A stretch of 64,000 nucleotides of DNA, taken from contig PABP01000032.1 of NCBI GenBank assembly GCA_002699585.1, positions 76,636 through 140,635 on the forward strand, given 5' to 3'. The notes below the pieces were generated by a model. The model saw nothing but the letters and a program-made list of their open reading frames with translations, was not told where the DNA came from and searched no databases. A program made the translations under genes and the position numbers. How positions within the stretch are numbered: the first letter of the stretch is position 1; each line of letters opens with the position of its first letter. Origin of the DNA: Anaerolineaceae bacterium. Its GTDB lineage: Bacteria; Chloroflexota; Anaerolineae; Aggregatilineales; Phototrophicaceae. Positions 1 through 64,000 of the stretch are shown here, piece after piece.

Positions 1-176
1 TTACCATCATCCAAACACGCTTGCAGATGCTTCATCCATGTGCTTTTTCGCTGTACAGGCACGTTGTCTATGGCAATTAAGGTATTAGATGCACAGCCAC
101 AACTTGTCGCGGCAGAACCACAGCCACAGCCTGTTGTGTTCTCGATAGCTTCAATTTTGATGTCTTGAGCGTTCAT
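1..176 (-). CDS. Small Cys-rich protein, 3' end beyond window
   Basis: Reads from an ATG at 176-174 behind a clear GGAGAG ribosome site and is still open at the window edge, so only the first 58 codons are visible. The N-terminal part carries a dense cysteine cluster (GCGCGSAATSCGCAS, about residues 16-30), followed by a non-Cys stretch beginning NTLIAIDNVP. Clustered Cys next to a MerR-regulated promoter suggests metal binding or a metal-linked redox role, but I do not recognise the family. It lies 44 bp downstream of the SelW-like gene in the same direction and is probably its operon partner, so it should respond to the same metal. It could be a metallothionein-like or chaperone-type protein; the missing C-terminus prevents a firmer call. 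Confidence 0.6.
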   Translation of the reverse strand, partial: MNAQDIKIEAIENTTGCGCGSAATSCGCASNTLIAIDNVPVQRKSTWMKHLQACLDDG

Positions 177-220
177 TTTCTCTCTCCTTGAAATTGAATA
201 TTTATAGGCAATTTTCTTCG

Positions 221-514
221 CTAATCTCGCGGATATTTTTCAACCTGACGACCCATTGCTTTTTCAAATAGCTCCAGTACCTCGCCATCTTCTGGAAAGC
301 GTTTCTGTTCGGCTTTTGAAAAAATGACAGTATCATCCACCGTCACATCAAATGTGCCTTTGCTCCCCATAACAAATTCAAGACGATCTATGAGATGCTG
401 GTAGTCTCGCACCAGTGCTTCGCTGACGGCGAGAGCCTGCTGACTGTAGTCACAGGGAACACAATATTCAATTGATACAGTATGCTTTTGAGCCTGGAGC
501 GGTATATCTGTCAT
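221..514 (-). CDS. SelT/SelW/SelH (Rdx)-family thioredoxin-like protein
   Basis: A 97-residue protein with an N-terminal CxxC motif (YCVPCDY, Cys18 and Cys21) on a first beta strand, followed by a helix and a C-terminal F-x-K-x-E-x-KRFP segment. This is the layout of the Rdx/SelW family, small thioredoxin-fold proteins with an uncertain redox role. The open frame extends further upstream, but the ATG at 514-512 has an AAGGAAG ribosome site just before it and matches the family length, so it is preferred. It is first in a two-gene minus-strand operon driven by the MerR-type promoter at 606-636, with a leader of about 90 nt. Cysteine replaces selenocysteine here. The physiological substrate is unknown. 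Confidence 0.7.
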   Translation of the reverse strand: MTDIPLQAQKHTVSIEYCVPCDYSQQALAVSEALVRDYQHLIDRLEFVMGSKGTFDVTVDDTVIFSKAEQKRFPEDGEVLELFEKAMGRQVEKYPRD

Positions 515-605
515 GAGTTTCTTCCTTAATTTGATCGGTATGAGATACAAAGTTGATAGTTGAATTCGCTTGCACTGAGGCTTGCTCATCAACACGTTCC
601 CATTT

Positions 606-639
606 ACCATAAAACTTAAACCTAACTTCAAGTCAAGGT
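606..639 (-). promoter_or_regulatory. MerR-type promoter with 19-bp spacer and operator dyad
   Basis: On the minus strand a -35 TTGACT (631-636) and a -10 TATGGT (606-611) are separated by exactly 19 bp, the over-long spacing characteristic of MerR-activated promoters. Inside the spacer and -35 lies a dyad with outer arms ACCTTGACTT and AAGTTAGGT (620-639). The regulator gene starts 29 bp away on the opposite strand. Metal-bound regulator is expected to underwind this promoter and switch on the SelW-like/Cys-rich pair. Confidence 0.75.
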
Positions 640-670
640 ATATTTTGAGTTTTAATCGGAGCTTAATGTG

Positions 671-1129
671 ATGAAAATTGGGGAACTTGCTGAACGGACA
701 AATACACCCGCCTCTACGATCCGTTATTACGAACGGGCAGGTGTTTTGCCGAAACCCGAAAGAATTAGTGGTCAACGCCAGTATGACGAGAAGGTAATTG
801 AAGAACTTGAAGCGATTAAGATTGCACAGAATCTGGGTTTCAACCTTGATGAGATCAAGCTTTTACTGGAAACATTCCGTTCAAGTCAGGAGCCATCTGA
901 GGAATGCAGAAATTTGACACAGCAAAAGCTGGTAGAAATCGACAAGATTATTGCGGAGGCTCAAAATATGAAACGGATACTGGAACACGGGATCACATGC
1001 AATTGTGCTTCGCTTCAAGGGTGTTACTTGCAAGAGGAAAAAGAACTGGCAACAGATCAGGAGCGTGAGTGTATTCTCGACCAACTGGTAGACGATGCAC
1101 AGGAGCAAAACATGGGATACAACGACTAA
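671..1129 (+). CDS. MerR-family metal-responsive regulator
   Basis: A cytoplasmic transcription activator of about 152 residues. The N-terminus is a winged helix-turn-helix (KIGELAERTNTPASTIRYYE) followed by the long dimerisation helix. Cysteines placed like those of metal sensors of the MerR/PbrR/ZntR group are present: one at the start of the dimer helix (SEEC, about residue 79) and a CNCASLQGC loop near residues 110-118, plus a further Cys near 134. This pattern supports thiophilic metal sensing (Hg, Pb, Cd or Zn), but which metal cannot be read from the sequence. A GGAG site serves either a GTG at 668 or the ATG at 671; ATG is chosen by family practice. It diverges from, and should control, the promoter at 606-636. 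Confidence 0.85.
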   Translation: MKIGELAERTNTPASTIRYYERAGVLPKPERISGQRQYDEKVIEELEAIKIAQNLGFNLDEIKLLLETFRSSQEPSEECRNLTQQKLVEIDKIIAEAQNMKRILEHGITCNCASLQGCYLQEEKELATDQERECILDQLVDDAQEQNMGYND

Positions 1130-1138
1130 AATCTAAAC

Positions 1139-2170
1139 TTACCATTCGCCGTGTGACTCCACAAAGTTCACTCCTTCTGAGGATAATAAAGGGATGAAAG
1201 TTTTAAGACTAAAGATTTGCTCACTGTGGTAAACACCTGTTGGTGGTCTACTCTGAATCAATTTTAGGATCGATTCAGTAGCAATAAGGGCTGTGATTTT
1301 TGCTTCACCCTTGCCTCTAAGCCATGATTGGTACACTTGACCAGGTAGGTTACCTGTAACTCGGGATGTGAGTACAAAGACATCTGAACCAAAGCGAAAT
1401 TTCTGAATAACTGATACCAGCCAATTTCTGAATGCTGGATTCCTAAACAACCAGCCGAGACGCAGAATACGAACCAGCCCAATGAAATGAGTAGATAATA
1501 CCCGGTCATAGCATCCCCAAGAAAATGCCTCGCCTATTGGTAAGGTTTTTTCTATCATATACTGGTCAGCAAACGCAAAACGATATGCGGTACGCACGCC
1601 AAATTCTTCTCCCATGTTGATTTCGATACGATTCACTGCATATCGATCACCATAGTGACTAATTGTCCAATTGGCAGACGCTGAACCGAAGACTTCTCCC
1701 AAACCAAGGAGGGCAACATTGTCCACACGCTTTGCTTCTCCAAACTTTTCAACACCGTGTTTTGCCATCAAGTTAGAAATGCCTGGCATCAGTCCTACGC
1801 TTATCAATGCTGTTGTATGATGTTCCCTGGCGAGATCGTCCAGTGCTTCGATATTTGACAAAACATCTGGCTCGGCAGAAATATCCACATAGTTGATGCT
1901 TCTTTCAAGACAAGCTCGAGGAAAACGATCATCGGGTAGGTCGAAGCAAGTGACAACTAAATCAACATCCGTAAGCACGTTATCATAATTCTCTACAGAC
2001 CCTACATCAATTTCGCGAGCTGTTGCTCGTTCACCGTATTTGTTTGCTTCTGCCTGTGCTTGCGTGTATCTTCTGCCTGCAACAATGACATGTACATTCG
2101 ATTTTTCAATTAAAAACCTGGCAATCATGCTACCTATATTGCCATAGCCTCCCAATATGAGAACACTCAC
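1139..2170 (-). CDS. Saccharopine dehydrogenase-like NAD(P)-binding protein
   Basis: A 343-residue protein opening with a Rossmann dinucleotide-binding segment (VLILGGYGNIGSMIARFL) and continuing with the D-V-x-D-LVV-x-C segment and a predicted catalytic C-terminal half, as in the saccharopine dehydrogenase/lysine-ketoglutarate reductase superfamily. In bacteria such proteins rarely take part in lysine metabolism and the substrate is usually unknown. Start is the GTG at 2170, with GGGAG just upstream. It sits 54 bp downstream of a methyltransferase gene in a minus-strand run with the PCuAC gene, so it may be an accessory enzyme of that operon, but nothing in the sequence ties it to metals. 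It converges on the MerR gene with only 9 bp between the stops. Confidence 0.7.
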   Translation of the reverse strand: MSVLILGGYGNIGSMIARFLIEKSNVHVIVAGRRYTQAQAEANKYGERATAREIDVGSVENYDNVLTDVDLVVTCFDLPDDRFPRACLERSINYVDISAEPDVLSNIEALDDLAREHHTTALISVGLMPGISNLMAKHGVEKFGEAKRVDNVALLGLGEVFGSASANWTISHYGDRYAVNRIEINMGEEFGVRTAYRFAFADQYMIEKTLPIGEAFSWGCYDRVLSTHFIGLVRILRLGWLFRNPAFRNWLVSVIQKFRFGSDVFVLTSRVTGNLPGQVYQSWLRGKGEAKITALIATESILKLIQSRPPTGVYHSEQIFSLKTFIPLLSSEGVNFVESHGEW

Positions 2171-2224
2171 TCATATCTCCCATTTTGATCAATACAAAAA
2201 TTGTTTACAGGCATCAAGCGTGTT

Positions 2225-2884
2225 CTATAGTTTGTGTCCAGTTACATATCGATAGACATCACGCACTTCTATGACGTTTACCTTAACAAACCCTGCCTCA
2301 CCAAAGAGTTTGTACCATTTTTCATGGCTGTTGTACACGTTTGCAATCGTCTCTCTACTGGAGAGACACCCTATACTTCCACCCGATTTCAATACGCGAT
2401 AGGCTTCTGCCAAAACCAATGACTTCTCTTTGTCATTAAGATGAAGCAACATGAAAGCGGTCACTATCCGATCAAAGCTTTGATCAACAAAAGGCAGATA
2501 AATAACATTACCCTTCAGCATAATTGGTTGCCGAGCCTGACGTTTCTTCACGAATTGGTGAAGCATCTCAGATGAAAGGTCAATACCAATACTCAAGCGG
2601 CTCATTTTTGCGGCGGGCAATGTAAGCACACCAGTGCCACATCCAAGATCGAGTACCGTATCTGTTGTCTCCAAATTGACGTTGCGTAATAGTTGCGTAG
2701 CCACTTCTTGATAATCATCTAAAAGCTTAGAAGCTACTGAATCGTATATAGGGGCGATGAGTCTGTAAAAGAACTTGATGACGGGTCGCCAGCGTGTGCC
2801 ACGCAGATATTTGTCTACTTGTGCTCCCTTCATCACACCATAACGGAGCCATTTTGCTACGCCTCGGTAACTGTCATTACTCAT
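2225..2884 (-). CDS. Class I SAM-dependent methyltransferase
   Basis: A 219-residue cytosolic methyltransferase. Motif I, DTVLDLGCGTGVLTLP, lies near residues 75-90, followed by the acidic motif II (IGIDLSSEML) and a post-I region FDRIVTAFMLLHL, all typical of the Methyltransf_11 family. The N-terminus (about 65 residues, FYRLIAPIYDSVASKLL) resembles UbiE/COQ5-like enzymes. It lacks the Cys triad expected in ArsM arsenite methyltransferases, so arsenic methylation is not supported. Its ATG overlaps the end of the PCuAC gene by 8 nt, indicating translational coupling. A remnant of what may be a related methyltransferase N-terminus precedes the second PCuAC copy near 7.6 kb, suggesting that methyltransferase and PCuAC genes have travelled together. 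Substrate unknown. Confidence 0.75.
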   Translation of the reverse strand: MSNDSYRGVAKWLRYGVMKGAQVDKYLRGTRWRPVIKFFYRLIAPIYDSVASKLLDDYQEVATQLLRNVNLETTDTVLDLGCGTGVLTLPAAKMSRLSIGIDLSSEMLHQFVKKRQARQPIMLKGNVIYLPFVDQSFDRIVTAFMLLHLNDKEKSLVLAEAYRVLKSGGSIGCLSSRETIANVYNSHEKWYKLFGEAGFVKVNVIEVRDVYRYVTGHKL

Positions 2885-3342
2885 CGTTGATTTGCCCGGT
2901 TGAACTCACTGTCGCAGGAACGGCGATTTCCCCGGCGTTTTCAAACGTAAGAAGTAGCTCAACTTCTTGACCCTCTGTCAGGTTCTCGCTCAATTGCATA
3001 ATCATTACATGGAGTTCGCCCTGCCTGAACTCGACCGTAGCGTTACGCGGAATCTCAATGCCATCTTCCTGGAGTACCATGCGGGCAACATCATCAACTG
3101 TCTGTGTCTCATGTACTTCAAGCGATTCGGAAAAGTCCGCTGAGATGCTCAATAGGCGATCTGCGCCATCTCCTGTATTTCGAATCACCATGTAGGCGGC
3201 AGTAGGCGGTCCATCAATTTCCCCGGGACGTATCCATGCATTGGTTACAGTGATTTCACTTGTATCTGTCATATTCCCACATGCAGCCATAATGGTTGAT
3301 AGCAATAACAACCCCTATAAGCATAAGACCTTTTTTAATCAT
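2877..3342 (-). pseudogene. PCu(A)C-type copper chaperone lipoprotein with frameshift in the signal peptide
   Basis: The mature part is a PCu(A)C periplasmic copper chaperone: a beta-rich domain with the Cu(I)-binding pattern H-(M)-x10-M...H-x-M, seen as EVHETQTVDDVARM and LHVMIM. The expected start is ATG at 3342-3340 (MIKKGLMLIG...). Compared with the near-identical copy at 7.34-7.56 kb, this copy has one extra base in a run of four C (plus strand, about 3312-3315), which throws the signal peptide out of frame before the lipobox (STIMAAC). As written, only a TTG at 3311 without a ribosome site opens the chaperone frame, and it would lack the basic n-region of the signal. Either the gene is recently broken or the base is a sequencing error; the chaperone domain itself is intact. 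Confidence 0.7.
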
Positions 3343-3722
3343 TGCTTTATCCTAATTCAAATAGCTTCCTTATTTATCGGAGTTCTGCCTTCATATCGCT
3401 TGCTACAACTATGGAACATTGTAGCAGATTAAAGTCATCGTGTTCTGCTTCGTTGTAATTAGAGCAAGGTTTCTTCAGACGTTCCCATGCCTGATAGTCA
3501 ACAATCGCTGTGCTGAACTCACCTGCGCCCAATTATACTTGCGAGGAAGGGGACATCCAGATTTAGCAAGTCTTGTTCATATAACGCGAAATTCGGCTGA
3601 AATTGTAATTTGTTGCTGAAGCAGCAATAGTTATGACTTTACCTGCTGTGCCCATTTAACTTCATTCAACAACACCGAGTCATACCGTGATAGAAGGGTA
3701 GTTCACGCGACTCAAACGAAGA
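3343..3722. other. Non-coding gap between PCuAC and P1B-ATPase genes
   Basis: About 380 bp without a convincing reading frame. A short perfect inverted repeat (TTGCTG/CAGCAA, loop AAG) lies at 3613-3627 with no U-run after it. The stretch probably holds the promoter of the PCuAC-methyltransferase operon and the end of the ATPase transcript, but no strong -35/-10 pair could be assigned. Confidence 0.4.
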
Positions 3723-5852
3723 CTATCCGCGCAACATTCGCAACCCACTGCCGATCACGATGAATTCACTGATCTCGTGCCCAATCACAGCAATAGGTAG
3801 CGTAAATGCCCCTGTCAATGCTCCGACAACGAGAATAGTGATCACAACTGCTGATAACGCCAAGTTCTGGTTCACAACAGTTTGGTTGCGCTTAGCAAGC
3901 TGCAGAGCATACACGAGTTTCCCAAGGTCATCAGCCATCAGTGCGACATCGGCAGTTTCAAGTGCGACATCAGTTCCCGCTGCACCCATTGCAATACCAA
4001 CCGTGGCTTCCGCCAGTGCAGGTGCATCATTTACACCATCCCCGACCATTGCCACATGACCGTGTTTCTGGGCGAGTTCTTGCACTCGTACTACCTTACC
4101 TTCTGGTTTAAGGTCTGCGTAGACCTCATCCACACCAACTTCGCGTGCAATTGCCTGAGCGGTGCGAGCGTTGTCGCCAGTCAACATGGCGACTCGAACA
4201 CCAGCCTGATGTAAGACTTCTATTGTTTCACGTGCATTTTGGCGAATGGTGTCGCGGATGGCAATTAAACCCCATGGCGCTTGTTTGTCTCCAATCACGA
4301 TTACTGTTTTGCCCTCATTCTGTAATGCTTCGATCTCAGTCATATATTCTGTCATCGGAATATTTAGCTGGTTTGCGAACAAGTCAGGACTGCCTGCGTA
4401 GATTGCAGATCCATTTACGCGAGCCGAGACACCAGCGCCTGTCAGAGAATGAAAGTCAGTCACTTCTGGAGGTCTAATGCCCTGTGCTTCTGCTTTTCGC
4501 ATCACAGCCTTCGCCAGAGGATGCTGACTTAGACGTTCTACCCCGGCGGCAATGGTTAATAATTGCTCAGATGAGGTAATCCCATCTAACTGTTCATCTT
4601 TCAGTAGAATTACATCCGTCACTTCTGGTTCACCATGGGTTAAAGTGCCCGTTTTATCCAGAGCAACAACTGTAATTTTAGCAAGTTGTTCGACATATCT
4701 GCCGCCCTTAATCAAAACACCTTTGCGTGCTCCTGTTCCGAGTGTTGCAACCATTGTGATGGGAATAGAGATAACAAGCGCACACGGAGCAGCCGCAACG
4801 ATGAACACAACGGATCTTGTCAACCATGTCTCCCAAGCACCATTGAATAGCAGGGGAGGCAACAGTGCAAACAAAATACCGACTAACAGCACTAGCGGAC
4901 TATATACCTTGCCAAAACGCTCGATGAAACGCTGGCTACTACCTTTCTTTTCCTGTGCTTCCTCGACCATATGAATAATGCGTGCAATGGTATTGTCCGC
5001 AAAAGTTTTCGTAGCACGCACTTCCAGTGCACCCTGCTCGTTGATACTGCCCGCAAATACAGTATCTTCCGGTTGCTTTTCCACAGGGACACTTTCACCT
5101 GTTACTGGCGCTTGGTTAACATTCGATTCGCCAGCGATCACCACGCCATCGGTTGGAATGGATTGCCCCGGCTTCACAATGAATACATCCCCGACAAGAA
5201 GTTCTTCAACAGGCACTTCGGATTCACGCCCATCTCGCCGAACAAACGCCATTTTGGGGGTCAAGTCCATCAACGCTCGAACTGCTGATCGAGTTTTCTC
5301 TTCGGTATAGCCCTCGGCCGCTTCCGAGATAGAATACAAGAAAACCAACATAGCTGCTTCAGCAGGTTCGCCTAACAACAGGGCTGCGACTGCTGCGATA
5401 GACATGAGAAGTTCGATCCCAACTTCTCGCTCGAAGATCAGCTCTTCAAGAGCCTCACGCCCAAAGTAATATCCGCCAATCCCAACGGCTGAAATGTATA
5501 TGCCATAAGTGACGATCTGCGTTACTCCGGCTTGTCCCAGAAGCCAACCAACCAGTAGCAACACACCAGCGACAACCGCCGTAATGACTTTTGGATTTCG
5601 CCAGATTTCTGGTTGCTGTGGAACGGCACGTCCCTCCTGTGGGGGAAAACCGAGTTCGTCCAACTTCTCGCGCAAAGTATCCGATGATGTTCTTAGGGGA
5701 TCATAGGTTAGTGACACCTTTGCGGACTTGGGATAGACTTTTAACTCAACTAGACCGTTGCTATTATCAAGTCCTCGCTTAATTGTTGAGGCATCATGCT
5801 CGCAGTCCAGATTACCCACGTACACATCAAGTTGTATGTTTTTCATTTTCAT
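3723..5852 (-). CDS. P1B-type heavy-metal ATPase with APC transmembrane motif
   Basis: A 709-residue inner-membrane metal pump. An N-terminal HMA-like fold has DCEHD where CxxC is usual, so the standard metal site is missing its second Cys. Membrane helices follow, then the actuator loop (TGES), the core membrane motif APC near residue 355 (AAAPCALVISIP) in place of CPC, the phosphorylation site DKTGTLTHG near residue 400, and the hinge GDGVNDAPAL. Zn/Cd/Pb pumps carry CPC and Co pumps SPC; APC removes the first metal-ligating Cys, so substrate cannot be inferred from family rules. It is third in a minus-strand operon after a CmtR-like sensor and a ZIP protein (63-bp gap), which favours Cd/Pb/Zn export. 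Start may be GTG 5855, ATG 5852 or ATG 5846; no ribosome site decides. Confidence 0.85.
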   Translation of the reverse strand: MKMKNIQLDVYVGNLDCEHDASTIKRGLDNSNGLVELKVYPKSAKVSLTYDPLRTSSDTLREKLDELGFPPQEGRAVPQQPEIWRNPKVITAVVAGVLLLVGWLLGQAGVTQIVTYGIYISAVGIGGYYFGREALEELIFEREVGIELLMSIAAVAALLLGEPAEAAMLVFLYSISEAAEGYTEEKTRSAVRALMDLTPKMAFVRRDGRESEVPVEELLVGDVFIVKPGQSIPTDGVVIAGESNVNQAPVTGESVPVEKQPEDTVFAGSINEQGALEVRATKTFADNTIARIIHMVEEAQEKKGSSQRFIERFGKVYSPLVLLVGILFALLPPLLFNGAWETWLTRSVVFIVAAAPCALVISIPITMVATLGTGARKGVLIKGGRYVEQLAKITVVALDKTGTLTHGEPEVTDVILLKDEQLDGITSSEQLLTIAAGVERLSQHPLAKAVMRKAEAQGIRPPEVTDFHSLTGAGVSARVNGSAIYAGSPDLFANQLNIPMTEYMTEIEALQNEGKTVIVIGDKQAPWGLIAIRDTIRQNARETIEVLHQAGVRVAMLTGDNARTAQAIAREVGVDEVYADLKPEGKVVRVQELAQKHGHVAMVGDGVNDAPALAEATVGIAMGAAGTDVALETADVALMADDLGKLVYALQLAKRNQTVVNQNLALSAVVITILVVGALTGAFTLPIAVIGHEISEFIVIGSGLRMLRG

Positions 5853-5917
5853 CACTTTCTAATCACATCATTTTCTTAAAATCAATGGCGTTGTACGATT
5901 TTAATCGTTAATGTTCT

Positions 5918-6673
5918 CTATCCACCGAAGTATCCTGTGATAAGAGCAAAAAGAGCAAAACCAATAACTAGCATCAAGACACCGAGAGGATCTTCCTCAG
6001 TGTCTTGATCTATACGAAACTTACGCGCCTGTACAAGCATTTCATCAATGGCCACTCTCAACAGAATTCCAGCAGTGAATGCCAGCAAACTCAACTTAAC
6101 TAATTCAGATTGATCCCGAATGATCCAGTAACCTACTGTCGCGCCCACTGTTACAGGAACAATAAAAGAAGCTGAAAGTAGTATGCGCTTCCACCGTGTT
6201 ACCTCTTTCTGCTTAAAGGAAACAATTGTTGCAAAACCCTCAGGTATGTTCGAAGGGAGATTAGCAACCGCTAACAGAATCCCTAACTGCTGTTTCATAC
6301 TAAGTCCTGTACTTATCATCAAACCATCAACAAATAAATCTACAGCAGTAGCGAAATAAATCATGAGCGGAGTTGTATCACTATCATCAGCTTGATCTGT
6401 GCGCCGATGAATAAACTCGATAACTTTGTCCAAAATAACGGAAAATATAGCACCTACTATAAATAATAAAATAACTAACCAAATCGCTTCGCTATTAAGA
6501 GCTTCGGGTATCAACTCCACTCCCACGATGGCTAAGAGGATGCCCGTTGCAGCATACAAAGATAAACTTATGAATCGATTCGAGTAGTCGAAAACTTCAA
6601 CCAACACCCCTCCTATAAAGTTGCCTAGGGCAGGCAGGATTGCCAGCCCTAAAACATTTAAATATTCATCCAT
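5918..6673 (-). CDS. ZIP-family metal transporter, module 1
   Basis: A 251-residue membrane protein with about eight hydrophobic helices. The signature of ZIP helix IV appears as LPSNIPEGFATI, with Ser-Asn in place of the usual His-Asn, and helix V shows AGILLRVAIDEM instead of HE-x-PHE. Both changes remove histidines that normally bind Zn in the pore, so metal, direction or mechanism may differ from canonical ZIPs. The start ATG at 6673 has AGGA seven bases upstream. The protein is a clear paralogue of the one at 7750-8499 (shared opening ALGNF-GG and central PEGFATI). It lies between a CmtR-like repressor gene and a metal ATPase gene, so expression should follow that metal sensor. Confidence 0.8.
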   Translation of the reverse strand: MDEYLNVLGLAILPALGNFIGGVLVEVFDYSNRFISLSLYAATGILLAIVGVELIPEALNSEAIWLVILLFIVGAIFSVILDKVIEFIHRRTDQADDSDTTPLMIYFATAVDLFVDGLMISTGLSMKQQLGILLAVANLPSNIPEGFATIVSFKQKEVTRWKRILLSASFIVPVTVGATVGYWIIRDQSELVKLSLLAFTAGILLRVAIDEMLVQARKFRIDQDTEEDPLGVLMLVIGFALFALITGYFGG

Positions 6674-6746
6674 TGTTTAATCCTATGATTTAATGGCTTG
6701 CACGGTTGGCTGGGTTCCAGCATGTTCATCCTATACTTTTAACCTA

Positions 6747-7112
6747 TTAATCTTTTAGAGTAGTTTCACTCTCATCATCCTGCATATCGTAGCGCGTGCA
6801 TTCGTAAATCCCACGAGCTATATCTGCCAGAAACGATTCAGATAACTCAAGCAATTCTGCTACACGGTCATCGCTCAAGCGATAGGTCACATAGCGTCCA
6901 GACTGTTGTGACATAACCAATCCGCAGTCCTTTAAGCAACCAAGATGGTTAGACACATTAGATTGCGTAAGATCAGTAGCTTCTACAAGCTGGCTCACGG
7001 TGAGCGGAGTAACACGAAGCGCATCCAGAATACACAAACGTGATGGATCACCAAATCCGCGAAATAATTTAGCTTTCAAGTCTATTTCCAATTGCTCCGA
7101 TGCAGTGGGCAT
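6747..7112 (-). CDS. ArsR/SmtB-family repressor, CmtR-like Cd/Pb sensor
   Basis: A 121-residue winged-helix dimeric repressor. The recognition helix region is TDLTQSNVSNHLGCLKDCGLV. Two Cys four residues apart on that helix (Cys59, Cys63) plus a third near the C-terminus (ECTRYD, Cys105) match the ligand set of Mycobacterium CmtR, which binds Cd(II) and Pb(II) and then leaves the DNA. I infer the same metals here. Start ATG at 7112 has GAGG eight bases upstream. A repeated AT-rich dyad immediately upstream (7125-7157) is the likely autoregulatory operator. The gene heads the operon with the ZIP and APC-motif ATPase genes. Confidence 0.85.
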   Translation of the reverse strand: MPTASEQLEIDLKAKLFRGFGDPSRLCILDALRVTPLTVSQLVEATDLTQSNVSNHLGCLKDCGLVMSQQSGRYVTYRLSDDRVAELLELSESFLADIARGIYECTRYDMQDDESETTLKD

Positions 7113-7124
7113 ATGACAACCTCT

Positions 7125-7157
7125 ATATCAGCATATCAGCATATGATGATATGATAT
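7125..7157. promoter_or_regulatory. Operator for the CmtR-like repressor
   Basis: Two copies of ATATCA (7125-7130, 7133-7138) face two copies of TGATAT (7147-7152, 7152-7157), giving nested inverted repeats around a central GCATATGA. The block begins 13 bp upstream of the repressor start codon. ArsR/SmtB repressors bind such AT-rich dyads, so negative autoregulation of the sensor-ZIP-ATPase operon is expected. Confidence 0.55.
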
Positions 7158-7266
7158 TTTGTTGTTTTTACTAGGGTTAGTTACACCAATGGGATAAAAA
7201 TCAAGTAGTAAATGGCGTGTTTAGATCAGTACAGAGTGAAGAATGCAAAAAGAGCGACCATTTTAA

Positions 7267-7725
7267 CTAGACGTAATTACAAGTCTGGTAGGTAGTGGCA
7301 AGATTATGGTGCAATTGGAAAACGCTACATAGTATCATTTCGGAAAAGTCCGCTAAGATGCTCAATAGGCAATCTGCGCCATCTCCTGTATTTCGAATCA
7401 CCATGTAGGCGGCAGTAGGCGGTCCATCAATTTCGCCGGGACGTATCCAAGCATTGGTTACAGTAATTTCACTTGTATCTGTCGTATTCCCACATGCAAC
7501 CATAATGGTTGATAGCAGTAATAATCCAATAAACGTAAGACCATTTCCAATCATTCTTTTCTCCATAGTTGTTATCTGATAACCCAGTTTCTCAAAACGT
7601 GCTAGTTCCATGTGCACGGTCTCCAACGGTGTAGTCGCAATAATTGGTCCAAGACGACTTCGAACGTAAAATGGTGCATAGAAACCATATCGAACTCGAT
7701 TCCACCAGTTTGCGTTCAAACTCAT
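7267..7725 (-). pseudogene. Broken duplicate: possible methyltransferase remnant plus truncated PCuAC gene
   Basis: One long frame contains two unrelated remnants. The first about 55 codons (NWWNRVRYGFYAPFYV...) look like the N-terminus of a SAM methyltransferase whose catalytic domain is absent. They are followed by an in-frame copy of the PCuAC lipoprotein, beginning MIGNGLTFIG with a proper lipobox (STIMVAC, ATG about 7554). From about 7339 to 7520 the DNA is nearly identical to 3126-3305, in the same orientation. After DFSE the homology stops and the last 23 residues are unrelated, so the copper-binding His/Met motifs are lost. The copy keeps the signal peptide that is frameshifted in the first copy, showing a recent segmental duplication followed by decay of different parts. 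Confidence 0.7.
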
Positions 7726-7749
7726 TTTCTTTATTGTTAGAGAATGACT

Positions 7750-8499
7750 TTACTGACCCACATAAACCGAAATCAACGCAAATAAAGCAAAACCAACGAC
7801 TAATGCGATCACTTCCCATGGGTCTGTTTCTTCACCCGGCTGTCGGTTGTCGTGAGCCTGGGTGACCATCTCTTCCACTGCAATTACAAGTAGTAGTCCT
7901 GCTGTAAAGGCCAGTAAACTCAGTTTAACAATGGTAGGTTGATCACGAACTGCCCAGTAGCCTACCGTTGCCCCAATAAAAATGGGGACTGCAAACGAAA
8001 GAGATAGTAAAATCCGTTGCAAGCGAGCAACACCTTTCTGTCTGAAACTCGCAATGGTAGCAAATCCTTCAGGCACATCGGCGGGTACCTGTCCCAGAGC
8101 GAGTAGCAGTCCTAACGCTGGATTAATCGTTGAACCCGTACCAATGATGATACCGTCACTGAATAGGTCAATCGCTGTTCCAACATAGATCATCCATGGA
8201 TCTGTGTCTTCACGGGTGTTGCCTAAACGGTTTCTGATCAAATCAACGGATCGATCTAAAACAATCGAAAAACTGCCACCAGCAACAAACATGAAAATGA
8301 CAAGCCATGGTAGGTTTGCAGAGAGCACTTCTGGCATTAATTCGATGCCGATTACAGCGAGAATAATGCCAGCCGCCAGATGTAGCGCCCAACTCAGCAC
8401 ACGTTCTGAAACTGGAAACACCTCACTCAAAAGTCCGCCTACAAAGTTCCCAAGCGCAGGCATGGCTGCCAGAGCTAGGACGGTCAGAAATTCGTTCAT
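7750..8499 (-). CDS. ZIP-family metal transporter, module 2
   Basis: A 249-residue membrane protein, paralogue of the ZIP at 5918-6673. Helix IV shows VPADVPEGFATI, again without the conserved His-Asn pair, and helix V shows AGLLLVIAVEEM. The open TM pattern and the conserved acidic residues argue for a functional divalent cation carrier, but the non-canonical pore means that import of Zn should not be assumed. Start ATG at 8499 follows AGGAAGG. It lies 13 bp after the CaCA exchanger gene, as the last intact gene of the second metal operon, so the two modules each pair one ATPase with one ZIP. Confidence 0.8.
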   Translation of the reverse strand: MNEFLTVLALAAMPALGNFVGGLLSEVFPVSERVLSWALHLAAGIILAVIGIELMPEVLSANLPWLVIFMFVAGGSFSIVLDRSVDLIRNRLGNTREDTDPWMIYVGTAIDLFSDGIIIGTGSTINPALGLLLALGQVPADVPEGFATIASFRQKGVARLQRILLSLSFAVPIFIGATVGYWAVRDQPTIVKLSLLAFTAGLLLVIAVEEMVTQAHDNRQPGEETDPWEVIALVVGFALFALISVYVGQ

Positions 8500-8512
8500 T
8501 TTCGTAGCCTTC

Positions 8513-9553
8513 CTATTCTAGAAGGTTCAAAATACTGAAAAGCACGATTGCTACATAGACGATGTACAAACCATCCAATGCGAACACTTGCCAGCGTTGA
8601 AAACCTGCTTCTTCTGGTCCCCAGCGAATAAAGAGACCATAGAAAGCGGGGATAAGTCCAACGAAAACAAGACTAACGACGTACAAAGGTAAATTGTCAA
8701 TCGGCATCGTCACCAGGGCGAGTGGCAGTAAGCCAAGCGTAAGTGTTACCGCATGATCACCAATGACAACAGTCGTTGCTTCCGTCACCTGCCCGGTGCG
8801 GGCGACCTTCCATGAACTGAACCATTCAGCCCCTGAGCCTGCCACTGCCGTAATAAACAGTCCAGCAACTACTTCCGAAATACCGAGTGATGAAGCAATA
8901 TTCTCAGTGGATCGCACCATGGTATAGGCTCCAAGCGCCATAACCACGACACCTGCAACTGCCATGCCGATTTCTTTACGAGACCACTCTTGATTCTCGC
9001 CTTCGCCACGACCACGCATCAAGGCCTGTCCAAGGTAAACGAGATAAGCCAAAGACAAAATTAGTCCATCAATAGGCTGAAGACCACGCCAGGCTTCTGG
9101 AAGTGTCACAATACCGATGAGGATCACCAACGCTAAGTAAGGTAAAACAAGCACGCTAACCGCTTCCTTGCGTACACGGAGAAGATGCTGGTCAAGATGG
9201 CGTTTATGTTGTTCAGGTTTTTCCTCGTCTTCGACCATTTCTTCCTGACCGTCTTTACCGAGACGGCGCTGACGAGTGGCAAAGTAGGCAACGGTCACGA
9301 TTGCAGGCACGTGGATGATGCTAGAACCAAGAACCATTCCAAGACCGATCCCGGACACACCACGCACAGCACTGGTCACACTAATCAAAAACTCGGAACC
9401 AGCAGTGAAAAGAGCCAGCATCGCCCCACCGGCAACAGCCGTTAGCCCCCACTGCCCGACTAATTTATGGAGGGGTTTCGCCAGATGCTCGGCGCCCCAA
9501 TGTGCGGCAAACGCGGCGATGATAAGGACAATAAACCAGATAATGACGCTCAC
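8513..9553 (-). CDS. CaCA (Na+/Ca2+ exchanger-like) membrane antiporter
   Basis: A 346-residue integral membrane protein with two inverted alpha repeats. Repeat 1 is LFTAGSEFLISVTSAV followed by GSSIIHVPAIV, and repeat 2 is ITAVAGSGAEWFSSWKVARTG followed by VIGDHAVTL. These match the calcium/cation antiporter superfamily, but the usual G-N-x-x-G-S-N after each repeat is altered, with His replacing the second Asn region. A charged, His-containing cytosolic loop (EEMVEDEEKPEQHKRH) separates the halves. The start is GTG at 9553 behind AGGAGG and overlaps the STAS-like gene stop by 4 nt. Placement between a metal ATPase and a ZIP suggests a transition-metal or Ca2+/H+ antiporter tied to metal stress; the ion is not defined. 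Confidence 0.75.
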   Translation of the reverse strand: MSVIIWFIVLIIAAFAAHWGAEHLAKPLHKLVGQWGLTAVAGGAMLALFTAGSEFLISVTSAVRGVSGIGLGMVLGSSIIHVPAIVTVAYFATRQRRLGKDGQEEMVEDEEKPEQHKRHLDQHLLRVRKEAVSVLVLPYLALVILIGIVTLPEAWRGLQPIDGLILSLAYLVYLGQALMRGRGEGENQEWSRKEIGMAVAGVVVMALGAYTMVRSTENIASSLGISEVVAGLFITAVAGSGAEWFSSWKVARTGQVTEATTVVIGDHAVTLTLGLLPLALVTMPIDNLPLYVVSLVFVGLIPAFYGLFIRWGPEEAGFQRWQVFALDGLYIVYVAIVLFSILNLLE

Positions 9554-9936
9554 AGCCTGTCCTCCTCTGATCCCGGCTTAAACGCATGTTGAGCAATTTG
9601 CTGACGCACCTCACGCAGTGCTGTATCCTGATCGGACATAATAGGATAGGGGACATTATCAAGTTGCTCTTCTGGAGATGGTTCGCCAACGACCACAACG
9701 TGAATGGTGCCATTTCTATATCCGCTTACCAATTCATCAGAAAGAAGCAATATGAGACACTCATGAATCGTCGCATTGGCACTTCGTACATCGAAAATAA
9801 GAAAACAGGTTCCCATTTGCCTACATAGAGCGGACACTTCCCGATGTATTTCCTGTACTTGCGCTTCATCCATGAGACCCTCAATGGTCACAAGGATCAG
9901 GGGTTCGTCAACATAGGTTGTTGTTGTTACTGTCAT
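9550..9936 (-). CDS. STAS/SpoIIAA-like domain protein
   Basis: A 128-residue soluble protein of alternating beta strands and helices: EPLILVTIEGLMDEAQVQEI, then TCFLIFDVRSANAT and IHVVVVGEPSPEE, resembling SpoIIAA-like/STAS folds, which act as regulatory or nucleotide-responsive domains of transporters. The frame is open upstream to 10005, but the ATG at 9936-9934 has AAGGA with good spacing and gives a domain-sized protein. Stop overlaps the GTG of the CaCA antiporter gene, so the two are translationally coupled; a role as a soluble regulatory partner of that antiporter is a reasonable inference. No phosphorylatable Ser was assigned with confidence. Confidence 0.6.
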   Translation of the reverse strand: MTVTTTTYVDEPLILVTIEGLMDEAQVQEIHREVSALCRQMGTCFLIFDVRSANATIHECLILLLSDELVSGYRNGTIHVVVVGEPSPEEQLDNVPYPIMSDQDTALREVRQQIAQHAFKPGSEEDRL

Positions 9937-10058
9937 AGGAATTCCTTTCCATTTAGCGTCCCTGCTTTTCAGTATGAACCAGGGCGGGTCATTGAAAAAG
10001 TGCAAGATAACTCAAAATCTTTGAACCTTTTGCCCTATGCCATGCTATAACTTTTGCA

Positions 10059-10280
10059 CTATACATCCTCTGCTACGGAAGCCAGCCATAGTCCAACCAT
10101 AATTTCGAACAGGCTGAGTAGTCGGGTTAAACCGGGCATCTTAACAAATGGCTCCATCAGGTCTTGATAGAACTCAGGGCCATCTTTCCAGAGCAGAACG
10201 TGTCGCTGTGGACGTAATAATGCAACAACGCCATCGCCAATCAATAGAATCGCTATCATATCTTTGAGCTTGTTACTCAT
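10059..10280 (-). CDS. Small membrane protein of unknown function
   Basis: A 73-residue protein with a hydrophobic N-terminal segment (MIAILLIGDGVVALLRPQR), a central W-K-D-G-P segment, and a second hydrophobic C-terminal segment (LLSLFEIMVGLWLA). Its ATG overlaps the TGA of the metal ATPase gene (ATGA), so it is translated with the pump and may be a small accessory or regulatory subunit. I do not recognise a named family, although the compact DGVVALLRPQRHVLLW block looks conserved rather than random. Confidence 0.65.
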   Translation of the reverse strand: MSNKLKDMIAILLIGDGVVALLRPQRHVLLWKDGPEFYQDLMEPFVKMPGLTRLLSLFEIMVGLWLASVAEDV

Positions 10281-12709
10281 CTGGACTTCTCCTCACTATT
10301 AAATTCGGGCTTGTAGCCAAGCAGTCGAAGGGCATTGATCACAACCAGGATCGTGCTACCCTCATGCAGAATGACCGCACCACTTAATTGCACAATACCA
10401 ACGACAGATGAGAGAATGAGTAGCCCGATCACACCTAGAGAAATAACAAGATTCTGTTGAATGATGCGTCGGCTGGCACGGCTCAAGCCGACGGCGAAGG
10501 GCAGTCTGCTAAGATCATCCGCCATAAGCGCAACGTCAGCCGTTTCGAGTGCAACGGCTGTGCCTGCACCACCCATGGCAATTCCAACTGTTGCGGTTGC
10601 CAACGCGGGGGCATCGTTCACACCATCACCGATCATCGCAATGGAGCCATACTGTTTTTCTAATGCTTTGATTGCGTCTAGCTTATCTTCAGGTAGCAAT
10701 TCCGCACGCACATCAGTTAACCCAACCTGTTTAGCAATATCTTTAGCAACATCATCATTGTCACCCGTGAGCATCACCAATTGCTTAATGCCAATGTCCT
10801 TTAGGCGTTGCATGACATTTTTTGCTGTATCGCGTGGTACGTCTGCTAAAGCGATAATGCCAAGAAATGTACCATTTTGATTGACAATGACGGTTGTCTT
10901 ACCATCTCGCTCCAGTTTTTCAACGGACTGTCGCAGTTCATTATCGGCTTCAGGAGTGTCCGTACCCTGAAACAATCTCAGCGAACCTAGCAGGATGGGC
11001 TGATCGTCAATTTGACTGCGAACCCCTTTACCTGCAACGTTTTCTAAGCCATTGGCTTCAGGCAAATCCAAGTCGTTTCCCTGAGCGGCGCGGACAATTG
11101 CCAGGGCTAAAGGATGGTTCGATTGCTGTTCGACAGCAGCAGCGATCCGCAGGACATCGTTGTGTTCATAACCATTCAAGGCAACAACATCTGAAACTTC
11201 AAATTCACCCCGAGTAATAGTTCCCGTCTTGTCAAACGCAATGACCTGTAAGTCGCCCAGATTTTCCAGGTGAACACCACCTTTAATCAAGACACCATTA
11301 CGCGCTGCCTGTGCAATTCCAGATAGTACGGCGGCTGGAGTACCAATTGCCAGCGCGCATGGAGAGGCAGCTACCAAAAGGAGCATTCCGCGATAGAAAC
11401 TGTCCTGAAAACTGGACAGGTTTAAGATTGGTGGAATAATCACAAACAGCAATGTACCGATCAACACGACTGGAACAAACCACGAGGTAAATCTTTGTGT
11501 AAACCGCTGGGTCGGACTCTGCTGACTCTGTGCTTCTGCCACCATCTGCATGACACGGCTGAGCGTGTTATCTGCTGCGAGTTTAGTTACCCGAACATCC
11601 ACTGCATTGTCCTGATTGATGGTGCCTGCAAATACCTCATCACCCTCAGTTTTATTCACTGGTACACTCTCGCCAGTAATCGGGCTTTGATCGATAGCAG
11701 TTGCACCACTGCTGATTTCACCATCGACAGGAATTCGATCTCCAGGGCGAACAACAACCACATCACCAACCTGAAGCTCGTCAACAGGTTCTTCAACAAT
11801 CTCATTGTCGCGTCGCACACGGGCAGTTTTAGGCATCAGTTCACCAAGTGCATTGACGGCACTGCGGGCACGATCCAACGCATAGTGTTCGCCAGCATGA
11901 CCGAGTGCAAAAAGAAACAGCAAGAAAGCCCCTTCCGCCCACTCTCCGAGAATAGCCGCACCGCCAGCCGCCGCTAACATCAATACATCGGTATCGAACT
12001 CACCACGAAACAATCCGGGTATAGCATGGGTGGCGATGTCATAGCCTCCGGCGATGTATGCCAATACAAAAAACACTGTCGCCAGGGTTTCATTCATCCC
12101 GAGGAAAGTTTCACCCACAAAACCAATAGCGAAGAAAATTCCAGCCAAGCCAACAAGAAATAGTGTCCACTTTTCCTGCAACCAGTGCGGTAGGAACTCT
12201 GGCGCACTACCGTGATTGTGTCCAGAGTGTTCATGTTCTTCAGGTCTGTCGGTTTTTTGCTGACTATCTTGAATTATCCTTGCGCTATAGTTCTGGATTA
12301 TCGCCTCAATCGCTGGTCGTTGGATCACGTCAGTATCATAGGCAATAAAAATCAGTCCAGCGGCATAATTGACCGATGTGTGAACTACACCATCTTGCCT
12401 TGTGAGTGACTTTTGCAGACTTTGCGCTGAGTCGGCAGTGTTCAATCCTTTGAAAGCGATCTGCTCGTGACGATAACGCTCTGTGATGCTTGCCCCACTG
12501 GTACGAGCGATCCGCTTCACTTCTCCTAGAGAGATCAGGTTGGGATCAAAATGTAAGCATAATTGAGCCTCGTCATCTTGACTTATTACATGCGCTTTTT
12601 CGATTCCTTTTAACCGGGACAGACGTTCCGTCAAAATTTCCACGCACTCATCGTCAACGCTTATCTCAGGAAGGACTAAATTCAATTCGATTTGTGTTTT
12701 GTTGACCAT
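10277..12709 (-). CDS. P1B-type heavy-metal ATPase with SPC motif and His-rich linker
   Basis: An 810-residue inner-membrane pump. The N-terminus (about 150 residues) has two HMA-like folds that lack CxxC. A His-rich stretch follows (RPEEHEHSGHNHG, about residues 155-170), then the membrane and actuator domains (TGES), the core motif SPC near residue 449 (VAASPCALAIGTP), the phosphorylation site DKTGTITRG near 491 and the hinge GDGVNDAPAL. SPC is characteristic of P1B-4 pumps (Co, Zn, Fe, sometimes Cd), and the His-rich linker fits Zn/Co/Ni. ATG at 12709 follows AAGGAGC. It is downstream of a CzcO-like flavoprotein and an SmtB-like zinc sensor gene. Only about motif-level similarity is visible to the APC pump at 3.7-5.9 kb. 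Confidence 0.88.
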   Translation of the reverse strand: MVNKTQIELNLVLPEISVDDECVEILTERLSRLKGIEKAHVISQDDEAQLCLHFDPNLISLGEVKRIARTSGASITERYRHEQIAFKGLNTADSAQSLQKSLTRQDGVVHTSVNYAAGLIFIAYDTDVIQRPAIEAIIQNYSARIIQDSQQKTDRPEEHEHSGHNHGSAPEFLPHWLQEKWTLFLVGLAGIFFAIGFVGETFLGMNETLATVFFVLAYIAGGYDIATHAIPGLFRGEFDTDVLMLAAAGGAAILGEWAEGAFLLFLFALGHAGEHYALDRARSAVNALGELMPKTARVRRDNEIVEEPVDELQVGDVVVVRPGDRIPVDGEISSGATAIDQSPITGESVPVNKTEGDEVFAGTINQDNAVDVRVTKLAADNTLSRVMQMVAEAQSQQSPTQRFTQRFTSWFVPVVLIGTLLFVIIPPILNLSSFQDSFYRGMLLLVAASPCALAIGTPAAVLSGIAQAARNGVLIKGGVHLENLGDLQVIAFDKTGTITRGEFEVSDVVALNGYEHNDVLRIAAAVEQQSNHPLALAIVRAAQGNDLDLPEANGLENVAGKGVRSQIDDQPILLGSLRLFQGTDTPEADNELRQSVEKLERDGKTTVIVNQNGTFLGIIALADVPRDTAKNVMQRLKDIGIKQLVMLTGDNDDVAKDIAKQVGLTDVRAELLPEDKLDAIKALEKQYGSIAMIGDGVNDAPALATATVGIAMGGAGTAVALETADVALMADDLSRLPFAVGLSRASRRIIQQNLVISLGVIGLLILSSVVGIVQLSGAVILHEGSTILVVINALRLLGYKPEFNSEEKSR

Positions 12710-12711
12710 AT

Positions 12712-13794
12712 TTATGCTCCTTGCATAATCGTAGGTTTTGATCTGTTTTTCTGAATTTGTTGAATAAGATAATGTGCATCATCGCCTACACCCGTAATGA
12801 GGGCTGATCCGCGAGTGCGTTGCCATGAGCGACCCATAAAATAGAGATCATCAACAGGGGATATGCCCTCCTCATGGATTAAATTCCCGTCGTTATCTTT
12901 GGTATTTGGAATAGCAACCCAATCACTATTGTCCTGATATCCAACAGCCCAAATCACACTCGTCACCTGTTCAACATGACCATTCGCAAAACGAACGGTA
13001 TTGCCATTGACCGAGCTTAAGTAGGGAAGAACTTCGACCCCTTTTTCCCGTAATGTCTGGAGTCGTCTGCCCCGAGCAGGAAACGGGTCGGTCTTTTGCA
13101 TGATTCTTCCGATGATGCTGTCTCTTCGAGCGTGCAACAAGCCAGTTTTATCTAACCACCACCAGATACTCTTTCCAAATAACCTATCTGGAAGTAAACG
13201 CCGTGACCGTCCCGTTGCTAGCAATACCTCGTGAGTTTTACTCAGTTCATTAGCAAAATCGCGTCCACTGGCACCATCTCCAACAATTAAGACTTTGCCA
13301 TCCGGTATTTGTTTCGGATTACGATAGCTCTGAGCTGTGAACTGCCTGACAGCTGGAACGAAGTCCTGTGACATTTGAGGCACTCTTGCCTCCTGAAACG
13401 CGCCTGTTGCGATGATAACAATATCGCTACTGTAAATATCGCCTCTTGTTGTTGTCGCCTGAAAGCCTGTAGGCGTTTTTTCCAATGTTTGAATTGATTG
13501 GTTGAGATGTACAGGAAAGCCAAAATGCTGTGCATAGCGTTCAAAATAATTGGCAATTTCATCTCGTGTTGCGTAGCCATTGGGATCGCCATCCAATGCT
13601 ACTCCGGGCAATGCACTGAATGCCCGGCTTGTGAATAAAGTGAGCGACTCATAACGTTGTCGCCAACTGTCACCAATACGCTCGTTCTTATCAAGCATGA
13701 GATAAGATAAGCTGGTTGATTGCAGATAATAGGCAACGGCAAGTCCTGCCTGCCCTGCGCCAATAATGAGAATATTTGTTTCATATTGCTTCAT
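12712..13794 (-). CDS. CzcO-like NAD(P)/FAD-dependent oxidoreductase
   Basis: A 360-residue flavoprotein of the FMO/thioredoxin-reductase-like type (COG2072). An N-terminal FAD-binding GxGxxG (IIGAGQAGLAVAYYL) and a mid-protein NADPH-binding GxGxxG (LIVGDGASGRDFA, near residue 180) are both intact, as is the ATGAF segment. Proteins of this group sit in czc, cation-efflux and ars loci, where an oxidative or K+/metal-linked role has been suggested without firm biochemistry. The frame opens at 13845 inside an operator, but ATG 13794 has AGGAAAA nine bases upstream and starts exactly at the flavin strand, so it is chosen. Stop is 3 bp from the ATPase start, an operon arrangement. Confidence 0.78.
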   Translation of the reverse strand: MKQYETNILIIGAGQAGLAVAYYLQSTSLSYLMLDKNERIGDSWRQRYESLTLFTSRAFSALPGVALDGDPNGYATRDEIANYFERYAQHFGFPVHLNQSIQTLEKTPTGFQATTTRGDIYSSDIVIIATGAFQEARVPQMSQDFVPAVRQFTAQSYRNPKQIPDGKVLIVGDGASGRDFANELSKTHEVLLATGRSRRLLPDRLFGKSIWWWLDKTGLLHARRDSIIGRIMQKTDPFPARGRRLQTLREKGVEVLPYLSSVNGNTVRFANGHVEQVTSVIWAVGYQDNSDWVAIPNTKDNDGNLIHEEGISPVDDLYFMGRSWQRTRGSALITGVGDDAHYLIQQIQKNRSKPTIMQGA

Positions 13795-13830
13795 ATCTGA
13801 TTTTCCTAAATGATATACCATCTCAATATC

Positions 13831-13852
13831 TGAATATATGAACACTTATTCA
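13831..13852. promoter_or_regulatory. Second operator copy, SmtB-like repressor site
   Basis: Left arm TGAATATATG is identical to the operator at 14248-14269; after the same AA centre the right arm is CACTTATTCA instead of CATATATTCA. It lies in the gap between the repressor gene and the flavoprotein gene, so the flavoprotein-ATPase operon probably has its own metal-controlled promoter here. Confidence 0.55.
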
Positions 13853-13878
13853 GGTGTTTTTCTAAAAAAATGCGAATT

Positions 13879-14238
13879 CTATCCGCATTCAACATGCTCT
13901 AATCCGATCTGAAAGACTTGACGCACATGATCATCATCTAGTGTATAGTACACATGCCGACCCTCTTTTCGAGATTTGACCAGACGCATTTGTCGCAGTG
14001 ATTTCATCTGGTGAGATACAGCCGATTGACTCATACCCAGAAGGACTGCAATGTCGTGAACACATAGTTCATGATCTAACAGTAAACCGATGATACGTAT
14101 CCGATTTGTATCACCCATCGCCCGAAATAGTTCCGCTAAACTAGCTGCTTTTTCTTCTTCTAATATATCTTCTTCAGCGACATGTGGTTCGTTATTTAGA
14201 ACGTCCCCACAAGAATGTGATTGAAATGTATGATCCAC
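13879..14238 (-). CDS. ArsR/SmtB-family repressor, zinc-sensor (alpha5) type
   Basis: A 119-residue winged-helix repressor. The DNA-binding region is LLGMSQSAVSHQMKSLRQMRLV. The C-terminal helix carries D-D-D-H-x10-H-x-E-C (about residues 101-118), matching the alpha5 zinc site of SmtB (Asp104, His106, His117), with Cys at the last ligand position; ELCVHD replaces the alpha3 ELCVCD site, so the alpha3 As/Cd site is incomplete. Zn(II) or Co(II) sensing is inferred. The frame opens at an ATG in the operator (14262), but GTG 14238 is preceded by AGGA at six bases, whereas the ATG has no ribosome site. The N-terminal tail has extra His and Cys (DHTFQSHSCGD). It should repress itself and the flavoprotein-ATPase operon. 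Confidence 0.85.
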   Translation of the reverse strand: MDHTFQSHSCGDVLNNEPHVAEEDILEEEKAASLAELFRAMGDTNRIRIIGLLLDHELCVHDIAVLLGMSQSAVSHQMKSLRQMRLVKSRKEGRHVYYTLDDDHVRQVFQIGLEHVECG

Positions 14239-14247
14239 AACAAATCC

Positions 14248-14269
14248 TGAATATATGAACATATATTCA
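14248..14269. promoter_or_regulatory. Perfect 10-2-10 palindromic operator of the SmtB-like repressor
   Basis: Arms TGAATATATG and CATATATTCA, separated by AA, are exact reverse complements. The left arm abuts the ribosome site of the repressor gene, so bound repressor would cover the promoter or start region. It resembles known 12-2-12 ArsR/SmtB sites (TGAA...TTCA core). A degenerate copy lies at 13831-13852. Confidence 0.7.
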
Positions 14270-14419
14270 TATAATATCAGCGTTTAGTATGTCTGTCAAT
14301 CTGCTATCTACAATTTTTTATGGTGTATTTCATCTCAATGTGCTCGTTGGTGTAAGCACGAGAACATGTTGTTGAGGTAAATTTCGTACTACTTGAAATA
14401 CCCGGGTTTTTATGCTTAC

Positions 14420-14449
14420 TTGACAAACTACCTGAAGTAAATTTAGAAT
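14420..14449 (+). promoter_or_regulatory. Promoter of the multicopper oxidase operon
   Basis: TTGACA at 14420-14425 and TAGAAT at 14444-14449, spacing 18 bp, 53 bp upstream of the oxidase start. Around it are near-repeats of a TAC-(T/C)TGAA-(G/A)TA element (about 14390 and 14430), which could be regulator sites, not resolved further. Confidence 0.5.
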
Positions 14450-14502
14450 AACCTAAAATAACAGTTATAAAATACGAAAAAAATTTCTAGGGGAATGTTC
14501 TA

Positions 14503-15657
14503 ATGAGCAATCAGTTTGAAAAGTATTTCTCCAGACGAAAGTTTCTGGGCTTTGGTTTGGGGAGTGTTACGAGCATTATCGGTGCAGCATTGCTAGGTCG
14601 AAGTGCGTCTGCTCAAGATGAGACACAAAGTAATGGTCATCAAATGCAATCGATGTCTGGTCACGACGGCACAATGATGATGATGGGAGAAGTGGATCAT
14701 CAGCGAAACGGCTTTGACCCACTTCAAATATTGACAGACTGGGATTATGGTGAAGTCAGCCAGTTAGATAGTGGTCAGACTCTGCGCGAATATACGATTG
14801 ACGCGGGCGATATCGAAATTGAAATTGCACCCGGAATCTTCTTTCCGGCATGGACTTACAATGGTCGTGTTCCAGGTCCAACTATTCGTTGCACCGAAGG
14901 AGATCGTATTCGCATTCGCTTCCGTAACTTCGGCAGCCATCCGCATACTATCCATTTTCATGGTGTTCACCCTTTTGAGATGGATGGTGTTCCCGGCGCT
15001 GGAGATGGTGAAATTGGTCCTGGAGAGGAAACGATCTATGAATTTGATGCTGAACCCTTCGGCTGCCATCTGTACCACTGCCATGCCCTTCCCCTCAAAC
15101 GTCACATTCACAAAGGGTTGTATGGTGCTTTCATCGTTGATCCCCTTGAAGGTCGTACACCTGCTCGTGAATTTGTAATGGTGATGAATGCCTTTGATAC
15201 GAACTTTGACGGTGGAAACGAAATCTACGCAGTCAACACCGTCGGATTCGAGTATATGCGTCGCCATATTCCAGCGAAGGTCGGTGAACGTATCCGCGTT
15301 TATCTGATTAACATAACGGAATTTGATCCAATCAACTCATTCCATTTACACGCTGAGTTTTTTGACTATTACGATCACGGAACAACACTCGAACCCACAT
15401 CACGCACAATTGATACCGTCATGCAAGCGCAGGCCCAGCGCGGTATCTTGGAATTTTCATATCGCTGGCCCGGTCCATATATGTTTCATGCCCATGTGAC
15501 GGAGTTCACTGAACTAGGCTGGATGGGACACTTCAATGTCGTCAATGAAGAAGATTTTGCCGATGCCCTAGCATCTGTCGGCTTAGACGCTGAATGGGAC
15601 CAACGTGCGACACAGGGCAGCACGGTTCCCTGGCGTGAGGAGGCAAGCGAATCATGA
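14503..15657 (+). CDS. Two-domain multicopper oxidase, Tat-exported
   Basis: A 384-residue periplasmic/extracytoplasmic oxidase. A Tat signal (SRRKFLGFGLG, residues 10-20, ending ASAQ) is followed by a Met/His-rich segment (HQMQSMSGHDGTMMMM). Two cupredoxin domains follow. Four H-x-H motifs supply the trinuclear copper centre: HFH (151-153), HCH (192-194), HLH (281-283), HAH (329-331). The only type-1 Cys is Cys193 in domain 1, with His146 or His148 and H-I-H-K-G-L-Y-G nearby; domain 2 has Ala at the equivalent site. This is the layout of two-domain (type C-like) oxidases. Likely substrates are Cu(I), Fe(II) or Mn(II). Its stop overlaps the start of the ZIP gene, so oxidase and transporter are made together. 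Confidence 0.85.
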   Translation: MSNQFEKYFSRRKFLGFGLGSVTSIIGAALLGRSASAQDETQSNGHQMQSMSGHDGTMMMMGEVDHQRNGFDPLQILTDWDYGEVSQLDSGQTLREYTIDAGDIEIEIAPGIFFPAWTYNGRVPGPTIRCTEGDRIRIRFRNFGSHPHTIHFHGVHPFEMDGVPGAGDGEIGPGEETIYEFDAEPFGCHLYHCHALPLKRHIHKGLYGAFIVDPLEGRTPAREFVMVMNAFDTNFDGGNEIYAVNTVGFEYMRRHIPAKVGERIRVYLINITEFDPINSFHLHAEFFDYYDHGTTLEPTSRTIDTVMQAQAQRGILEFSYRWPGPYMFHAHVTEFTELGWMGHFNVVNEEDFADALASVGLDAEWDQRATQGSTVPWREEASES

Positions 15658-16856
15658 GCGAACAAGTCCAGCAAACACAGACACAAGATAGTCGCCTCGG
15701 CGGGATTGCCTGGGCACTTGCTCTTGTGCCACTCATTCTTTTAGGTATCATCGCGGCTCTCATTGTCACAACTGAAGGTGGTTTGTCTGAGCTGTCAGGA
15801 CCACCAATTGAGCAGGTTTCAATACAGCGGATTATTTTGCCAGAACCGGGGCGGATCGTTGTTGAAGTTGTCAATGATGGACCACAAGATGTGACCATTC
15901 CACAAGTTTTGGTCGATGAAGCATACTGGCAATTCACTGCCGAACCATCAACCACGATTCCACGATTTGGACGGGCGACATTTACGATCCCATATCCCTG
16001 GGTAGCAGAGGAAGCCCATGAGGTCGTTCTAGTCACAGAACTTGGTGGTACATTCGCAGGGGAGATCGCTGTAGCAGTGGAATCACCAGCACCATCAACA
16101 GACCTATTTGCACGCTTTGGCTTAGTCGGCTTCTATGTTGGTATCATTCCGGTATTGCTCGGCATGTTATGGTATCCATTTATGCGAAGACTTGGCACAC
16201 AGGGTATGAACTTCGTGTTGTCACTCACAATTGGTTTGCTGGTGTTTTTAGCGGTTGGCACATGGCTTGATGCACAGGAATTTGCCGCTGAGTTGCCGCA
16301 ATTCTGGCAGGGCGTACCTATGGTTATTTTCATTGCCTTGATTACACTGGGAGTGTTGATCGCGGTGAGTAGCGTCCGACAAGGGCAAGAAAGCACACCG
16401 TTAGGTATCTCCTATCGAATTGCACTTGGGATTGGTCTACACAATCTTGGTGAAGGTTTAGCAATTGGTGCAGCTTTTGCGCTGGGAGAAGCTGCTCTTG
16501 GAACATTTCTGATTCTTGGCTTCACCCTTCATAACATCACAGAAGGCGTTGGTATCGCCGCGCCAATAGTTCGCAAGAATCCAGGTTTACAGCACTTTGG
16601 ATTACTGTTACTTCTAGCTGGCGGACCAGCAGTTCTCGGTACATGGATTGGTGGGTTTGCCTTCAGTCCCATTCTTGCTACCATTTTTCTCGCTATCGGT
16701 GTCGGTGCAATCCTTCAAGTCGTGTGGGAGGTTGGCAAACTCATTGCGCGAGATAGCACCCGAATAGGCTTACCGATTATCAACTGGGTTAATCTGAGTG
16801 GTGTCACAGTAGGCATTGCGATCATGTACTTCACAGCATTTCTTGTGAAATTCTAA
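15654..16856 (+). CDS. ZIP-family transporter with N-terminal extracytoplasmic beta domain
   Basis: A 400-residue membrane protein. After one N-terminal helix (about 18-40) comes a beta-rich domain of about 110 residues (RIILPEPGRIVVEVVNDGP..., cupredoxin-like in strand pattern but without copper ligands), then eight helices. Here the canonical ZIP pore motifs are present: GLHNLGEGLAIG and TLHNITEGVGIA supply two H-N-x-x-E-G blocks, unlike the two ZIPs in the other operons. It overlaps the oxidase gene by 4 nt (ATGA). Coupled expression with an oxidase suggests uptake or export of a metal whose redox state is set by the oxidase, for example Fe or Cu. The fused exterior domain may dock the oxidase; that is inference. 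Confidence 0.8.
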   Translation: MSEQVQQTQTQDSRLGGIAWALALVPLILLGIIAALIVTTEGGLSELSGPPIEQVSIQRIILPEPGRIVVEVVNDGPQDVTIPQVLVDEAYWQFTAEPSTTIPRFGRATFTIPYPWVAEEAHEVVLVTELGGTFAGEIAVAVESPAPSTDLFARFGLVGFYVGIIPVLLGMLWYPFMRRLGTQGMNFVLSLTIGLLVFLAVGTWLDAQEFAAELPQFWQGVPMVIFIALITLGVLIAVSSVRQGQESTPLGISYRIALGIGLHNLGEGLAIGAAFALGEAALGTFLILGFTLHNITEGVGIAAPIVRKNPGLQHFGLLLLLAGGPAVLGTWIGGFAFSPILATIFLAIGVGAILQVVWEVGKLIARDSTRIGLPIINWVNLSGVTVGIAIMYFTAFLVKF

Positions 16857-16867
16857 AAAGGACACCT

Positions 16868-17605
16868 ATGGTTGATATCACAATGAAACAGGTTAAAAAG
16901 ACAACCCCCAAAGGCGTCACTCGTATTGTTACAACTGTTGTGTTGGGTACCATTGCATTGGGGGCTTTAGCCGTAGGATATATCTGGTTTTCAGGTGGCG
17001 ATGGGCGTGCTAGCGAACCCATCGCCGCACCAAGCCTAAATATTCAACCAGGCGATTCAAGAGTGTTATTCAGTATCATTCCTGAACAGTCCGAAGCTCT
17101 ATTCCGTATTGATGAAGTTCTTCTCGGAGACACGAAAATTGTGGTAGGTACAACTGATCGGATTGCAGGTGAAATGCTTGTTGATTGGGACGACCCTGCC
17201 AACTCTCAACTGGGATTGATAAGAGTCAATCTACGAACCCTTTCAACAGATAACGAATTCCGCGATCGCGCTCTGCGTGGACAAATTCTCGAGGCTGATC
17301 AAGACAAATATGAATTTGCTGATTTCATACCCGTAGAACTACTCCAATTGCCTTCTAGTATTGCAGTTGGGGACTCTGTTGACTTTCAGATACGAGGCAA
17401 TCTTACAGTCCATGGAGTAACCCGTGAAGTTATCTTTGATGCCACATTAACAATCGTCAGCAATAGTCACATTGAGGGTAATGCACAGGCTACAGTAAGG
17501 TATCAGGATTTTGACATGACGATCCCAGAAGCACCTGGTGTCGCTAAGGTATCTGATCAAGTTGAGCTGGAAATCAGTTTTGTTGCCCAGGCACTTGTTG
17601 AATAG
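16868..17605 (+). CDS. YceI-like membrane-anchored lipid-binding domain protein
   Basis: A 245-residue protein with a single N-terminal helix (about 20-38, ending in SGGDGRAS) and an exported YceI-type beta barrel. Hallmarks are SEALFRIDEVLLG, the repeated barrel strands with LRTLSTDNEFRDRAL, GNLTVHGVTREV (the conserved L-T-x-H-G-x-T) and the final strand ELEISF. YceI proteins bind isoprenoid quinones or similar lipids in the periplasm. It starts 12 bp after the ZIP gene with AGGA before the ATG, so it is the third gene of the oxidase operon. A role in delivering quinone or protecting against periplasmic redox stress would fit, but is not shown. Confidence 0.8.
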   Translation: MVDITMKQVKKTTPKGVTRIVTTVVLGTIALGALAVGYIWFSGGDGRASEPIAAPSLNIQPGDSRVLFSIIPEQSEALFRIDEVLLGDTKIVVGTTDRIAGEMLVDWDDPANSQLGLIRVNLRTLSTDNEFRDRALRGQILEADQDKYEFADFIPVELLQLPSSIAVGDSVDFQIRGNLTVHGVTREVIFDATLTIVSNSHIEGNAQATVRYQDFDMTIPEAPGVAKVSDQVELEISFVAQALVE

Positions 17606-17615
17606 AAAGTCTCCT

Positions 17616-17822
17616 TTATTCTAGCCTCTCCTGCTGTCCGAGTGGTTTTGAAACGAAACAGTGACCACTGTACTGTTCAAAAACATCTGACAAATTGGAG
17701 GCTGGATCGGTGGTGACGATTAAGACTCGCTTGCCGGAGTCCGCAGCACGGACGGCGGTTGTGCAAGCCATCGTCGTTTTACCAACGCCACCTTTGCCAG
17801 AGAAAAAGATAAATTCAGTCAC
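17616..17822 (-). pseudogene. arsA: Truncated ArsA ATPase, N-terminal 68 residues only
   Basis: The frame begins exactly like ArsA, the ATPase subunit of arsenite pumps: FIFFSGKGGVGKTTMACTTA is the P-loop (deviant Walker A), and VLIVTTDPASNLSDVFEQ is the A-prime motif. Homology stops near residue 55 and the frame ends after an unrelated tail; ArsA proteins are normally 300-580 residues. Everything downstream is occupied by the oppositely oriented YceI gene, so the catalytic and signal-transduction parts have been lost. The gene lies 5 bp after arsD, as in normal arsRDA operons. It is unlikely to power a pump; ACR3 in this window works without ArsA. Confidence 0.85.
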
Positions 17823-17827
17823 GATGG

Positions 17828-18184
17828 TTACTCCTTATTCAGGGCTTCCTGAACCTCTTCCAATGTAGGATACGCACCCACTTTAATCACCTGACCGCGT
17901 ATTATGGTAATGGGTAGTGCGTCCATCTGTCTCTCGCGTACCAGCCGCATGACCTCTGCATTCTGCATGAAAGCATTGGGATGGCTGATCATCTGATAGC
18001 GTTCCAGTTCTGTTTCAGCATCTTTCAACTTGATGACCATCTCGTTGACATCCAGTAGCGTTTGGTCAAGTGTAGGGCCGCATAAACCAGTCGGACAGCA
18101 CATTGGCGGATCGAAAAACTCCACGTCACCAGACATTGGCTGGGAAGATGTTGGCGCATCAAAGAAAGTGACATTCCCATTCAT
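17828..18184 (-). CDS. arsD: ArsD arsenic metallochaperone
   Basis: A 118-residue cytosolic protein that in known systems carries As(III) via a Cys triad to ArsA. The essential triad is present as CC-x4-C (MCCPTGLCGP, Cys29, Cys30, Cys35). The body (LLDVNEMVIKLK..., FMQNAEVMRLVRERQMDALPITIIRGQVIKVGAYPTLEEV) is the thioredoxin-like ArsD fold. The N-terminus is unusual: residues 2-11 and 18-27 are an imperfect duplication (GNVTFFDAP and GDVEFFDPP), shifting the triad about 17 residues from its usual place. ATG 18184 follows AAAGG; an internal ATG (18136) would give the standard length but lacks a ribosome site. Its partner ArsA is truncated here, so any metal transfer must go elsewhere. Confidence 0.88.
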   Translation of the reverse strand: MNGNVTFFDAPTSSQPMSGDVEFFDPPMCCPTGLCGPTLDQTLLDVNEMVIKLKDAETELERYQMISHPNAFMQNAEVMRLVRERQMDALPITIIRGQVIKVGAYPTLEEVQEALNKE

Positions 18185-18250
18185 GGTTGATAACCTTTCA
18201 TAAATAGCTGTCTGTATTGGCAGATAAAAAAAGAGGTTGGATAGTGTGGG

Positions 18251-18622
18251 CTATCCCGAATTGTTTTCCATTGTTGCCAATAGATGGCGTAAGGCTGCAA
18301 CCTTCGTCGGATTCACCCGATGATGCACCCATACGCCATGTGATTCTGAAGTAATCAGCCCTGCATCGCGCAGCACTTTGAGGTGATGTGAAATGGTTGG
18401 CTGTGTTAATTCAAAGTGACGTTCAATGTCGCAGGCACAGGTTTCGCCCTTGCCCTGGCTGATAAGATCCAGGATCTGAACACGCACAGGATGACTGAGA
18501 GCTTTGAACATAGCCGCAAACGTTTCAGCTTCTTCCAACTGAACCCGTAGCTCCAGCGTGGGATCACAGGTTCTCCGATTTGCCCCAGTCTCAAGTTCCA
18601 GAATTTGTACATTTTGATTCAT
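18251..18622 (-). CDS. arsR: ArsR arsenite-responsive repressor
   Basis: A 123-residue winged-helix repressor heading the arsR-arsD-arsA run. The alpha3 metal site ETCACDIERHF (Cys62, Cys64) matches the ELCVCDL site of classic ArsR, and an extra Cys19 in the N-terminal tail may complete a three-thiol As(III) site. Recognition helix: ELTQPTISHHLKVLRDAGLI. The frame is open from a GTG at 18637, but that codon is part of the GAGGAAGG ribosome site, so ATG 18622 is the true start. Binding of As(III)/Sb(III) should release it from the operator region at 18651-18698, which lies between this operon and the diverging arsE-arsP run and may control both. Confidence 0.88.
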   Translation of the reverse strand: MNQNVQILELETGANRRTCDPTLELRVQLEEAETFAAMFKALSHPVRVQILDLISQGKGETCACDIERHFELTQPTISHHLKVLRDAGLITSESHGVWVHHRVNPTKVAALRHLLATMENNSG

Positions 18623-18650
18623 AAGTACCTTCCTCACCTATGTCAAAGAG

Positions 18651-18698
18651 AGTATAGCACAAAGACATTCAAAAGTATCTATATAGAGAATTATCTAT
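18651..18698. promoter_or_regulatory. arsR promoter and operator region
   Basis: On the minus strand an extended -10 (TGC-TATACT, plus-strand 18651-18659) lies about 30 bp from the arsR start. Upstream are direct repeats TATCTAT (18676-18682 and 18692-18698) and a 10-bp perfect palindrome TCTATATAGA (18678-18687). These AT-rich elements are the best candidates for ArsR binding. No clear plus-strand -35/-10 pair for the diverging operon could be assigned. Confidence 0.45.
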
Positions 18699-18801
18699 GT
18701 CATCGGTTTGAGATGACATGCGCCACTGCTGAATAGCCGTGTCGAGTGCTAACCTATATTCAAGAGTTTGAATGCAGAGTTCACGCGGAAGGATAAAAAC
18801 C

Positions 18802-19053
18802 ATGTTAACAATCAAAATTCTCGGTTCTGGATGCCCCAATTGCAAACGACTGGAACGAGAAGTCAACGATGCTCTGTCAGGGCAGGCAGTCGATTTTGAA
18901 GTTATCAAAGTCACCGATTACGCTGACATCATGACCTACGGCATTATGAGTACACCGGGATTGGTCATGAACGAAACCGTCCTTTCTACCGGGCGCATCC
19001 CAAAACGCCAACAAATTATCGACTGGGCACTCCAGTATCAGACTGCTGAATAG
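18802..19053 (+). CDS. arsE: Small thioredoxin-like protein, probable ArsE
   Basis: An 83-residue thioredoxin-fold protein with the redox motif CPNC (Cys11, Cys14) on the first loop, and STPGLVMNE giving the cis-Pro loop. This is the Thioredoxin_3/MTH895-like family. In organoarsenical operons a protein of this kind (ArsE) is found with ArsF and ArsG, which together are linked to reduction of nitro-phenylarsenicals and efflux of the amine; the presence of ArsF- and ArsG-like genes just downstream supports the name. ATG 18802 follows GGAAGG; an ATG 10 codons earlier lacks a ribosome site. First gene of the long plus-strand arsenic run. It could instead be a generic electron donor to ArsP or ArsF. 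Confidence 0.7.
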   Translation: MLTIKILGSGCPNCKRLEREVNDALSGQAVDFEVIKVTDYADIMTYGIMSTPGLVMNETVLSTGRIPKRQQIIDWALQYQTAE

Positions 19054-19072
19054 GAAAGGGAGTGGCTTACAC

Positions 19073-20134
19073 ATGCAATTGGCACAACTCAAACCAACCC
19101 GCAAAGATCAGCGGCCATTCCTTATTGTTGCCGTTCTGGCAGTGCTCTGGTTCATTGCTTACAACAATCTGCAAGCAATTGCGGATTGGGTGACATACAC
19201 AGTACTGGACTTCAGCCGCGAAGATCAACTGGGCGAAGCACTCAATTTCTTCATCTATGACACGCCGAAGTTACTGCTGCTGCTTTCCGGCATGATTTTT
19301 CTCATCACACTGGTACAGACCTTCATCGACACCAATAAGGTGCGTGAAGTCGTCGAGAAGCGTGGCGAGGGAATCGGCAACCTGATGGCTTCCCTCTTTG
19401 GTGCGATTACGCCCTTCTGTTCCTGTTCGTCTGTGCCGTTGTTCATCGGTTTTGTGCAGGCAGGCATTCCGTTGGGGATCACGTTCTCATTCCTGATTAC
19501 CTCACCGATTATGAATGAAGTGGCATTTGTGCTGCTGCTGGGACTTTTCGGCTGGAAGGTAGCTCTATTGTATCTGGCATCGGGTATCACCATTGGCATT
19601 GTTGCCGGGCTGATTCTGGGACGGATGAATCTGGAAAACTACGTTGAAGATTTTGTCTATGCCATCAAGGCCAAAGGTGGTCAGCCAGGTGTTGCTGTTG
19701 CAATAGAAGAAAAACCGACCTGGGAAGAGCGCTTCCAGCAGGCAGGCGAGAGTACCCGCGAAATCGTCGGTAAAGTGTGGTTGTTTGTCATCATTGGTAT
19801 TGGAATCGGTGCGTTCATTCATGGATTTGTCCCGGAAGATGCGCTTTCAGATGTGATGGGAGCCGGGGCGTGGTGGTCTGTACCGGCGGCAGTGCTACTG
19901 GGTATTCCCCTTTATTCCAATGCCGCAGGCATCATCCCGATTGTGAGTGCGCTACTGGGCAAAGGCGCGGCACTGGGTACCGTTCTGGCGTTTATGATGT
20001 CGGTGGTTGCGCTCAGTTTACCGGAGATGATCATTCTGCGAAAAGTCCTGAAGCCGCGTTTGATCGCCATATTTGTCGGCGTAGTCGCTGTGAGCATCAT
20101 CCTCACCGGCTATCTGTTTAATCTGGTGATTTAA
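19073..20134 (+). CDS. arsP: ArsP-type organoarsenical permease (UPF0718/DUF318)
   Basis: A 353-residue inner-membrane permease with about eight to ten helices. The family signature TPFCSCSSVPLF near residues 113-124 carries the paired cysteines thought to bind trivalent arsenicals. A second half repeats the fold, ending LSLPEMIILRKVLKP. A cytosolic loop of about 45 residues (ENYVEDFVYAIKAKGG...) separates the two halves. Characterised ArsP proteins export methylated or aromatic As(III) such as MAs(III) and trivalent roxarsone. It follows arsE by 19 bp with AAAGGGAG upstream. Position next to ArsE/F/G supports organoarsenical handling, though related permeases also serve other soft metals. 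Confidence 0.85.
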   Translation: MQLAQLKPTRKDQRPFLIVAVLAVLWFIAYNNLQAIADWVTYTVLDFSREDQLGEALNFFIYDTPKLLLLLSGMIFLITLVQTFIDTNKVREVVEKRGEGIGNLMASLFGAITPFCSCSSVPLFIGFVQAGIPLGITFSFLITSPIMNEVAFVLLLGLFGWKVALLYLASGITIGIVAGLILGRMNLENYVEDFVYAIKAKGGQPGVAVAIEEKPTWEERFQQAGESTREIVGKVWLFVIIGIGIGAFIHGFVPEDALSDVMGAGAWWSVPAAVLLGIPLYSNAAGIIPIVSALLGKGAALGTVLAFMMSVVALSLPEMIILRKVLKPRLIAIFVGVVAVSIILTGYLFNLVI

Positions 20135-20149
20135 GCGAGGACGCATACG

Positions 20150-20623
20150 ATGAAAGCCAAACCCGTCATAACCCTAGCCTTGCTCGCTTTCGTTGCCCTC
20201 AGTGTTATCACTCTGGTTGTGAACCAACTTGAAGGCAATGCCGCGTCTGAAGCCAGCGATATAAGCGACCTTCAGACGTTGGAGGATCGACTTGTAGTTT
20301 ACTACTTCCTTGGAACTGCACGCTGTTATACATGCAGGCTCATTGAGTCGCATACCAGAGATATTGTCGAAGCGACATATGCCGATCAGTTGATGCGTGG
20401 GCAGATAGAGTTCAGGGTCATCAATGTCGAGACACGCGACACTGTGCATTTTATCGAGGATTATCGGCTTTCTTCGCCTTCTGTCGTACTTGCCCGATTT
20501 GCTAACAACGTACAGGCAGAATGGAAGAACCTTGATAGAGTCTGGCAGTTTGTCGGCTCTGAGTCCACATTCCGAACGTACATTCAGGATGAAATCACAG
20601 CGATGATGCAGGGCAGTCTCTAA
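20150..20623 (+). CDS. arsF: ArsF-like thioredoxin-fold protein
   Basis: A 157-residue protein anchored or exported through an N-terminal helix (PVITLALLAFVALSVITLVV). The outer domain has YYFLGTARCYTCRLIE with a CxxC pair (Cys59, Cys62), matching the YYF-x-G-x-x-R-C-x-x-C block of the family annotated as nitrophenyl-compound nitroreductase subunit ArsF. In arsEFG systems it is linked to reduction of nitro groups on aromatic arsenicals, although no flavin site is evident, so direct catalysis is doubtful and a thiol-relay role looks more natural. It starts 16 bp after arsP and its stop TAA overlaps the ATG of the next gene. Confidence 0.75.
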   Translation: MKAKPVITLALLAFVALSVITLVVNQLEGNAASEASDISDLQTLEDRLVVYYFLGTARCYTCRLIESHTRDIVEATYADQLMRGQIEFRVINVETRDTVHFIEDYRLSSPSVVLARFANNVQAEWKNLDRVWQFVGSESTFRTYIQDEITAMMQGSL

Positions 20624-21318
20624 TGGAAGATTGGACCGTTGCTTTAGTTTCCGCCTTTTGGTTCGGTGTATTGACATCGATCAGCCCATGCCCTCTGGCC
20701 ACAAATATCGCGGCAATCTCTTTTGTTGGCCGACGGGTGGATAACCCAAGACAGGTTCTCGTCGCTGGATTGCTCTACACTGGCGGGCGGATGCTTACCT
20801 ACATTGTACTGGGGACCGTGCTGGTCACCAGTCTGCTCTCTGTTCCATCCCTATCCTATGCTTTACAGAAGTACATGAACCTCGCACTGGGTCCGTTATT
20901 GATCCTGGTGGGCATGGTATTGATGGAACTTATCACGTTCCAGATCGGTGGATCAGGTATTAGCGAATCTATGCAGAAGCGTGTAGAGGGTTTGAATGTT
21001 TGGGGCGCAGGATTACTCGGTATCCTGTTTGCCCTTTCTTTCTGCCCAACCTCGGCGGCGCTTTTTTTCGGTAGTGTACTGCCACTCGCAGTGAAGTGGC
21101 AATCTGAGGTGATGCTACCCGCAATCTACGGTATTGCTACGGGCTTGCCGGTGGTCCTCTTCGCGGGATTGATCGCAGTCGGAGCCCAAAAGGTAGCGAA
21201 GGCATATGACCGTGTGGTGAGTTTTGAACGTTGGGCACGCTATATCACGGGAGGTCTTTTTATTCTCGTGGGTATCTACTACTGCCTTGTCTATATCTTC
21301 GGCATATCGCTTTTCTGA
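20623..21318 (+). CDS. arsG: ArsG-like permease (DsbD/CcdA-type)
   Basis: A 231-residue six-helix membrane protein of the CcdA/DsbD electron-transfer fold. Each half has a Cys-Pro motif: TSISPCPLATNIA (near residue 23) and LSFCPTSAALFFG (near 133), the pair that in CcdA carries electrons across the membrane. Proteins of this subtype beside ArsF are named ArsG, assigned to efflux of aminobenzylarsenicals, but the retained Cys pair also fits transport of reductant from cytosolic thioredoxin (the ArsE-like protein) to the exported ArsF-like protein. Overlap with arsF by one base shows tight coupling. Confidence 0.78.
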   Translation: MEDWTVALVSAFWFGVLTSISPCPLATNIAAISFVGRRVDNPRQVLVAGLLYTGGRMLTYIVLGTVLVTSLLSVPSLSYALQKYMNLALGPLLILVGMVLMELITFQIGGSGISESMQKRVEGLNVWGAGLLGILFALSFCPTSAALFFGSVLPLAVKWQSEVMLPAIYGIATGLPVVLFAGLIAVGAQKVAKAYDRVVSFERWARYITGGLFILVGIYYCLVYIFGISLF

Positions 21319-21368
21319 TTGTGCATGTGTCGTGACCATATCGTGATTTGCTGAGAAAGGAAAAGATC

Positions 21369-22121
21369 GTGTGGGAACATTCAGACTTAGAAGCTGTTCA
21401 GACACTCGCTAAACGGATGATGGCTGTCCTGGAACTGTCTGGCTCGCCTGTTGGGGTACGGTTGCTACATGAAGGCTCCGAACTGCCTGCGGGTGTCCGC
21501 GTGCTGAATCAGTACCGCTACTGTCAGGCACTCATGCTGGCACGGCGTGGAGAACACGTCTTGCTCGACGGGCATGGTATTGCCTGTCCGGCGGCGGCAG
21601 CAGCCTTTGGTTTCCGCCCGCTGCCGAAGGAACTGCAATCGGGCAGAGGCTTAGTCGGTTTTGGTATCGTCAAAGATCCCGTTGTCGGGCAGAAAATGTT
21701 TGAGTGGATGCCGCGCCTGGAATCCGGCTGGCTCAGGCAGCTTCATCTTTATCCACTCGATGAAGCGGAATATGAGCCTGATCTGGTAGTGGTAGAAGAT
21801 GAGGTAGAGAAACTAATGTGGATCGGGCTGGCTAATCTGAACGTCACTGGTGGTGAACGGATTGAGGCTTCGACGGCGATCCTGCAAGCTGCTTGTGTAG
21901 ACTCGACCATCATCCCTTATCAGGAACACCGGCTCAATATGAGTTATGGGTGTTATGGCTGCCGGGATGCGACCGATATTGGGCAGAATGAAACCGTACT
22001 GGGCTTCCCCGGCGATTTGCTGCCTGCAATTGGTGAACACCTTGAATATCTGGCAGAAAAAGCGATGCCCGTATCACGATCCAAACGAGCATTGGCTGGA
22101 CTTGAGAAACGCCAATCTTGA
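21369..22121 (+). CDS. DUF169 domain protein
   Basis: A 250-residue soluble protein of the DUF169 family, whose function is unknown. Recognisable blocks are SGSPVGVRLLHEG, the Cys-containing YCQALMLARRGE, GIACPAAAAAFGF, and a C-terminal YGCYGCRDATDIG with Cys-x2-Cys. The four or more conserved cysteines suggest a metal or Fe-S centre. The frame opens with a TTG at 21348, but the GTG at 21369 has AAAGGAAAAG in front and is taken as start. It lies between arsG and the ArsR-PIG-L fusion in a co-directional arsenic run, so an arsenic- or thiol-linked role is suggested only by position. Confidence 0.7.
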   Translation: MWEHSDLEAVQTLAKRMMAVLELSGSPVGVRLLHEGSELPAGVRVLNQYRYCQALMLARRGEHVLLDGHGIACPAAAAAFGFRPLPKELQSGRGLVGFGIVKDPVVGQKMFEWMPRLESGWLRQLHLYPLDEAEYEPDLVVVEDEVEKLMWIGLANLNVTGGERIEASTAILQAACVDSTIIPYQEHRLNMSYGCYGCRDATDIGQNETVLGFPGDLLPAIGEHLEYLAEKAMPVSRSKRALAGLEKRQS

Positions 22122-22200
22122 TAGTTGGTTGCAGTTTAGTGTGCCTACAATAGGCTAGCTCGTTATAAACAAGGTTTTTAGCGTAGCAGGTAAAAAACAG

Positions 22201-23241
22201 ATGCGCGATACAGCCTGTTGTGATCTAAATGACTTTTTGAAGGCAGTGGCAGATGATACGCGCCAACGCATTCTGTTTCTCTTGCGCAACCGAGAGATGA
22301 GTGTAAGTGAACTCGATACACACCTGGCTGTCAGCCAACCGACTGTCTCACACCATCTTGCCATCTTACGGCGCTCCCAGCTTGTCACTGCGCGGTATGA
22401 AGGACGCTGGGTTTATTACCGAATAAACCCTGACTGTGTTAAAGAGTGTAGTGATGAAATTCGGGTGCATTTCAAGAAACCCATCCATCAACAAAACATG
22501 GAACATAAGCAGCCTGAGATGATAAAACGACGAATGGTAGTGATACTGGCACATCCTGATGATGAGAGTTTTCCATTAGGCGGTACGCTGGCTAAATATG
22601 CAGCAGAGGGTGTTGAGATTACGCTGGTATGTGCGACAAAGGGTGAAGCGGGTATTCCTGATTCATCCAGAGAGGAAACGGCACGCTTACGTGAGCATGA
22701 ACTGCTCACGGCGGCTGATGTGCTTGGATTGTCGGATGTGCGTTTTCTGGGGTGGCTGGATAGCGAACTGGATAAAGCGGATGAAAAGATCGTGATTGGT
22801 CAACTTGTGGCTATCCTGTCAGAAATACAGCCGCAGGTGGTTATCACGTTCGGCGCAGATGGTATCTCCGGTCATCCGGATCATATTGCTGTCCATCAGT
22901 TGACAACCGCTGCGTTTAAAGAGTCTGGCGTGCGAGGGTTACTGTATTACATCGCACCATCTGAAGCCACACAACAGGGATGTGGTGTTCTGCCACCAAG
23001 GGCGATCACTGGAGGCCCGACTATTGGCATTGATGTAAGTCAGTATCTTGTCACAAAGGTGCGGGCGACGCAGTGTCACGCCAGCCAGAACCCACCTTTC
23101 AGCGGTGATCCTAAGACAGAGGCTGAGCATCTTGCCTGCCATGAATATTTCGTGCTGGCATTTCCAGTTTTGGAATCCGTTACCACACACGATTTGTTCG
23201 AACAGAAATTAGAGATGGAGGTTCATCATGAACGAGCCTAA
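22201..23241 (+). CDS. ArsR-type regulator fused to a PIG-L/LmbE deacetylase
   Basis: A 346-residue two-domain protein. Residues 1-95 are a winged helix-turn-helix of the ArsR family (DDTRQRILFLLRNREMSVSEL, SQPTVSHHLAILRRS, GRWVYYRI). Residues 108-346 are a PIG-L/LmbE zinc hydrolase with both metal motifs intact: AHPDDE (117-122) and GHPDH (224-228, then VH). Enzymes of this family remove acetyl from GlcNAc conjugates, including the MshB and BshB steps of mycothiol and bacillithiol synthesis. Cys6-Cys7 and Cys79/Cys83 flank the HTH and could bind As(III). The frame is continuous, and internal ATG codons at the domain junction have no good ribosome site, so a true fusion is favoured. It overlaps the next gene by 14 nt. 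Confidence 0.85.
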   Translation: MRDTACCDLNDFLKAVADDTRQRILFLLRNREMSVSELDTHLAVSQPTVSHHLAILRRSQLVTARYEGRWVYYRINPDCVKECSDEIRVHFKKPIHQQNMEHKQPEMIKRRMVVILAHPDDESFPLGGTLAKYAAEGVEITLVCATKGEAGIPDSSREETARLREHELLTAADVLGLSDVRFLGWLDSELDKADEKIVIGQLVAILSEIQPQVVITFGADGISGHPDHIAVHQLTTAAFKESGVRGLLYYIAPSEATQQGCGVLPPRAITGGPTIGIDVSQYLVTKVRATQCHASQNPPFSGDPKTEAEHLACHEYFVLAFPVLESVTTHDLFEQKLEMEVHHERA

Positions 23242-23575
23242 TGCAATGATCAAACCCTGGCACGGTGTTTCCCGTGAGGAAATCAACTGGAATCCAACCG
23301 TCGTTGCAGAGCGTTGTATCGGTTGCGGGTTATGTGTCACATCCTGCGGACGTAAGGTCTATCAGTTCGATTATGACAATAATGTCGCAGTCGTTGCCAA
23401 TCCGCTTCACTGTATGGTAGGTTGTTCAACCTGCGCCACAATCTGCCCACGGGAGGCAATTGAGTTTCCGTCATGTGGCTACATTCAACAGCTTATCCGG
23501 GAACGAAAAATCGTCAGGCAAAGCAAGGATATGCTGCGCGATCACCCTGATGATTACCGCACTGAACCTAAATAA
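23228..23575 (+). CDS. Ferredoxin-like protein with two 4Fe-4S motifs
   Basis: A 115-residue soluble protein. Two cluster-binding motifs are visible: CIGCGLCVTSC (near residue 31) and CMVGCSTCATICP (near 63), the first lacking the usual final Pro. Flanking tails (NEPNAMIKPWHGVSREEINWNP and a basic C-terminal IRERKIVRQSKD) are longer than in simple ferredoxins. Such proteins carry electrons to reductases; here the obvious candidates are the unknown DUF169 protein or a redox step on arsenicals. It overlaps the ArsR-PIG-L gene and precedes ACR3 by 33 bp, so it is made with the efflux system. Partner unknown. Confidence 0.8.
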   Translation: MNEPNAMIKPWHGVSREEINWNPTVVAERCIGCGLCVTSCGRKVYQFDYDNNVAVVANPLHCMVGCSTCATICPREAIEFPSCGYIQQLIRERKIVRQSKDMLRDHPDDYRTEPK

Positions 23576-23608
23576 CACAATCAATCAAAATCAAAGGAGA
23601 CAACCGCG

Positions 23609-24757
23609 ATGAGTTCTCAAACCACCAGCGCTTCAGCGCAAAGCCAGAACAACGTGTTTAGCAGGCTTTCTATACTAGATCGCTTTTTGCCCATCTGGAT
23701 TTTTGCGGCAATGGCATTGGGCATCGGTCTTGGTAATTTTTTCCCGGAGATTGGCCCGGCACTTGACTCTGTGAAACTGGATACCGTTTCGCTGCCGATA
23801 GCAATCGGCTTACTGTGGATGATGTATCCGGTTCTGGCAAAGGTCAAGTACGGGAAAATGCCCGAAATGGCTGCTAACTGGAAGATGTCAGGTACATCCT
23901 TGTTCCTCAACTGGATCGTTGGCCCGGCGTTGATGTTTGCGCTTGCATGGGTGCTGTTGCCGGATCACCCTGAATATCGAACCGGCTTGATTCTTGTCGG
24001 GCTGGCGCGTTGCATTGCGATGGTCTTAATCTGGAATATGCTGGCGTGTGGTGATAACGAGTATGCCGCAGTGCTGGTGGCGATCAACTCTGTATTTCAG
24101 ATCGTGATGTATACCGTCTTAGGCTACTTCTATCTGACGGTGGTACCAGGTTGGCTGGGAGGCTCGACTGTGGTGCTGGATGTCTCCATGTGGGAAATCG
24201 CCAAAAGTGTGCTGATCTTCCTGGGTATTCCGCTGGCAGCAGGCTTTCTGACACGGTTCATCCTCGTGCGACGGAAGGGCGAAGAATGGTACGAAACAAA
24301 ATTCGTGCCGCGTCTGTCGCCGACTGCCATCTGGGGATTGCTGTTCACGATTGTGATGATGTTCTCCCTGAAGGGTGAAGTCATCCTGGAACGACCAATG
24401 GACGTGGTGCGGATTGCGTTACCACTGGTTATTTACTTCTTTGTCATGTTTGGTGTCTCATTCACGCTGTCCTACTTGATGAAATTCCCCTACGCGGATA
24501 CAGCCACCATTTCCTTCACCGCTGCCGGGAACAACTTTGAGCTAGCGATTGCTGTAGCAATCGGTGTGTTTGGGCTGGCTTCCGGTGAAGCACTAGCAAC
24601 GGTGGTCGGGCCACTAATCGAGGTACCCGTGTTGATTGCACTAGTGTATCTCTCGCTCTGGTTAGGGAAGCGTCTCTATCCATCTGATCCATTGTGGCAA
24701 TCCAGGAGTCAATCTGTACATGAAACAGCACCCGAAATTGTCGGGGCATCTGATTAG
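23609..24757 (+). CDS. acr3: ACR3 arsenite efflux permease
   Basis: A 382-residue inner-membrane As(III) exporter with ten predicted helices. The hallmark helix with the essential cysteine reads GLARCIAMVLIWNMLACGD (Cys near residue 134), and the late conserved helix is FTAAGNNFELAIAVAIGVFG with the required Glu. ACR3 uses the proton-motive force and needs no ArsA. ATG follows AAAGGAG. It is preceded by the ferredoxin gene and followed by the DUF2180 gene within 14 bp. This is the only intact inorganic arsenite exporter in the window, so it should be the main effector of the island. Confidence 0.93.
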   Translation: MSSQTTSASAQSQNNVFSRLSILDRFLPIWIFAAMALGIGLGNFFPEIGPALDSVKLDTVSLPIAIGLLWMMYPVLAKVKYGKMPEMAANWKMSGTSLFLNWIVGPALMFALAWVLLPDHPEYRTGLILVGLARCIAMVLIWNMLACGDNEYAAVLVAINSVFQIVMYTVLGYFYLTVVPGWLGGSTVVLDVSMWEIAKSVLIFLGIPLAAGFLTRFILVRRKGEEWYETKFVPRLSPTAIWGLLFTIVMMFSLKGEVILERPMDVVRIALPLVIYFFVMFGVSFTLSYLMKFPYADTATISFTAAGNNFELAIAVAIGVFGLASGEALATVVGPLIEVPVLIALVYLSLWLGKRLYPSDPLWQSRSQSVHETAPEIVGASD

Positions 24758-24770
24758 AAAGGGCTATGTA

Positions 24771-25001
24771 ATGAACTGCTATATTTGCGAAAAAACACCG
24801 GGACCCGGTGGCACAAATTATCATGTGAAGGCTGCGGTTGGTGTTTGTCATCATTGTGGAGTTGGTATTTGCATGGAACACAGTCACAGGGATGCTGAAC
24901 CGGGATCGCCTCTGCTGTGTCCATCGTGTGCGGGCCTGCTTAAGGAAGAGTCACATATACAATCAGCTAATGCAGTCGTTTCTCAAAAGAGTCAGGGATA
25001 A
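24771..25001 (+). CDS. DUF2180-like small zinc-ribbon protein
   Basis: A 76-residue protein rich in Cys and His: MNCYICEKTPGPGG, then VCHHCGVGICMEHSH and LLCPSCAGLL. The eight ligands fit two zinc sites of a treble-clef or B-box-like fold, as in DUF2180. The frame is open from 24720 within the acr3 end, but ATG 24771 with AAAGGG upstream starts exactly at the first Cys pair. Function is unknown; placement directly after acr3 and before the Trx-VKOR gene suggests a small metal- or arsenic-binding helper. Confidence 0.7.
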   Translation: MNCYICEKTPGPGGTNYHVKAAVGVCHHCGVGICMEHSHRDAEPGSPLLCPSCAGLLKEESHIQSANAVVSQKSQG

Positions 25002-25004
25002 ACC

Positions 25005-26207
25005 ATGACCCATTCCACTAACCATATGCAAAAGTTGCAAACTGTGTTGGCTCTGGTCTTACTGCTGAGCTTGTTTCCACTATCCGTTCAAGCGCAAGAA
25101 TCGGTTGTATACGGCGTGTTTTTCTATTCGCCTAGCTGCCCGCACTGCCATGACGTCATCGATAATCACTGGCCGGGTATCCAGAATGAATTTGGAGATC
25201 AGCTTCAGGTTTTGTTTGTCGATGTTTCGACGTATCAAGGCAGTCAGATTATGGGCACAGCTATCCAGGCGATGCGAATCCCGTCGAATGGCGTACCCAT
25301 GCTTATTATTGGAACGGATGTATTGGTCGGTTCAATCGATATTCCCCAACGCGCCCCGACTATTATCCGGTCTGGCTTAAACGCTGGTGGGATCGGTTAT
25401 CCCCCTGTCCCGGGCATTGAACAACACTTTGAGTCCGCAGATCTCGACACCTCACATGCAGTGCCCTTCAGCAACACAGGGATATTGAGTGATCCTGCGA
25501 ATCTGCTCGCACTTATCGTTCTGGTGGGACTGGTTGGCAGTGTGGGCATGGTTGGCGCTGTCGTATGGCGCGTAACACATCCGAAGAAACGGCTTCGTCG
25601 TCGCATTCGCGTTGTGGAACCCCCGATCTGGACATTGAGAATCGGGATTGTTATCGGGATCATTCTGGCTGGCTCGCTAGTGATGGGCAGTTTCAGTGAC
25701 GGGTTGACGCTCGCGCTGTCTTCCGTTGTCCTTGTCATTTTTGCGGCATTGGCTTTCGACATGTTTAAGAAGTCCTCGCTGAGCCAAATTACGCGCTGGG
25801 CAACACCGTTGGTGATTCTCGCGGGGTTACTGGTAGCTGGATATCTGGCATATGTTGAAACAACGCTCACTGAGGCGACGTGCGGTGCAGTTGGTAATTG
25901 TAATACTGTTCAGCAAAGCCCGTATGCACAAATAGCTGGGGTTCCTATCGGTGTGATTGGCATCATTGGTTACGTGGCAATGTTGTTGGTCTGGGTTTTC
26001 GACCAGTACCGTAAGCAAGCGACTGCAACGTGGTTATTGTTTGGGCTGGCTCTTGCTGGTGTTGCCTTTTCTATCTACCTGACATTTCTGGAACCCTTTG
26101 TCATTGGTGAAAGCTGTGTATGGTGTCTGACATCAGCCGTTGTCATGACCATGCTGCTCTGGTTATCTTTACCGATAAAACAGATGGATGTTACCGCTAC
26201 AAGATAA
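25005..26207 (+). CDS. Thioredoxin-VKOR fusion membrane protein
   Basis: A 400-residue protein with a Sec signal (LVLLLSLFPLSVQAQ), an exported thioredoxin-like domain with CPHC (Cys45, Cys48), one helix (about 165-190), a basic cytosolic loop (HPKKRLRRRIRVV), and then a VKOR domain with the outer Cys pair (Cys292, Cys298) and the quinone-side CVWC (Cys371, Cys374). VKOR passes electrons from dithiols to quinone and normally carries its thioredoxin domain at the C-terminus; here it is at the N-terminus. The expected role is extracytoplasmic disulfide formation. In this context it may reoxidise thiols attacked by As(III) or serve the Tat/Sec exported arsenic enzymes. It starts 3 bp after the DUF2180 stop. 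Confidence 0.82.
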   Translation: MTHSTNHMQKLQTVLALVLLLSLFPLSVQAQESVVYGVFFYSPSCPHCHDVIDNHWPGIQNEFGDQLQVLFVDVSTYQGSQIMGTAIQAMRIPSNGVPMLIIGTDVLVGSIDIPQRAPTIIRSGLNAGGIGYPPVPGIEQHFESADLDTSHAVPFSNTGILSDPANLLALIVLVGLVGSVGMVGAVVWRVTHPKKRLRRRIRVVEPPIWTLRIGIVIGIILAGSLVMGSFSDGLTLALSSVVLVIFAALAFDMFKKSSLSQITRWATPLVILAGLLVAGYLAYVETTLTEATCGAVGNCNTVQQSPYAQIAGVPIGVIGIIGYVAMLLVWVFDQYRKQATATWLLFGLALAGVAFSIYLTFLEPFVIGESCVWCLTSAVVMTMLLWLSLPIKQMDVTATR

Positions 26208-26294
26208 CTCATAACAATCAACCAGCATGATCTGATGTAAAATTTTGCCTGTTCAAGCATGAAATATGTACATAACACCATAAGAATTAATAAG

Positions 26295-26609
26295 ATGACA
26301 GATTTGCCACTGCCTTACAGGAAAATCAGGGAAGAATTCCCACAGGTCGCTGAAGCTTATGATGCGCTAGGAAATGCAATTCATGAGGCTGGGCCACTGG
26401 ATGATAAAACGCGCCAGCTTATCAAACTGGCACTTTCCATTGGTGCTGGCCTGGAAGGCGCGACCCATGCACATACACGTCGTTCGCTGGAAGCTGGTAT
26501 CAGCCCAGAGGAAATCAAACATGTTGTTTTGTTGGCAATGACTACGTTGGGCTTCCCAGCTACCGTTAGTGCTTACACATGGATCGGTGACGAGTTAGAG
26601 AAAAATTAG
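26295..26609 (+). CDS. Carboxymuconolactone decarboxylase/AhpD-like protein lacking CxxC
   Basis: A 104-residue all-helical protein: LPYRKIREEFPQVAEAYDALG, then LIKLALSIGAGLEGATHAHTRRSLEAGISPEEI, and VVLLAMTTLGFP. This is the CMD/AhpD fold, which usually carries a redox Cys-x2-Cys before the conserved His; here the position reads THAHTRR, so it cannot act as a dithiol peroxidase partner. CMD proteins without CxxC are common and uncharacterised. ATG 26295 begins where homologues begin; an ATG at 26259 gives 12 extra residues, and neither has a clear ribosome site. It precedes the sensory lipoprotein gene by 12 bp. Confidence 0.72.
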   Translation: MTDLPLPYRKIREEFPQVAEAYDALGNAIHEAGPLDDKTRQLIKLALSIGAGLEGATHAHTRRSLEAGISPEEIKHVVLLAMTTLGFPATVSAYTWIGDELEKN

Positions 26610-26633
26610 TGTGTTCATGTAATGGGAGGCAAA

Positions 26634-27554
26634 ATGCGCTACCTGTGGTGTTTATTTCTGGTACTGGTTATCGCTGGGTGTAACAGTACACAAGCGCCAA
26701 CTTCTGAAGGCGTGTCCATTGATCTTGCCTCTCTTCAACCATTGCCGGTGCGTTATAACGAAGGCGTGGTTCCGCTACGAGTTTCGGTTGCGGCAGTCGT
26801 GTCGCCACGAGGTACAGCAGAAAGCTATCAGCTTTTGCTGAACTATTTGAGCGAGACTCTGGATCGCCCTGTTGAACTTGTGCAGCGGCGGACGTACCAG
26901 GAAACCAACGATCTTGTTGAAAGCGGTGAAGTTGATGTTGCCTTTGTCTGCACAAGTGCCTATATCACGGGTCATGATCAATTTGGTATGGAGCTCCTAG
27001 CGGGGCCGGAAGTCAGTGGTGAGTCTGTCTATTATTCGCTCCTGATCGTCCCATCAAACAGTTCAGCAGAAACACTACAGGATCTGCAAAACAAAGTATT
27101 CGCCTTTACCGATCCAATTTCCTATAGCGGGCGAGTTTATCCAACCTATCTTGTTCAACAACTAGGACATACTCCTGATTCTTTCTTCAGCCGCACATTC
27201 TTCACCTACAGTCATGATGAAGCTATCTACGCTGTTGCGGATGGGCTGGCTGACGGGGCCGCAGTCGATAGTCTGGTCTATGATTTTGCACTGGAACGAG
27301 ATGTCACACTGGCTGAACGTGTCCGGGTGATTCATCGTTCACCACCTTTCGGCATCCCGCCTGTAGTGGTTTCACCGAATGTGCGTCCTCAACAGCAGGC
27401 ACTTTTGCAGGAGGTTCTGCTGACAATGCACGAAACGCAACAAGGGCGAGAAGCACTACAAGCATTAGGGCTTGAGCGATTTATCCTGATAGAAGACAGC
27501 GCCTATGACAGCGCCCGACAAATCACCGAAATTGTAGGATCGCTAATACCATGA
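26634..27554 (+). CDS. PhnD-like periplasmic-binding lipoprotein, AioX/ArrX-type sensor component
   Basis: A lipoprotein of about 306 residues: lipobox VIAGC after a short hydrophobic signal, then a type-2 periplasmic-binding domain (RVSVAAVVSPRGTAESYQ, GEVDVAFVCTSAYITG, KVFAFTDPISYSGRVYPTY, DEAIYAVADGLADGAAVDS) of the phosphonate/phosphite PhnD family. Instead of an ABC transporter it is followed by a histidine kinase and response regulator, the AioXSR/ArrXSR/TtrS-type arrangement in which the binding protein senses an oxyanion and signals to the kinase. Cys near 110 (AFVCTSAY) could contact arsenite, as a Cys does in AioX. The frame opens at an ATG at 26622; ATG 26634 directly before the signal peptide has GGGAGG upstream and is preferred. 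Stop overlaps the kinase start. Confidence 0.8.
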   Translation: MRYLWCLFLVLVIAGCNSTQAPTSEGVSIDLASLQPLPVRYNEGVVPLRVSVAAVVSPRGTAESYQLLLNYLSETLDRPVELVQRRTYQETNDLVESGEVDVAFVCTSAYITGHDQFGMELLAGPEVSGESVYYSLLIVPSNSSAETLQDLQNKVFAFTDPISYSGRVYPTYLVQQLGHTPDSFFSRTFFTYSHDEAIYAVADGLADGAAVDSLVYDFALERDVTLAERVRVIHRSPPFGIPPVVVSPNVRPQQQALLQEVLLTMHETQQGREALQALGLERFILIEDSAYDSARQITEIVGSLIP

Positions 27555-29008
27555 ATCCATTCATTCCTCGTAAGTATCTTGACCATTTTTGGACGGTGGC
27601 TGGCGCAGTCAACATCAGGATCAAAATTATCGGGATTGTACTGGGTTTGGTTTTTTTGCTGGGGCTAGCGGTGACATGGCAGGTTCGCCAGTTGTTGTCT
27701 CAGGCGATGTATGCGCAGTTGTCCGAACAGGCGGTTGCTTTTACCCGTGATCTGGCTGCCAGAGCCGCTGACCCCATTCTGATTAATGATGTCTATGCCC
27801 TTCATCAACTGTTACAGGATACAAGAATTAATCACCCGAATGTTGTTTATGCCTTCGTTGTTGATCCTGACAACTACGTATTGGCTCACACTTTCAATGG
27901 TGGTTTTCCTGAAAATCTGTCAGATGCCAACAGTGCAACAGATGATGCCTACGAACATACCACTATCCTCAATACCAGCGAGGAACAAATCTGGGATACA
28001 GCCGTTCCAGTTTTTGAAGGACGGGCAGGAACAGCCCGATTGGGACTATCTGATGCCCAAGTGTTACAGACAATTGATGCTGTAACCGGCCAATTGCTTT
28101 TAACTACCGTGATGGTATCGGTCATTGGTATTTCAGCCGCCGTCTTTCTGACGTGGATATTGACGCGCCCGCTCCTTGATCTGGTTGATGCTGCTCAGGC
28201 GGTTGGGAATGGCAATTTTTCCTACCGCGTGACGCGATGGGCGGATGATGAAATTGGCAAACTAACCGACGCTTTTAACTCCATGATCGAAGCGTTAGGA
28301 AAAGCAGACGCGGAAAGGATTGAGCGTGAACAGTCCAGAGTACAATACGTGCATGGTGTCATTACTGCTCAGGAAGACGAACGGAAACGGATTGCCCGCG
28401 AGTTACATGACAGCACCAGTCAGAGTCTGACCTCTCTGATCATTGGTCTCAAGACCCTTGAAGACAACTGTCAACACTGCCGCAAACAGACACGTGTCGT
28501 CGAGCTGCGATCTATTGCTGGTCAGACACTGGATGACGTTCATACGCTGTCGGTGCAACTGCGCCCCAGTGTACTTGATGATCTTGGCTTACCTGAAGCA
28601 ATTCGTCGCCACATTGCTGACTATCGAAAGCGTTACCCAATTAACATTGATCTGGCAGTTACCGGTATGGACGGAATACGTCTGCCAACTGAGATTGAAA
28701 CTGCGCTTTACCGGATCGTACAAGAGGGGTTAACGAATATCATTCGCCATGCGGAAGCACATACGGCGAGTATCTTTATTGAATGCAGTACGGATAAAGT
28801 ACTGGTTGTCATTGAGGATGATGGTAAAGGCTTTGAGATAACGAATGTCCAACATCAGGATGGGCATCTGGGTCTTTACGGTATTCAGGAACGCGCTGAA
28901 CTTTTGGCTGGCGCACTGGAAATTGAATCCGAGCCTGGGCGAGGAACCAGCCTGTTTATTGAAATCCCGCTGCACACTGAAAGCGCTGAATTACAGGAAA
29001 ACAGATGA
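27551..29008 (+). CDS. NarX-type sensor histidine kinase
   Basis: A 485-residue membrane kinase. Helix 1 (about 25-45) and helix 2 (about 180-200) enclose an exported sensor domain of about 130 residues. A HAMP linker follows (TRPLLDLVDAAQAVGNG...), then the HisKA_3 dimerisation helix with the phospho-acceptor His in ERKRIARELHDSTSQ, and an HATPase domain with the N box (LTNIIRHAEAH) and G boxes (EDDGKGF, GHLGLYGI, GRGTSLFIEI). The ATG overlaps the lipoprotein stop and the TGA overlaps the response-regulator ATG, so the three are a translationally coupled unit. An oxyanion bound to the lipoprotein is the likely signal. Confidence 0.88.
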   Translation: MNPFIPRKYLDHFWTVAGAVNIRIKIIGIVLGLVFLLGLAVTWQVRQLLSQAMYAQLSEQAVAFTRDLAARAADPILINDVYALHQLLQDTRINHPNVVYAFVVDPDNYVLAHTFNGGFPENLSDANSATDDAYEHTTILNTSEEQIWDTAVPVFEGRAGTARLGLSDAQVLQTIDAVTGQLLLTTVMVSVIGISAAVFLTWILTRPLLDLVDAAQAVGNGNFSYRVTRWADDEIGKLTDAFNSMIEALGKADAERIEREQSRVQYVHGVITAQEDERKRIARELHDSTSQSLTSLIIGLKTLEDNCQHCRKQTRVVELRSIAGQTLDDVHTLSVQLRPSVLDDLGLPEAIRRHIADYRKRYPINIDLAVTGMDGIRLPTEIETALYRIVQEGLTNIIRHAEAHTASIFIECSTDKVLVVIEDDGKGFEITNVQHQDGHLGLYGIQERAELLAGALEIESEPGRGTSLFIEIPLHTESAELQENR

Positions 29009-29670
29009 ACACAATCAAACTACTTATTGCTGATGATCATATTGTACTGCGTTCTGGCCTGCGTATGTTGATTGATGCCCAGTCTGACATGGATGTGGTG
29101 GGGGAAGCTGACAACGGCAGCCAGGTTCTCGTTCTGGCGGAGTCCTTGCAACCGGATTTAATCCTGCTTGATCTCTCCATGCCGGGACTGGGTGGATTGG
29201 AAACACTGCCCTTGTTAAAAAAGGTTGCTCCGCAAACGTGCATCCTGATATTGACCATGCACGATGATGAAAGCTACTTGCGGCAGGCTCTGCGAGATGG
29301 TGCGTCTGGTTATGTTCTCAAGCGCGCAGCGGATACCGAGCTGCTTTCAGCTATTCGCTCGGTTATGCGTGGAGAGGTTTATGTGCATCCTTCGCTTACA
29401 CGCGCCCTGCTGGATAATATTTTGCCTGAATTGAGTGCGAACTCATCAAATCCCTGGGATAGCTTGAGCGAACGAGAGCGTGAGGTCTTGCTGCGAGTTG
29501 CGCGAGGATTCACATCTGCCCGGATTGCTGAACAACTCAATCTGAGTCCGAAAACGGTAGAGACCTATCGTGCACGGGGTATGGAAAAACTGGGATTGCG
29601 GTCGCGTGCCGCGCTTGTTCAACATGCGCTATCTCATGGCTTGCTCTCTAACGACACAAACCCTCGTTAA
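29005..29670 (+). CDS. NarL/LuxR-type response regulator
   Basis: A 221-residue regulator. The receiver domain has the acidic pair (IADDH), the phospho-acceptor Asp in LILLDLSMPGLGG (near residue 54), and the conserved Thr and Lys (LILTMHDDE, YVLKRA). The C-terminal LuxR-type helix-turn-helix reads LSEREREVLLRVARGFTSARIAEQLNLSPKTVETYRARGMEKLG. Overlap with the kinase by 4 nt defines a cognate pair. The most likely target is the Mo-enzyme operon immediately downstream, which is separated by a hairpin region (29671-29719) and so probably has its own activated promoter. Confidence 0.9.
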   Translation: MNTIKLLIADDHIVLRSGLRMLIDAQSDMDVVGEADNGSQVLVLAESLQPDLILLDLSMPGLGGLETLPLLKKVAPQTCILILTMHDDESYLRQALRDGASGYVLKRAADTELLSAIRSVMRGEVYVHPSLTRALLDNILPELSANSSNPWDSLSEREREVLLRVARGFTSARIAEQLNLSPKTVETYRARGMEKLGLRSRAALVQHALSHGLLSNDTNPR

Positions 29671-29719
29671 GCCCCCTGTGGGGGAATCCCCCACAAAATC
29701 CTACAAGCCTGCGGATTTT
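29671..29719 (+). terminator. Tandem and overlapping hairpins between regulator and Mo-enzyme operon
   Basis: Three stems are possible: CCCCC/GGGGG (29672-29684), TGTGGGGG/CCCCCACA (29677-29695), which excludes the first, and AAAATCC/GGATTTT (29695-29719) followed by only a short T run. The last could act as a weak terminator for the regulator transcript. The exclusive pair could form an attenuator. Confidence 0.45.
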
Positions 29720-29815
29720 TCCTGATACCTGACTTCCTTCCAACGGAATATGCTTTCCATAAACAGGCGCGGCACTGGTACCTGTGCGTTATTGCGACTG
29801 AAAGGAAAGGATCTT

Positions 29816-30751
29816 ATGAAGGATCAAAATGAAGTTGAACAAGCGTCTGATGTAACCAGACGCAATTTTTTGAAGGGTTTGATGGGTGGTGCAGGGGCCG
29901 CTGCCGCTGTTGCCGCGTTCGAGACTCTGGCAGATAACCCCGCCATTTTACTGGCTCAGGATGCTGCGACTGAACCAGCCAGCAGTGGATCGGTACTAAG
30001 CAGTGCGGGCGAAGGTGGCCCAGTTGATGTTTTGGAACGGATGCGTCTTGAATTACAGCGAGCGCTTCAGAAATCCTCGTTAGATCGTCGCTGGGTGATG
30101 GTCATCGACCTGCGCAAGTGTGTGGGTTGCCATGCTTGCACAATAAGTTGTGTTGCCGAGAACAAACTCCCCCCCGGCGTCGTTTATCGCCCAGTGATCG
30201 AAGAGGAATGGGGAATCTATCCCAATGTAGGGCGACGATTTGTACCGCGCCCCTGTATGCAGTGCGAGAATCCGCCCTGTGTGCCGGTCTGCCCGGTAGG
30301 GGCAACATATACCAATGAAGAAGGCATCGTCGAAATGAATTACGAACGGTGCATCGGCTGCCGGTATTGCATCACGGCCTGTCCTTATGGCGCTCGCGTA
30401 GCGGACTTTGGGTTTACCTATAATCAGGATATGCCGGAAGCCGATGGCTTAATCCTTGGGCAAGCAGGTGCAGACGACTACGAACGTGTCGCTAACTTCG
30501 AGTATGGCAAGTCCTATGAACGTGAGGGACGAGGCTCACCAGTTGGCAATGCACGTAAATGCCATTTCTGCCAGCATCGTGTGCTGGAAGGCGCACTTCC
30601 CGCCTGTGTAACGACCTGTATCGGACGTGCTACGTTATTCGGTGATGCGAATGACCCCGACAGCTTGGTCGCCGAGATGATCGCTCGTCCGAATGTGATG
30701 CGGCTTCGGGAAGAACTCGGAACCGAACCGCGCGTTTATTACCTGACATAG
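29816..30751 (+). CDS. Tat-exported 4Fe-4S electron-transfer subunit (TtrB/PsrB type)
   Basis: A 311-residue exported iron-sulfur protein. A Tat motif ([12 protein letters not shown], residues 14-25) precedes an Ala-rich hydrophobic core. Four Cys clusters follow: [45 protein letters not shown] and [21 protein letters not shown], together able to bind four cubane clusters as in TtrB, PsrB, PhsB and ArrB. The C-terminal [16 protein letters not shown] block is typical of this group. It transfers electrons from the NrfD-type quinol oxidase to the Mo subunit. ATG 29816 with AAAGGA upstream is preferred over ATG 29750. First of the three-gene B-C-A operon. Confidence 0.88.
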
Positions 30752-30760
30752 GAGGAAATC

Positions 30761-31975
30761 ATGGCACAGGCTGTAGCAACTTCTGACAGTATGGCGTCAG
30801 GCAGCAGCAGGAACTTCAAACTGCGTTGGACTGACATTTTTATAGTCCTGGGCATCATCATGCTAATCGTTGGTGCCAGTGGTATGGCGCAACGGTTAAC
30901 CCAGGGTTTAGCCCCTACCAATATCACCAGTTATGTCCCCTGGGGGCTGTGGGTTGGTTTTTATGATTATCTGGTCTGGTTGGAAGTCGGCAGTTTGCTC
31001 GTCTTCATTACGCTATTTTACCTGATTGGCTTTACAAAACTGAAGCCGATCAAACCCTTTGTCCTGTTTACAGGCTTTACCGTTGTGCTAATGGCCCTCA
31101 TCATCGTCCTGCTTGATCTGGGTCATCCAGAGCGCTTCTGGCATGTATTGCTCTATCCTGACTTTAGCTCGATGATTACATGGATGGTCTGGCTGCATTC
31201 AGCGTATCTGTTATTGCTGACAGTCGAGCTGGTACTTGTGTTGTCTGGCACTGAGCGATCTGAGAGTATTCTTAAGTTACTGGCTTATTTCAGTTTACCA
31301 ATGGGGCTGGCGCTGATTATCGTGAGTGGTTCAATCTTCGGCGTTATTGCTACCCGCCCCTTGTGGAACACAGCCAGCCTCCCGCTGATGTTTTTGATCT
31401 CATCGCTAGCAGCGGGTAGTGGATTGCTCACGCTGTTAGTCGTTTTGTTCTGGCCGGATAAGCAGTCCCCGGACTATCGTCAAATTATCCAGCGCCTTGC
31501 ACGGCTTACCAGTGTATTACTCGCCGGTGGTGTTTTTGCCGCAGGTGTAATCGGCTTCACCATGCTTTATCAGGGCAGTGGTAACCCTATTCGGGCAGAG
31601 GGCATCAACCTGATCCTCAGCGGTCCCTATGCCTGGAGTTTCTGGATTATCCATATCCTATTAGGTGTGCTGGTGCCACTGATCGTGATGATCGTGATGC
31701 CGCGTAACCCCTTATTGGTTGGTATTGCGGCCTTTCTAAGTACAGTAACGTTTGTCGCAGTCACCCTGAATGTCGTCATCCCTGTGCTGGTTACACCTGA
31801 TCTGGAGGGACTCGCGACTGCATTTGTAGATTCAAAACTCGACGTAAATTATGTGCCAAACCTCATGGAATGGCTGATGCTCGCCTTCATTTTCGGGCTT
31901 GGCAGCTTGATCTATGGTCTTGGTTTGCGCTTCCTGCCACTGCAACCTCGTAATGAGGAGGTAAATCATGGTTAA
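30761..31975 (+). CDS. NrfD/PsrC/TtrC-type membrane quinol oxidase subunit
   Basis: A 404-residue integral membrane protein with about nine or ten helices: WTDIFIVLGIIMLIVGASG, PWGLWVGFYDYLVWLEVGS, then LIIVLLDLGHPERFWHVLLYP, which is the conserved NrfD-family segment before the quinone site. It has no heme or Fe-S motifs. In the family it anchors the catalytic and iron-sulfur subunits and exchanges electrons with menaquinol/menaquinone on the outer face. It starts 10 bp after the B subunit gene (AGGAGG) and overlaps the A subunit gene by 8 nt, so stoichiometric expression is expected. Confidence 0.88.
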   Translation: MAQAVATSDSMASGSSRNFKLRWTDIFIVLGIIMLIVGASGMAQRLTQGLAPTNITSYVPWGLWVGFYDYLVWLEVGSLLVFITLFYLIGFTKLKPIKPFVLFTGFTVVLMALIIVLLDLGHPERFWHVLLYPDFSSMITWMVWLHSAYLLLLTVELVLVLSGTERSESILKLLAYFSLPMGLALIIVSGSIFGVIATRPLWNTASLPLMFLISSLAAGSGLLTLLVVLFWPDKQSPDYRQIIQRLARLTSVLLAGGVFAAGVIGFTMLYQGSGNPIRAEGINLILSGPYAWSFWIIHILLGVLVPLIVMIVMPRNPLLVGIAAFLSTVTFVAVTLNVVIPVLVTPDLEGLATAFVDSKLDVNYVPNLMEWLMLAFIFGLGSLIYGLGLRFLPLQPRNEEVNHG

Positions 31976-34900
31976 TGAATCGAATAAAGAATCCCAACCG
32001 GCGGGGTGCGGTTTGTCTCGTCGTGACTTCGTCAAGTTCAGCACAATTGCGGGTGGCACAACGGCGGCATTCCTGGGTGGTTTGCCAGGTTTCAGCCAGC
32101 TTGTCAAACTTCGCGCTCAGTCGAACGAGGGTAGTAACTTCGATTACACTCTGCTTGACCCGACAAATCAGCTCTATTCCGTATGTTTGCAATGCAATAC
32201 CGGTTGCGGTATCAAGGTTAAACTGCTGGATGGGGTTGCCGCCAAGATTGAGGGCAATCCATTCCACCCCATGACCATGTACCCGCACATCCCTTATGAA
32301 ACACCTGTCTCGGAGCTAGGAACTGTTGAAGGAGCGATTTGCCCGAAAGGCCAGGCAGGCATTCAATCAGTTTATGATCCGTATCGTTTGGCGAGTGTTC
32401 TAAAACGTAAACCCGGTACACGGCGTGGCGCAAACGAGTGGGAAACCATCTCCTTTGAGCAGGCGATTGAAGAAGTGGTCGAAGGTGGCGATTTGTTCGG
32501 TGAAGGACCAGTGCCCGGACTGCGTGAATCGTATGCGCTAACGGATAAAGCTGTCTCGACAGAGATGATTGCCGCCATCAAAGCCATTCAGGCAGAAAAA
32601 GATGCCGATGCAAAACTCGCGTTGGTTGAGGACTTCAAAGAGACCTTTGCCGATTATCTGGATGCCATGATTGACCCGGAACTTCCTGATCTTGGCTCAC
32701 GCAACAACCAGTTTGTGTTTGCCTGGGGTCGACTCAAGAATGCACGCAAGGATTTCATCTCGCGCTTTTTGAGTGCCTATGGGACGACGAATGCCCACGG
32801 GCATACGACAGTCTGCCAGGGTAGCCTGTACTTCACCGGCAAAGCAATGTCTGAGCAGTACATTGACGGCAAATGGACAGGCGGCTCGAAATTCTACTGG
32901 CAGGGTGATATTGGCAACAGCGAGTTTGTCCTCCTGGTGGGCGCATCACCGTTTGAAGCCAACTATGGACCGCCCCTGCGTACACCGCGCATCACGACCA
33001 ATTTAGCGAATGGCACGGCACGCATTGCAGTGGTTGACCCGCGTTTCTCCAAGACAGCCTCCAAAGCTTGGAAGTGGTTACCGGGCAAGCCGGGCACAGA
33101 AGCGGCTCTTGCGCTGGCGATGATTCAGTGGATTATCGACAATGAGCGCTATGATGGCCTGTATCTTTCTGCAGCAAATGCTGCCGCTGCCAACGCTATC
33201 GGGGAACCGACCTGGACCGAAGCAAGCTGGCTGGTAAAACTGGATGAAGACGGTGTTCCTGGCAATTTTCTGCGCGCCAGCGAGATAGGACTTCGCGAAA
33301 AAGAAGAACGCCCGCTTTCAACCGATCCAGAAAAGACCTATGAGTTCGACTATTTTGTTGCACTCGTTGATGGTGAGCCGGTCGCGGTTGATCCCTATGC
33401 GAGCGAAGCTGCCGATGCGGTTCGTGGCGATCTGTTGGTCGATACTAAGATCGAAGGTATCCCGGTGAAGTCCGGTTTACAGATCATCTCGGATTCCGCA
33501 CACGAATACACCATGCAGGAATGGGCGGATCTGTGCGGCCTTCAACTGGATGACATCATCGAGGTTGCCGCAGAATTCACCAGTCATGGCAAGCGGGCTG
33601 TCGCCGACATCCATCGGGGGGTCAGCCAGCACACCAACGGCTTCTACAACGTCCTGGCATGGTACACACTCAACGCGCTGATCGGCAACTACGACTATGC
33701 CGGTGGTCTTATCAAAGCCAGCACCTATAAAGCCGACGGTAGTAAAGCCGGGCAACCATTCAATCTAAAAGAAGGTCGTACCGGGATTTCGCTGTTTGGT
33801 ACCAGCATCATCCGGCATGGCGAAAAATATGAGAATCACACGCTGTTCCTACGCGATGGTTATCCTGCGCCGCGTCAGTGGTACTATCTGGCGAGCGATG
33901 TCTATCAGGAAATCATTCCGTCAATTGGCGATGCCTATCCTTATCCCGTAAAAGCATTGATGCTGTACATGGGATCGCCAGTCTACTCACTACCCGCTGG
34001 TCACACGAATATTGAAACGCTGTCTGATCCGGCTAAACTGCCGTTGTTTATCGCCATTGATCCGTTCATCGGTGAGACCAGCATGTATGCGGATTACATC
34101 TTCCCCGACACGATGTACCTGGAACGGTGGGAGTTTCACGGCAGTCACCCCAGTGTTTCGTTCAAGATCGAAGCCGTGCGTAATCCGGTCATCGCGCCGA
34201 TGGTCCCCGATGTGACTGTTTTTGGTCAGCAGACACCGCTATCACTGGAAGCGGTTCTGATGGGTATCGCCGAACGCCTCGAGTTGGGCAGTTTTGGTGA
34301 AGGTGCATTCGGATCATACGGCGATCTGGTTCATCCCGATGAATTCTACCTGAAGATGGTCGCCAACCTCGCTTTTGGTGAGAAGGAAGACGGCTCAGGT
34401 GCTGTACCAGATGCCGATGAAGAGGAAATTCGCATCTTCCTGGAAGGTCATCGCCATCTCCCGGATAGTGTATTCAATGCAGAACGCTGGCAGGCTATCG
34501 TCAGCGACCTGTGGCCCAAAGTTGTCTATGTGATGAACCGGGGTGGCCGCTTCGAGAGCTTCAGCAAAGGCTATACCCAACGTATCTTCCCGGAACAGAG
34601 CGCCAATTACTTTGGGGTCGATACCGTACAGGCTTCGCATCCGTTTGGGACGATGCTCAACCTGTATCAGGAGAAAACCTACGGCACCCGCAGCCCAATG
34701 ACTGGCCAACGACTGACCGGTTATGCCCGCTACTTCCCGGCCGGACGCTCCGTGTTGGATGAAGCGGTTGATGACAGTGCAGATGGCTATGATCTGAACC
34801 TGATTACCTATAAGGTTATCTCACAAACCAAGTCACGCACAGCTTCTAACTACTGGCTATTGGCTGTCCTGCCGGAGAATACGCTGGAGATGCATCCCGA

Positions 34901-35264
34901 TGATGCTGAGGTACGTGGACTACAAGATGGCGATATGGTGCGGGTCAGCTCTGCTTCAAATACTGCAGGCGAGTGGGACCTAGCTAACGGAACCACCGTT
35001 CCGATGGTCGGCAAGCTCCGCACGACGCAGGGGATTCGTCCTGGTGTGGTCGCATTCGGACTTGGCTTCGGTCACTGGTCATATGGTGGTGTCGATTTCA
35101 CGATTGACGGCACAACCATTCCCGGTGATGCACGTCGTGTTCGGGGCTTCCATGCCAATGCCGCCATGCGTGTTGATCCGTATCTTGGCAATACAACGCT
35201 GGTTGACCCGGTAGGCGGTAGTGCTGTGTTCTACGACACAATGGTCAAGATCGAAAAAGCCTGA
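31968..35264 (+). CDS. Tat-exported molybdopterin oxidoreductase, TtrA/ArrA-type
   Basis: A 1098-residue catalytic subunit of the DMSO-reductase superfamily. Tat signal SRRDFVKFSTIAGG lies near residues 18-31. The N-terminal cluster is C-x2-C-x3-C-x44-C (CLQCNTGCGIK ... AICPKG). The probable Mo ligand is Cys near residue 283 (HGHTTVCQGSLYF), preceded by the GGDLFGEGPVPGLRE and DLGSRNNQFVFAWGR blocks found in tetrathionate and arsenate reductases. The C-terminal cofactor domain ends with GVVAFGLGFGHWSYGG. At about 1100 residues it is closer in size to TtrA than to ArrA (about 850), and B-C-A gene order is that of ttrBCA. Position inside an arsenic island and an AioX-like sensor argue for an arsenic oxyanion. 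Substrate is therefore open: tetrathionate, arsenate/arsenite or another oxyanion. Confidence 0.85.
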   Translation: MVNESNKESQPAGCGLSRRDFVKFSTIAGGTTAAFLGGLPGFSQLVKLRAQSNEGSNFDYTLLDPTNQLYSVCLQCNTGCGIKVKLLDGVAAKIEGNPFHPMTMYPHIPYETPVSELGTVEGAICPKGQAGIQSVYDPYRLASVLKRKPGTRRGANEWETISFEQAIEEVVEGGDLFGEGPVPGLRESYALTDKAVSTEMIAAIKAIQAEKDADAKLALVEDFKETFADYLDAMIDPELPDLGSRNNQFVFAWGRLKNARKDFISRFLSAYGTTNAHGHTTVCQGSLYFTGKAMSEQYIDGKWTGGSKFYWQGDIGNSEFVLLVGASPFEANYGPPLRTPRITTNLANGTARIAVVDPRFSKTASKAWKWLPGKPGTEAALALAMIQWIIDNERYDGLYLSAANAAAANAIGEPTWTEASWLVKLDEDGVPGNFLRASEIGLREKEERPLSTDPEKTYEFDYFVALVDGEPVAVDPYASEAADAVRGDLLVDTKIEGIPVKSGLQIISDSAHEYTMQEWADLCGLQLDDIIEVAAEFTSHGKRAVADIHRGVSQHTNGFYNVLAWYTLNALIGNYDYAGGLIKASTYKADGSKAGQPFNLKEGRTGISLFGTSIIRHGEKYENHTLFLRDGYPAPRQWYYLASDVYQEIIPSIGDAYPYPVKALMLYMGSPVYSLPAGHTNIETLSDPAKLPLFIAIDPFIGETSMYADYIFPDTMYLERWEFHGSHPSVSFKIEAVRNPVIAPMVPDVTVFGQQTPLSLEAVLMGIAERLELGSFGEGAFGSYGDLVHPDEFYLKMVANLAFGEKEDGSGAVPDADEEEIRIFLEGHRHLPDSVFNAERWQAIVSDLWPKVVYVMNRGGRFESFSKGYTQRIFPEQSANYFGVDTVQASHPFGTMLNLYQEKTYGTRSPMTGQRLTGYARYFPAGRSVLDEAVDDSADGYDLNLITYKVISQTKSRTASNYWLLAVLPENTLEMHPDDAEVRGLQDGDMVRVSSASNTAGEWDLANGTTVPMVGKLRTTQGIRPGVVAFGLGFGHWSYGGVDFTIDGTTIPGDARRVRGFHANAAMRVDPYLGNTTLVDPVGGSAVFYDTMVKIEKA

Positions 35265-35284
35265 GCTCTAACGCATTATTTTAT

Positions 35285-35314
35285 CTGTGGGGGCATTACA
35301 TAATGTCCCCACAG
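35285..35314. terminator. Strong hairpin after the Mo-enzyme gene
   Basis: A 14-bp stem with one G-T pair and a two-base loop: CTGTGGGG...CATTA on the left and TAATG...CCCCACAG on the right. It begins 21 bp after the stop codon. No U-run follows on either strand, so it may be a processing or stabilising structure, or the end of the degraded IS element beside it. Confidence 0.5.
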
Positions 35315-35720
35315 AAACAATAAAAGATTGAAAGATGCTCACCGTTTTGTTTCAGGATGTCTCGCTCCTGCCGCACGATCTGCAACGCACGCTTCACCTG
35401 GCGAAGCTCCAGTTTGAGCTGTTCAACTTCACTCAACTCCAAACGGTTGCTCTGTTCATTAACCTCAAATCGTTTCTTCCAATGATGCAATAAACCGTTG
35501 GCGTGCGGCTTGCTGGGCTTCATAAGGCGCTTATGGGGCAACAATGGGCACGATGCACCGCTTCGAGCTACTCTTTGAGGGCTTGATCTTTGGCTGGCTG
35601 TTTGAGCTGCCGATAGATGTTCTTGCTCCTGATGCCCAACGCTTCGGCACACACCGACTTTAGCCTGGATCGTCGGACAGCAGGCGGGATTATATTTGAC
35701 TAACGCGCTGACCGGATGGG
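35315..35720 (-). mobile_element. Degraded IS3-like transposase remnants
   Basis: Two pieces are recognisable on the minus strand in different frames. Near 35.33-35.50 kb, WKKRFEVNEQ followed by LSEVEQLKLELRQVKRALQIVRQERDILKQ is the C-terminal leucine zipper of an IS3-type OrfA. Near 35.57-35.69 kb, a frame reads VCAEALGIRSKNIYRQLKQP and ends in a stop, resembling an OrfB-type N-terminal helix-turn-helix. Order and frames do not fit an intact element, so this is a rearranged remnant. The rest of 35.72-35.93 kb holds nothing recognisable. The remnant marks the junction between the arsenic run and the next block. Confidence 0.6.
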
Positions 35721-35928
35721 AGCCGGCTAAAGAACCTAAGACGATGCTCCTCTTTCCGAAACTAGAGAAGGAACGCGAAGCTACCGAAGTCGTGAAGCGG
35801 GGATTCGAAATTCTAGTGTTTCTGGGCAATCCAAGGTATTCTGGTTATCTAGCACTGCTGTTTTCATGATGATCGATCAGCTTTTATTCCCAATCATTCA
35901 TTAATGCCTTTGGGAGTCCATTCTTGTA

Positions 35929-36924
35929 ATGCATCGGTTAAAGCGTGTCCCGCAGATAGTCCTTGTGATTTACATCATAATAACGGCTGTGTTGTTAGTT
36001 TTGTCTTTTGTGATTCCCCGTCCTGAAGCAAGAGGGATATTACGAACGGTATTCTCTGTTCTTTTGTTTCCCGGGCTTGTATTCCTTGTGCTGGCGACCC
36101 TGTTCCGAGCACGGCGACTATCCTTAGCGCTGATACCGTTTGCTATTGCCTGGATACTCACTTATGGTCCACTTCTCCTGCCACGTAACCTACAATTACT
36201 ACAGGACACCTACCCTGTAACCGTGTTGACCTTTAACTTACAGGCATCTACCCAACATCTCAACTCATTAAGCACATTGATTCGGGATGCAAACCCTGAT
36301 CTTGTCGCCCTACAAGAAGTTAGTTACACCGCAGCAGAACACTTTGAAGCAACACTGGGTGATCTTTATCCACATCTTGCTCTCTATCCCACGCAAGATG
36401 CACATCTTGGACAGGGAGTGATGAGTAAGTTTCCCATACTTGCCGAAGAATATTGGCGCAATGAGCAACTACCTGAGTTTCTAGCGCATTTGAGAACTGA
36501 AATCGATATTGAAGGCGAATCAATCGCATTCTTTAGTCTACATCCCATGCCGCCCATCTCGTTTACGCAGGGCATTACTCTCCAGCCTCACAGCCGTGAA
36601 ATTCAAATACTGCTCGAGCGCCTAGAAAATGAGAAGTATCCTGTCCTACTCGCTGGCGATTTCAATATGACTCAAGTGATGGACGAGTATCATCAAGTAA
36701 CCCGTTACTATACAGATACATTCCGCGAAGCAGGACGTGTTGGACTAGGTTTTTCATTCCTTGCTGGCAAGACAATTCCTCTTCCCCCTGTTATTCGCCT
36801 GGATTACATCTTTCATGATGCTCGATTTGAAGGACGAGATGCTTATCCCCTGCCATTCTCTGGCGTATCCGATCATCTACCAATCTGGGCTGAATTAGCG
36901 TTTTTCAAAGATGGGGAAGCATAA
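35929..36924 (+). CDS. Membrane-anchored endonuclease/exonuclease/phosphatase-family protein
   Basis: A 331-residue protein with three N-terminal helices (about residues 10-30, 38-60 and 65-85) and an exported EEP catalytic domain. The motifs are all present: TFNLQAS (opening strand with Asn), ANPDLVALQEV (Glu metal ligand), LLAGDFNMTQ (Asp/Asn pair) and SDHLPIWAEL (catalytic His). The family includes DNases, sphingomyelinases and inositol phosphatases; this exported layout is found in many bacteria as YafD/EEP proteins of unknown substrate. It stands alone between an IS remnant and the primase gene, which converges on it. No regulatory clue was seen. Confidence 0.82.
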   Translation: MHRLKRVPQIVLVIYIIITAVLLVLSFVIPRPEARGILRTVFSVLLFPGLVFLVLATLFRARRLSLALIPFAIAWILTYGPLLLPRNLQLLQDTYPVTVLTFNLQASTQHLNSLSTLIRDANPDLVALQEVSYTAAEHFEATLGDLYPHLALYPTQDAHLGQGVMSKFPILAEEYWRNEQLPEFLAHLRTEIDIEGESIAFFSLHPMPPISFTQGITLQPHSREIQILLERLENEKYPVLLAGDFNMTQVMDEYHQVTRYYTDTFREAGRVGLGFSFLAGKTIPLPPVIRLDYIFHDARFEGRDAYPLPFSGVSDHLPIWAELAFFKDGEA

Positions 36925-36978
36925 TAGGGTACTGTGCACATTCGCGCAGAACTGTGCAATAGGAATCAATGCATCATT

Positions 36979-37983
36979 CTATGTGGGTATGCTAGCACGC
37001 TCCTTTAACCAACGTCTAACTGCATGCAATCCCGCTCGTTTGTAAAATTCATTGATGTCCTTGCCCTGTGGAACCTGAATGCCGGTTGCTGCCAGAGAGA
37101 GTTTGCTGAGTTGCTTGGCAGCGCGCTGGCCCGCCTGATCGTCATCCATGCAGATGAGGATACTCGGTGCCGAGATGAACTTGGGGAACCAGCGCGGATC
37201 GATGCATGTATTGGCGGCACTGCCCAAGGCTGCTGCTGAGATCAGTCCTGAGCCCACTTGCCGAGCGATAAGCGCATCAAACTCGCCTTCTGTGAGCAAG
37301 ATCGGCAGTCCAGGTTGAATCTCATCCGCCAGATAGAGACTGCCCTTGATGTTGCCACCGCTCACCTGCTGGTAACGCTGCTGACCTGCAGATCGACGCA
37401 CTTTAATGCCCCAGATCGTATGGTGTGTCATCCAGGGAAGGGAGATGCCGCAGGGCACTTTCAAGCCTAAGAGGTCTTTCCATTCGCGATAATGACCAGG
37501 GATATATCCCAGTCCTGCTTCGACGATGGTTTTCTCCGTCAGTCCGCGTTCTTCTTGCAGATAACGCCAGGCAGCTTTGCCTTCTTTTCCCCAGAGCGTA
37601 TTCATCGCCAGGTAAGCCACATCACGAGCAGCCTTCTGCCAGTCTTCATCCGGTGGCTTAGAGAGAGCCTGTCGTTTTGTTTTGGCCTTGGGGGATGATT
37701 GTTGAACTTGTGGCAAATTACCAGAAGCAAGATTCTGACAGGCATCCCGAAAACTCAATTGATGATAGGTTTGCAGCCAGTCAATAGCATTGCCACCGCG
37801 ATTACACTTGCCGAAGCAGTGCCAGTGATCGGCATAGACGACGAGTGAAAAACCCTTCTCTTCATGATGCAGCGGGCACTTGAAGGAGCTGTAAGTTGCG
37901 TTGTGATACTTTGGTTTTCCCAGGTCACGCTTAATGAGATCACGACAATCAATTTGTGCTTTGAGTCGATCAACATCAATCAT
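36979..37983 (-). CDS. Primase-like protein, CHC2 zinc finger plus Toprim
   Basis: A 334-residue replication protein of plasmid/phage type. The N-terminal CHC2 zinc finger is CPLH-x17-HCFGKCNRGGNAIDWLQ (near residues 36-71), and the Toprim domain has LLTEGEFDALIARQVG (Glu motif) and LICMDDDQAGQRAAKQL (DxD motif). The RNA-polymerase core of DnaG between these is reduced, which is common in mobile-element primases. It lies 127 bp downstream of the DUF3987 gene on the same strand, separated by a palindrome-rich gap, and probably starts replication of the element together with that protein. Confidence 0.82.
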   Translation of the reverse strand: MIDVDRLKAQIDCRDLIKRDLGKPKYHNATYSSFKCPLHHEEKGFSLVVYADHWHCFGKCNRGGNAIDWLQTYHQLSFRDACQNLASGNLPQVQQSSPKAKTKRQALSKPPDEDWQKAARDVAYLAMNTLWGKEGKAAWRYLQEERGLTEKTIVEAGLGYIPGHYREWKDLLGLKVPCGISLPWMTHHTIWGIKVRRSAGQQRYQQVSGGNIKGSLYLADEIQPGLPILLTEGEFDALIARQVGSGLISAAALGSAANTCIDPRWFPKFISAPSILICMDDDQAGQRAAKQLSKLSLAATGIQVPQGKDINEFYKRAGLHAVRRWLKERASIPT

Positions 37984-38040
37984 GATGAGACTTCCTTCTT
38001 ATCTAGAACCATTCTGAAAGAACCTATTTGGAAAACTTTC

Positions 38041-38100
38041 GGCAGTGGAAATGCCAAATGTCACATGTCAAAAGTTTTAACTTTCGACAAATCCACTGCC
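38041..38100. repeat. Nested inverted repeats between primase and DUF3987 genes
   Basis: Outer arms GGCAGTGGA (38041-38049) and TCCACTGCC (38092-38100) are perfect, 42 bp apart. Inside, 38066-38089 is a 24-bp palindrome with one mismatch: outer arms TGTC/GACA and inner arms AAAGTT/AACTTT around TT. The gap is the leader of the primase gene and could be an operator, a mobile-element origin or a recombination site. Confidence 0.55.
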
Positions 38101-38110
38101 ATAAGTTGAT

Positions 38111-39742
38111 CTATACATTAGTTAGTTGATAAACACGGGCAGAACGACCTCCGGTTTTGCGCTCTAGTTCTTCGATTGTGCCGGATTCGAGCAGGGCATC
38201 GACAGCAGCATAGGCGTCTTTGCGGCTCTTGATGCCGGAACCACGATGAATCTCGCGCTTGGTCGGTGGCTGATCTTTCTGTGCACGGGCGATGAAATCG
38301 AGGATCTTCTGCTCGTTCTTGGTATCCTGCCCGACATTCAATTCAGCTAGCAGCCGATGGGCGGAGGCGCGGTACTGCTCGGTCAGCATCTGAGCCCGTG
38401 CCCAATGTGCCAGCGAGATACGAGGGGTATTCTTGGCGCCATCTTCGACCCAATCCATCACGGTCAGGATGAGGGCCATCTTCATGGCGAGCACCGGGAA
38501 GCGACCATAATTGCCGCGCAGTCGTTCATCTAATCCCCGTCTGGGGTCGGTCAGCTCATGCATGGCTTCGGAGTATGCGTTGAAGCGCTGTATGACTTCG
38601 GGCGCCATGAGCGCGTTTATTGTAGGAAGCGTTATCGCCTCATCATTGCCATAGAGGGCATCCCATTCAGGCGGTGTGGGGAAAGCATTGTGGATACGTA
38701 TCAGCCGCGATTTGAGCTTTTCCATCATCTGCTTGAGTTCAGGTGAAGGATCGCTGACGACATAGGGCACATCTTTTTCTTCGGGTGTCAGCGTCAGGAT
38801 GCGCGCCATGAGGCCGCTTTCCCACTCGGCATCACCCAGATAGCGTCCAATCATGGCGGGTGTGGTTGCGCCGATTAAGGAAAGGGCTGGATTGTAGATG
38901 ATGAGCTTGCCGTCACCGCGTAACTCACGCTCCATGCGGTCGGGTGCATCAAACAACTGCATGAGGGCCTCGGCGTGTCCTTCCATGTACTTCTTGGGGA
39001 TGAGGATCTTGCTGGCTTCATCGATGCTCATGCCGCGCTGCCCGGCAAAGCGGGTGCCTTTTTCTTCGAGTTTCTTCTCAACGGGCAGCAACTGCTCATA
39101 GTTGCTGGGTTTCTGACCAGCGAGTTTGGCCATCAGCATTTCAGGGGTGGTAGTCTCTGGCAGCAGCAAATGCTGAAAGGTGCTGCGGACCAGATTGGTG
39201 ATAGCTTTCAGGCCAGTTGATTTGTGGTAGTAGGTTGTTGGTGCCACCCACAGGAAGTAGAGGTTGGGATAGATGTCATCGAAGCTGAGGCGCAGCACAC
39301 AGCGACGGGCTATGGCAAGTCCAACTGCCCAAAGGGGGGCTGATTCCAGGAAGATGCGCGGTGTCATCGGTGACTTCTGAATTAGCCAGTGGGTGCAATC
39401 CTGATGGAAGCGTCCGACTTTTTCGGCGGCTTTGAGCAGGGCAGCATCAAGCTGAGCCTGCTTCGGCAGCGGCGGCACATACAACTGATCTGCCTTCTTA
39501 TTATCGGGGGCAGGTGGGACTGTTTTGGGATCGATGTACATGATCTGCTGCATGATCTCATGATCCTGGGTGGCCATGTCTTGCAGCATTTGCCAGCCAG
39601 CAGGGTTGTTCTGCGGATCGAGTGTTTTCAGCAGCAGTTGAGCCACTGGACTCAGTTCCAGGTCGTCGGGCACATCCATCTTCGAGAGGACGCGCCGAAA
39701 AGCGTAGGCGTCGTTTGGTGAAAGATGCAGTGAGGTACTCAT
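38111..39742 (-). CDS. DUF3987-family replication/helicase-like protein
   Basis: A 543-residue protein of the DUF3987 group, which is found on plasmids and phages beside primases and is related to P-loop helicase/primase accessory proteins. Visible blocks are LYFLWVAPTTYYHKSTGLKA, a degenerate nucleotide-binding loop, RGMSIDEASKIL (Walker B-like), PALSLIGATTPAMIG and GLMARILTLTP. The C-terminal 70 residues form a winged helix (KREIHRGSGIKSRKDAYAAVDALLESG). The frame is open to 39796, but ATG 39742 follows GGAG and starts at the conserved region. Two GGGCAAAGTGAAA repeats lie just upstream. Confidence 0.75.
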   Translation of the reverse strand: MSTSLHLSPNDAYAFRRVLSKMDVPDDLELSPVAQLLLKTLDPQNNPAGWQMLQDMATQDHEIMQQIMYIDPKTVPPAPDNKKADQLYVPPLPKQAQLDAALLKAAEKVGRFHQDCTHWLIQKSPMTPRIFLESAPLWAVGLAIARRCVLRLSFDDIYPNLYFLWVAPTTYYHKSTGLKAITNLVRSTFQHLLLPETTTPEMLMAKLAGQKPSNYEQLLPVEKKLEEKGTRFAGQRGMSIDEASKILIPKKYMEGHAEALMQLFDAPDRMERELRGDGKLIIYNPALSLIGATTPAMIGRYLGDAEWESGLMARILTLTPEEKDVPYVVSDPSPELKQMMEKLKSRLIRIHNAFPTPPEWDALYGNDEAITLPTINALMAPEVIQRFNAYSEAMHELTDPRRGLDERLRGNYGRFPVLAMKMALILTVMDWVEDGAKNTPRISLAHWARAQMLTEQYRASAHRLLAELNVGQDTKNEQKILDFIARAQKDQPPTKREIHRGSGIKSRKDAYAAVDALLESGTIEELERKTGGRSARVYQLTNV

Positions 39743-39765
39743 AGTGGTCTCCAGGCAGCAAAAGT

Positions 39766-39793
39766 GGGCAAAGTGAAAGAGGGCAAAGTGAAA
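39766..39793. repeat. Two tandem 13-bp repeats before the DUF3987 gene
   Basis: GGGCAAAGTGAAA at 39766-39778 and again at 39781-39793, 15-bp period, 24 bp from the start codon of the replication gene. They could be an operator or short iterons bound by a replication or partition protein. Confidence 0.5.
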
Positions 39794-39836
39794 CACAGGT
39801 CATGGCAAAATATGACATCGAGCTTGACAAATTCAG

Positions 39837-39935
39837 TTGCAGTAGGCTGGAGACTGTGATAAAGTTTAAGTGTCGAAGTTAAACAGAATCACAGCTTTTG
39901 GCCCATCCGTGTCTTTGGTGGGCATTTTTATTTTC
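39837..39935 (+). ncRNA. Candidate small antisense RNA with intrinsic terminator
   Basis: Plus-strand promoter elements TTGCAG (39837-39842) and TAAAGT (39860-39865), spacing 17, would start transcription near 39872. A 7-bp hairpin (GCCCATC/GGTGGGC, about 39901-39922) followed by ATTTTTATTTT ends it near 39935, giving an RNA of about 60 nt. It has no reading frame and lies antisense to the leader of the replication gene on the other strand, like plasmid copy-control RNAs. Confidence 0.4.
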
Positions 39936-39971
39936 AGGTGGAGATCTAGATCTCAGTGTCATATGCTGTCT

Positions 39972-39997
39972 AAAAGGTATACGCACGTATACCTTTT
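39972..39997. terminator. Bidirectional terminator after parB
   Basis: Perfect 11-bp stem AAAAGGTATAC / GTATACCTTTT with loop GCAC, 3 bp past the parB stop. The A-run/U-run flanks make it a good intrinsic terminator on both strands, ending the parAB transcript. Confidence 0.8.
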
Positions 39998-40000
39998 CCC

Positions 40001-41188
40001 CTACAAATGATTCTTTGCTTTTGTTAGAAATGTGATCAGACTGTCAATTCGCGCTTGTGCCATAGCCTGAGATTTTTCCTCGGCTATCAACCCTCTTATG
40101 AAGTCTTCTTCATCGCTGTCTTCAAGTTTTCGCATTGACTTGATAAATCGCCGGATATGTGCAGATGATACATTGGCATCTTCAGGATGCTCATTCTCGT
40201 TCCATCCATTCTCACAGATGTCACGAACCTGACGTCCGTTTAAGTTTAGTTGGATGATGTGCTGAACCATTTCCGTATGTGCTTGAGTGGGCAACTGTAG
40301 GACTGGCCGCAATCGATACTCATCAAGATCATGTCGATCTGCTAACTCAATGGCTTCATCGCTTAGTTGTAGAAGGCTTTTGAAATGGTGTAGCCTTCCT
40401 TTGCTGATGCCGCCCATAGCAGAAAGTATTGCTTCTGTGTATTCGCGTTTGCCGCGTAAATCGAGATCTAGTGCCTGCCGATAGAAATCCGGTGGCACGG
40501 GTCCACCTGGCATTTCATAGCCATGAACATAGAGCAGAAGCAGAGCGGCCTGCCGTGCCATCGCAATGGCTGATAGTCCAGATCTCGCCGTGTTCTCCTT
40601 GGCCTGCCGGAAAGCAGATGCGGATTCACTTGGGATGACGATGCAGGGAATCATGCCGTCACTCTCGTAGCCGGGAATGAAGTCGCGCAGAATCCAGGTG
40701 GCCCAGTAGCGCCGTTCGCCTGTCTCGATGCGGAACTGCCGCGTCACGCCCTGAGAGACATCAACGACCGTCAGCGGATTGACCTGGCCATCATCGCGGA
40801 TGGTGACAGCCAGATTCACCAGATCATGTATAAGATGTTCTTCAGGGGAGAGGGGCGGTAATTCATCGTTGTTGTCAGCGTCCGGATTGCCCAGTAGTTC
40901 GAGCACATTGGAGAAGGGTCGTCCCTGTTGCCGTGCGGCTAGTTGAGCAATCTGAATCAACTCCCGCATGGCTTGAGAGGGTGTCACCTGCCCGGCATGG
41001 AATGCGCAATAGATACGATCTGGCAGCACGCGACGCGGTTGCAGGGGATCAGGTCGCACCAGATCAAGCAGGATGTGCTCAACTCGCAGGCTGTTATCTT
41101 GCAGGAAGTCCATATCGCCACCACCGAGCATGTCGGCGGTGACGCTGTCAAGTAAGCTGGTGTTGATCTGTCGTTTTTTGCGTACCAT
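40001..41188 (-). CDS. parB: ParB-like partition protein
   Basis: A 395-residue DNA-binding partition protein. The ParB/Srx nuclease-like N-domain has IETGERRYWATWILRD (box matching GERRxRA) and KENTARSGLSAIAMARQAA (box N-x-x-R-x-x-L-S-x-x-E-x-A). A helix-turn-helix region follows (ILSAMGGISKGRLHHFKSLLQL). The N-domain is interrupted by a long acidic insert (DADNNDELPPLSPEEH), unlike chromosomal ParB. It lies 2 bp after parA in the usual parAB order and is terminated at 39972-39997. It should bind a parS-like centromere on the element; candidate palindromes lie in 42.0-42.5 kb. Confidence 0.82.
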   Translation of the reverse strand: MVRKKRQINTSLLDSVTADMLGGGDMDFLQDNSLRVEHILLDLVRPDPLQPRRVLPDRIYCAFHAGQVTPSQAMRELIQIAQLAARQQGRPFSNVLELLGNPDADNNDELPPLSPEEHLIHDLVNLAVTIRDDGQVNPLTVVDVSQGVTRQFRIETGERRYWATWILRDFIPGYESDGMIPCIVIPSESASAFRQAKENTARSGLSAIAMARQAALLLLYVHGYEMPGGPVPPDFYRQALDLDLRGKREYTEAILSAMGGISKGRLHHFKSLLQLSDEAIELADRHDLDEYRLRPVLQLPTQAHTEMVQHIIQLNLNGRQVRDICENGWNENEHPEDANVSSAHIRRFIKSMRKLEDSDEEDFIRGLIAEEKSQAMAQARIDSLITFLTKAKNHL

Positions 41189-41190
41189 GG

Positions 41191-42018
41191 CTAGACCGCC
41201 TTCTGACGTGCCATCTGGCGCACCAGCGTGCTGACCAGTTCAGCATACGCCTGACTGGCAGCCGCTTTGGGGTCGTAGTTGAAAACGCTAAGGTGGTTGT
41301 GATGAGAGTAAGATACTGCCTCATTCTGCGGAATCACACCACACACCAGTTGCCCCAACACACCGTGCGCTCTCAACTCATCCAGCAGCTGCGTATGCCC
41401 TTTCACACGCCGATCCATCTTGGTGACGAGGATACCACTCACATGCAAACTGGGATGACGCCAGCCCTCGCGAACATCGTTGATTTTTCCAATGACGCTC
41501 AAGAGACCCACTGTTTCCAGATAACGTGGTTCCACCGGGACAATGGCGTCTGTAGCTGCCAGCAACCCCATTTCGGTCATCAGCGAGAACGAAGGACGGG
41601 TGTCGATGACGATGGCAGCATAATGCGGTGCGATCTTGGAAAGCGGATCTGCCAGCCGATAAGGTGCTCCGGCGGTGCCTGTGAGTTCCCGTTCAGCACC
41701 TTCGAGCAGATGCGAGGCTGGCAGCACATGCAGATCGGCATCCCAGGTGCTCTGCACGATGCACTCAGACAACACATTCGCTGCCTCTCGGCGATCTGCC
41801 ATAAGCACAGTGTACAGGCTGTTGTCAGTACCGAAGTCGTTATGTCCGGTGGTCACCAGCGAGGCATGCCCCTGGCTGTCGGTGTCGATTAGCAGCACAC
41901 GATGATTGCTGGCCTTGAAGTGTCGCAGGATGTGCACGAGACCGAGCGCGATGTTCGTTGCAGACGTGGATTTTCCCACGCCGCCTTTGTGGTTCGTCAG
42001 AACGATGGAACGCGTCAT
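41191..42018 (-). CDS. parA: ParA-type partition ATPase
   Basis: A 275-residue MinD/ParA ATPase. Deviant Walker A: IVLTNHKGGVGKSTSATNIALG, with the signature Lys. A-prime motif: VLLIDTDSQGHAS. Walker B: YAAIVIDTRPSFSLM, in which Arg-Pro replaces the more usual Cys/Pro-Pro. It forms the motor of plasmid or chromosome segregation with ParB. ATG 42018 follows GGAGGAAAT. No extra N-terminal HTH is present, so it is of the type that does not bind its own promoter directly. Codon use is richer in G and C than in the metal genes, consistent with different ancestry. Confidence 0.88.
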   Translation of the reverse strand: MTRSIVLTNHKGGVGKSTSATNIALGLVHILRHFKASNHRVLLIDTDSQGHASLVTTGHNDFGTDNSLYTVLMADRREAANVLSECIVQSTWDADLHVLPASHLLEGAERELTGTAGAPYRLADPLSKIAPHYAAIVIDTRPSFSLMTEMGLLAATDAIVPVEPRYLETVGLLSVIGKINDVREGWRHPSLHVSGILVTKMDRRVKGHTQLLDELRAHGVLGQLVCGVIPQNEAVSYSHHNHLSVFNYDPKAAASQAYAELVSTLVRQMARQKAV

Positions 42019-42503
42019 GATAGATATTTCCTCCGCTTAACGCAGTGATTTGAACAAAACCGCCTGCGAAACCAACACGTTTCCACCCTGTGCTATCCTG
42101 TGGGGTGGGAGTGTCGTTCGCCTCCGCGACGGTGCTTCAAGGTGGGCTGGGAGAGAAATCGCCTCTCCTCGGCCTACCCAAAAAGCCGAGATCAGATTAG
42201 GTTCAAGATGCGTTGTAAGCGGGTGTTTTGAGGGAAAACAATCGATTGAAGGAACTTAATAGAAGGCTTTCGAGGACTTGCATGTTCGGACTGTGTCTCC
42301 TCAGGTCCACCTGAAGCAATTTTACTCGAACATTCTCCACTTAATCAAACAGATCAAACTTTCCTAAAAAGCATTGCGTTTCCACAACACAGTGCTTTTT
42401 CGCGTCTCCTTGGTCCTAATCACGGTCTTTGCGGTGAAGCGGAGGAGATTTCCCCTCCCCCGTCCACCTGAAGTCTCGCTGGTCCTGGCAGCCAGACCGC
42501 TGT
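42019..42503. other. Hairpin-rich non-coding region upstream of parA
   Basis: No gene is seen in about 485 bp. Structures present: CCACCC/GGGTGG (about 42083-42107), GGAGAG/CTCTCC (about 42150-42168), TCGGC/GCCGA with an 11-base loop just after it, a perfect dyad TCAGGT-CC-ACCTGA (42301-42314), and a terminator-like hairpin (42367-42401). GTCCACCTGAAG recurs at about 42462-42473, and TCCTCAGGTC-x-ACC recurs at 42299-42312 and about 42541-42554. Likely holds the parA promoter and possibly the partition site or origin. Confidence 0.5.
42367..42401. terminator. Bidirectional intrinsic terminator
   Basis: An 11-bp stem AAAAAGCATTG / CAGTGCTTTTT with one G-U pair and a 13-base loop. It is downstream of the recombinase remnant on the minus strand and would insulate it from parA. 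Confidence 0.7.
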
Positions 42504-42956
42504 TCACAAGTGTAGCAGGATAGCGAAGGGTCTTTGATGCTCCTCAGGTCTACCATGCTGTAACATTACCTCTTGTACCTCAGATAGCATCATGGCACGA
42601 ATGATTAGATATTGGTCTGTCCAGGGCTGTAATCTAAAGTCTGTAATTTGCTTTTCTTCCAGATCGAACAAAATATACTCAAAAATCGAATGAACTAAGC
42701 TACGTTTATCTTCAGATGTACCTTCGTACCATACTCGTTTAAGGTTCATCAGTGCGCCAAGCACTGATATAAGTTCCACAATAGTTTCCTGCGTTTTGAC
42801 ACTACGTGCTTCCCAATGGGCGATTATTTCTTGGTTACATTTCTTGATTATTAGGCATTCATCTTTGGAAATATCAACTTTCATAAAGAGGAACTTTGCA
42901 CGGTCAAGACGATGACGCCACTTAGCAATCGCTTCGCGTCGGCCGGTTGGTAGTGT
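42504..42956 (-). pseudogene. C-terminal remnant of a large serine recombinase
   Basis: The frame is open from about 42968 to the stop at 42504 and its coding sense begins without a start codon at about 42956 (REAIAKWRHRLDRAKFLF, then VDISKDECLIIKKCNQEI). This is the coiled-coil region of large serine recombinases, whose usual form is RL..LF..GDISKEEY. It continues with KRSLVHSIFEYILFDLEEKQITDFRLQPW, their C-terminal tail. The catalytic N-domain with the Ser nucleophile and the recombinase domain are absent. An ATG at 42884 would give a 126-residue product, but the homology extends upstream of it, so truncation is favoured. It lies at the outer edge of the plasmid-like block, where integrases of ICEs normally sit. 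Confidence 0.6.
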
Positions 42957-43001
42957 GTGAGTATGTTACATCATAGTAACTAGGATAGACTCGATTTTGG
43001 C

Positions 43002-46000
43002 TTAACTAAGCTCTTTGAGCAATATGGCTTTATGGATTGTTGCACCGGAATGGTAGGCATCCTGTTTCAGAACACTCTCGAAATGACTCAGTGCTTGCGT
43101 GAACTGCTCTAGTCCAAGATGACCTAGAGCCATCATATAGTGGCAATGAACGTGATTATTTAGAATCAGGTCTTCGTCAAACACAAGGAAATCTGGTAAA
43201 GAAACCGCAAAATAGTCAATGGTTACTTCGTCTTCCATGTGCTTCGTTCCATAGTCAATCAGTCGCTGGAAGATTTCGTTCGCTTGTTGATCTTCACCCA
43301 ACGCCTCAAGTGCCTTACCCTGATAGTAGATCATGTCTGGTGGCTGGTCGTTATAGTAGATAGCGGACGTTGGCTCAGTGTTGCCGGTTGACGCCAACTC
43401 AAAATATTCTTGGCTCTTAGATTGGTTGCTTAGTAAAGAATGGGCACACCCTAAATAGTAATCTACGTGATTCTGTTGAGCATTTGCCAATCTGCCTTCA
43501 CCCAGATTCTCTGGAAAACATTGGGCTTGTTCTAACTCATTGACGGCACCCTCTGCATCGTCAGACGCGAGCTTCTGTCTCGCGAGTTGAACCAAACTAA
43601 AAACATATTGACCCGTAATCTTGCCTTCACCGCCTTCCCAAGGATGGAACGTACGAGATAGCAGGATATCGAGCGCTTCCTGATAGCGTTGTAACAGATT
43701 AAGTAGCGTAATACGTTCAAGAGTGAGATCGTCTCGCCCATCTACTAATTGAGGATATGTGTCCAGACGTTGCAGACGCAACTCGATGGCTTCATTACGC
43801 TTCTTATGTAGCTGATCTAGCTCAAATAGAACGCGGGCGTCACTGGTGTCGAGCGCAAAAGCAGATTCAAAAGCACTCAAAGCTGCGTCCAGATCACCGC
43901 GCTTGTTAGCGTAAGCCAAACCCAAATTGCGATGTACTGTTGGGAATTGAGGATTGAGTTGACGAGCATGTTCCCAGCAGTTGATGGCCTCATCATAGCA
44001 ACGGTGTCCATACCAGAAATTGCCCAGATAATATGGGGCAAACGCGTCATCTGGATTATGTTCCATAGCAGCTTCGAGCACGGGTATACATTCAATTCTA
44101 TTGGGGAAACAATAATCTGGTGGCATATTGGCTGCTTCTTCAAAAGCAGCTTTTGCTGCTGGATCACCTCTCTGGAGGTAAAACCAGCCAAGATAGTAGT
44201 GCACCATCGGATTAACAGGCGGAGCTTCTTTTAGCAAGCCAATTGCGTCTTCAAACAGTCCAGCATGCGCATAGTCCAGCGAAACCTCGATATAGTTGTG
44301 AACATGCTCTCGCATGAGGTCCCGATATGTTGGCACACCATTCAATAGAAAGTGCTCATAATAGGCACCGAGATCCAGGCGGTCGCGTTGGATGCTTTCA
44401 GACGCGACCTGCCTTGCCAGGTCAGTTTGCCCAAGATGACGCATGACAGCCATCTTCAGATGGTGCGCCTTATGGTGCGTTGCATTTCTCGTCAGTGACC
44501 GTTCAAGTAAGTCCAATGCCTCAGGTAGGTCGTTGAGGCGTACAGCGAGCCGTGCAAGTTCAAAATAGGCACTATCCTGCCAGGCAGCATTCCAGGTGGC
44601 TTTGTAGAAAGCATCCTTTGCCGACTCGAATCTCGCCTGCATGACCAACGCTAGTCCCAAATTGTAGTAGGCTTCTCCATCATATGGATTGGGATTGCGC
44701 TGCGTCAAACGCTCAATCGCACGACGAAAAGAGGCCTCTGCTTCCGCAAATTTACCTCGACGCAATAGCAGCAACCCCATTGCATTGTTGCAGCGATAGT
44801 CGAAGGGATCGCGTTTCAGAGCTTCTTCGTAATATGGTTCCGGTTGGTAGGTCGCATGTCGATATTGTTCCAGATGTAGCCCATTGAGATAGAGTTCTTC
44901 ATTGGTTTCGATGTCGGCGGGCGCTTTGGCTGGTTGCGCCGGGTCAGGAATGGGATGCTCAGCAGTGGCAAGAGGTGTGTAGGCAATTAGTTCCTGTTGG
45001 CTGTTGGCATCTACGACGCGCAGCGTTAGTTCTTGCTCGAAGCTAGCTTGCTCTAGGCGCATGATATGCTGAAAAGCCGCATCTGGTGTCAAATCAATCT
45101 CTTGCTCGAAGATCGACTGATCTTTGCGAAGTAATTGGATGAGAACTTTCCGCGGGCTAGTGACATAAACCCCAATGCAGACTTCGATGTTGTCAACCTC
45201 AAGGTTGATGACCGCCTCTTTGCTGGCGTTTTTGGCTGCACCGATGGCCTTGTACGGCATGAATACCTGAGTAAAACGCTTTTCTTCTCCAGGCTGTAAC
45301 CATGAAAAATCAGGTTGATTATCCGTATATGCGCCGCACATCAATTCGATGTATGGGCCGTCTTCGTCAGTCAGCTGCCGATCCCACGCCTGACCAAAGT
45401 CGCCATTGCCCCAGGTCCACTGTTTTTTACCAGGCACGACATGGTGATTCGCCACATGCATCATGCCCGCCTGTTTACCATGATCATAGCATCCCAGGAA
45501 ATCAAAGTCGGAGCGGTAAGCCATGTACGATGTAGGCACAGGTATGTTCTTGTAACGCGAAATATCCGTCCCCGGAGAGTAATCCATCTTATAGTACGTG
45601 CCCTTAGCAATGGGAAATGTAGAGACATCGCGCTTACCATGATCCATAACCGCGTGGACATCCGGCGGAAAAACGGACTGGTAATCATCATTGACGGCTA
45701 CGGCCGGATTTGCCCACCACAAGAATGTCTGAGGGGTGCTGGTTCGGTTGTAGAGCTGAACGCTAATCTCTAAATAGGCTTTGTTCGGCTGCAGCGTAAA
45801 ACCAGCCATACCCTTTGTGCGGAACATGCGCTCAATCTCACCTATCCACACGGTTTGGCTGCCATCTTGATTCTCTTCGATGATGTACTCAACGGGGTCA
45901 AATGTGCTAGGACGATGGTGCTGCGGCCAGTTGAATTCAATTCCACCAGAAATCCAGGGCCCTGTCAGGCCGACAAGTGCCGGTTTGATAACTCGATTGT

Positions 46001-46334
46001 AATAAATGAAATGATAGCCATTGGTCTTATCGACTGCCATCTGCACTCGCCCACCAATTTCCGGCAAGAGCATAATTTTGAGGTAGCGATTTTCCAAATA
46101 GATAGCTTTGTAGGCCTTATCCTCTTTTTTGTCATAAATGCGATCAATGACAGGATACGGATACACGACGCCGCTGCTGCCCTGGTAGACGCGCTTTTCC
46201 AGGAACATGGGATTTTTGTTGGGAGTTCCAACGCCATAAGTGGGTATAATGACTTTTTCTTCCCAGACACGCACAATATCTGCTGCCAGATCACTGGATA
46301 GATTTGAAGTCAAAACAAACCTCTCATAGTACAT
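43002..46334 (-). CDS. DUF5107 domain protein with C-terminal TPR repeats
   Basis: A 1110-residue protein. The first about 400 residues are the DUF5107 domain, a galactose-mutarotase/glycosidase-like beta sandwich (YLKIMLLPEIGGRVQMAVDKTNGYHFIYYN, GGIEFNWPQHHRPSTF, QTFLWWANPAVAVND). From about 480 onward come many TPR units (DPFDYRCNNAMGLLLLRRGKFAEAEASFRRAIE, PTVHRNLGLAYANKRGDLDAALSAFESA). DUF5107-TPR proteins occur in carbohydrate loci of soil and gut bacteria and probably bind or process oligosaccharides. No signal peptide is visible, so it is cytosolic. It diverges from an AraC regulator over 117 bp, which implies shared control, and is not part of the plasmid block. Confidence 0.78.
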   Translation of the reverse strand: MYYERFVLTSNLSSDLAADIVRVWEEKVIIPTYGVGTPNKNPMFLEKRVYQGSSGVVYPYPVIDRIYDKKEDKAYKAIYLENRYLKIMLLPEIGGRVQMAVDKTNGYHFIYYNRVIKPALVGLTGPWISGGIEFNWPQHHRPSTFDPVEYIIEENQDGSQTVWIGEIERMFRTKGMAGFTLQPNKAYLEISVQLYNRTSTPQTFLWWANPAVAVNDDYQSVFPPDVHAVMDHGKRDVSTFPIAKGTYYKMDYSPGTDISRYKNIPVPTSYMAYRSDFDFLGCYDHGKQAGMMHVANHHVVPGKKQWTWGNGDFGQAWDRQLTDEDGPYIELMCGAYTDNQPDFSWLQPGEEKRFTQVFMPYKAIGAAKNASKEAVINLEVDNIEVCIGVYVTSPRKVLIQLLRKDQSIFEQEIDLTPDAAFQHIMRLEQASFEQELTLRVVDANSQQELIAYTPLATAEHPIPDPAQPAKAPADIETNEELYLNGLHLEQYRHATYQPEPYYEEALKRDPFDYRCNNAMGLLLLRRGKFAEAEASFRRAIERLTQRNPNPYDGEAYYNLGLALVMQARFESAKDAFYKATWNAAWQDSAYFELARLAVRLNDLPEALDLLERSLTRNATHHKAHHLKMAVMRHLGQTDLARQVASESIQRDRLDLGAYYEHFLLNGVPTYRDLMREHVHNYIEVSLDYAHAGLFEDAIGLLKEAPPVNPMVHYYLGWFYLQRGDPAAKAAFEEAANMPPDYCFPNRIECIPVLEAAMEHNPDDAFAPYYLGNFWYGHRCYDEAINCWEHARQLNPQFPTVHRNLGLAYANKRGDLDAALSAFESAFALDTSDARVLFELDQLHKKRNEAIELRLQRLDTYPQLVDGRDDLTLERITLLNLLQRYQEALDILLSRTFHPWEGGEGKITGQYVFSLVQLARQKLASDDAEGAVNELEQAQCFPENLGEGRLANAQQNHVDYYLGCAHSLLSNQSKSQEYFELASTGNTEPTSAIYYNDQPPDMIYYQGKALEALGEDQQANEIFQRLIDYGTKHMEDEVTIDYFAVSLPDFLVFDEDLILNNHVHCHYMMALGHLGLEQFTQALSHFESVLKQDAYHSGATIHKAILLKELS

Positions 46335-46384
46335 TTTTGTTTTGCACTATAGCAGTCTCGATAACGTCGCGGCAATGGATGAAA

Positions 46385-46396
46385 CACTGGTATAAT
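46385..46396 (+). promoter_or_regulatory. Extended -10 promoter before the AraC gene
   Basis: TGG-TATAAT places a perfect -10 hexamer at 46391-46396 with the TGn extension at 46388-46390, about 55 bp from the AraC start. No good -35 is present at 17 bp, which is usual for extended -10 promoters or activator-dependent ones. Confidence 0.5.
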
Positions 46397-46451
46397 AGAC
46401 TATCTTATGGATCGTAGGCCTCTTTATAATTATTGAATCAGTTTGATAGCC

Positions 46452-47336
46452 ATGATACGAATCAAAGATGGTTTCTTAGGACAAAAACAGTGGGTTATCC
46501 CCAAAAACCACCTGATTCGGTGGAGCAATCATCCTCTGCTTCAGTCACTCATTCCCACTGATATTGGCTATTATCCCCAGGCGCGCTATCATTACCGAGA
46601 GCGTGAGCAAGGGGCAGACCAGAACATTCTCCTTTTTTGTATTGCAGGCTCTGGCTGGTGCCAGATCAATAATGAGCAGCAGACAATAGCCCCTGGCGAG
46701 GCATTACTGATTCCGCGCGGAGTGCCGCATATCTACGGTGCATCAGAGGATGATCCCTGGTCCATTCATTGGGTACACTTTTACGGCACAATAGCGGATG
46801 CCTATGCATACCATCTGCCAGAAAACGAAAACGTCATCGTGATTGACCCACAGACTGGGCGAGTCATCGAAGACCTCTTCTATGAATGTTATGATTCGTT
46901 TGTTGGTGGCTTCGTCCTGCACCGGCTGATCTATTGTGCGCAACTCTTGCATCATCTTCTAGGCAGGCTATTTTTCAACAACAAGGCATACTCCCCGGTA
47001 CAGCGGACAAACCGCTTTCATAGTATTGAATCCACGCTGGGGTTTTTGCATGACCACATACATGAAAATCTCTTGCTCGCAGATATTGCCGCCCATGCCA
47101 ACTTATCCGCGTCGCATTTTTCCTTTTTATTTAAGCAGCAGACGGGTTATTCGCCTGTCGACTACTTTATTCAGCTGAAGATGCAGCATGCCTGCCAGAT
47201 GCTAACGTTTACCAAGCGCACAGTCCAGGAAATCGCTTATTGCGTTGGCTACAATGACCCTTATCATTTTTCTCGCCTCTTCAAAAAAGTCATTGGTGTT
47301 TCACCACGACAGTACCGTCAATCTCCATCGGGATAA
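46452..47336 (+). CDS. AraC-family transcriptional regulator
   Basis: A 294-residue regulator. The N-terminal half is a cupin sugar-binding domain (LLFCIAGSGWCQINNEQQTIAPGEALLIPRGVPHIYGA, near residues 58-95). The C-terminal 100 residues are the double helix-turn-helix: NLLLADIAAHANLSASHFSFLFKQQTGYSPVDYF and RTVQEIAYCVGYNDPYHFSRLFKKVIGVSPRQYR. ATG 46452 is chosen over a TTG at 46443. It lies between the divergent DUF5107 gene and the GH2 gene, and most likely activates them and the sugar ABC operon in response to an oligosaccharide. Confidence 0.88.
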   Translation: MIRIKDGFLGQKQWVIPKNHLIRWSNHPLLQSLIPTDIGYYPQARYHYREREQGADQNILLFCIAGSGWCQINNEQQTIAPGEALLIPRGVPHIYGASEDDPWSIHWVHFYGTIADAYAYHLPENENVIVIDPQTGRVIEDLFYECYDSFVGGFVLHRLIYCAQLLHHLLGRLFFNNKAYSPVQRTNRFHSIESTLGFLHDHIHENLLLADIAAHANLSASHFSFLFKQQTGYSPVDYFIQLKMQHACQMLTFTKRTVQEIAYCVGYNDPYHFSRLFKKVIGVSPRQYRQSPSG

Positions 47337-47461
47337 TAACAAGAATCGTAAGATAGTCTATCAAGTCGTTATTTTTTCTATTCTTTCGACTACAGTTAGC
47401 AAGTAAAGTACATATGTAAATTTTTTATTTTTGCACTTACAAGGTTTATTGGACTATTTTG

Positions 47462-50275
47462 ATGAACCCTGATGAATTCATAGCCCCTCAAATACTAACT
47501 CTAAATGGCACGTGGGCTTTTGTGCTTGATCCTGAGAATGCTGGTGCCTCTAATGACCGCTATGACACCATACCCAATAGCACGATTGAAGTGCCTGGTT
47601 CCTGGGCCGAGCATAGTTATGGCAATCCACCCAAGATGCGATATCTATGGGGCTGGAACGCCAAATACGAGTATGAAGGCATCGCGTGGTATATCCGCGA
47701 TGTAGACATCCCCGCTGACTGGTCGGGCCAACGTGTTGCGCTACAGCTGAAGGGTGTCCGCTGGCGCAGCCAGGTATGGATAGACAAGACCCTCATGGGC
47801 GAACAGGATTCACTATCTGTCAGCCACGTTTATGATGTGACATCGGCTATCCAAGCGGGCAAAACACAGCGCATCACAATCCAGATCGACAATAGGATGC
47901 TCTATCCCCTAGAAGAAAGCCACATCAATTCGTTACAAACAGGTACACACTGGGGCGGCATTACAGGCGGCATTGAGCTAATTGCTCGTTCCGAGACATC
48001 TATTGCCGATCTGAAGTGTCAGCCGGATATTCACAACAAACGTCTTAATATCTTTGTTCGCTTGACTCAACACGCTAAAAATCTGACTTTGCGGATCAGA
48101 GTTAATGATCCTGAGAGCGGTGCCACGTTTGAGAACCACGGTGATATAGCATCGGAATCTGTTTCACTGGCTGTTGAATTAGGTGAGCAAGCTCGCTTAT
48201 GGTCAGACGACGATCCACATCTTTATCGCGTTGAGTGCATTCTAGAGCAGAACGGCGACATTATCGATGTGGTAGAAACGCGAACGGGCATCAGAGAGAT
48301 TGCGGTTGAGGGCAAAAATATCTTGCTCAACGGCAAAGCAGTCTTTTTACGTGGGTATGTCGACTGTTGTATCTTCCCTCAAACAGGCTATCCATCCTGG
48401 GATATTGAGCACTATCGCCGACAATTCAGTATTGCAAAGAGCTATGGCTTCAATCATGTGCGCTTGCATGGATGGACAGCACCAGAGCCATTCTGGAATG
48501 CGGCTGATGAAATTGGCATGTTGGTTCAAACAGAGCTACCGCACTGGTCAAAACACTACATCCAGAGTGATGTTCCACCACCAGAAGATGTTCACCAATA
48601 TTTGCTCCAGGAGCTGGAGCTGATTGTTGACGCGCTGAATGTGCACCCGTCGTGGGTGATGTTTTCGAATGGCAACGAATTGGTACAAGCAGAGGGACAT
48701 CAAAGTCTGCTCGATCTGGTCGAGCACGGCAGATCACTGGACCCCAGCCGCATCTATACTGACCAGACCGGTTTTGGGCGCATGCCAGCGATAAATCGGG
48801 ATGTAGATTACCTGATTCAATCGTGCAATTGGCATCCACCTAAGAAGATTTATGATGCCGCATCAAACGATACAACTCAAGATTTTGCTGCCATCACCGC
48901 CATGTCGGACCGTCCCCTGCTTGGGCATGAGCATGGGCAATTTACGATGTATGTACGGCCATCCGAGGCTGAGAAATATAATGGACCAATAGAACCGACG
49001 TGGTTGGAAAGTATCAAGGATTCTTTTGAAGCTAAGGGCATCAGCAACCGCGTTGATAACTATATAAAGGCTTCTGGTATCCACATTGTGAGGACGTACA
49101 AGGAAAACATCGAACGCGCACGACGAACACCTGGATTGAGTGGCATTCAGCTACTCGATATACGTGACTTCCCAGGCCAAGGCCATGCTACGACGGGTAT
49201 TCTGGATATGTTCTGGGATAGTAAAGGGTTGGTCCAGCCAGAGGTGTTCGCACAGTTCAATAGCGCAGTTGTACTCCTGATGCGCTTGCCATCACCGACC
49301 TTTTACAACGGCGACACAGTGCGTATTCAAATCGACGTTTCCAATTTCAGTGGACACAGCCTCACTGGCACATTGGAATGGGACCTGCAGTGTGAAGCCC
49401 ATCATATTCAAGGCAAGATCGATGTGGATGATGTGAGCAATGGGACAGTCACGACCATTGCTCATCTGGTTATCCCAACTGAGCCAGATCGCGAAGCTTA
49501 TCAATGGTCGCTGGTTGTTCGCCTCAACGAGACAGAAAATAAGTGGGATCTTTGGAGCTTTCCACGGCTACAAAAGCTTCAACATAGGTCATTGATTCGC
49601 AGTCGCATCGAGAACTTAAGCCATATGATGCCAGACGTTGATTATCACGATGATTTTGGAAGTCATATGCTTACGTGGGATACGAGCCAGCCCCGGCTAA
49701 ATGCCTCCTGTGAGTTAGCTATTTCAGATCGGCTGTCTTTAAGGCTGTTGCAATATTTGCATGATGGTGGTTCAGTTTGGCTGATGCCTGACCAAAAAAT
49801 GCTTTTCGATGCGGTTCTTACACGCTATTTGCCTCCTTTTTGGAGCTATCTACACTTCCCAGATAACGTCAGTACAGTGATGGGTATGATCATTCATGAT
49901 CATGCCACATTGTGCCAGTTCCCGCATGATGGATTTTCCAACTGGCAATGGTACGACCTGGTTAACCAAACACCAGCAATATGTCTTGACTCTGTTCCAG
50001 AGATACAACCAATCGTAGAAGTAGTTGACAACTTTAATCGTGCTAAGAAACTAGCCTATGCCTTTGAAACCAAAGTCGGGCAAGGACGGTTGTTTGTATC
50101 GACCTGGCGTTTGTACGATCTGAATGTGGTTGGTCGCCCAGAAGCGACATATCTGCTTTCCCAGATAATGGCGTATTTGACGAGTGAGGCTTTCGTACCA
50201 GCAACAAAACTGAGCGTGGCACAAGTGCTTGGTTTGTTCAAACTCACAAACAGCGAATCAACTTTATTAGAATAA
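47462..50275 (+). CDS. Glycoside hydrolase family 2 enzyme (beta-galactosidase/glucuronidase type)
   Basis: A 937-residue cytosolic exo-glycosidase with GH2 layout: jelly-roll sugar-binding domain (IEVPGSWAEHSYGNPP, then WYIRDVDIPADWSGQRVALQLKGV), Ig-like domain, and TIM barrel beginning RGYVDCCIFPQTGYPSWDIE. FNHVRLHGWTAPEPFWNAADEIG is the conserved strand-loop. The acid/base Glu is in SNGNEL (near residue 404), and the likely nucleophile in LLGHEHGQ (near 489). A long C-terminal extension (about 300 residues) is beta-rich. No signal peptide is seen. Beta-galactosidase, glucuronidase or mannosidase activity is possible; the neighbours favour galactose-containing chains. Confidence 0.82.
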   Translation: MNPDEFIAPQILTLNGTWAFVLDPENAGASNDRYDTIPNSTIEVPGSWAEHSYGNPPKMRYLWGWNAKYEYEGIAWYIRDVDIPADWSGQRVALQLKGVRWRSQVWIDKTLMGEQDSLSVSHVYDVTSAIQAGKTQRITIQIDNRMLYPLEESHINSLQTGTHWGGITGGIELIARSETSIADLKCQPDIHNKRLNIFVRLTQHAKNLTLRIRVNDPESGATFENHGDIASESVSLAVELGEQARLWSDDDPHLYRVECILEQNGDIIDVVETRTGIREIAVEGKNILLNGKAVFLRGYVDCCIFPQTGYPSWDIEHYRRQFSIAKSYGFNHVRLHGWTAPEPFWNAADEIGMLVQTELPHWSKHYIQSDVPPPEDVHQYLLQELELIVDALNVHPSWVMFSNGNELVQAEGHQSLLDLVEHGRSLDPSRIYTDQTGFGRMPAINRDVDYLIQSCNWHPPKKIYDAASNDTTQDFAAITAMSDRPLLGHEHGQFTMYVRPSEAEKYNGPIEPTWLESIKDSFEAKGISNRVDNYIKASGIHIVRTYKENIERARRTPGLSGIQLLDIRDFPGQGHATTGILDMFWDSKGLVQPEVFAQFNSAVVLLMRLPSPTFYNGDTVRIQIDVSNFSGHSLTGTLEWDLQCEAHHIQGKIDVDDVSNGTVTTIAHLVIPTEPDREAYQWSLVVRLNETENKWDLWSFPRLQKLQHRSLIRSRIENLSHMMPDVDYHDDFGSHMLTWDTSQPRLNASCELAISDRLSLRLLQYLHDGGSVWLMPDQKMLFDAVLTRYLPPFWSYLHFPDNVSTVMGMIIHDHATLCQFPHDGFSNWQWYDLVNQTPAICLDSVPEIQPIVEVVDNFNRAKKLAYAFETKVGQGRLFVSTWRLYDLNVVGRPEATYLLSQIMAYLTSEAFVPATKLSVAQVLGLFKLTNSESTLLE

Positions 50276-50336
50276 TGATAGAGCCAACAGTAAGAGATTC
50301 ATTTTTGTGCTCGCATGTCGACAAACTCGTATGTTT

Positions 50337-50371
50337 GTTAACGTCCATGTTGATATCAACCCGCGTTAACG
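50337..50371. promoter_or_regulatory. Nested palindromes upstream of sugar-binding protein gene
   Basis: A perfect 12-bp palindrome GTTGATATCAAC (50349-50360) is flanked by GTTAACG (50337-50343) and CGTTAACG (50364-50371). The array lies 120-150 bp before the start codon and may be a regulator-binding site for the ABC operon. Confidence 0.45.
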
Positions 50372-50490
50372 AAACGTGTTGGTGAGAAATGAGCGATTTA
50401 CCATGCGCTAGAGAGGAGTCTATACAAACCAAACGTTACGATTTCATTCTGTAAATAGAGTATTTTCGTACCAAATTAGGAGAAGCACTC

Positions 50491-51783
50491 ATGAAAAAAG
50501 GATTACTTTTACTTGTCCTCGTCTTCGCCGTTTCCCTTATGGGACTCACTACCTTTGTATCGGCCCAAGAAGAAGTCACTCTTTCTGCTTGGACACATGA
50601 CCAACTCTACATCGATTACTTCAATTCGCGTATCGACGAATGGGAAGCCATGCACCCGGACATCACCTTCACCTATGATTTCCAGATTATCCCTGAAGTC
50701 TGGGACCGTGTGCTCGAAGGTCTTGCAGCAGGCGAAGAGGTACCGGATCTACTCGGTTTGGAACAGGGTGGGTTCCCTAATTACATGAAGGACGGCGTCA
50801 TCGCCAACTATTTTGTAGATTTGACTGATCTGATCGGTGATCGCTATGATGATTATGCCGAGGGACGCTGGACAATCTATTCATATGAAGGTCGCGTTTA
50901 CGCCATCGAAAGTTCCTTAACAGCCTCTGTTTACTACTATCAGCCTGCTGTCTTCGAGGAATATGGTGTAGAAGTTCCTGAGTCATGGGAAGAGATGCTT
51001 GAACTGGGCGAAACTGTATTTGGACCAGAAGGCGTTTCTCTCAATGTAGCAACAAACAGCGGCAACTGGTTCCAGATGCTGTTCAATCAGCGCGGTGGCG
51101 ATGTGTTCGATGAAAGTGGCACGTTTGTGTTTGGCGACGAAACCAATCGCCCGCTGGCGATTGAGGTTGCCGACTATATCCAGCGCGCTGTCGCCAATGG
51201 TACTTTCTTCGTCGTCCTCGGTGATGATCACTGGTCTGGAGTGACCATCCCCACCGCATACCGCGAAGGTCGCCTGATTGGCCATATGATGCCCGACTGG
51301 TGGTCAAGCTGCTGCCTCAAACCCAATGTTGAGGAAATGGCAGGCGAATGGCGCATTGCGCCACCCCCCACCTGGGAAGGCGGCGGTTATTCAACAACGG
51401 TTTGGGGCGGCACTGGCTGGGCCGTCGCCAAGGGCGAAGATCAGGAAATCGCTTGGGAATTCCTGGAATTCATGTATCTGGGTGCAGAAAGTCAGGTACA
51501 GCGTTTCGAGTTGATCAATATGTTCCCCACCAACTTTGAGGCAATGGAAGATCCTCGTGTTTCTGAATTGATAGATGCATTCTACGGTGGGCAAGAAATC
51601 GGTTCTGTTTATGCGTCACTCGGGCGTGGTGTGCCAGTATGGTACCAAAGCCCATTCCGTTCCAACTGGTCGACAGCTATTGGTGATAACTTACCGTTAC
51701 TTTTCGACGGTAGCATGACGCCAGAAGCATTTGTGGATCAGGCGATCAGCATCACACAAGACGCCATCGACTTCGGTTTCTAG
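50491..51783 (+). CDS. Sugar ABC transporter substrate-binding protein (family 1)
   Basis: A 430-residue exported protein. The Sec signal (KKGLLLLVLVFAVSLMGL, cleavage after TTFVSAQ) has no lipobox Cys. The mature part is an extracellular solute-binding protein family 1 fold: LSAWTHDQLYIDYFNSRIDEWEAMHPDITF at the start, EVPDLLGLEQGGFPNYM, and the sugar-stacking aromatics near GGTGWAVAKGEDQEIAWEFLEFM. Family members bind oligosaccharides and hand them to two permeases, here the next two genes. AGGAGA precedes the ATG. A 10-bp hairpin at 51810-51837 separates it from the permeases, which would give more binding protein than permease. Confidence 0.88.
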   Translation: MKKGLLLLVLVFAVSLMGLTTFVSAQEEVTLSAWTHDQLYIDYFNSRIDEWEAMHPDITFTYDFQIIPEVWDRVLEGLAAGEEVPDLLGLEQGGFPNYMKDGVIANYFVDLTDLIGDRYDDYAEGRWTIYSYEGRVYAIESSLTASVYYYQPAVFEEYGVEVPESWEEMLELGETVFGPEGVSLNVATNSGNWFQMLFNQRGGDVFDESGTFVFGDETNRPLAIEVADYIQRAVANGTFFVVLGDDHWSGVTIPTAYREGRLIGHMMPDWWSSCCLKPNVEEMAGEWRIAPPPTWEGGGYSTTVWGGTGWAVAKGEDQEIAWEFLEFMYLGAESQVQRFELINMFPTNFEAMEDPRVSELIDAFYGGQEIGSVYASLGRGVPVWYQSPFRSNWSTAIGDNLPLLFDGSMTPEAFVDQAISITQDAIDFGF

Positions 51784-51809
51784 CCGCTAGTTCATCTACT
51801 CAACACGAT

Positions 51810-51837
51810 CCGTAGGGCACTTACATTTGCCCTACGG
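51810..51837 (+). terminator. Attenuating hairpin between binding protein and permease genes
   Basis: Perfect 10-bp stem CCGTAGGGCA / TGCCCTACGG with an 8-base loop, followed by GCTTAAAT, a weak U-run. Such hairpins usually stabilise the upstream mRNA and limit read-through. Confidence 0.65.
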
Positions 51838-51860
51838 GCTTAAATCACCTGGAGTGCTTT

Positions 51861-52817
51861 ATGTCAGTATCGCAACCGGCATCCCAAGCGGAGAGCGTGC
51901 AAGCACCGGTGCAACCGTCAGACGGTCGGTTGAGTACGGGAGCCGGTGGCGCACGCTTTGCTCCTTATATGTTTATTTCGCCCTTCTTCATTATTTTTTT
52001 CCTTTTCTTTTTGTTTCCTACAGCGTTTGCACTTGTGCTAGGATTTTTTAACTGGCGTGGTTTGGGACAACCCGAGTTTTTTGAATTACGTAACTACGAG
52101 CGCTTAATGCGCGATCCAATCTTCTTCCAGGCTGTACAGAACACAGTCTTCTACACAGGTTTTAGCTTGTTCATTATCATGCCGCTGGCTCTCCTGGAAG
52201 CCATGGCATTGAATGCGAAAATTTTGTGGTTCAAAACGTTATGGCGCATTTTGTATTTTGCTCCTATCGTGACGTCCACTGTCGCGGTCGCGATCGTATT
52301 CCGTATGCTGTACAACCGCGAGTTTGGTCTCATTAATGAGTTCTTGATGTCGATCGGATTGACACCTGTCGATTGGCTGGGAGATCCAAACGCGGTCAAA
52401 TTTGCTGTCATGGGGTTGGTTGTTTGGCGCTGGACAGGTCTGCTCGCTGTTTACTTCTTAGCTGGGCTTCAGTCCATTCCGGATACGTTATACGAAGCTG
52501 CATCTATTGATGGCGCTAACGGAATACAGAGGTTTTTCTATATTACCATTCCCTCGTTGCGCCCTGTCATCTTGTTTGTCAGTGTCATTGTGATGATCGG
52601 CGCTCTACAGATTTTCGATGATCCTCAAGTATTGTTTGGATCGGGTAGTCCCGGTGGTCCCGCTAATGCAGGTTTGAGTATTGTTCAGTACCTGTACAGC
52701 CGTGGTATCGGCGACCTGTTGTATGGTTATGCATCTGCCGTTGGGCTGCTGCTATTCATAGGTATTTTCGTCCTATCGCTGGTACAGTTTCGGCTACTAA
52801 GAGGCTTTGAGGATTAG
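51861..52817 (+). CDS. Sugar ABC transporter permease, MalF-type
   Basis: A 318-residue inner-membrane permease with six helices (FAPYMFISPFFIIFFLFFLFP first). The EAA loop that docks the ATPase reads EAASIDGANGIQRFFYITIPSLRPV. GGAG precedes the ATG. It is the first permease of the AraC-linked importer and pairs with the next gene. The predicted N-terminal cytosolic tail (about 35 residues, Ser/Ala-rich) is longer than usual but otherwise the protein is standard. Confidence 0.9.
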   Translation: MSVSQPASQAESVQAPVQPSDGRLSTGAGGARFAPYMFISPFFIIFFLFFLFPTAFALVLGFFNWRGLGQPEFFELRNYERLMRDPIFFQAVQNTVFYTGFSLFIIMPLALLEAMALNAKILWFKTLWRILYFAPIVTSTVAVAIVFRMLYNREFGLINEFLMSIGLTPVDWLGDPNAVKFAVMGLVVWRWTGLLAVYFLAGLQSIPDTLYEAASIDGANGIQRFFYITIPSLRPVILFVSVIVMIGALQIFDDPQVLFGSGSPGGPANAGLSIVQYLYSRGIGDLLYGYASAVGLLLFIGIFVLSLVQFRLLRGFED

Positions 52818-52822
52818 ACACC

Positions 52823-53707
52823 ATGGTTACATCACAAAACGTTAGTTCACAGGATGCCCTTATGAGTGCCAAACTTCAAAAGCGAATTGTAACCATTCTG
52901 TTCAATCTCATCGTTGGCTTTGGTGGATTGCTGATGGCGACGCCACTCGTGTGGATGTTGTCCGCATCACTCAAACCTACATCGGAAATCTACCGTTTCC
53001 CACCGACACTGATCCCTGAACAATTTACCCTGGCCAGTTATGAGCGCTTGTTTAGCGATTGGCCCTTTGCCGCATGGTATGTGAATAGTCTAGTTGTTGC
53101 TGTCGTGACAACACTAGCTGTCCTGTTTTTTTCGTCGCTGGCAGGATTTGGTTTTGCCAAGTATCGCTTCAAGGGCAATCGTGTGCTGTTCATGATTGTC
53201 CTGGCTTCTACTATGATTCCATTTCAATTGATCTTGGTACCCCTGTTTATCGTGATGAGTAGGCTGTCCTGGACAAATAGCTACTATGCGCTGATTATTC
53301 CCTTCATGGCTCCGGCAGTATCTATTTTCCTGATGCGCCAATTCATATCCTCTATTCCATCGGAACTGATGGAATCTGCGCGAATAGACGGTGCAACCGA
53401 ATTCGGAATCTACTGGCGCATTATAGTTCCACTAGCAAGACCTGCGTTTGCAGCTCTGGCCATCCTGACATTTTTGGGGTCCTGGAACAGTTTTTTGTGG
53501 CCGCTATCGGTGCTGCGCCAGCAGACAGCCATGACACTCCCGGTTGGCATGGCGAGTATGCTCGGAGGTGTAACAGCAGGTAGCGAGGCACCCATTGGCG
53601 CGTCAATGGCAGGTGCTACATTAATTACGATTCCAGTCATTATCGTGTTCATTGCTGTTCAGAAACACTACATCGCTGGCCTGACTGCTGCAAGCATAAA
53701 AGGATAG
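52823..53707 (+). CDS. Sugar ABC transporter permease, MalG-type
   Basis: A 294-residue six-helix permease. The first helix is FNLIVGFGGLLMATPLVWMLSASL and the EAA loop is ESARIDGATEFGIYWRIIVPLARPA. It starts 5 bp after the MalF-type stop. It forms the heterodimeric channel with that protein; no ATP-binding subunit gene is nearby, so a shared MsmX/UgpC-like ATPase elsewhere is expected. The following 264 bp hold no recognised gene. Confidence 0.9.
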   Translation: MVTSQNVSSQDALMSAKLQKRIVTILFNLIVGFGGLLMATPLVWMLSASLKPTSEIYRFPPTLIPEQFTLASYERLFSDWPFAAWYVNSLVVAVVTTLAVLFFSSLAGFGFAKYRFKGNRVLFMIVLASTMIPFQLILVPLFIVMSRLSWTNSYYALIIPFMAPAVSIFLMRQFISSIPSELMESARIDGATEFGIYWRIIVPLARPAFAALAILTFLGSWNSFLWPLSVLRQQTAMTLPVGMASMLGGVTAGSEAPIGASMAGATLITIPVIIVFIAVQKHYIAGLTAASIKG

Positions 53708-53971
53708 GGCTTAGTTTGCTTGGTATTCCGCCAAAATCTATGCAATCCAGCTCCGAGAAAATTAAGATGATTGGATGGTCACCCATCTAGCTCTCGGTGG
53801 TCGTAACCTAGAAGGTCGCACTAAGAGCGTTAAGCGCGGCCTATATGTCCAGTTCACTTGACATGGCAACTGCTTCGGGAGAAGTGGCTTCGAATTTCAC
53901 GGTTGTGACCCCTGCCAACTGTCTATGTTCACTTCTGTAGTACGTCACAGGATGTTATCTAGGAGACAACG

Positions 53972-56305
53972 GTGAAGCAGACCAAGCTGTATGAGGTAAC
54001 ACTTCCAACTGAGCCGCAAGCCCTGATGAGCGACCATCTGGCTTTAGGGGGGCACAATCCCAGTGGTGAGCACATATCATTTACTAGCTACTATATGCTG
54101 CGGAATGATCGTCCTGTTATTCCAGTCATGGGAGAGTTTCATTTCTCTCGGTATGATCGCCGCTATTGGGATGATGCCCTGCTAAAGATCAAAGGTGGTG
54201 GCATTGATATTCTGGCAACGTATGTCTTCTGGAATCATATTGAAGAAGATGAGGGCATATACAATTGGTCTGGCAACAACGACGTCAGACACTTTGTCGA
54301 AACGTGTCATCAGCATGATTTAGAGGTGATCGTTCGCATCGGACCGTTTGCGCATGGTGAGTGCCGAAACGGTGGTTTTCCCGATTGGCTCTACGGGCAA
54401 CCGTTTTTGGCACGTTCAAATGACACCCGCTATCTCGCGTTGGTTAAACGATGGTATGACGCGATTGCGCACCAACTCAACGGCCTACTATTCAAAGATG
54501 GTGGCCCCATCGTCGGCGTTCAACTGGAAAATGAATACATGCATGCAGGCGCACCCTGGGAGGTTACTTTCAGGCCGGGAACCGAATGGATTCCCGCAGG
54601 CTCAGACGGCGTTTCGCACATAGTGAAGCTCAAAGAATTGGCCCTGGAAGTCGGACTCGATGTTCCAATTTATACTGCGACGGGATGGTTGAGGTCTCCC
54701 ATTATTGAAGATGAGTTACTGCCGATGCAGGGTGGATATGCTTTTACGCCCTGGAGTCCCGATCCAGATTATGTGCAACCGCCTACACGTGAGTTTCTCT
54801 TCAGAAACCGTCATCTCCATCCAGTACTAGGTGGAGAACCCACTTATGACTCAGCACGTTATCCCTATGCATGCTGCGAAATTGGAGGTGGCATCCAGAT
54901 CACCTACCATCATCGCCCAGTCGTGCCGCCGGAGTCCGTTCAAGCGCTTGCACTGATGAACCTTGCAGGGGGTGCGAACCTCATTGGATACTACATGTAT
55001 CACGGAGGAACAAACCCGATAGGTGAGCATAGCTATATGAACGAATTTACCGTGCCACGGTTGTCCTATGATTTTCAGGCACCTATACGCGAATTCGGTC
55101 AAATCAGCGCTTCCTACCGATATTTGCGCCTTTTGCACATGTTCCTTCATGATTTCGGTGAGAAACTGGCATTAATGTCGGTTGTACTTCCTCTAGATCA
55201 GCTCAATATCCAGCCAGAAGACAATGAGAGCCTGCGCTATATGCTGCGTTCTGATGGATACTCCGCATATATCTTCCTCAATAACTATCAAGATCATGTA
55301 GAAATGCAAGACCTCGAAGGCATTCGCCTGTCCATACAAACGAGTGAAAAACCAGTCACACTGCCGCACGAGGATTCTTTTACTTTAAAACGTAACGTCA
55401 GCGCCATTCTACCGTTGGGGCTATCTCTGGGTGGAATACAGTTGGAATACGCGACTGTGCAACCACTCTGTTTCTTAGCTGAAGAGCAATGTTATGTTTT
55501 CTTCGCACCGGCAGGAATGCTTACAGAGTATGCATTTGACAGCACAACAGTTAAGGAATTATCTGTTGATATCGGGTCGATATATCAATTAGAGAGCACA
55601 ACTTATGTCAACGTTTCGCCCGATCCCTACAGTTTGATCAAGCTCGAAACAATGCAAAATGAATCGGTCCATATTCTGACTCTGACGCGCGAACAGGCCG
55701 AAATGTGTAGCAAACAGCATCTTTTTGGCAAAGATCGCCTGATCGTGTCGGACGCTACAGTGATTGCATCAGACGACGAACTGATTCTCTACAGCATGGG
55801 TAAGGAACGTGTCGAAGTTGCGTCTTATCCACCCTTGGACAAGGGCCTTGCCTCAGTTGATGGCCATATAGATGAGCAAAAAGATGGTTTGTTCACCCGA
55901 TATTCTCTGGAATTGATGCCGAAAGAAATCGAAGTAGATATTCAGCACATCAATCCCGGGAAGGCGATCATCCGTTTGGACGATGATGTGTTGACCGGAT
56001 GCCACAACGTCATCCTGCAGATTGACTATGTAGGTGATATGGGACAGGCCTTTTGTAACGGGAAGCTTCTACATGATAATTTCTATAATGGTACAATATG
56101 GGAAATCGGTCTTGGGCAAATCGCCCGCGATGTGCGAGAAATCCTCTTGATAGTTACGCCACTAAAGTCGAGTTCGAGACACGATAGCTTTGTTCCAACA
56201 GGCATGACATTTCGACCAGATGAGGCGAGCTTTGGAAGAGTAAATATCTCCAATGTGAGAGCTATACCTGAATACAGAACAACGATAAAAGCGGTTGACC
56301 CATAA
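53972..56305 (+). CDS. Glycoside hydrolase family 35 beta-galactosidase
   Basis: A 777-residue enzyme starting with GTG behind AGGAGAC. The GH35 barrel is clear: VMGEFHFSRYDRRYWDDALLKIKGGGIDIL, YVFWNHIEEDEGIYNW, VIVRIGPFAHGECRNGGFPDWLY. The acid/base Glu lies in GVQLENEYMHAG (about residue 189) and the nucleophile Glu in YACCEIGGG (about 305). A beta-rich C-terminal half follows. No signal peptide is seen, so it acts on imported galacto-oligosaccharides and releases beta-galactose. It is in the same direction as the ABC operon, 264 bp after it. Confidence 0.88.
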   Translation: MKQTKLYEVTLPTEPQALMSDHLALGGHNPSGEHISFTSYYMLRNDRPVIPVMGEFHFSRYDRRYWDDALLKIKGGGIDILATYVFWNHIEEDEGIYNWSGNNDVRHFVETCHQHDLEVIVRIGPFAHGECRNGGFPDWLYGQPFLARSNDTRYLALVKRWYDAIAHQLNGLLFKDGGPIVGVQLENEYMHAGAPWEVTFRPGTEWIPAGSDGVSHIVKLKELALEVGLDVPIYTATGWLRSPIIEDELLPMQGGYAFTPWSPDPDYVQPPTREFLFRNRHLHPVLGGEPTYDSARYPYACCEIGGGIQITYHHRPVVPPESVQALALMNLAGGANLIGYYMYHGGTNPIGEHSYMNEFTVPRLSYDFQAPIREFGQISASYRYLRLLHMFLHDFGEKLALMSVVLPLDQLNIQPEDNESLRYMLRSDGYSAYIFLNNYQDHVEMQDLEGIRLSIQTSEKPVTLPHEDSFTLKRNVSAILPLGLSLGGIQLEYATVQPLCFLAEEQCYVFFAPAGMLTEYAFDSTTVKELSVDIGSIYQLESTTYVNVSPDPYSLIKLETMQNESVHILTLTREQAEMCSKQHLFGKDRLIVSDATVIASDDELILYSMGKERVEVASYPPLDKGLASVDGHIDEQKDGLFTRYSLELMPKEIEVDIQHINPGKAIIRLDDDVLTGCHNVILQIDYVGDMGQAFCNGKLLHDNFYNGTIWEIGLGQIARDVREILLIVTPLKSSSRHDSFVPTGMTFRPDEASFGRVNISNVRAIPEYRTTIKAVDP

Positions 56306-56775
56306 GTAATTGGGTGATTTTGATCCACCTGCCACATATAAACCGTGACGTACAATTGTCACTGCAGTTGGGTTACAAGCTGATACTTGAGCAATTAATC
56401 AGACGGTGTGACACTTTCTAGATCGATTCGATAGATCTGCCCTACAATGCGTGTTAGCCTTGTATCGGGCGACCAGATTGCCCGATTTGGTGTTCCTTGA
56501 CCAACGGATACATAGACCACTTCAAGAAGGTCAATTTGTCAGGCTACTATAACTCGGTTGTCCTGGCTGAATGGGGAAGGGCTATTAGCCTATAATCTCA
56601 TGATCGAGGATAACTTTGTGTGTTTCAGAAGAGTTTTCTCATCTGATCATTTTACGTCACGAGCGCTTGAAACGTAGGCACTCAAGCGAACTCAAGATCA
56701 ATTTGAGAACAGGAAAATTAGGTGTTTAGTCCCAGAGTATAGTGGTACAGTTTCCCATGAGCAAAAGGAGCAGCT
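56306..56775. other. Non-coding gap before transposase remnants
   Basis: About 470 bp with no credible gene. A small hairpin TCGGGC/GCCCGA (about 56467-56487) is the only structure noted. Together with the remnants to its right, it looks like decayed mobile DNA. Confidence 0.4.
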
Positions 56776-57045
56776 ATGGGACAGGTACTTCACAGCATCG
56801 CCACCACGACAGAGGCAGTGCGTCGAGCAATCCAAAGTAGTCAAGCGAGCATAAGGTCGCTGGCAGAGCAGTACAGCATCAATCCCAAGACAGTGGCGAA
56901 GTGGAAGAAGCGTTCCCATACGCAAGATGCTCCAATGGATCCTAAACAAAAGCGGTCTACGGTGTTGAGTGTCGAAGAGGAGGCGCTCATTGTGGCGTTC
57001 CGCAAACACACCTTGCTGCAGAGCATCTGCTTCAGGAAAATGTAA
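56776..57045 (+). mobile_element. IS481-type transposase N-terminal remnant
   Basis: The first 80 residues match the start of IS481-family transposases: TTTEAVRRAIQSSQASIRSL, then the helix-turn-helix SINPKTVAKWKKR, and KRSTVLSVEEEALIVAFRKH. After HTLLQ the expected catalytic DDE domain is missing and the frame stops after a short unrelated tail. It has a normal ATG and AGGAG, so a short HTH protein might still be made, but it cannot transpose. Confidence 0.75.
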
Positions 57046-57149
57046 ATTCGATATAATCCCTATATTGGCCAAACGCATCGCTCACAGCCTGCGCTATATA
57101 TAGGTATTAGCAATGCTAGGTTCAGAGACAATCCCAATGCTAACAATTT

Positions 57150-57580
57150 TAGAACCGCATTCCGGACGAGGTGCGTCAGCGTGTTGTCGAGATTGCTCTG
57201 GAGCGGACAGAGTTGTCACCGCGCCAGTTAGCCTGGCACATCACCTACCACGAAGGTAATTTCATCTCGGAATCCAGCGTCTACCACATACAGAAGGCCA
57301 CGATCTGGTGACCCGCCCCGTGTTCCAACTGGTCATCGCCAAAGATGAGTTTGAGCACATAACGCAACGGGTGAATGAAATGTGGCAGACCGACTTTACC
57401 CAATCCAAGGTTATCGATTGGGGCTACTACTATCTGTGCACCATATTGGATGTCTACTCGCGCTACATTCTCTCCTAGCGGTTGCTATCCACAATGGGCA
57501 GCCGTGATGTAGAAGAAACACTCAACCTGGCGGTCGCCAAGACGGGCGTGGAACACGTTTGTTTCTTGATGAGCTTATGC
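57150..57580 (+). mobile_element. Degraded DDE transposase (IS3-like) remnant
   Basis: Beginning about 57159, one frame reads IPDEVRQRVVEIALERTELS and SESSVYHIQKA, then shifts by one base near 57302 and continues DLVTRPVFQLVIAKDEFEH, then VNEMWQTDFTQSKVIDWGYY with the first catalytic Asp, DVYSRYILS with the second, and an in-frame stop at about 57477. Coding similarity resumes (RLLSTMGSRDVEETLNLAV) and ends near 57580. One frameshift and one stop make it a pseudogene. It belongs to a different transposase type from the fragment at 56776, so two elements have landed here. Confidence 0.75.
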
Positions 57581-57908
57581 CTGTTATAGGCTGGAATCAG
57601 TGGTCAATTCGAGCTCGCAAGTCCGAAATGTTCGAATCCCTATAGCAAATGTTCTATGGAATACATTCTACAAAAGCCGAAACTTTCTCATCCTGCCTGA
57701 AACTTAGCCATCGACTTTCTCTCTGTCAATAATGACGGGGCATGGTCAATTCTATAAACGAGTGAATAACAGGCAATAAATTCTCCAGGTTTTTGATTAT
57801 ATGTGGTGCATAACTCAAGCGCTAAAAGTATCAGCTTACAGGTTCTCTTGCCAAACTTGTTTCATTTACAATAACTTGAAGCTTGATTACCACTTTCAGG
57901 AGTGAAAT
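57581..57908. other. Gap upstream of the GH43 gene
   Basis: About 330 bp without a gene or obvious repeat. It should contain the GH43 promoter, but no clear -35/-10 was assigned. Confidence 0.35.
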
Positions 57909-58787
57909 ATGTTGAAAAACACAGACATACACATTCGTGATCCATTTGTGCTGCCGATCATAGAGGAGAACACCTATTACTTATACGGCACACGCGGCAG
58001 TGAAACGTGGGCAGATGCAGCTTTTGGCACGGACTATTACACAGGGACTGACCTGCAAAATTGGGAAGGACCATTCCCAGCATTTACACCACCGGAAGGC
58101 TTCTGGTCGGATCGCAATTATTGGGCTCCGGAAGTCCATGTTTACCGGGGGCGCTATTACATGTTCATGACTTTCAAGGCGGTGGGGATGTGTCGTGGAA
58201 CGCAAATCCTGATAGCGGATACGCCAAAAGGGCCATTTTTACCCATCAGTGACGGGCCTGTGACTCCCCGTGATTGGGAATGCCTGGATGGTACCTTGTT
58301 TGTCGATTCCAATGATCAGCCCTGGATGATCTTCTGCCATGAATGGGTGCAAGTGGGTAACGGTGAGGTCTGCGCGTTGCGTCTGAGTGAAGACTTGGCA
58401 TCATCCATCGGGCAGCCACACCTCCTATTTCGTGCATCGGAAGCGCCCTGGGCACAGGAGATTGATAGCAAAGGCAGAAAAGGATATGTGACTGATGGCC
58501 CCTATATGTATCAGCTGGCAAGCGGAGAGCCCATTATGCTGTGGTCGAGTTTCAGCGCGGGTGGTTACACCGTCGGGATTGCCAAAACCACAACGGGTGA
58601 CATTCTCGGCCCATGGGAACAATTACCCGAACCCCTCTATGCCGGGGATGGTGGTCACTGCATGATATTTCGCACATTTGAGGGTCAGTTGAATGTCGCT
58701 TACCATCGCCCCAACGCCACCCCCAATGAACGTCCGTTTTTCGTCCCGTTGCGCGAGACTGAATCCTCGCTGGAAATTGCCGAATAG
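57909..58787 (+). CDS. Glycoside hydrolase family 43 protein (arabinosidase/xylosidase type)
   Basis: A 292-residue five-bladed beta-propeller enzyme, starting with ATG after AGGAG. The catalytic-base region is HIRDPFVLPI with Asp in the first blade. The second acidic residue lies in NYWAPEVHVYRGRYYMF (Glu), and ECLDGTLFVDSNDQPWMIF carries the pKa-modulating Asp. No signal peptide or extra binding domain. GH43 members remove alpha-L-arabinofuranosyl or beta-xylosyl units; with GH35 and GH78 nearby, arabinose removal from pectin side chains is the likely use. It is 183 bp upstream of the LacI gene and in the same direction. Confidence 0.82.
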   Translation: MLKNTDIHIRDPFVLPIIEENTYYLYGTRGSETWADAAFGTDYYTGTDLQNWEGPFPAFTPPEGFWSDRNYWAPEVHVYRGRYYMFMTFKAVGMCRGTQILIADTPKGPFLPISDGPVTPRDWECLDGTLFVDSNDQPWMIFCHEWVQVGNGEVCALRLSEDLASSIGQPHLLFRASEAPWAQEIDSKGRKGYVTDGPYMYQLASGEPIMLWSSFSAGGYTVGIAKTTTGDILGPWEQLPEPLYAGDGGHCMIFRTFEGQLNVAYHRPNATPNERPFFVPLRETESSLEIAE

Positions 58788-58882
58788 CTCCTTATTCAGC
58801 AACGACTTCCCAATAGGTTGAAGACGTTTTCGCCCTGAAAGGGTGACATTTCAACGGCAGACATTTGCGGTATTGGAAGTGC

Positions 58883-58911
58883 TTGACGTACTTTCAATTC
58901 GATTCTATACT
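58883..58911 (+). promoter_or_regulatory. Strong sigma70-type promoter of the LacI gene
   Basis: TTGACG (58883-58888) and TATACT (58906-58911) with an ideal 17-bp spacer. Expected start of transcription is near 58918, just before the operator at 58921-58936. Confidence 0.75.
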
Positions 58912-58920
58912 CTATTCACA

Positions 58921-58936
58921 CGTGTCAATTGACACG
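58921..58936. promoter_or_regulatory. LacI-family operator, perfect 16-bp palindrome
   Basis: CGTGTCAATTGACACG is its own reverse complement and sits at the predicted start of transcription. Position and symmetry point to autorepression by the LacI-type regulator encoded 35 bp downstream, and control of the ABC operon that follows. Confidence 0.75.
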
Positions 58937-58970
58937 ATACAGTAAATAATTAGAAGTAGATTTTGGTTTT

Positions 58971-59996
58971 ATGAAACGACCAACTCAAAAAGATGTGGCC
59001 CTAAGGGCTGGCGTGTCGCGCTCTACCGTTTCTTATGTGCTAAACGACCAGACCCAACTGAAAATTCCGATTTCCGATGAAACGCGCCAGCGCGTGATGG
59101 ATGCCATTGAAGAGCTTGGGTATGAACCCGATGCTCGTGCTCAATCACTGCGCAGTGGCAGCACCAACATCGTCGGAGTCATCATCCCAGCTATTCAGAA
59201 TCCCTTCTTCTGGCAGATGCTTTCCGGCATTTCGGAAAGCCTTCAGCAAGCGGGTTACAGTCTGCATCTGTCTCATCATCCTCTGGATCTACGCCAGGAA
59301 GCCAACACGATCAATCAGTTAACGCGCCAGCCTGTAGATGGCTTTATCCTGCTGGCGGCGGCCAAATACCTGCTCCCGCGATTAACCGATTACTTGCGGA
59401 AGTCTGGCCGCCCTGTCGTTGAAATCACAGCGGCCAAAGCAGAGTTTGATCATGTCGTACATTCCTACTCAAGCGGCACGTATGAGCTTATGGCACACCT
59501 GCTTGAACTCGGCCATAAGCGGATCGGGTTTGTATATGGCATTACACGCGATGTTCAGGGGTTTGATCGCCTGCTGATTTACCGTGAAGTACTTAAAGAA
59601 CACAACCTAGAAACTTTTGAGCGTCACTGTGGTGAAACGCTGGAAGAAGTTTATGAAGCGGCTTCTGCCCTGTTGAGTGATCCAGATCACCCAACAGCGT
59701 TGCTGGTCATCAACGACATCTTCGCCGTCGCGGTGATCTGCGCTGCCAATGATCTGGGGTTAAAGGTTCCGGGCGATGTATCGGTTGCCGGTTTCGATGA
59801 CATTCCATTTTCAAATTTTACCTCCCCGCGCCTCACCACCGTTTCCGGTATGGCAGAGGACAGCGGACGCGACGCGGTTCGACTCTTACTCAAGCGCTTT
59901 GAAGAGCCTGAACTGCCTCAGCAGGTCATCACGGCCAAAGTGCAGCTCATTGTTCGTGAATCAACTGGCCCGGCACCACAACCGGAGAAGAGATAG
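58971..59996 (+). CDS. LacI-family transcriptional regulator
   Basis: A 341-residue repressor. The N-terminal helix-turn-helix and hinge read TQKDVALRAGVSRSTVSYVL and ALRSG, followed by a periplasmic-binding-like core (NIVGVIIPAIQNPFFWQML) and the LacI C-terminal signature SVAGFDDIPFSNFTSPRLTTV. An oligosaccharide derived from the GH enzymes is the probable inducer. Its own promoter carries a perfect palindromic operator. It precedes two permease genes and a binding-protein gene, with only 2 bp to the next start, so regulator and importer are one operon. Confidence 0.9.
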   Translation: MKRPTQKDVALRAGVSRSTVSYVLNDQTQLKIPISDETRQRVMDAIEELGYEPDARAQSLRSGSTNIVGVIIPAIQNPFFWQMLSGISESLQQAGYSLHLSHHPLDLRQEANTINQLTRQPVDGFILLAAAKYLLPRLTDYLRKSGRPVVEITAAKAEFDHVVHSYSSGTYELMAHLLELGHKRIGFVYGITRDVQGFDRLLIYREVLKEHNLETFERHCGETLEEVYEAASALLSDPDHPTALLVINDIFAVAVICAANDLGLKVPGDVSVAGFDDIPFSNFTSPRLTTVSGMAEDSGRDAVRLLLKRFEEPELPQQVITAKVQLIVRESTGPAPQPEKR

Positions 59997-59998
59997 TC

Positions 59999-61015
59999 AT
60001 GGAAATTCCAATAACTGACCCAGCAAAAGACAAAAAAAGGTTAATTGCGACCAAAATGCCCGGCATTTTTCGGTTTTTCCAGCGTCACGGCATTGCTTAT
60101 TTGTTCCTCGCACCGTGGCTTTTAGGTTTTATCGTATTGACGCTTTACCCCATGCTCTATTCGCTGGGGCTTAGTTTTACGGATTATGACTTTACACAGC
60201 CAGATTCGACACAATTCATAGGGTTGGCGAATTATATGAAGATGTTTGGGTCTGTATTTGGCGTGTCGGAATTTACCACCTCTACCGGCGAGTTAATTCG
60301 TGTAGATCCCTATTATATGAAGTCCCTGGGCGTGACCTTCACTTATGTGTTTGTGTCCGTACCGCTAAAGCTAATCTTCGCGCTGGCTGTGGCCATGCTG
60401 CTTAACCAGAAGTTGCGCGGACTGTCCTTCTATCGCGCCATCTACTACATCCCGACGCTCCTTGGCGGTTCAATCGCGATTGCCGTGCTGTGGCGCAAGT
60501 TGTTCGAAAAAGATGGCCTTGTAAATGACTTTCTTGGAATACTCGGTTTTACTGACTTACCTGGCTGGATAACCAACCCCAACTTCGCGTTGGGGACGCT
60601 TATTCTGTTGACAGTGTGGCAGTTCGGCTCGTCAATGATTATTTTTCTCGCAGGATTGAAGCAGATTCCACAAGAATATTACGATGCGGCAAGTGTGGAC
60701 GGTGCGAATCAAGGGCGGCAGTTCTTCTCTATAACTCTGCCTTTGCTCTCGCCCGTTATACTTTTCACCCTTGTCATTCAGATCATATCCGCGTTTCAGG
60801 CCTTCACGCAGGCTTACATCATTGGCGGCGGTCGGGGCGGCGTGCTTAATTCCACGTTGTTCTATACGCTGCATATGTATATTCAGGGATGGACGTATCA
60901 TGAAATGGGGTACGCGTCCGCAATGGCTTGGGTGCTGTTGCTGATTATCGGGGCATTCACATTCGTTGTCTTCAGATCATCAAGTTGGTGGGTGTCATAC
61001 GGAGTCGGAGAATAA
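59999..61015 (+). CDS. Sugar ABC transporter permease, MalF-type (second system)
   Basis: A 338-residue six-helix permease. The first helix region is AYLFLAPWLLGFIVLTLYPMLYS and the EAA loop is DAASVDGANQGRQFFSITLPLLSPV. The insertion between helix 1 and helix 2 (about 60 residues with EFTTSTGELIRVDPYY) is typical of MalF homologues of sugar importers. Start ATG is 2 bp after the LacI stop. It forms the channel with the next gene. Confidence 0.9.
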   Translation: MEIPITDPAKDKKRLIATKMPGIFRFFQRHGIAYLFLAPWLLGFIVLTLYPMLYSLGLSFTDYDFTQPDSTQFIGLANYMKMFGSVFGVSEFTTSTGELIRVDPYYMKSLGVTFTYVFVSVPLKLIFALAVAMLLNQKLRGLSFYRAIYYIPTLLGGSIAIAVLWRKLFEKDGLVNDFLGILGFTDLPGWITNPNFALGTLILLTVWQFGSSMIIFLAGLKQIPQEYYDAASVDGANQGRQFFSITLPLLSPVILFTLVIQIISAFQAFTQAYIIGGGRGGVLNSTLFYTLHMYIQGWTYHEMGYASAMAWVLLLIIGAFTFVVFRSSSWWVSYGVGE

Positions 61016-61016
61016 C

Positions 61017-61862
61017 ATGCTTAGCAATGTACGTGTACGCCATACGCTGACACATTTGTTCATCATCTCTCTGGGGTTGTTAATGCTTTACCCCGTCGTC
61101 TGGATGATTGTTAGCTCGCTTAAGCCCAATAATATGATTTTTAGCGATCCAGGTCTCATACCCAAAGAAGTGACCATCGAAAACTACATCAGCGGATGGC
61201 AAGGGTATGCAGGGACAACCTTCGGCACGTTCTTTGCAAATTCGCTCTTGATGTGTGTGATCGCCATCATCGGTAACGTGATTTCTTGCTCAATGGCCGC
61301 CTACGCATTCGCGCGGCTCAAATTTTCGGGTCGGACGTTTTTCTTCACAATTATGATGGTCACGCTGATGCTGCCGGGGCATGTCACGCTGGTGCCACGC
61401 TATATCATGTTTAACACCTTCGGATGGGTGGGGTCATATCTCCCGATACTCGTGCCGAAATTCCTCGCGACAGACGCGTTCTTCGTCTTCTTGCTTGTGC
61501 AGTTTATGCGAAGTTTGCCGAAAGAAATTGAGGATGCAGCCATTGTAGACGGCTGCAGCAAAATCGGAGTTTACTGGCGAATTATCATACCGCTTGCTGT
61601 GCCTGCCCTCGTGACCACAGCGCTATTCACCTTCCTGTGGACATGGGATGACTTCTTTAACCACTTGCTGTACCTCACAAGGCCGGATACCTACACCGTA
61701 TCGCGAGCCTTGCGGACCTTCGTCGGTGACGCGGGCGCAGTATCCAACTGGGGTGGTGCGCTAGCGATGGCGACTCTCTCAATACTTCCAGCCTTTGTGC
61801 TCTTCTTCTCCCTGCAAAAATATTTCGTGCAGGGTATCTCGACCACAGGCTTAAAAGGCTAA
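61017..61862 (+). CDS. Sugar ABC transporter permease, MalG-type (second system)
   Basis: A 281-residue six-helix permease; helix 1 is FIISLGLLMLYPVVWMIVSSL and the EAA loop is DAAIVDGCSKIGVYWRIIIPLAVPA. The frame is open from 60966, overlapping the MalF-type gene, but ATG 61017, one base after its stop and preceded by GGAGAA, gives the usual length and is taken. No ATPase gene follows. Confidence 0.9.
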   Translation: MLSNVRVRHTLTHLFIISLGLLMLYPVVWMIVSSLKPNNMIFSDPGLIPKEVTIENYISGWQGYAGTTFGTFFANSLLMCVIAIIGNVISCSMAAYAFARLKFSGRTFFFTIMMVTLMLPGHVTLVPRYIMFNTFGWVGSYLPILVPKFLATDAFFVFLLVQFMRSLPKEIEDAAIVDGCSKIGVYWRIIIPLAVPALVTTALFTFLWTWDDFFNHLLYLTRPDTYTVSRALRTFVGDAGAVSNWGGALAMATLSILPAFVLFFSLQKYFVQGISTTGLKG

Positions 61863-61962
61863 TCATAGCAAAGGAGAAATTGGATATGACATGATGATAG
61901 GAGACCTATTTCGAGTTTATCTACTGAAACTAAAAACTATTAAAAAACAGGAGCTTTCTAAG

Positions 61963-63279
61963 ATGAGAAATATTCGTACAATGACGCTCATGACCCTACT
62001 CGCATTGATGTTCGCGGTGGTGACCCTGCCGGCTGGTGCACAGGACGATATGACATACCCCGAGTATATGGGTGAACCGGTTGAACTGCGTATGGGTTGG
62101 TGGGGTAATGATGACCGCGCTAATAGAACCCTCGCCGTGATCGACCTGTTCGAGGCACAATACCCCGATATCACCATCATCGGTGAGCCGAATGGCGGGG
62201 CTGGCGACCACTTCCAGATTTTGGATACGCAGCTCGCAGCCAACAACGCCCCGGACATTATCCAGTTTGGTGGTAATTGGCCCGACTACACCCAGTATCT
62301 GGAGCCGCTCAATGATTATCTGGGCGAGTACCTGATGATCGACACGCCGGAAACTTTTGACCAAGCTGCGCTGACCCCTGCGACAGATGCTGAAGGCGAT
62401 CTCTATGCCATTAGCCTCGGCACTAACACACTGGTTCTAGCCTACAACAAGACCATGATTGAAGAAGCAGGCGTTGATCTCCCAGAATTCAACATGACAT
62501 GGGAAGAGTTCATTGACTACGGTCGTGAGCTGGCAGCAGCACTGCCGGAAGATGTCGCACCGTTTGTCGATAACAGCATGAACACAGCCAACTACCTGAG
62601 CTACTTCTTCACACAGCAGGGCACACCAATCTGGACACTAGACGATGGCGGTACATCCTACTCAACCGTAGAATCCGCCGAAGCATGGATCCAGATGTGG
62701 GCAGATATGCGCGAAGAGGGTCTAATCCCAGATGCAGACACCACCTACACCTACACCGAAGATGGCCCAGATAGCTCGGCACTGGTTGCAGGTGACGCAG
62801 CAATCGGTTTAGTTTGGAGTAATCAGGTCGCAGCGTATCAGGCAGCGATGACCGATGAACTCGGTATGACCACGCTTCCAATGGGTGGTGAACCGGCCTA
62901 TGCGATCCAGATGAGCCAGTACCTCGGCATCAATGCAGCCAGCGAAAACAAAGAAGCGGCTGCTTTGTTCGTCAACTTCTTCGTCACCAGCCCTGAGGCC
63001 GGTGCAATTCTCGAGACGAATCGTGGTGTGCCTTCCTCGCCGGTAGTGCGCGCAGCCATTTCCGACGCCGCGACGCCGCTTGATGCTGAAGTTTACGGCC
63101 TATACAGTGCCGTTACTGAGGCTGGACGCGTGGTTCCGCAAGGCCCGAACCTCCCGAATGACCAGGAATTTGTGAACGAGCTTGAACTAATCGGCCAGCA
63201 AGTTGCTTACGGACAGACTTCCGTAGAACAAGCTGCTGAGGACTTGCAGGCCCTGATCGAGCGTCTGGCAGTCAAGTAA
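61963..63279 (+). CDS. Sugar ABC transporter substrate-binding protein (second system)
   Basis: A 438-residue exported binding protein of family 1. The Sec signal is RNIRTMTLMTLLALMFAVVT ending PAGAQ, without a lipobox. The mature domain shows ELRMGWWGNDDRANRTLAVIDLFEAQYPDI, APDIIQFGGNWPDY and VLAYNKTMIEEAGVDLP. The frame is open from 61891, but ATG 61963 with CAGGAG upstream begins at the signal peptide. Gene order LacI-permease-permease-binding protein is less common than binding protein first. A terminator lies 25 bp after the stop. Confidence 0.9.
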   Translation: MRNIRTMTLMTLLALMFAVVTLPAGAQDDMTYPEYMGEPVELRMGWWGNDDRANRTLAVIDLFEAQYPDITIIGEPNGGAGDHFQILDTQLAANNAPDIIQFGGNWPDYTQYLEPLNDYLGEYLMIDTPETFDQAALTPATDAEGDLYAISLGTNTLVLAYNKTMIEEAGVDLPEFNMTWEEFIDYGRELAAALPEDVAPFVDNSMNTANYLSYFFTQQGTPIWTLDDGGTSYSTVESAEAWIQMWADMREEGLIPDADTTYTYTEDGPDSSALVAGDAAIGLVWSNQVAAYQAAMTDELGMTTLPMGGEPAYAIQMSQYLGINAASENKEAAALFVNFFVTSPEAGAILETNRGVPSSPVVRAAISDAATPLDAEVYGLYSAVTEAGRVVPQGPNLPNDQEFVNELELIGQQVAYGQTSVEQAAEDLQALIERLAVK

Positions 63280-63303
63280 CTTTCAACAAAATTGCTGAAT
63301 CAT

Positions 63304-63337
63304 AAAGGCGCGGGTTCGAATGATCCCGCACCTTTTT
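63304..63337 (+). terminator. Intrinsic terminator after the second ABC operon
   Basis: Arms AAAGG-C-GCGGG and CCCGC-A-CCTTT around a 10-base loop, with one mismatch, running into TTTTT. It closes the LacI-ABC operon; the rhamnosidase gene that follows must be read from its own promoter. Confidence 0.8.
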
Positions 63338-63576
63338 CATTCCCGAATGACCCGAAACGCCACATAAAGCCGATTGCGCTGCGTTCGTTTTACAGGGATC
63401 TATATGCCATGACGAACCGGATCGGGGTCTTCGCGATTTGAATAATCTGTGTAGGTGGCGCATACTAATGCTTCCCTATCGGGAATGGTTTGTAGTGCCA
63501 ATGACAAGCTCAAATCACCCCAGCACTAGTCTGCCAGATTGTTGACGTTGATTGCCACATACATGTGAGGACCACA

Positions 63577-64000
63577 TTGAAACTAACCCATCTCAAGACC
63601 AACCACGTCGTAAATCCTTTGGGCTTTGCAATAGAAAAACCAACTTTTAGCTGGATTGTGGAAGATACAACAGACAAGGTACAAACGGCTGCTCAAATTC
63701 TGATCAGTCGGGATAGTGGATTTGAGCAAGTTTTCTTCGATAGCGGCAAGGTCGACGGATCAGAAATTGATAGCTTGGCTTATCGTCCACCGGTGCACCT
63801 CACACCGCGCACCCGTTATTTCTGGAAGGTCAGGGTATGGGGAGAAAACGAAAACGCAGAAAGTGGCACGGCATGGTTCGAGACAGCGAAGATGCATGAA
63901 GATTGGCAGGCGGCGTGGATCACCCCGGATTTCGAGGATAACAATAAGCATCCGATTTTGTTTCACTCGTTTGAACTTCCTGCAAAGGCGATTGCGGCGC
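63577..64000 (+). CDS. GH78 alpha-L-rhamnosidase, N-terminal part
   Basis: Only the first 141 codons are in the window and the frame is open to the edge. The start LKLTHLKTNHVVNPLGFAIE, then KPTFSWIVED, TAAQILISRDSGFEQVFFDSGKVDG, TRYFWKVRVWGENE and DWQAAWITPDF is the N-terminal fibronectin-like domain of bacterial alpha-L-rhamnosidases. A TTG codon at 63577 with GTGAGG just before it is the probable start; a GTG at 63565 in the same frame lacks a ribosome site. The enzyme should remove rhamnose from pectin (RG-I) or plant glycosides, in line with the other hydrolases here. Confidence 0.82.
   Translation, partial: MKLTHLKTNHVVNPLGFAIEKPTFSWIVEDTTDKVQTAAQILISRDSGFEQVFFDSGKVDGSEIDSLAYRPPVHLTPRTRYFWKVRVWGENENAESGTAWFETAKMHEDWQAAWITPDFEDNNKHPILFHSFELPAKAIAA

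Follow-up and report, generated by a model that had tools for sequence, protein, structure and literature searches.

Fusions between an ArsR repressor and an enzyme have been reported in the form of ArsR-ArsC proteins from Leptospirillum ferriphilum, Microbacterium, and Sinorhizobium (PMC6205960). Furthermore, the As(III)-responsive sites of ArsR proteins consist of three cysteines, placed in helix 3 (type 1) or represented by a C-terminal pair plus one residue (type 2) or by an N-terminal pair plus one (type 3), whereas the MAs(III) sites consist of two (PMC11868830).

The gene described here, found in a window of 64,000 nucleotides (the whole stretch of DNA analysed) of a Chloroflexota genome, joins an ArsR domain to a PIG-L amidohydrolase. 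As far as we found, ArsR-enzyme fusions are otherwise known only with established ars enzymes. No report of PIG-L or LmbE proteins together with ArsR, arsenite, or an ars operon was found in the open-access literature, and reviews of ars genes mention no such deacetylase.

Structure of the Fused Gene

The region 22201-23241 of the forward strand is a single stop-free frame, running from an ATG at 22201, preceded by a modest Shine-Dalgarno (SD) sequence (-4.7 kcal/mol), to a stop at 23241 and coding for 346 amino acids. Its first 100 residues (22201..22500) represent an ArsR/SmtB domain, whose complete winged helix spans about residues 1-95; the Pfam HTH_5 profile matches residues 18-63 with 55.3 bits (curated cut-off 22), and the NCBIfam model HTH_metalloreg (NF033788) gives 93.8 bits (cut-off 55). 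Residues 107-346 (22519..23238) form a PIG-L domain that is full-length compared to the stand-alone orthologues, with a match to PF02585 of 121.1 bits (cut-off 28.2) over residues 113-238, covering profile positions 1-128 of 129. Both matches are far beyond chance. The two metal motifs, AHPDDE (residues 117-122; 22549..22566) and GHPDH (residues 224-228; 22870..22884), are present; the former and the HPDH part of the latter are invariant in the PIG-L subfamily described below. These data confirm the original prediction of a continuous frame harboring a complete ArsR and a complete PIG-L domain with both metal motifs, and place the protein in the ArsR/SmtB family by its winged helix and in the PIG-L/LmbE family by its profile match, its AHPDD and HPDH motifs, and its fold.

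In the AlphaFold model, the PIG-L part has pLDDT values mostly of 90-98, and the closest solved structure is that of MshB (1q74; Z 27.2, rmsd 2.5 over 223 residues). The ArsR part was modelled with low confidence (33-67), few ArsR sequences having been aligned, and its helix/strand order is as expected. The cysteines of the protein are located at positions 6, 7, 79, 83, 144, 261, 292, and 313.

The two halves meet neatly: the ArsR part is about as long as its closest stand-alone relatives (L130, 118 aa; L131, 111 aa counted from the likely Met), and residue 107 aligns with the start Met of the stand-alone PIG-L genes. The junction contains three in-frame ATG codons (M100, M107, and M112; 22498..22536, + strand), none of which has a ribosome-binding site above background, their anti-SD energies being +2.9, -3.3, and -3.2 kcal/mol, respectively, against a background mean of -2.7. 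Among the separate orthologues, four out of the five tested have strong SD sequences (-7.3 to -10.9 kcal/mol), and that of the fifth (L037) is weak. The lack of a ribosome site at the internal ATGs, together with the mostly strong sites of the separate genes, favors the idea that the fused gene would yield one polypeptide.

Organization of the Arsenic Island

On the forward strand, the island embeds, in this order, genes for a thioredoxin-like protein, an ArsP-type permease, ArsF, ArsG, a DUF169 protein, the fusion, a ferredoxin, and Acr3, followed on the 3' side by a small zinc protein, a VKOR-thioredoxin, and a CMD protein; arsD (17828-18184) and a second arsR (18251-18637) lie on the strand opposite to the fusion. 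The permease gene (19073..20134) matches PF03773 (ArsP_1) with 255 bits, and arsF and arsG (20150..21318), genes of aromatic arsenical reduction/efflux, score above the cut-offs of NF040494 and NF040495. The DUF169 gene (21348..22121), directly upstream of the fusion, occurs in other PIG-L ars islands, too (L045). Downstream, the gene for the ferredoxin-like 4Fe-4S protein (23228..23575), recurrent in ars islands, shares its first 14 bases with the 3' end of the fusion, and it precedes acr3, coding for the arsenite efflux permease (23609..24757; TIGR00832, 441.6 bits, cut-off 282.8). Such neighbours (ArsP_1, ArsF/ArsG, Acr3, ArsD, and the second ArsR) bear out the placement of the fusion within an arsenic operon. 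The 79 bases of the intergenic leader (22122..22200, + strand), the presumed site of any operator or promoter, revealed no sigma-70 consensus in a promoter scan and no clear operator, as the inverted-repeat search gave 6-base repeats only.

The same type of ferredoxin-like gene was found in 19 of the 396 Anaerolineae class genomes, often by acr3, permeases, or DUF169. Directly downstream of the ars genes, a respiratory-type cluster (26622-35264) codes for a PhnD-like binding protein, a sensor kinase, a response regulator, an Fe-S protein, NrfD, and a molybdopterin enzyme of 1098 residues, the best match of which is TtrA (441 bits, below the cut-off); its ArrA score is 118 bits.

Distribution of the Fusion

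A second ArsR-PIG-L frame was not retrieved from partly overlapping samples taken at the level of the family (98 genomes), the class (396), and the phylum (400), from the best 80 PIG-L loci of 84,980 species genomes, a scan confined to the 80 nearest PIG-L relatives, so that independent fusions may exist in more distant PIG-L families, or from 72,556 plasmid and 50,697 phage records; the phage and IMG/VR searches gave weak relatives, all unfused. Two candidates were discarded: in a Deinococcus plasmid match (H1, 84% coverage), the N-terminal match falls in an adjacent ABC permease gene, and in a 439-aa open frame of G487, the extension overlaps an upstream permease in a different frame. The nearest PIG-L homologue (G018, 76%) is encoded on its own, as a protein of 231 aa, and the 10-kb contig that carries it shows no ars neighbours. 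Hence, of the two findings that would have spoken against the original prediction, one was made, all homologues found being separate genes; the other was not, since no frame break is visible in 22201-23241 and the junction ATGs lack a ribosome-binding site. The fused frame is seen in a single assembly, and it is best read as a young, lineage-specific joining of two complete proteins, i.e., an ArsR/SmtB repressor and an MshB/BshB-like PIG-L zinc amidohydrolase.

The PIG-L Subfamily and Its Association with ars Genes

In the phylogenetic tree, the PIG-L subfamily that includes the fused copy forms one group with support 99/99, and beyond the metal motifs, its members conserve a PSEATQQGCG-like segment. 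Under fixed counting rules, 11 out of 14 non-redundant members of the subfamily, the copy of the window not included, have an ars gene no more than 5 kb away, whereas among the other PIG-L loci this holds for 3 out of 89 (Fisher p=6e-10, a value that overstates independence, the members being related, and obtained with several short contigs). The arrangements comprise PIGL-ArsR-ArsD-ArsA (L040), ArsR-PIGL with an ATGA overlap (L042), ArsR-PIGL-ArsP (L044, L045, and L052), PIGL-Fdx followed by an SBF/Acr3-like permease (L041), ArsD-ArsA-PIGL-acr3 (L054), and, in another class, ArsP-PIGL-ArsD-ArsA (L170). Thus, the ars setting of the PIG-L part extends statistically to other Chloroflexota, and this association is a more general and better-supported finding than the fusion itself. 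The recurrence of separate PIG-L genes in ars clusters suggests an unrecognised accessory step of arsenic defence.

The arsR genes touching the separate pigL genes code for another sequence type, with SCNGWL near helix 3, than the fused ArsR; for this reason, the same PIG-L enzyme seems, judging from these sequences, to have been joined to ArsR control more than once. Moreover, the same-family genomes G002 and G004 harbor an arsR-Trx-permease-Fdx-acr3 operon without PIG-L, which implies that the PIG-L module is dispensable or optional. A tie to aromatic arsenicals through ArsF/ArsG was also considered and dropped, because ArsG is not recurrent beside other PIG-L genes. At locus L047 (8127-8876), a PIG-L gene of the ars-linked type has its C-terminal half swapped for a cysteine-rich stretch resembling the tail of another enzyme; it is a chimera or an assembly join.

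Relatives of the ArsR Domain

The closest relatives of the fused ArsR are stand-alone proteins in G130 (63%) and G284 (55%), whose genes adjoin those for CO dehydrogenase and a HypB-type GTPase rather than ars genes; next come the ArsRs encoded beside arsM. The closest-relative loci, L130 (1492-1848) and L131 (1444-1887, minus strand), encode a CCD N-terminus and a CVAECC stretch. According to the alignment, Cys83 is present in 23 of 23 ArsRs and Cys84 in 22 of 23, being replaced by Ser in the fused protein; the Cys6-Cys7 pair and Cys79 are common only to L130 and L131. The fused ArsR has no cysteine in helix 3, and thus no type-1 CxC site, and possesses the N-terminal pair; on this pattern, Cys6, Cys7, Cys79, and Cys83 could represent an arsenic site.

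In many Anaerolineae (L132-L152), an arsR gene is located directly beside arsM; several of these ArsRs carry three consecutive cysteines (CCC) ahead of helix 3, along with a conserved CC pair close to helix 5.

Alternative Explanations

The frame might be the product of a frameshift, that is, an overlapping arsR-pigL pair (ATGA) joined by one extra base, through an assembly error or a recent mutation. Indeed, the +1 frame of the ArsR tail stays open up to a TGA (22520-22522) that overlaps the ATG of M107, the same arrangement as that of arsR and pigL in L042, so that one inserted base would suffice for the fusion; one genome alone is known to harbor the fusion. However, chance alone often produces an ATGA at a start codon, the adjacent genes are intact against profiles, and the ribosome-site pattern of the junction and of the separate orthologues points the other way. 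Furthermore, the frame-0 tail resembles in length and hydrophilic character those of the stand-alone L130 and L131. On balance, a frameshift origin appears unlikely. As regards the signal, the ArsR half may be blind to arsenic or respond to nickel, CO, or redox, the fusion hitchhiking in the island: its nearest relatives lie beside CODH and HypB-type genes, Cys84 has been lost, and helix 3 lacks the CxC site. On the other hand, Cys83 and the Cys6-Cys7 pair are kept, the wider ArsR group adjoins arsM, and the fusion gene overlaps the Fdx-acr3 segment; we hold this reading to be rather unlikely.

Concerning the enzyme, it was proposed that the PIG-L part produces an amine precursor for mycothiol or bacillithiol, so that arsenic sensing and thiol synthesis would be linked through the fusion. 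MshB is the best fold match and BshB2 gives the highest NCBIfam score; yet the fused protein reaches 109.9 of 195.25 and 77.9 of 182.5 bits for the BshB-type equivalog models TIGR04000 and TIGR04001, and 90.5 of 224.35 and 77 of 277.15 bits for the MshB/Mca models TIGR03445 and TIGR03446. No subfamily member tested approached the BshB1, BshB2, MshB, or Mca cut-offs (85-115 bits for BshB2, cut-off 195; 63-95 for MshB, 224; 60-79 for Mca, 277). As for the partner genes, BshC was absent from all 14 host genomes (the three control genomes being positive), and neither BshA nor MshC exceeded its cut-off in any of the 14; judging from score and length, the MshC-model matches of the hosts are mostly cysteinyl-tRNA synthetase-like, including that of the own genome (241 bits, 493 aa), with intermediate matches in G364, G222, and G240. 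The GCS2 glutathione enzyme is absent in the own genome and present in relatives. The fused protein thus falls outside the BshB and MshB/Mca groups as delimited by equivalog cut-off and partner genes. Such low scores and missing partners make the synthesis of a known GlcN thiol by the subfamily unlikely, so the proposed link to protective thiols is not supported, and its coupling to arsenic sensing in this fusion appears highly improbable, although an undescribed GlcN-based thiol or another conjugate may yet be involved. The mycothiol-conjugate amidase Mca is itself a PIG-L member, and the PIG-L genes are linked to efflux permeases, not to biosynthetic genes; in accordance with this, the enzyme might act in an Mca-like manner, cleaving an arsenic or organoarsenical conjugate for exit via ArsP, ArsG, or Acr3. 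Nevertheless, the Mca scores of the members tested are far below the cut-off, no carrier thiol was found, and ArsG does not recur beside other PIG-L genes, and we hold this role to be rather unlikely.

A Chloroflexota genome (L158, G364:C3:738287-739423) codes for a 420-aa MshC-like protein with 391 bits (cut-off 485), and G364 harbors a second, lower-scoring MshC-like copy of the CysRS kind.

Discussion

Taken as a whole, the best explanation, to which we assign a probability of about 0.55, is a fusion that belongs to an autorepressed ars segment and supplies it with an accessory amidohydrolase. The ArsR half would bind as a dimer upstream of its own gene and repress the fusion-ferredoxin-acr3 segment; trivalent arsenic, once bound to its cysteines, would lift the repression, and the attached enzyme would be co-produced with the efflux pump. 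The enzyme, in turn, might remove an N-acyl group by hydrolysis, probably the N-acetyl of an amino sugar, from a small molecule linked to arsenic stress. Several data count against this explanation: the fusion occurs in one assembly, and the nearest orthologue (G018) is stand-alone, with no ars neighbours on its 10-kb contig and with a weak SD sequence itself; the leader revealed neither promoter nor clear operator, and PIG-L is absent from the same-family operon. The Cys84-to-Ser replacement and the position of the two closest ArsR relatives outside ars settings also weigh against it.

A stronger version, in which arsenic on the ArsR half both derepresses the operon and switches the amidohydrolase, acting on an undescribed amino-sugar thiol or arsenic conjugate, would make the protein a one-component sensor-enzyme; we consider it improbable. 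If it were true, the PIG-L subfamily would represent a new ars enzyme of Chloroflexota. More generally, both the fusion and the repeated occurrence of unfused copies near ars genes suggest that, in this phylum, the PIG-L amidohydrolase gene has an accessory role in arsenic defence. Since the hosts have no recognisable bacillithiol or mycothiol pathway, the substrate of this enzyme might bring to light a conjugate, a thiol, or a detoxification step that is new, and the enzyme, being small and soluble, is amenable to assay.

Comparison with Known Systems

The PIG-L half shares its fold and metal motifs with MshB, BshB, and Mca, MshB being the nearest solved structure; unlike them, it scores under all the equivalog cut-offs, is located in ars islands, has the subfamily-specific PSEATQQGCG segment, and belongs to a group whose host genomes lack the partner genes. 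The ArsR half resembles the ArsRs beside arsM and the MAs(III)-selective SpArsR (PMC11868830) in having Cys83 at the conserved C-terminal CC pair, but it differs from them in the Ser at the second position of the pair, in the extra Cys6-Cys7 and Cys79, and in the attached enzyme. As in ArsR-ArsC, an ArsR repressor is joined to an enzyme that belongs to its own ars operon, and at the gene level, an N-terminal ArsR and a whole C-terminal enzyme share one frame within such an operon. In ArsR-ArsC, however, this enzyme is arsenate reductase, which is established among the ars enzymes, whereas here it is a PIG-L protein, unmentioned as an ars protein in PMC6205960. By analogy with this precedent, the fusion is best classed with the ArsR-enzyme kind, as a variant specific to its lineage.
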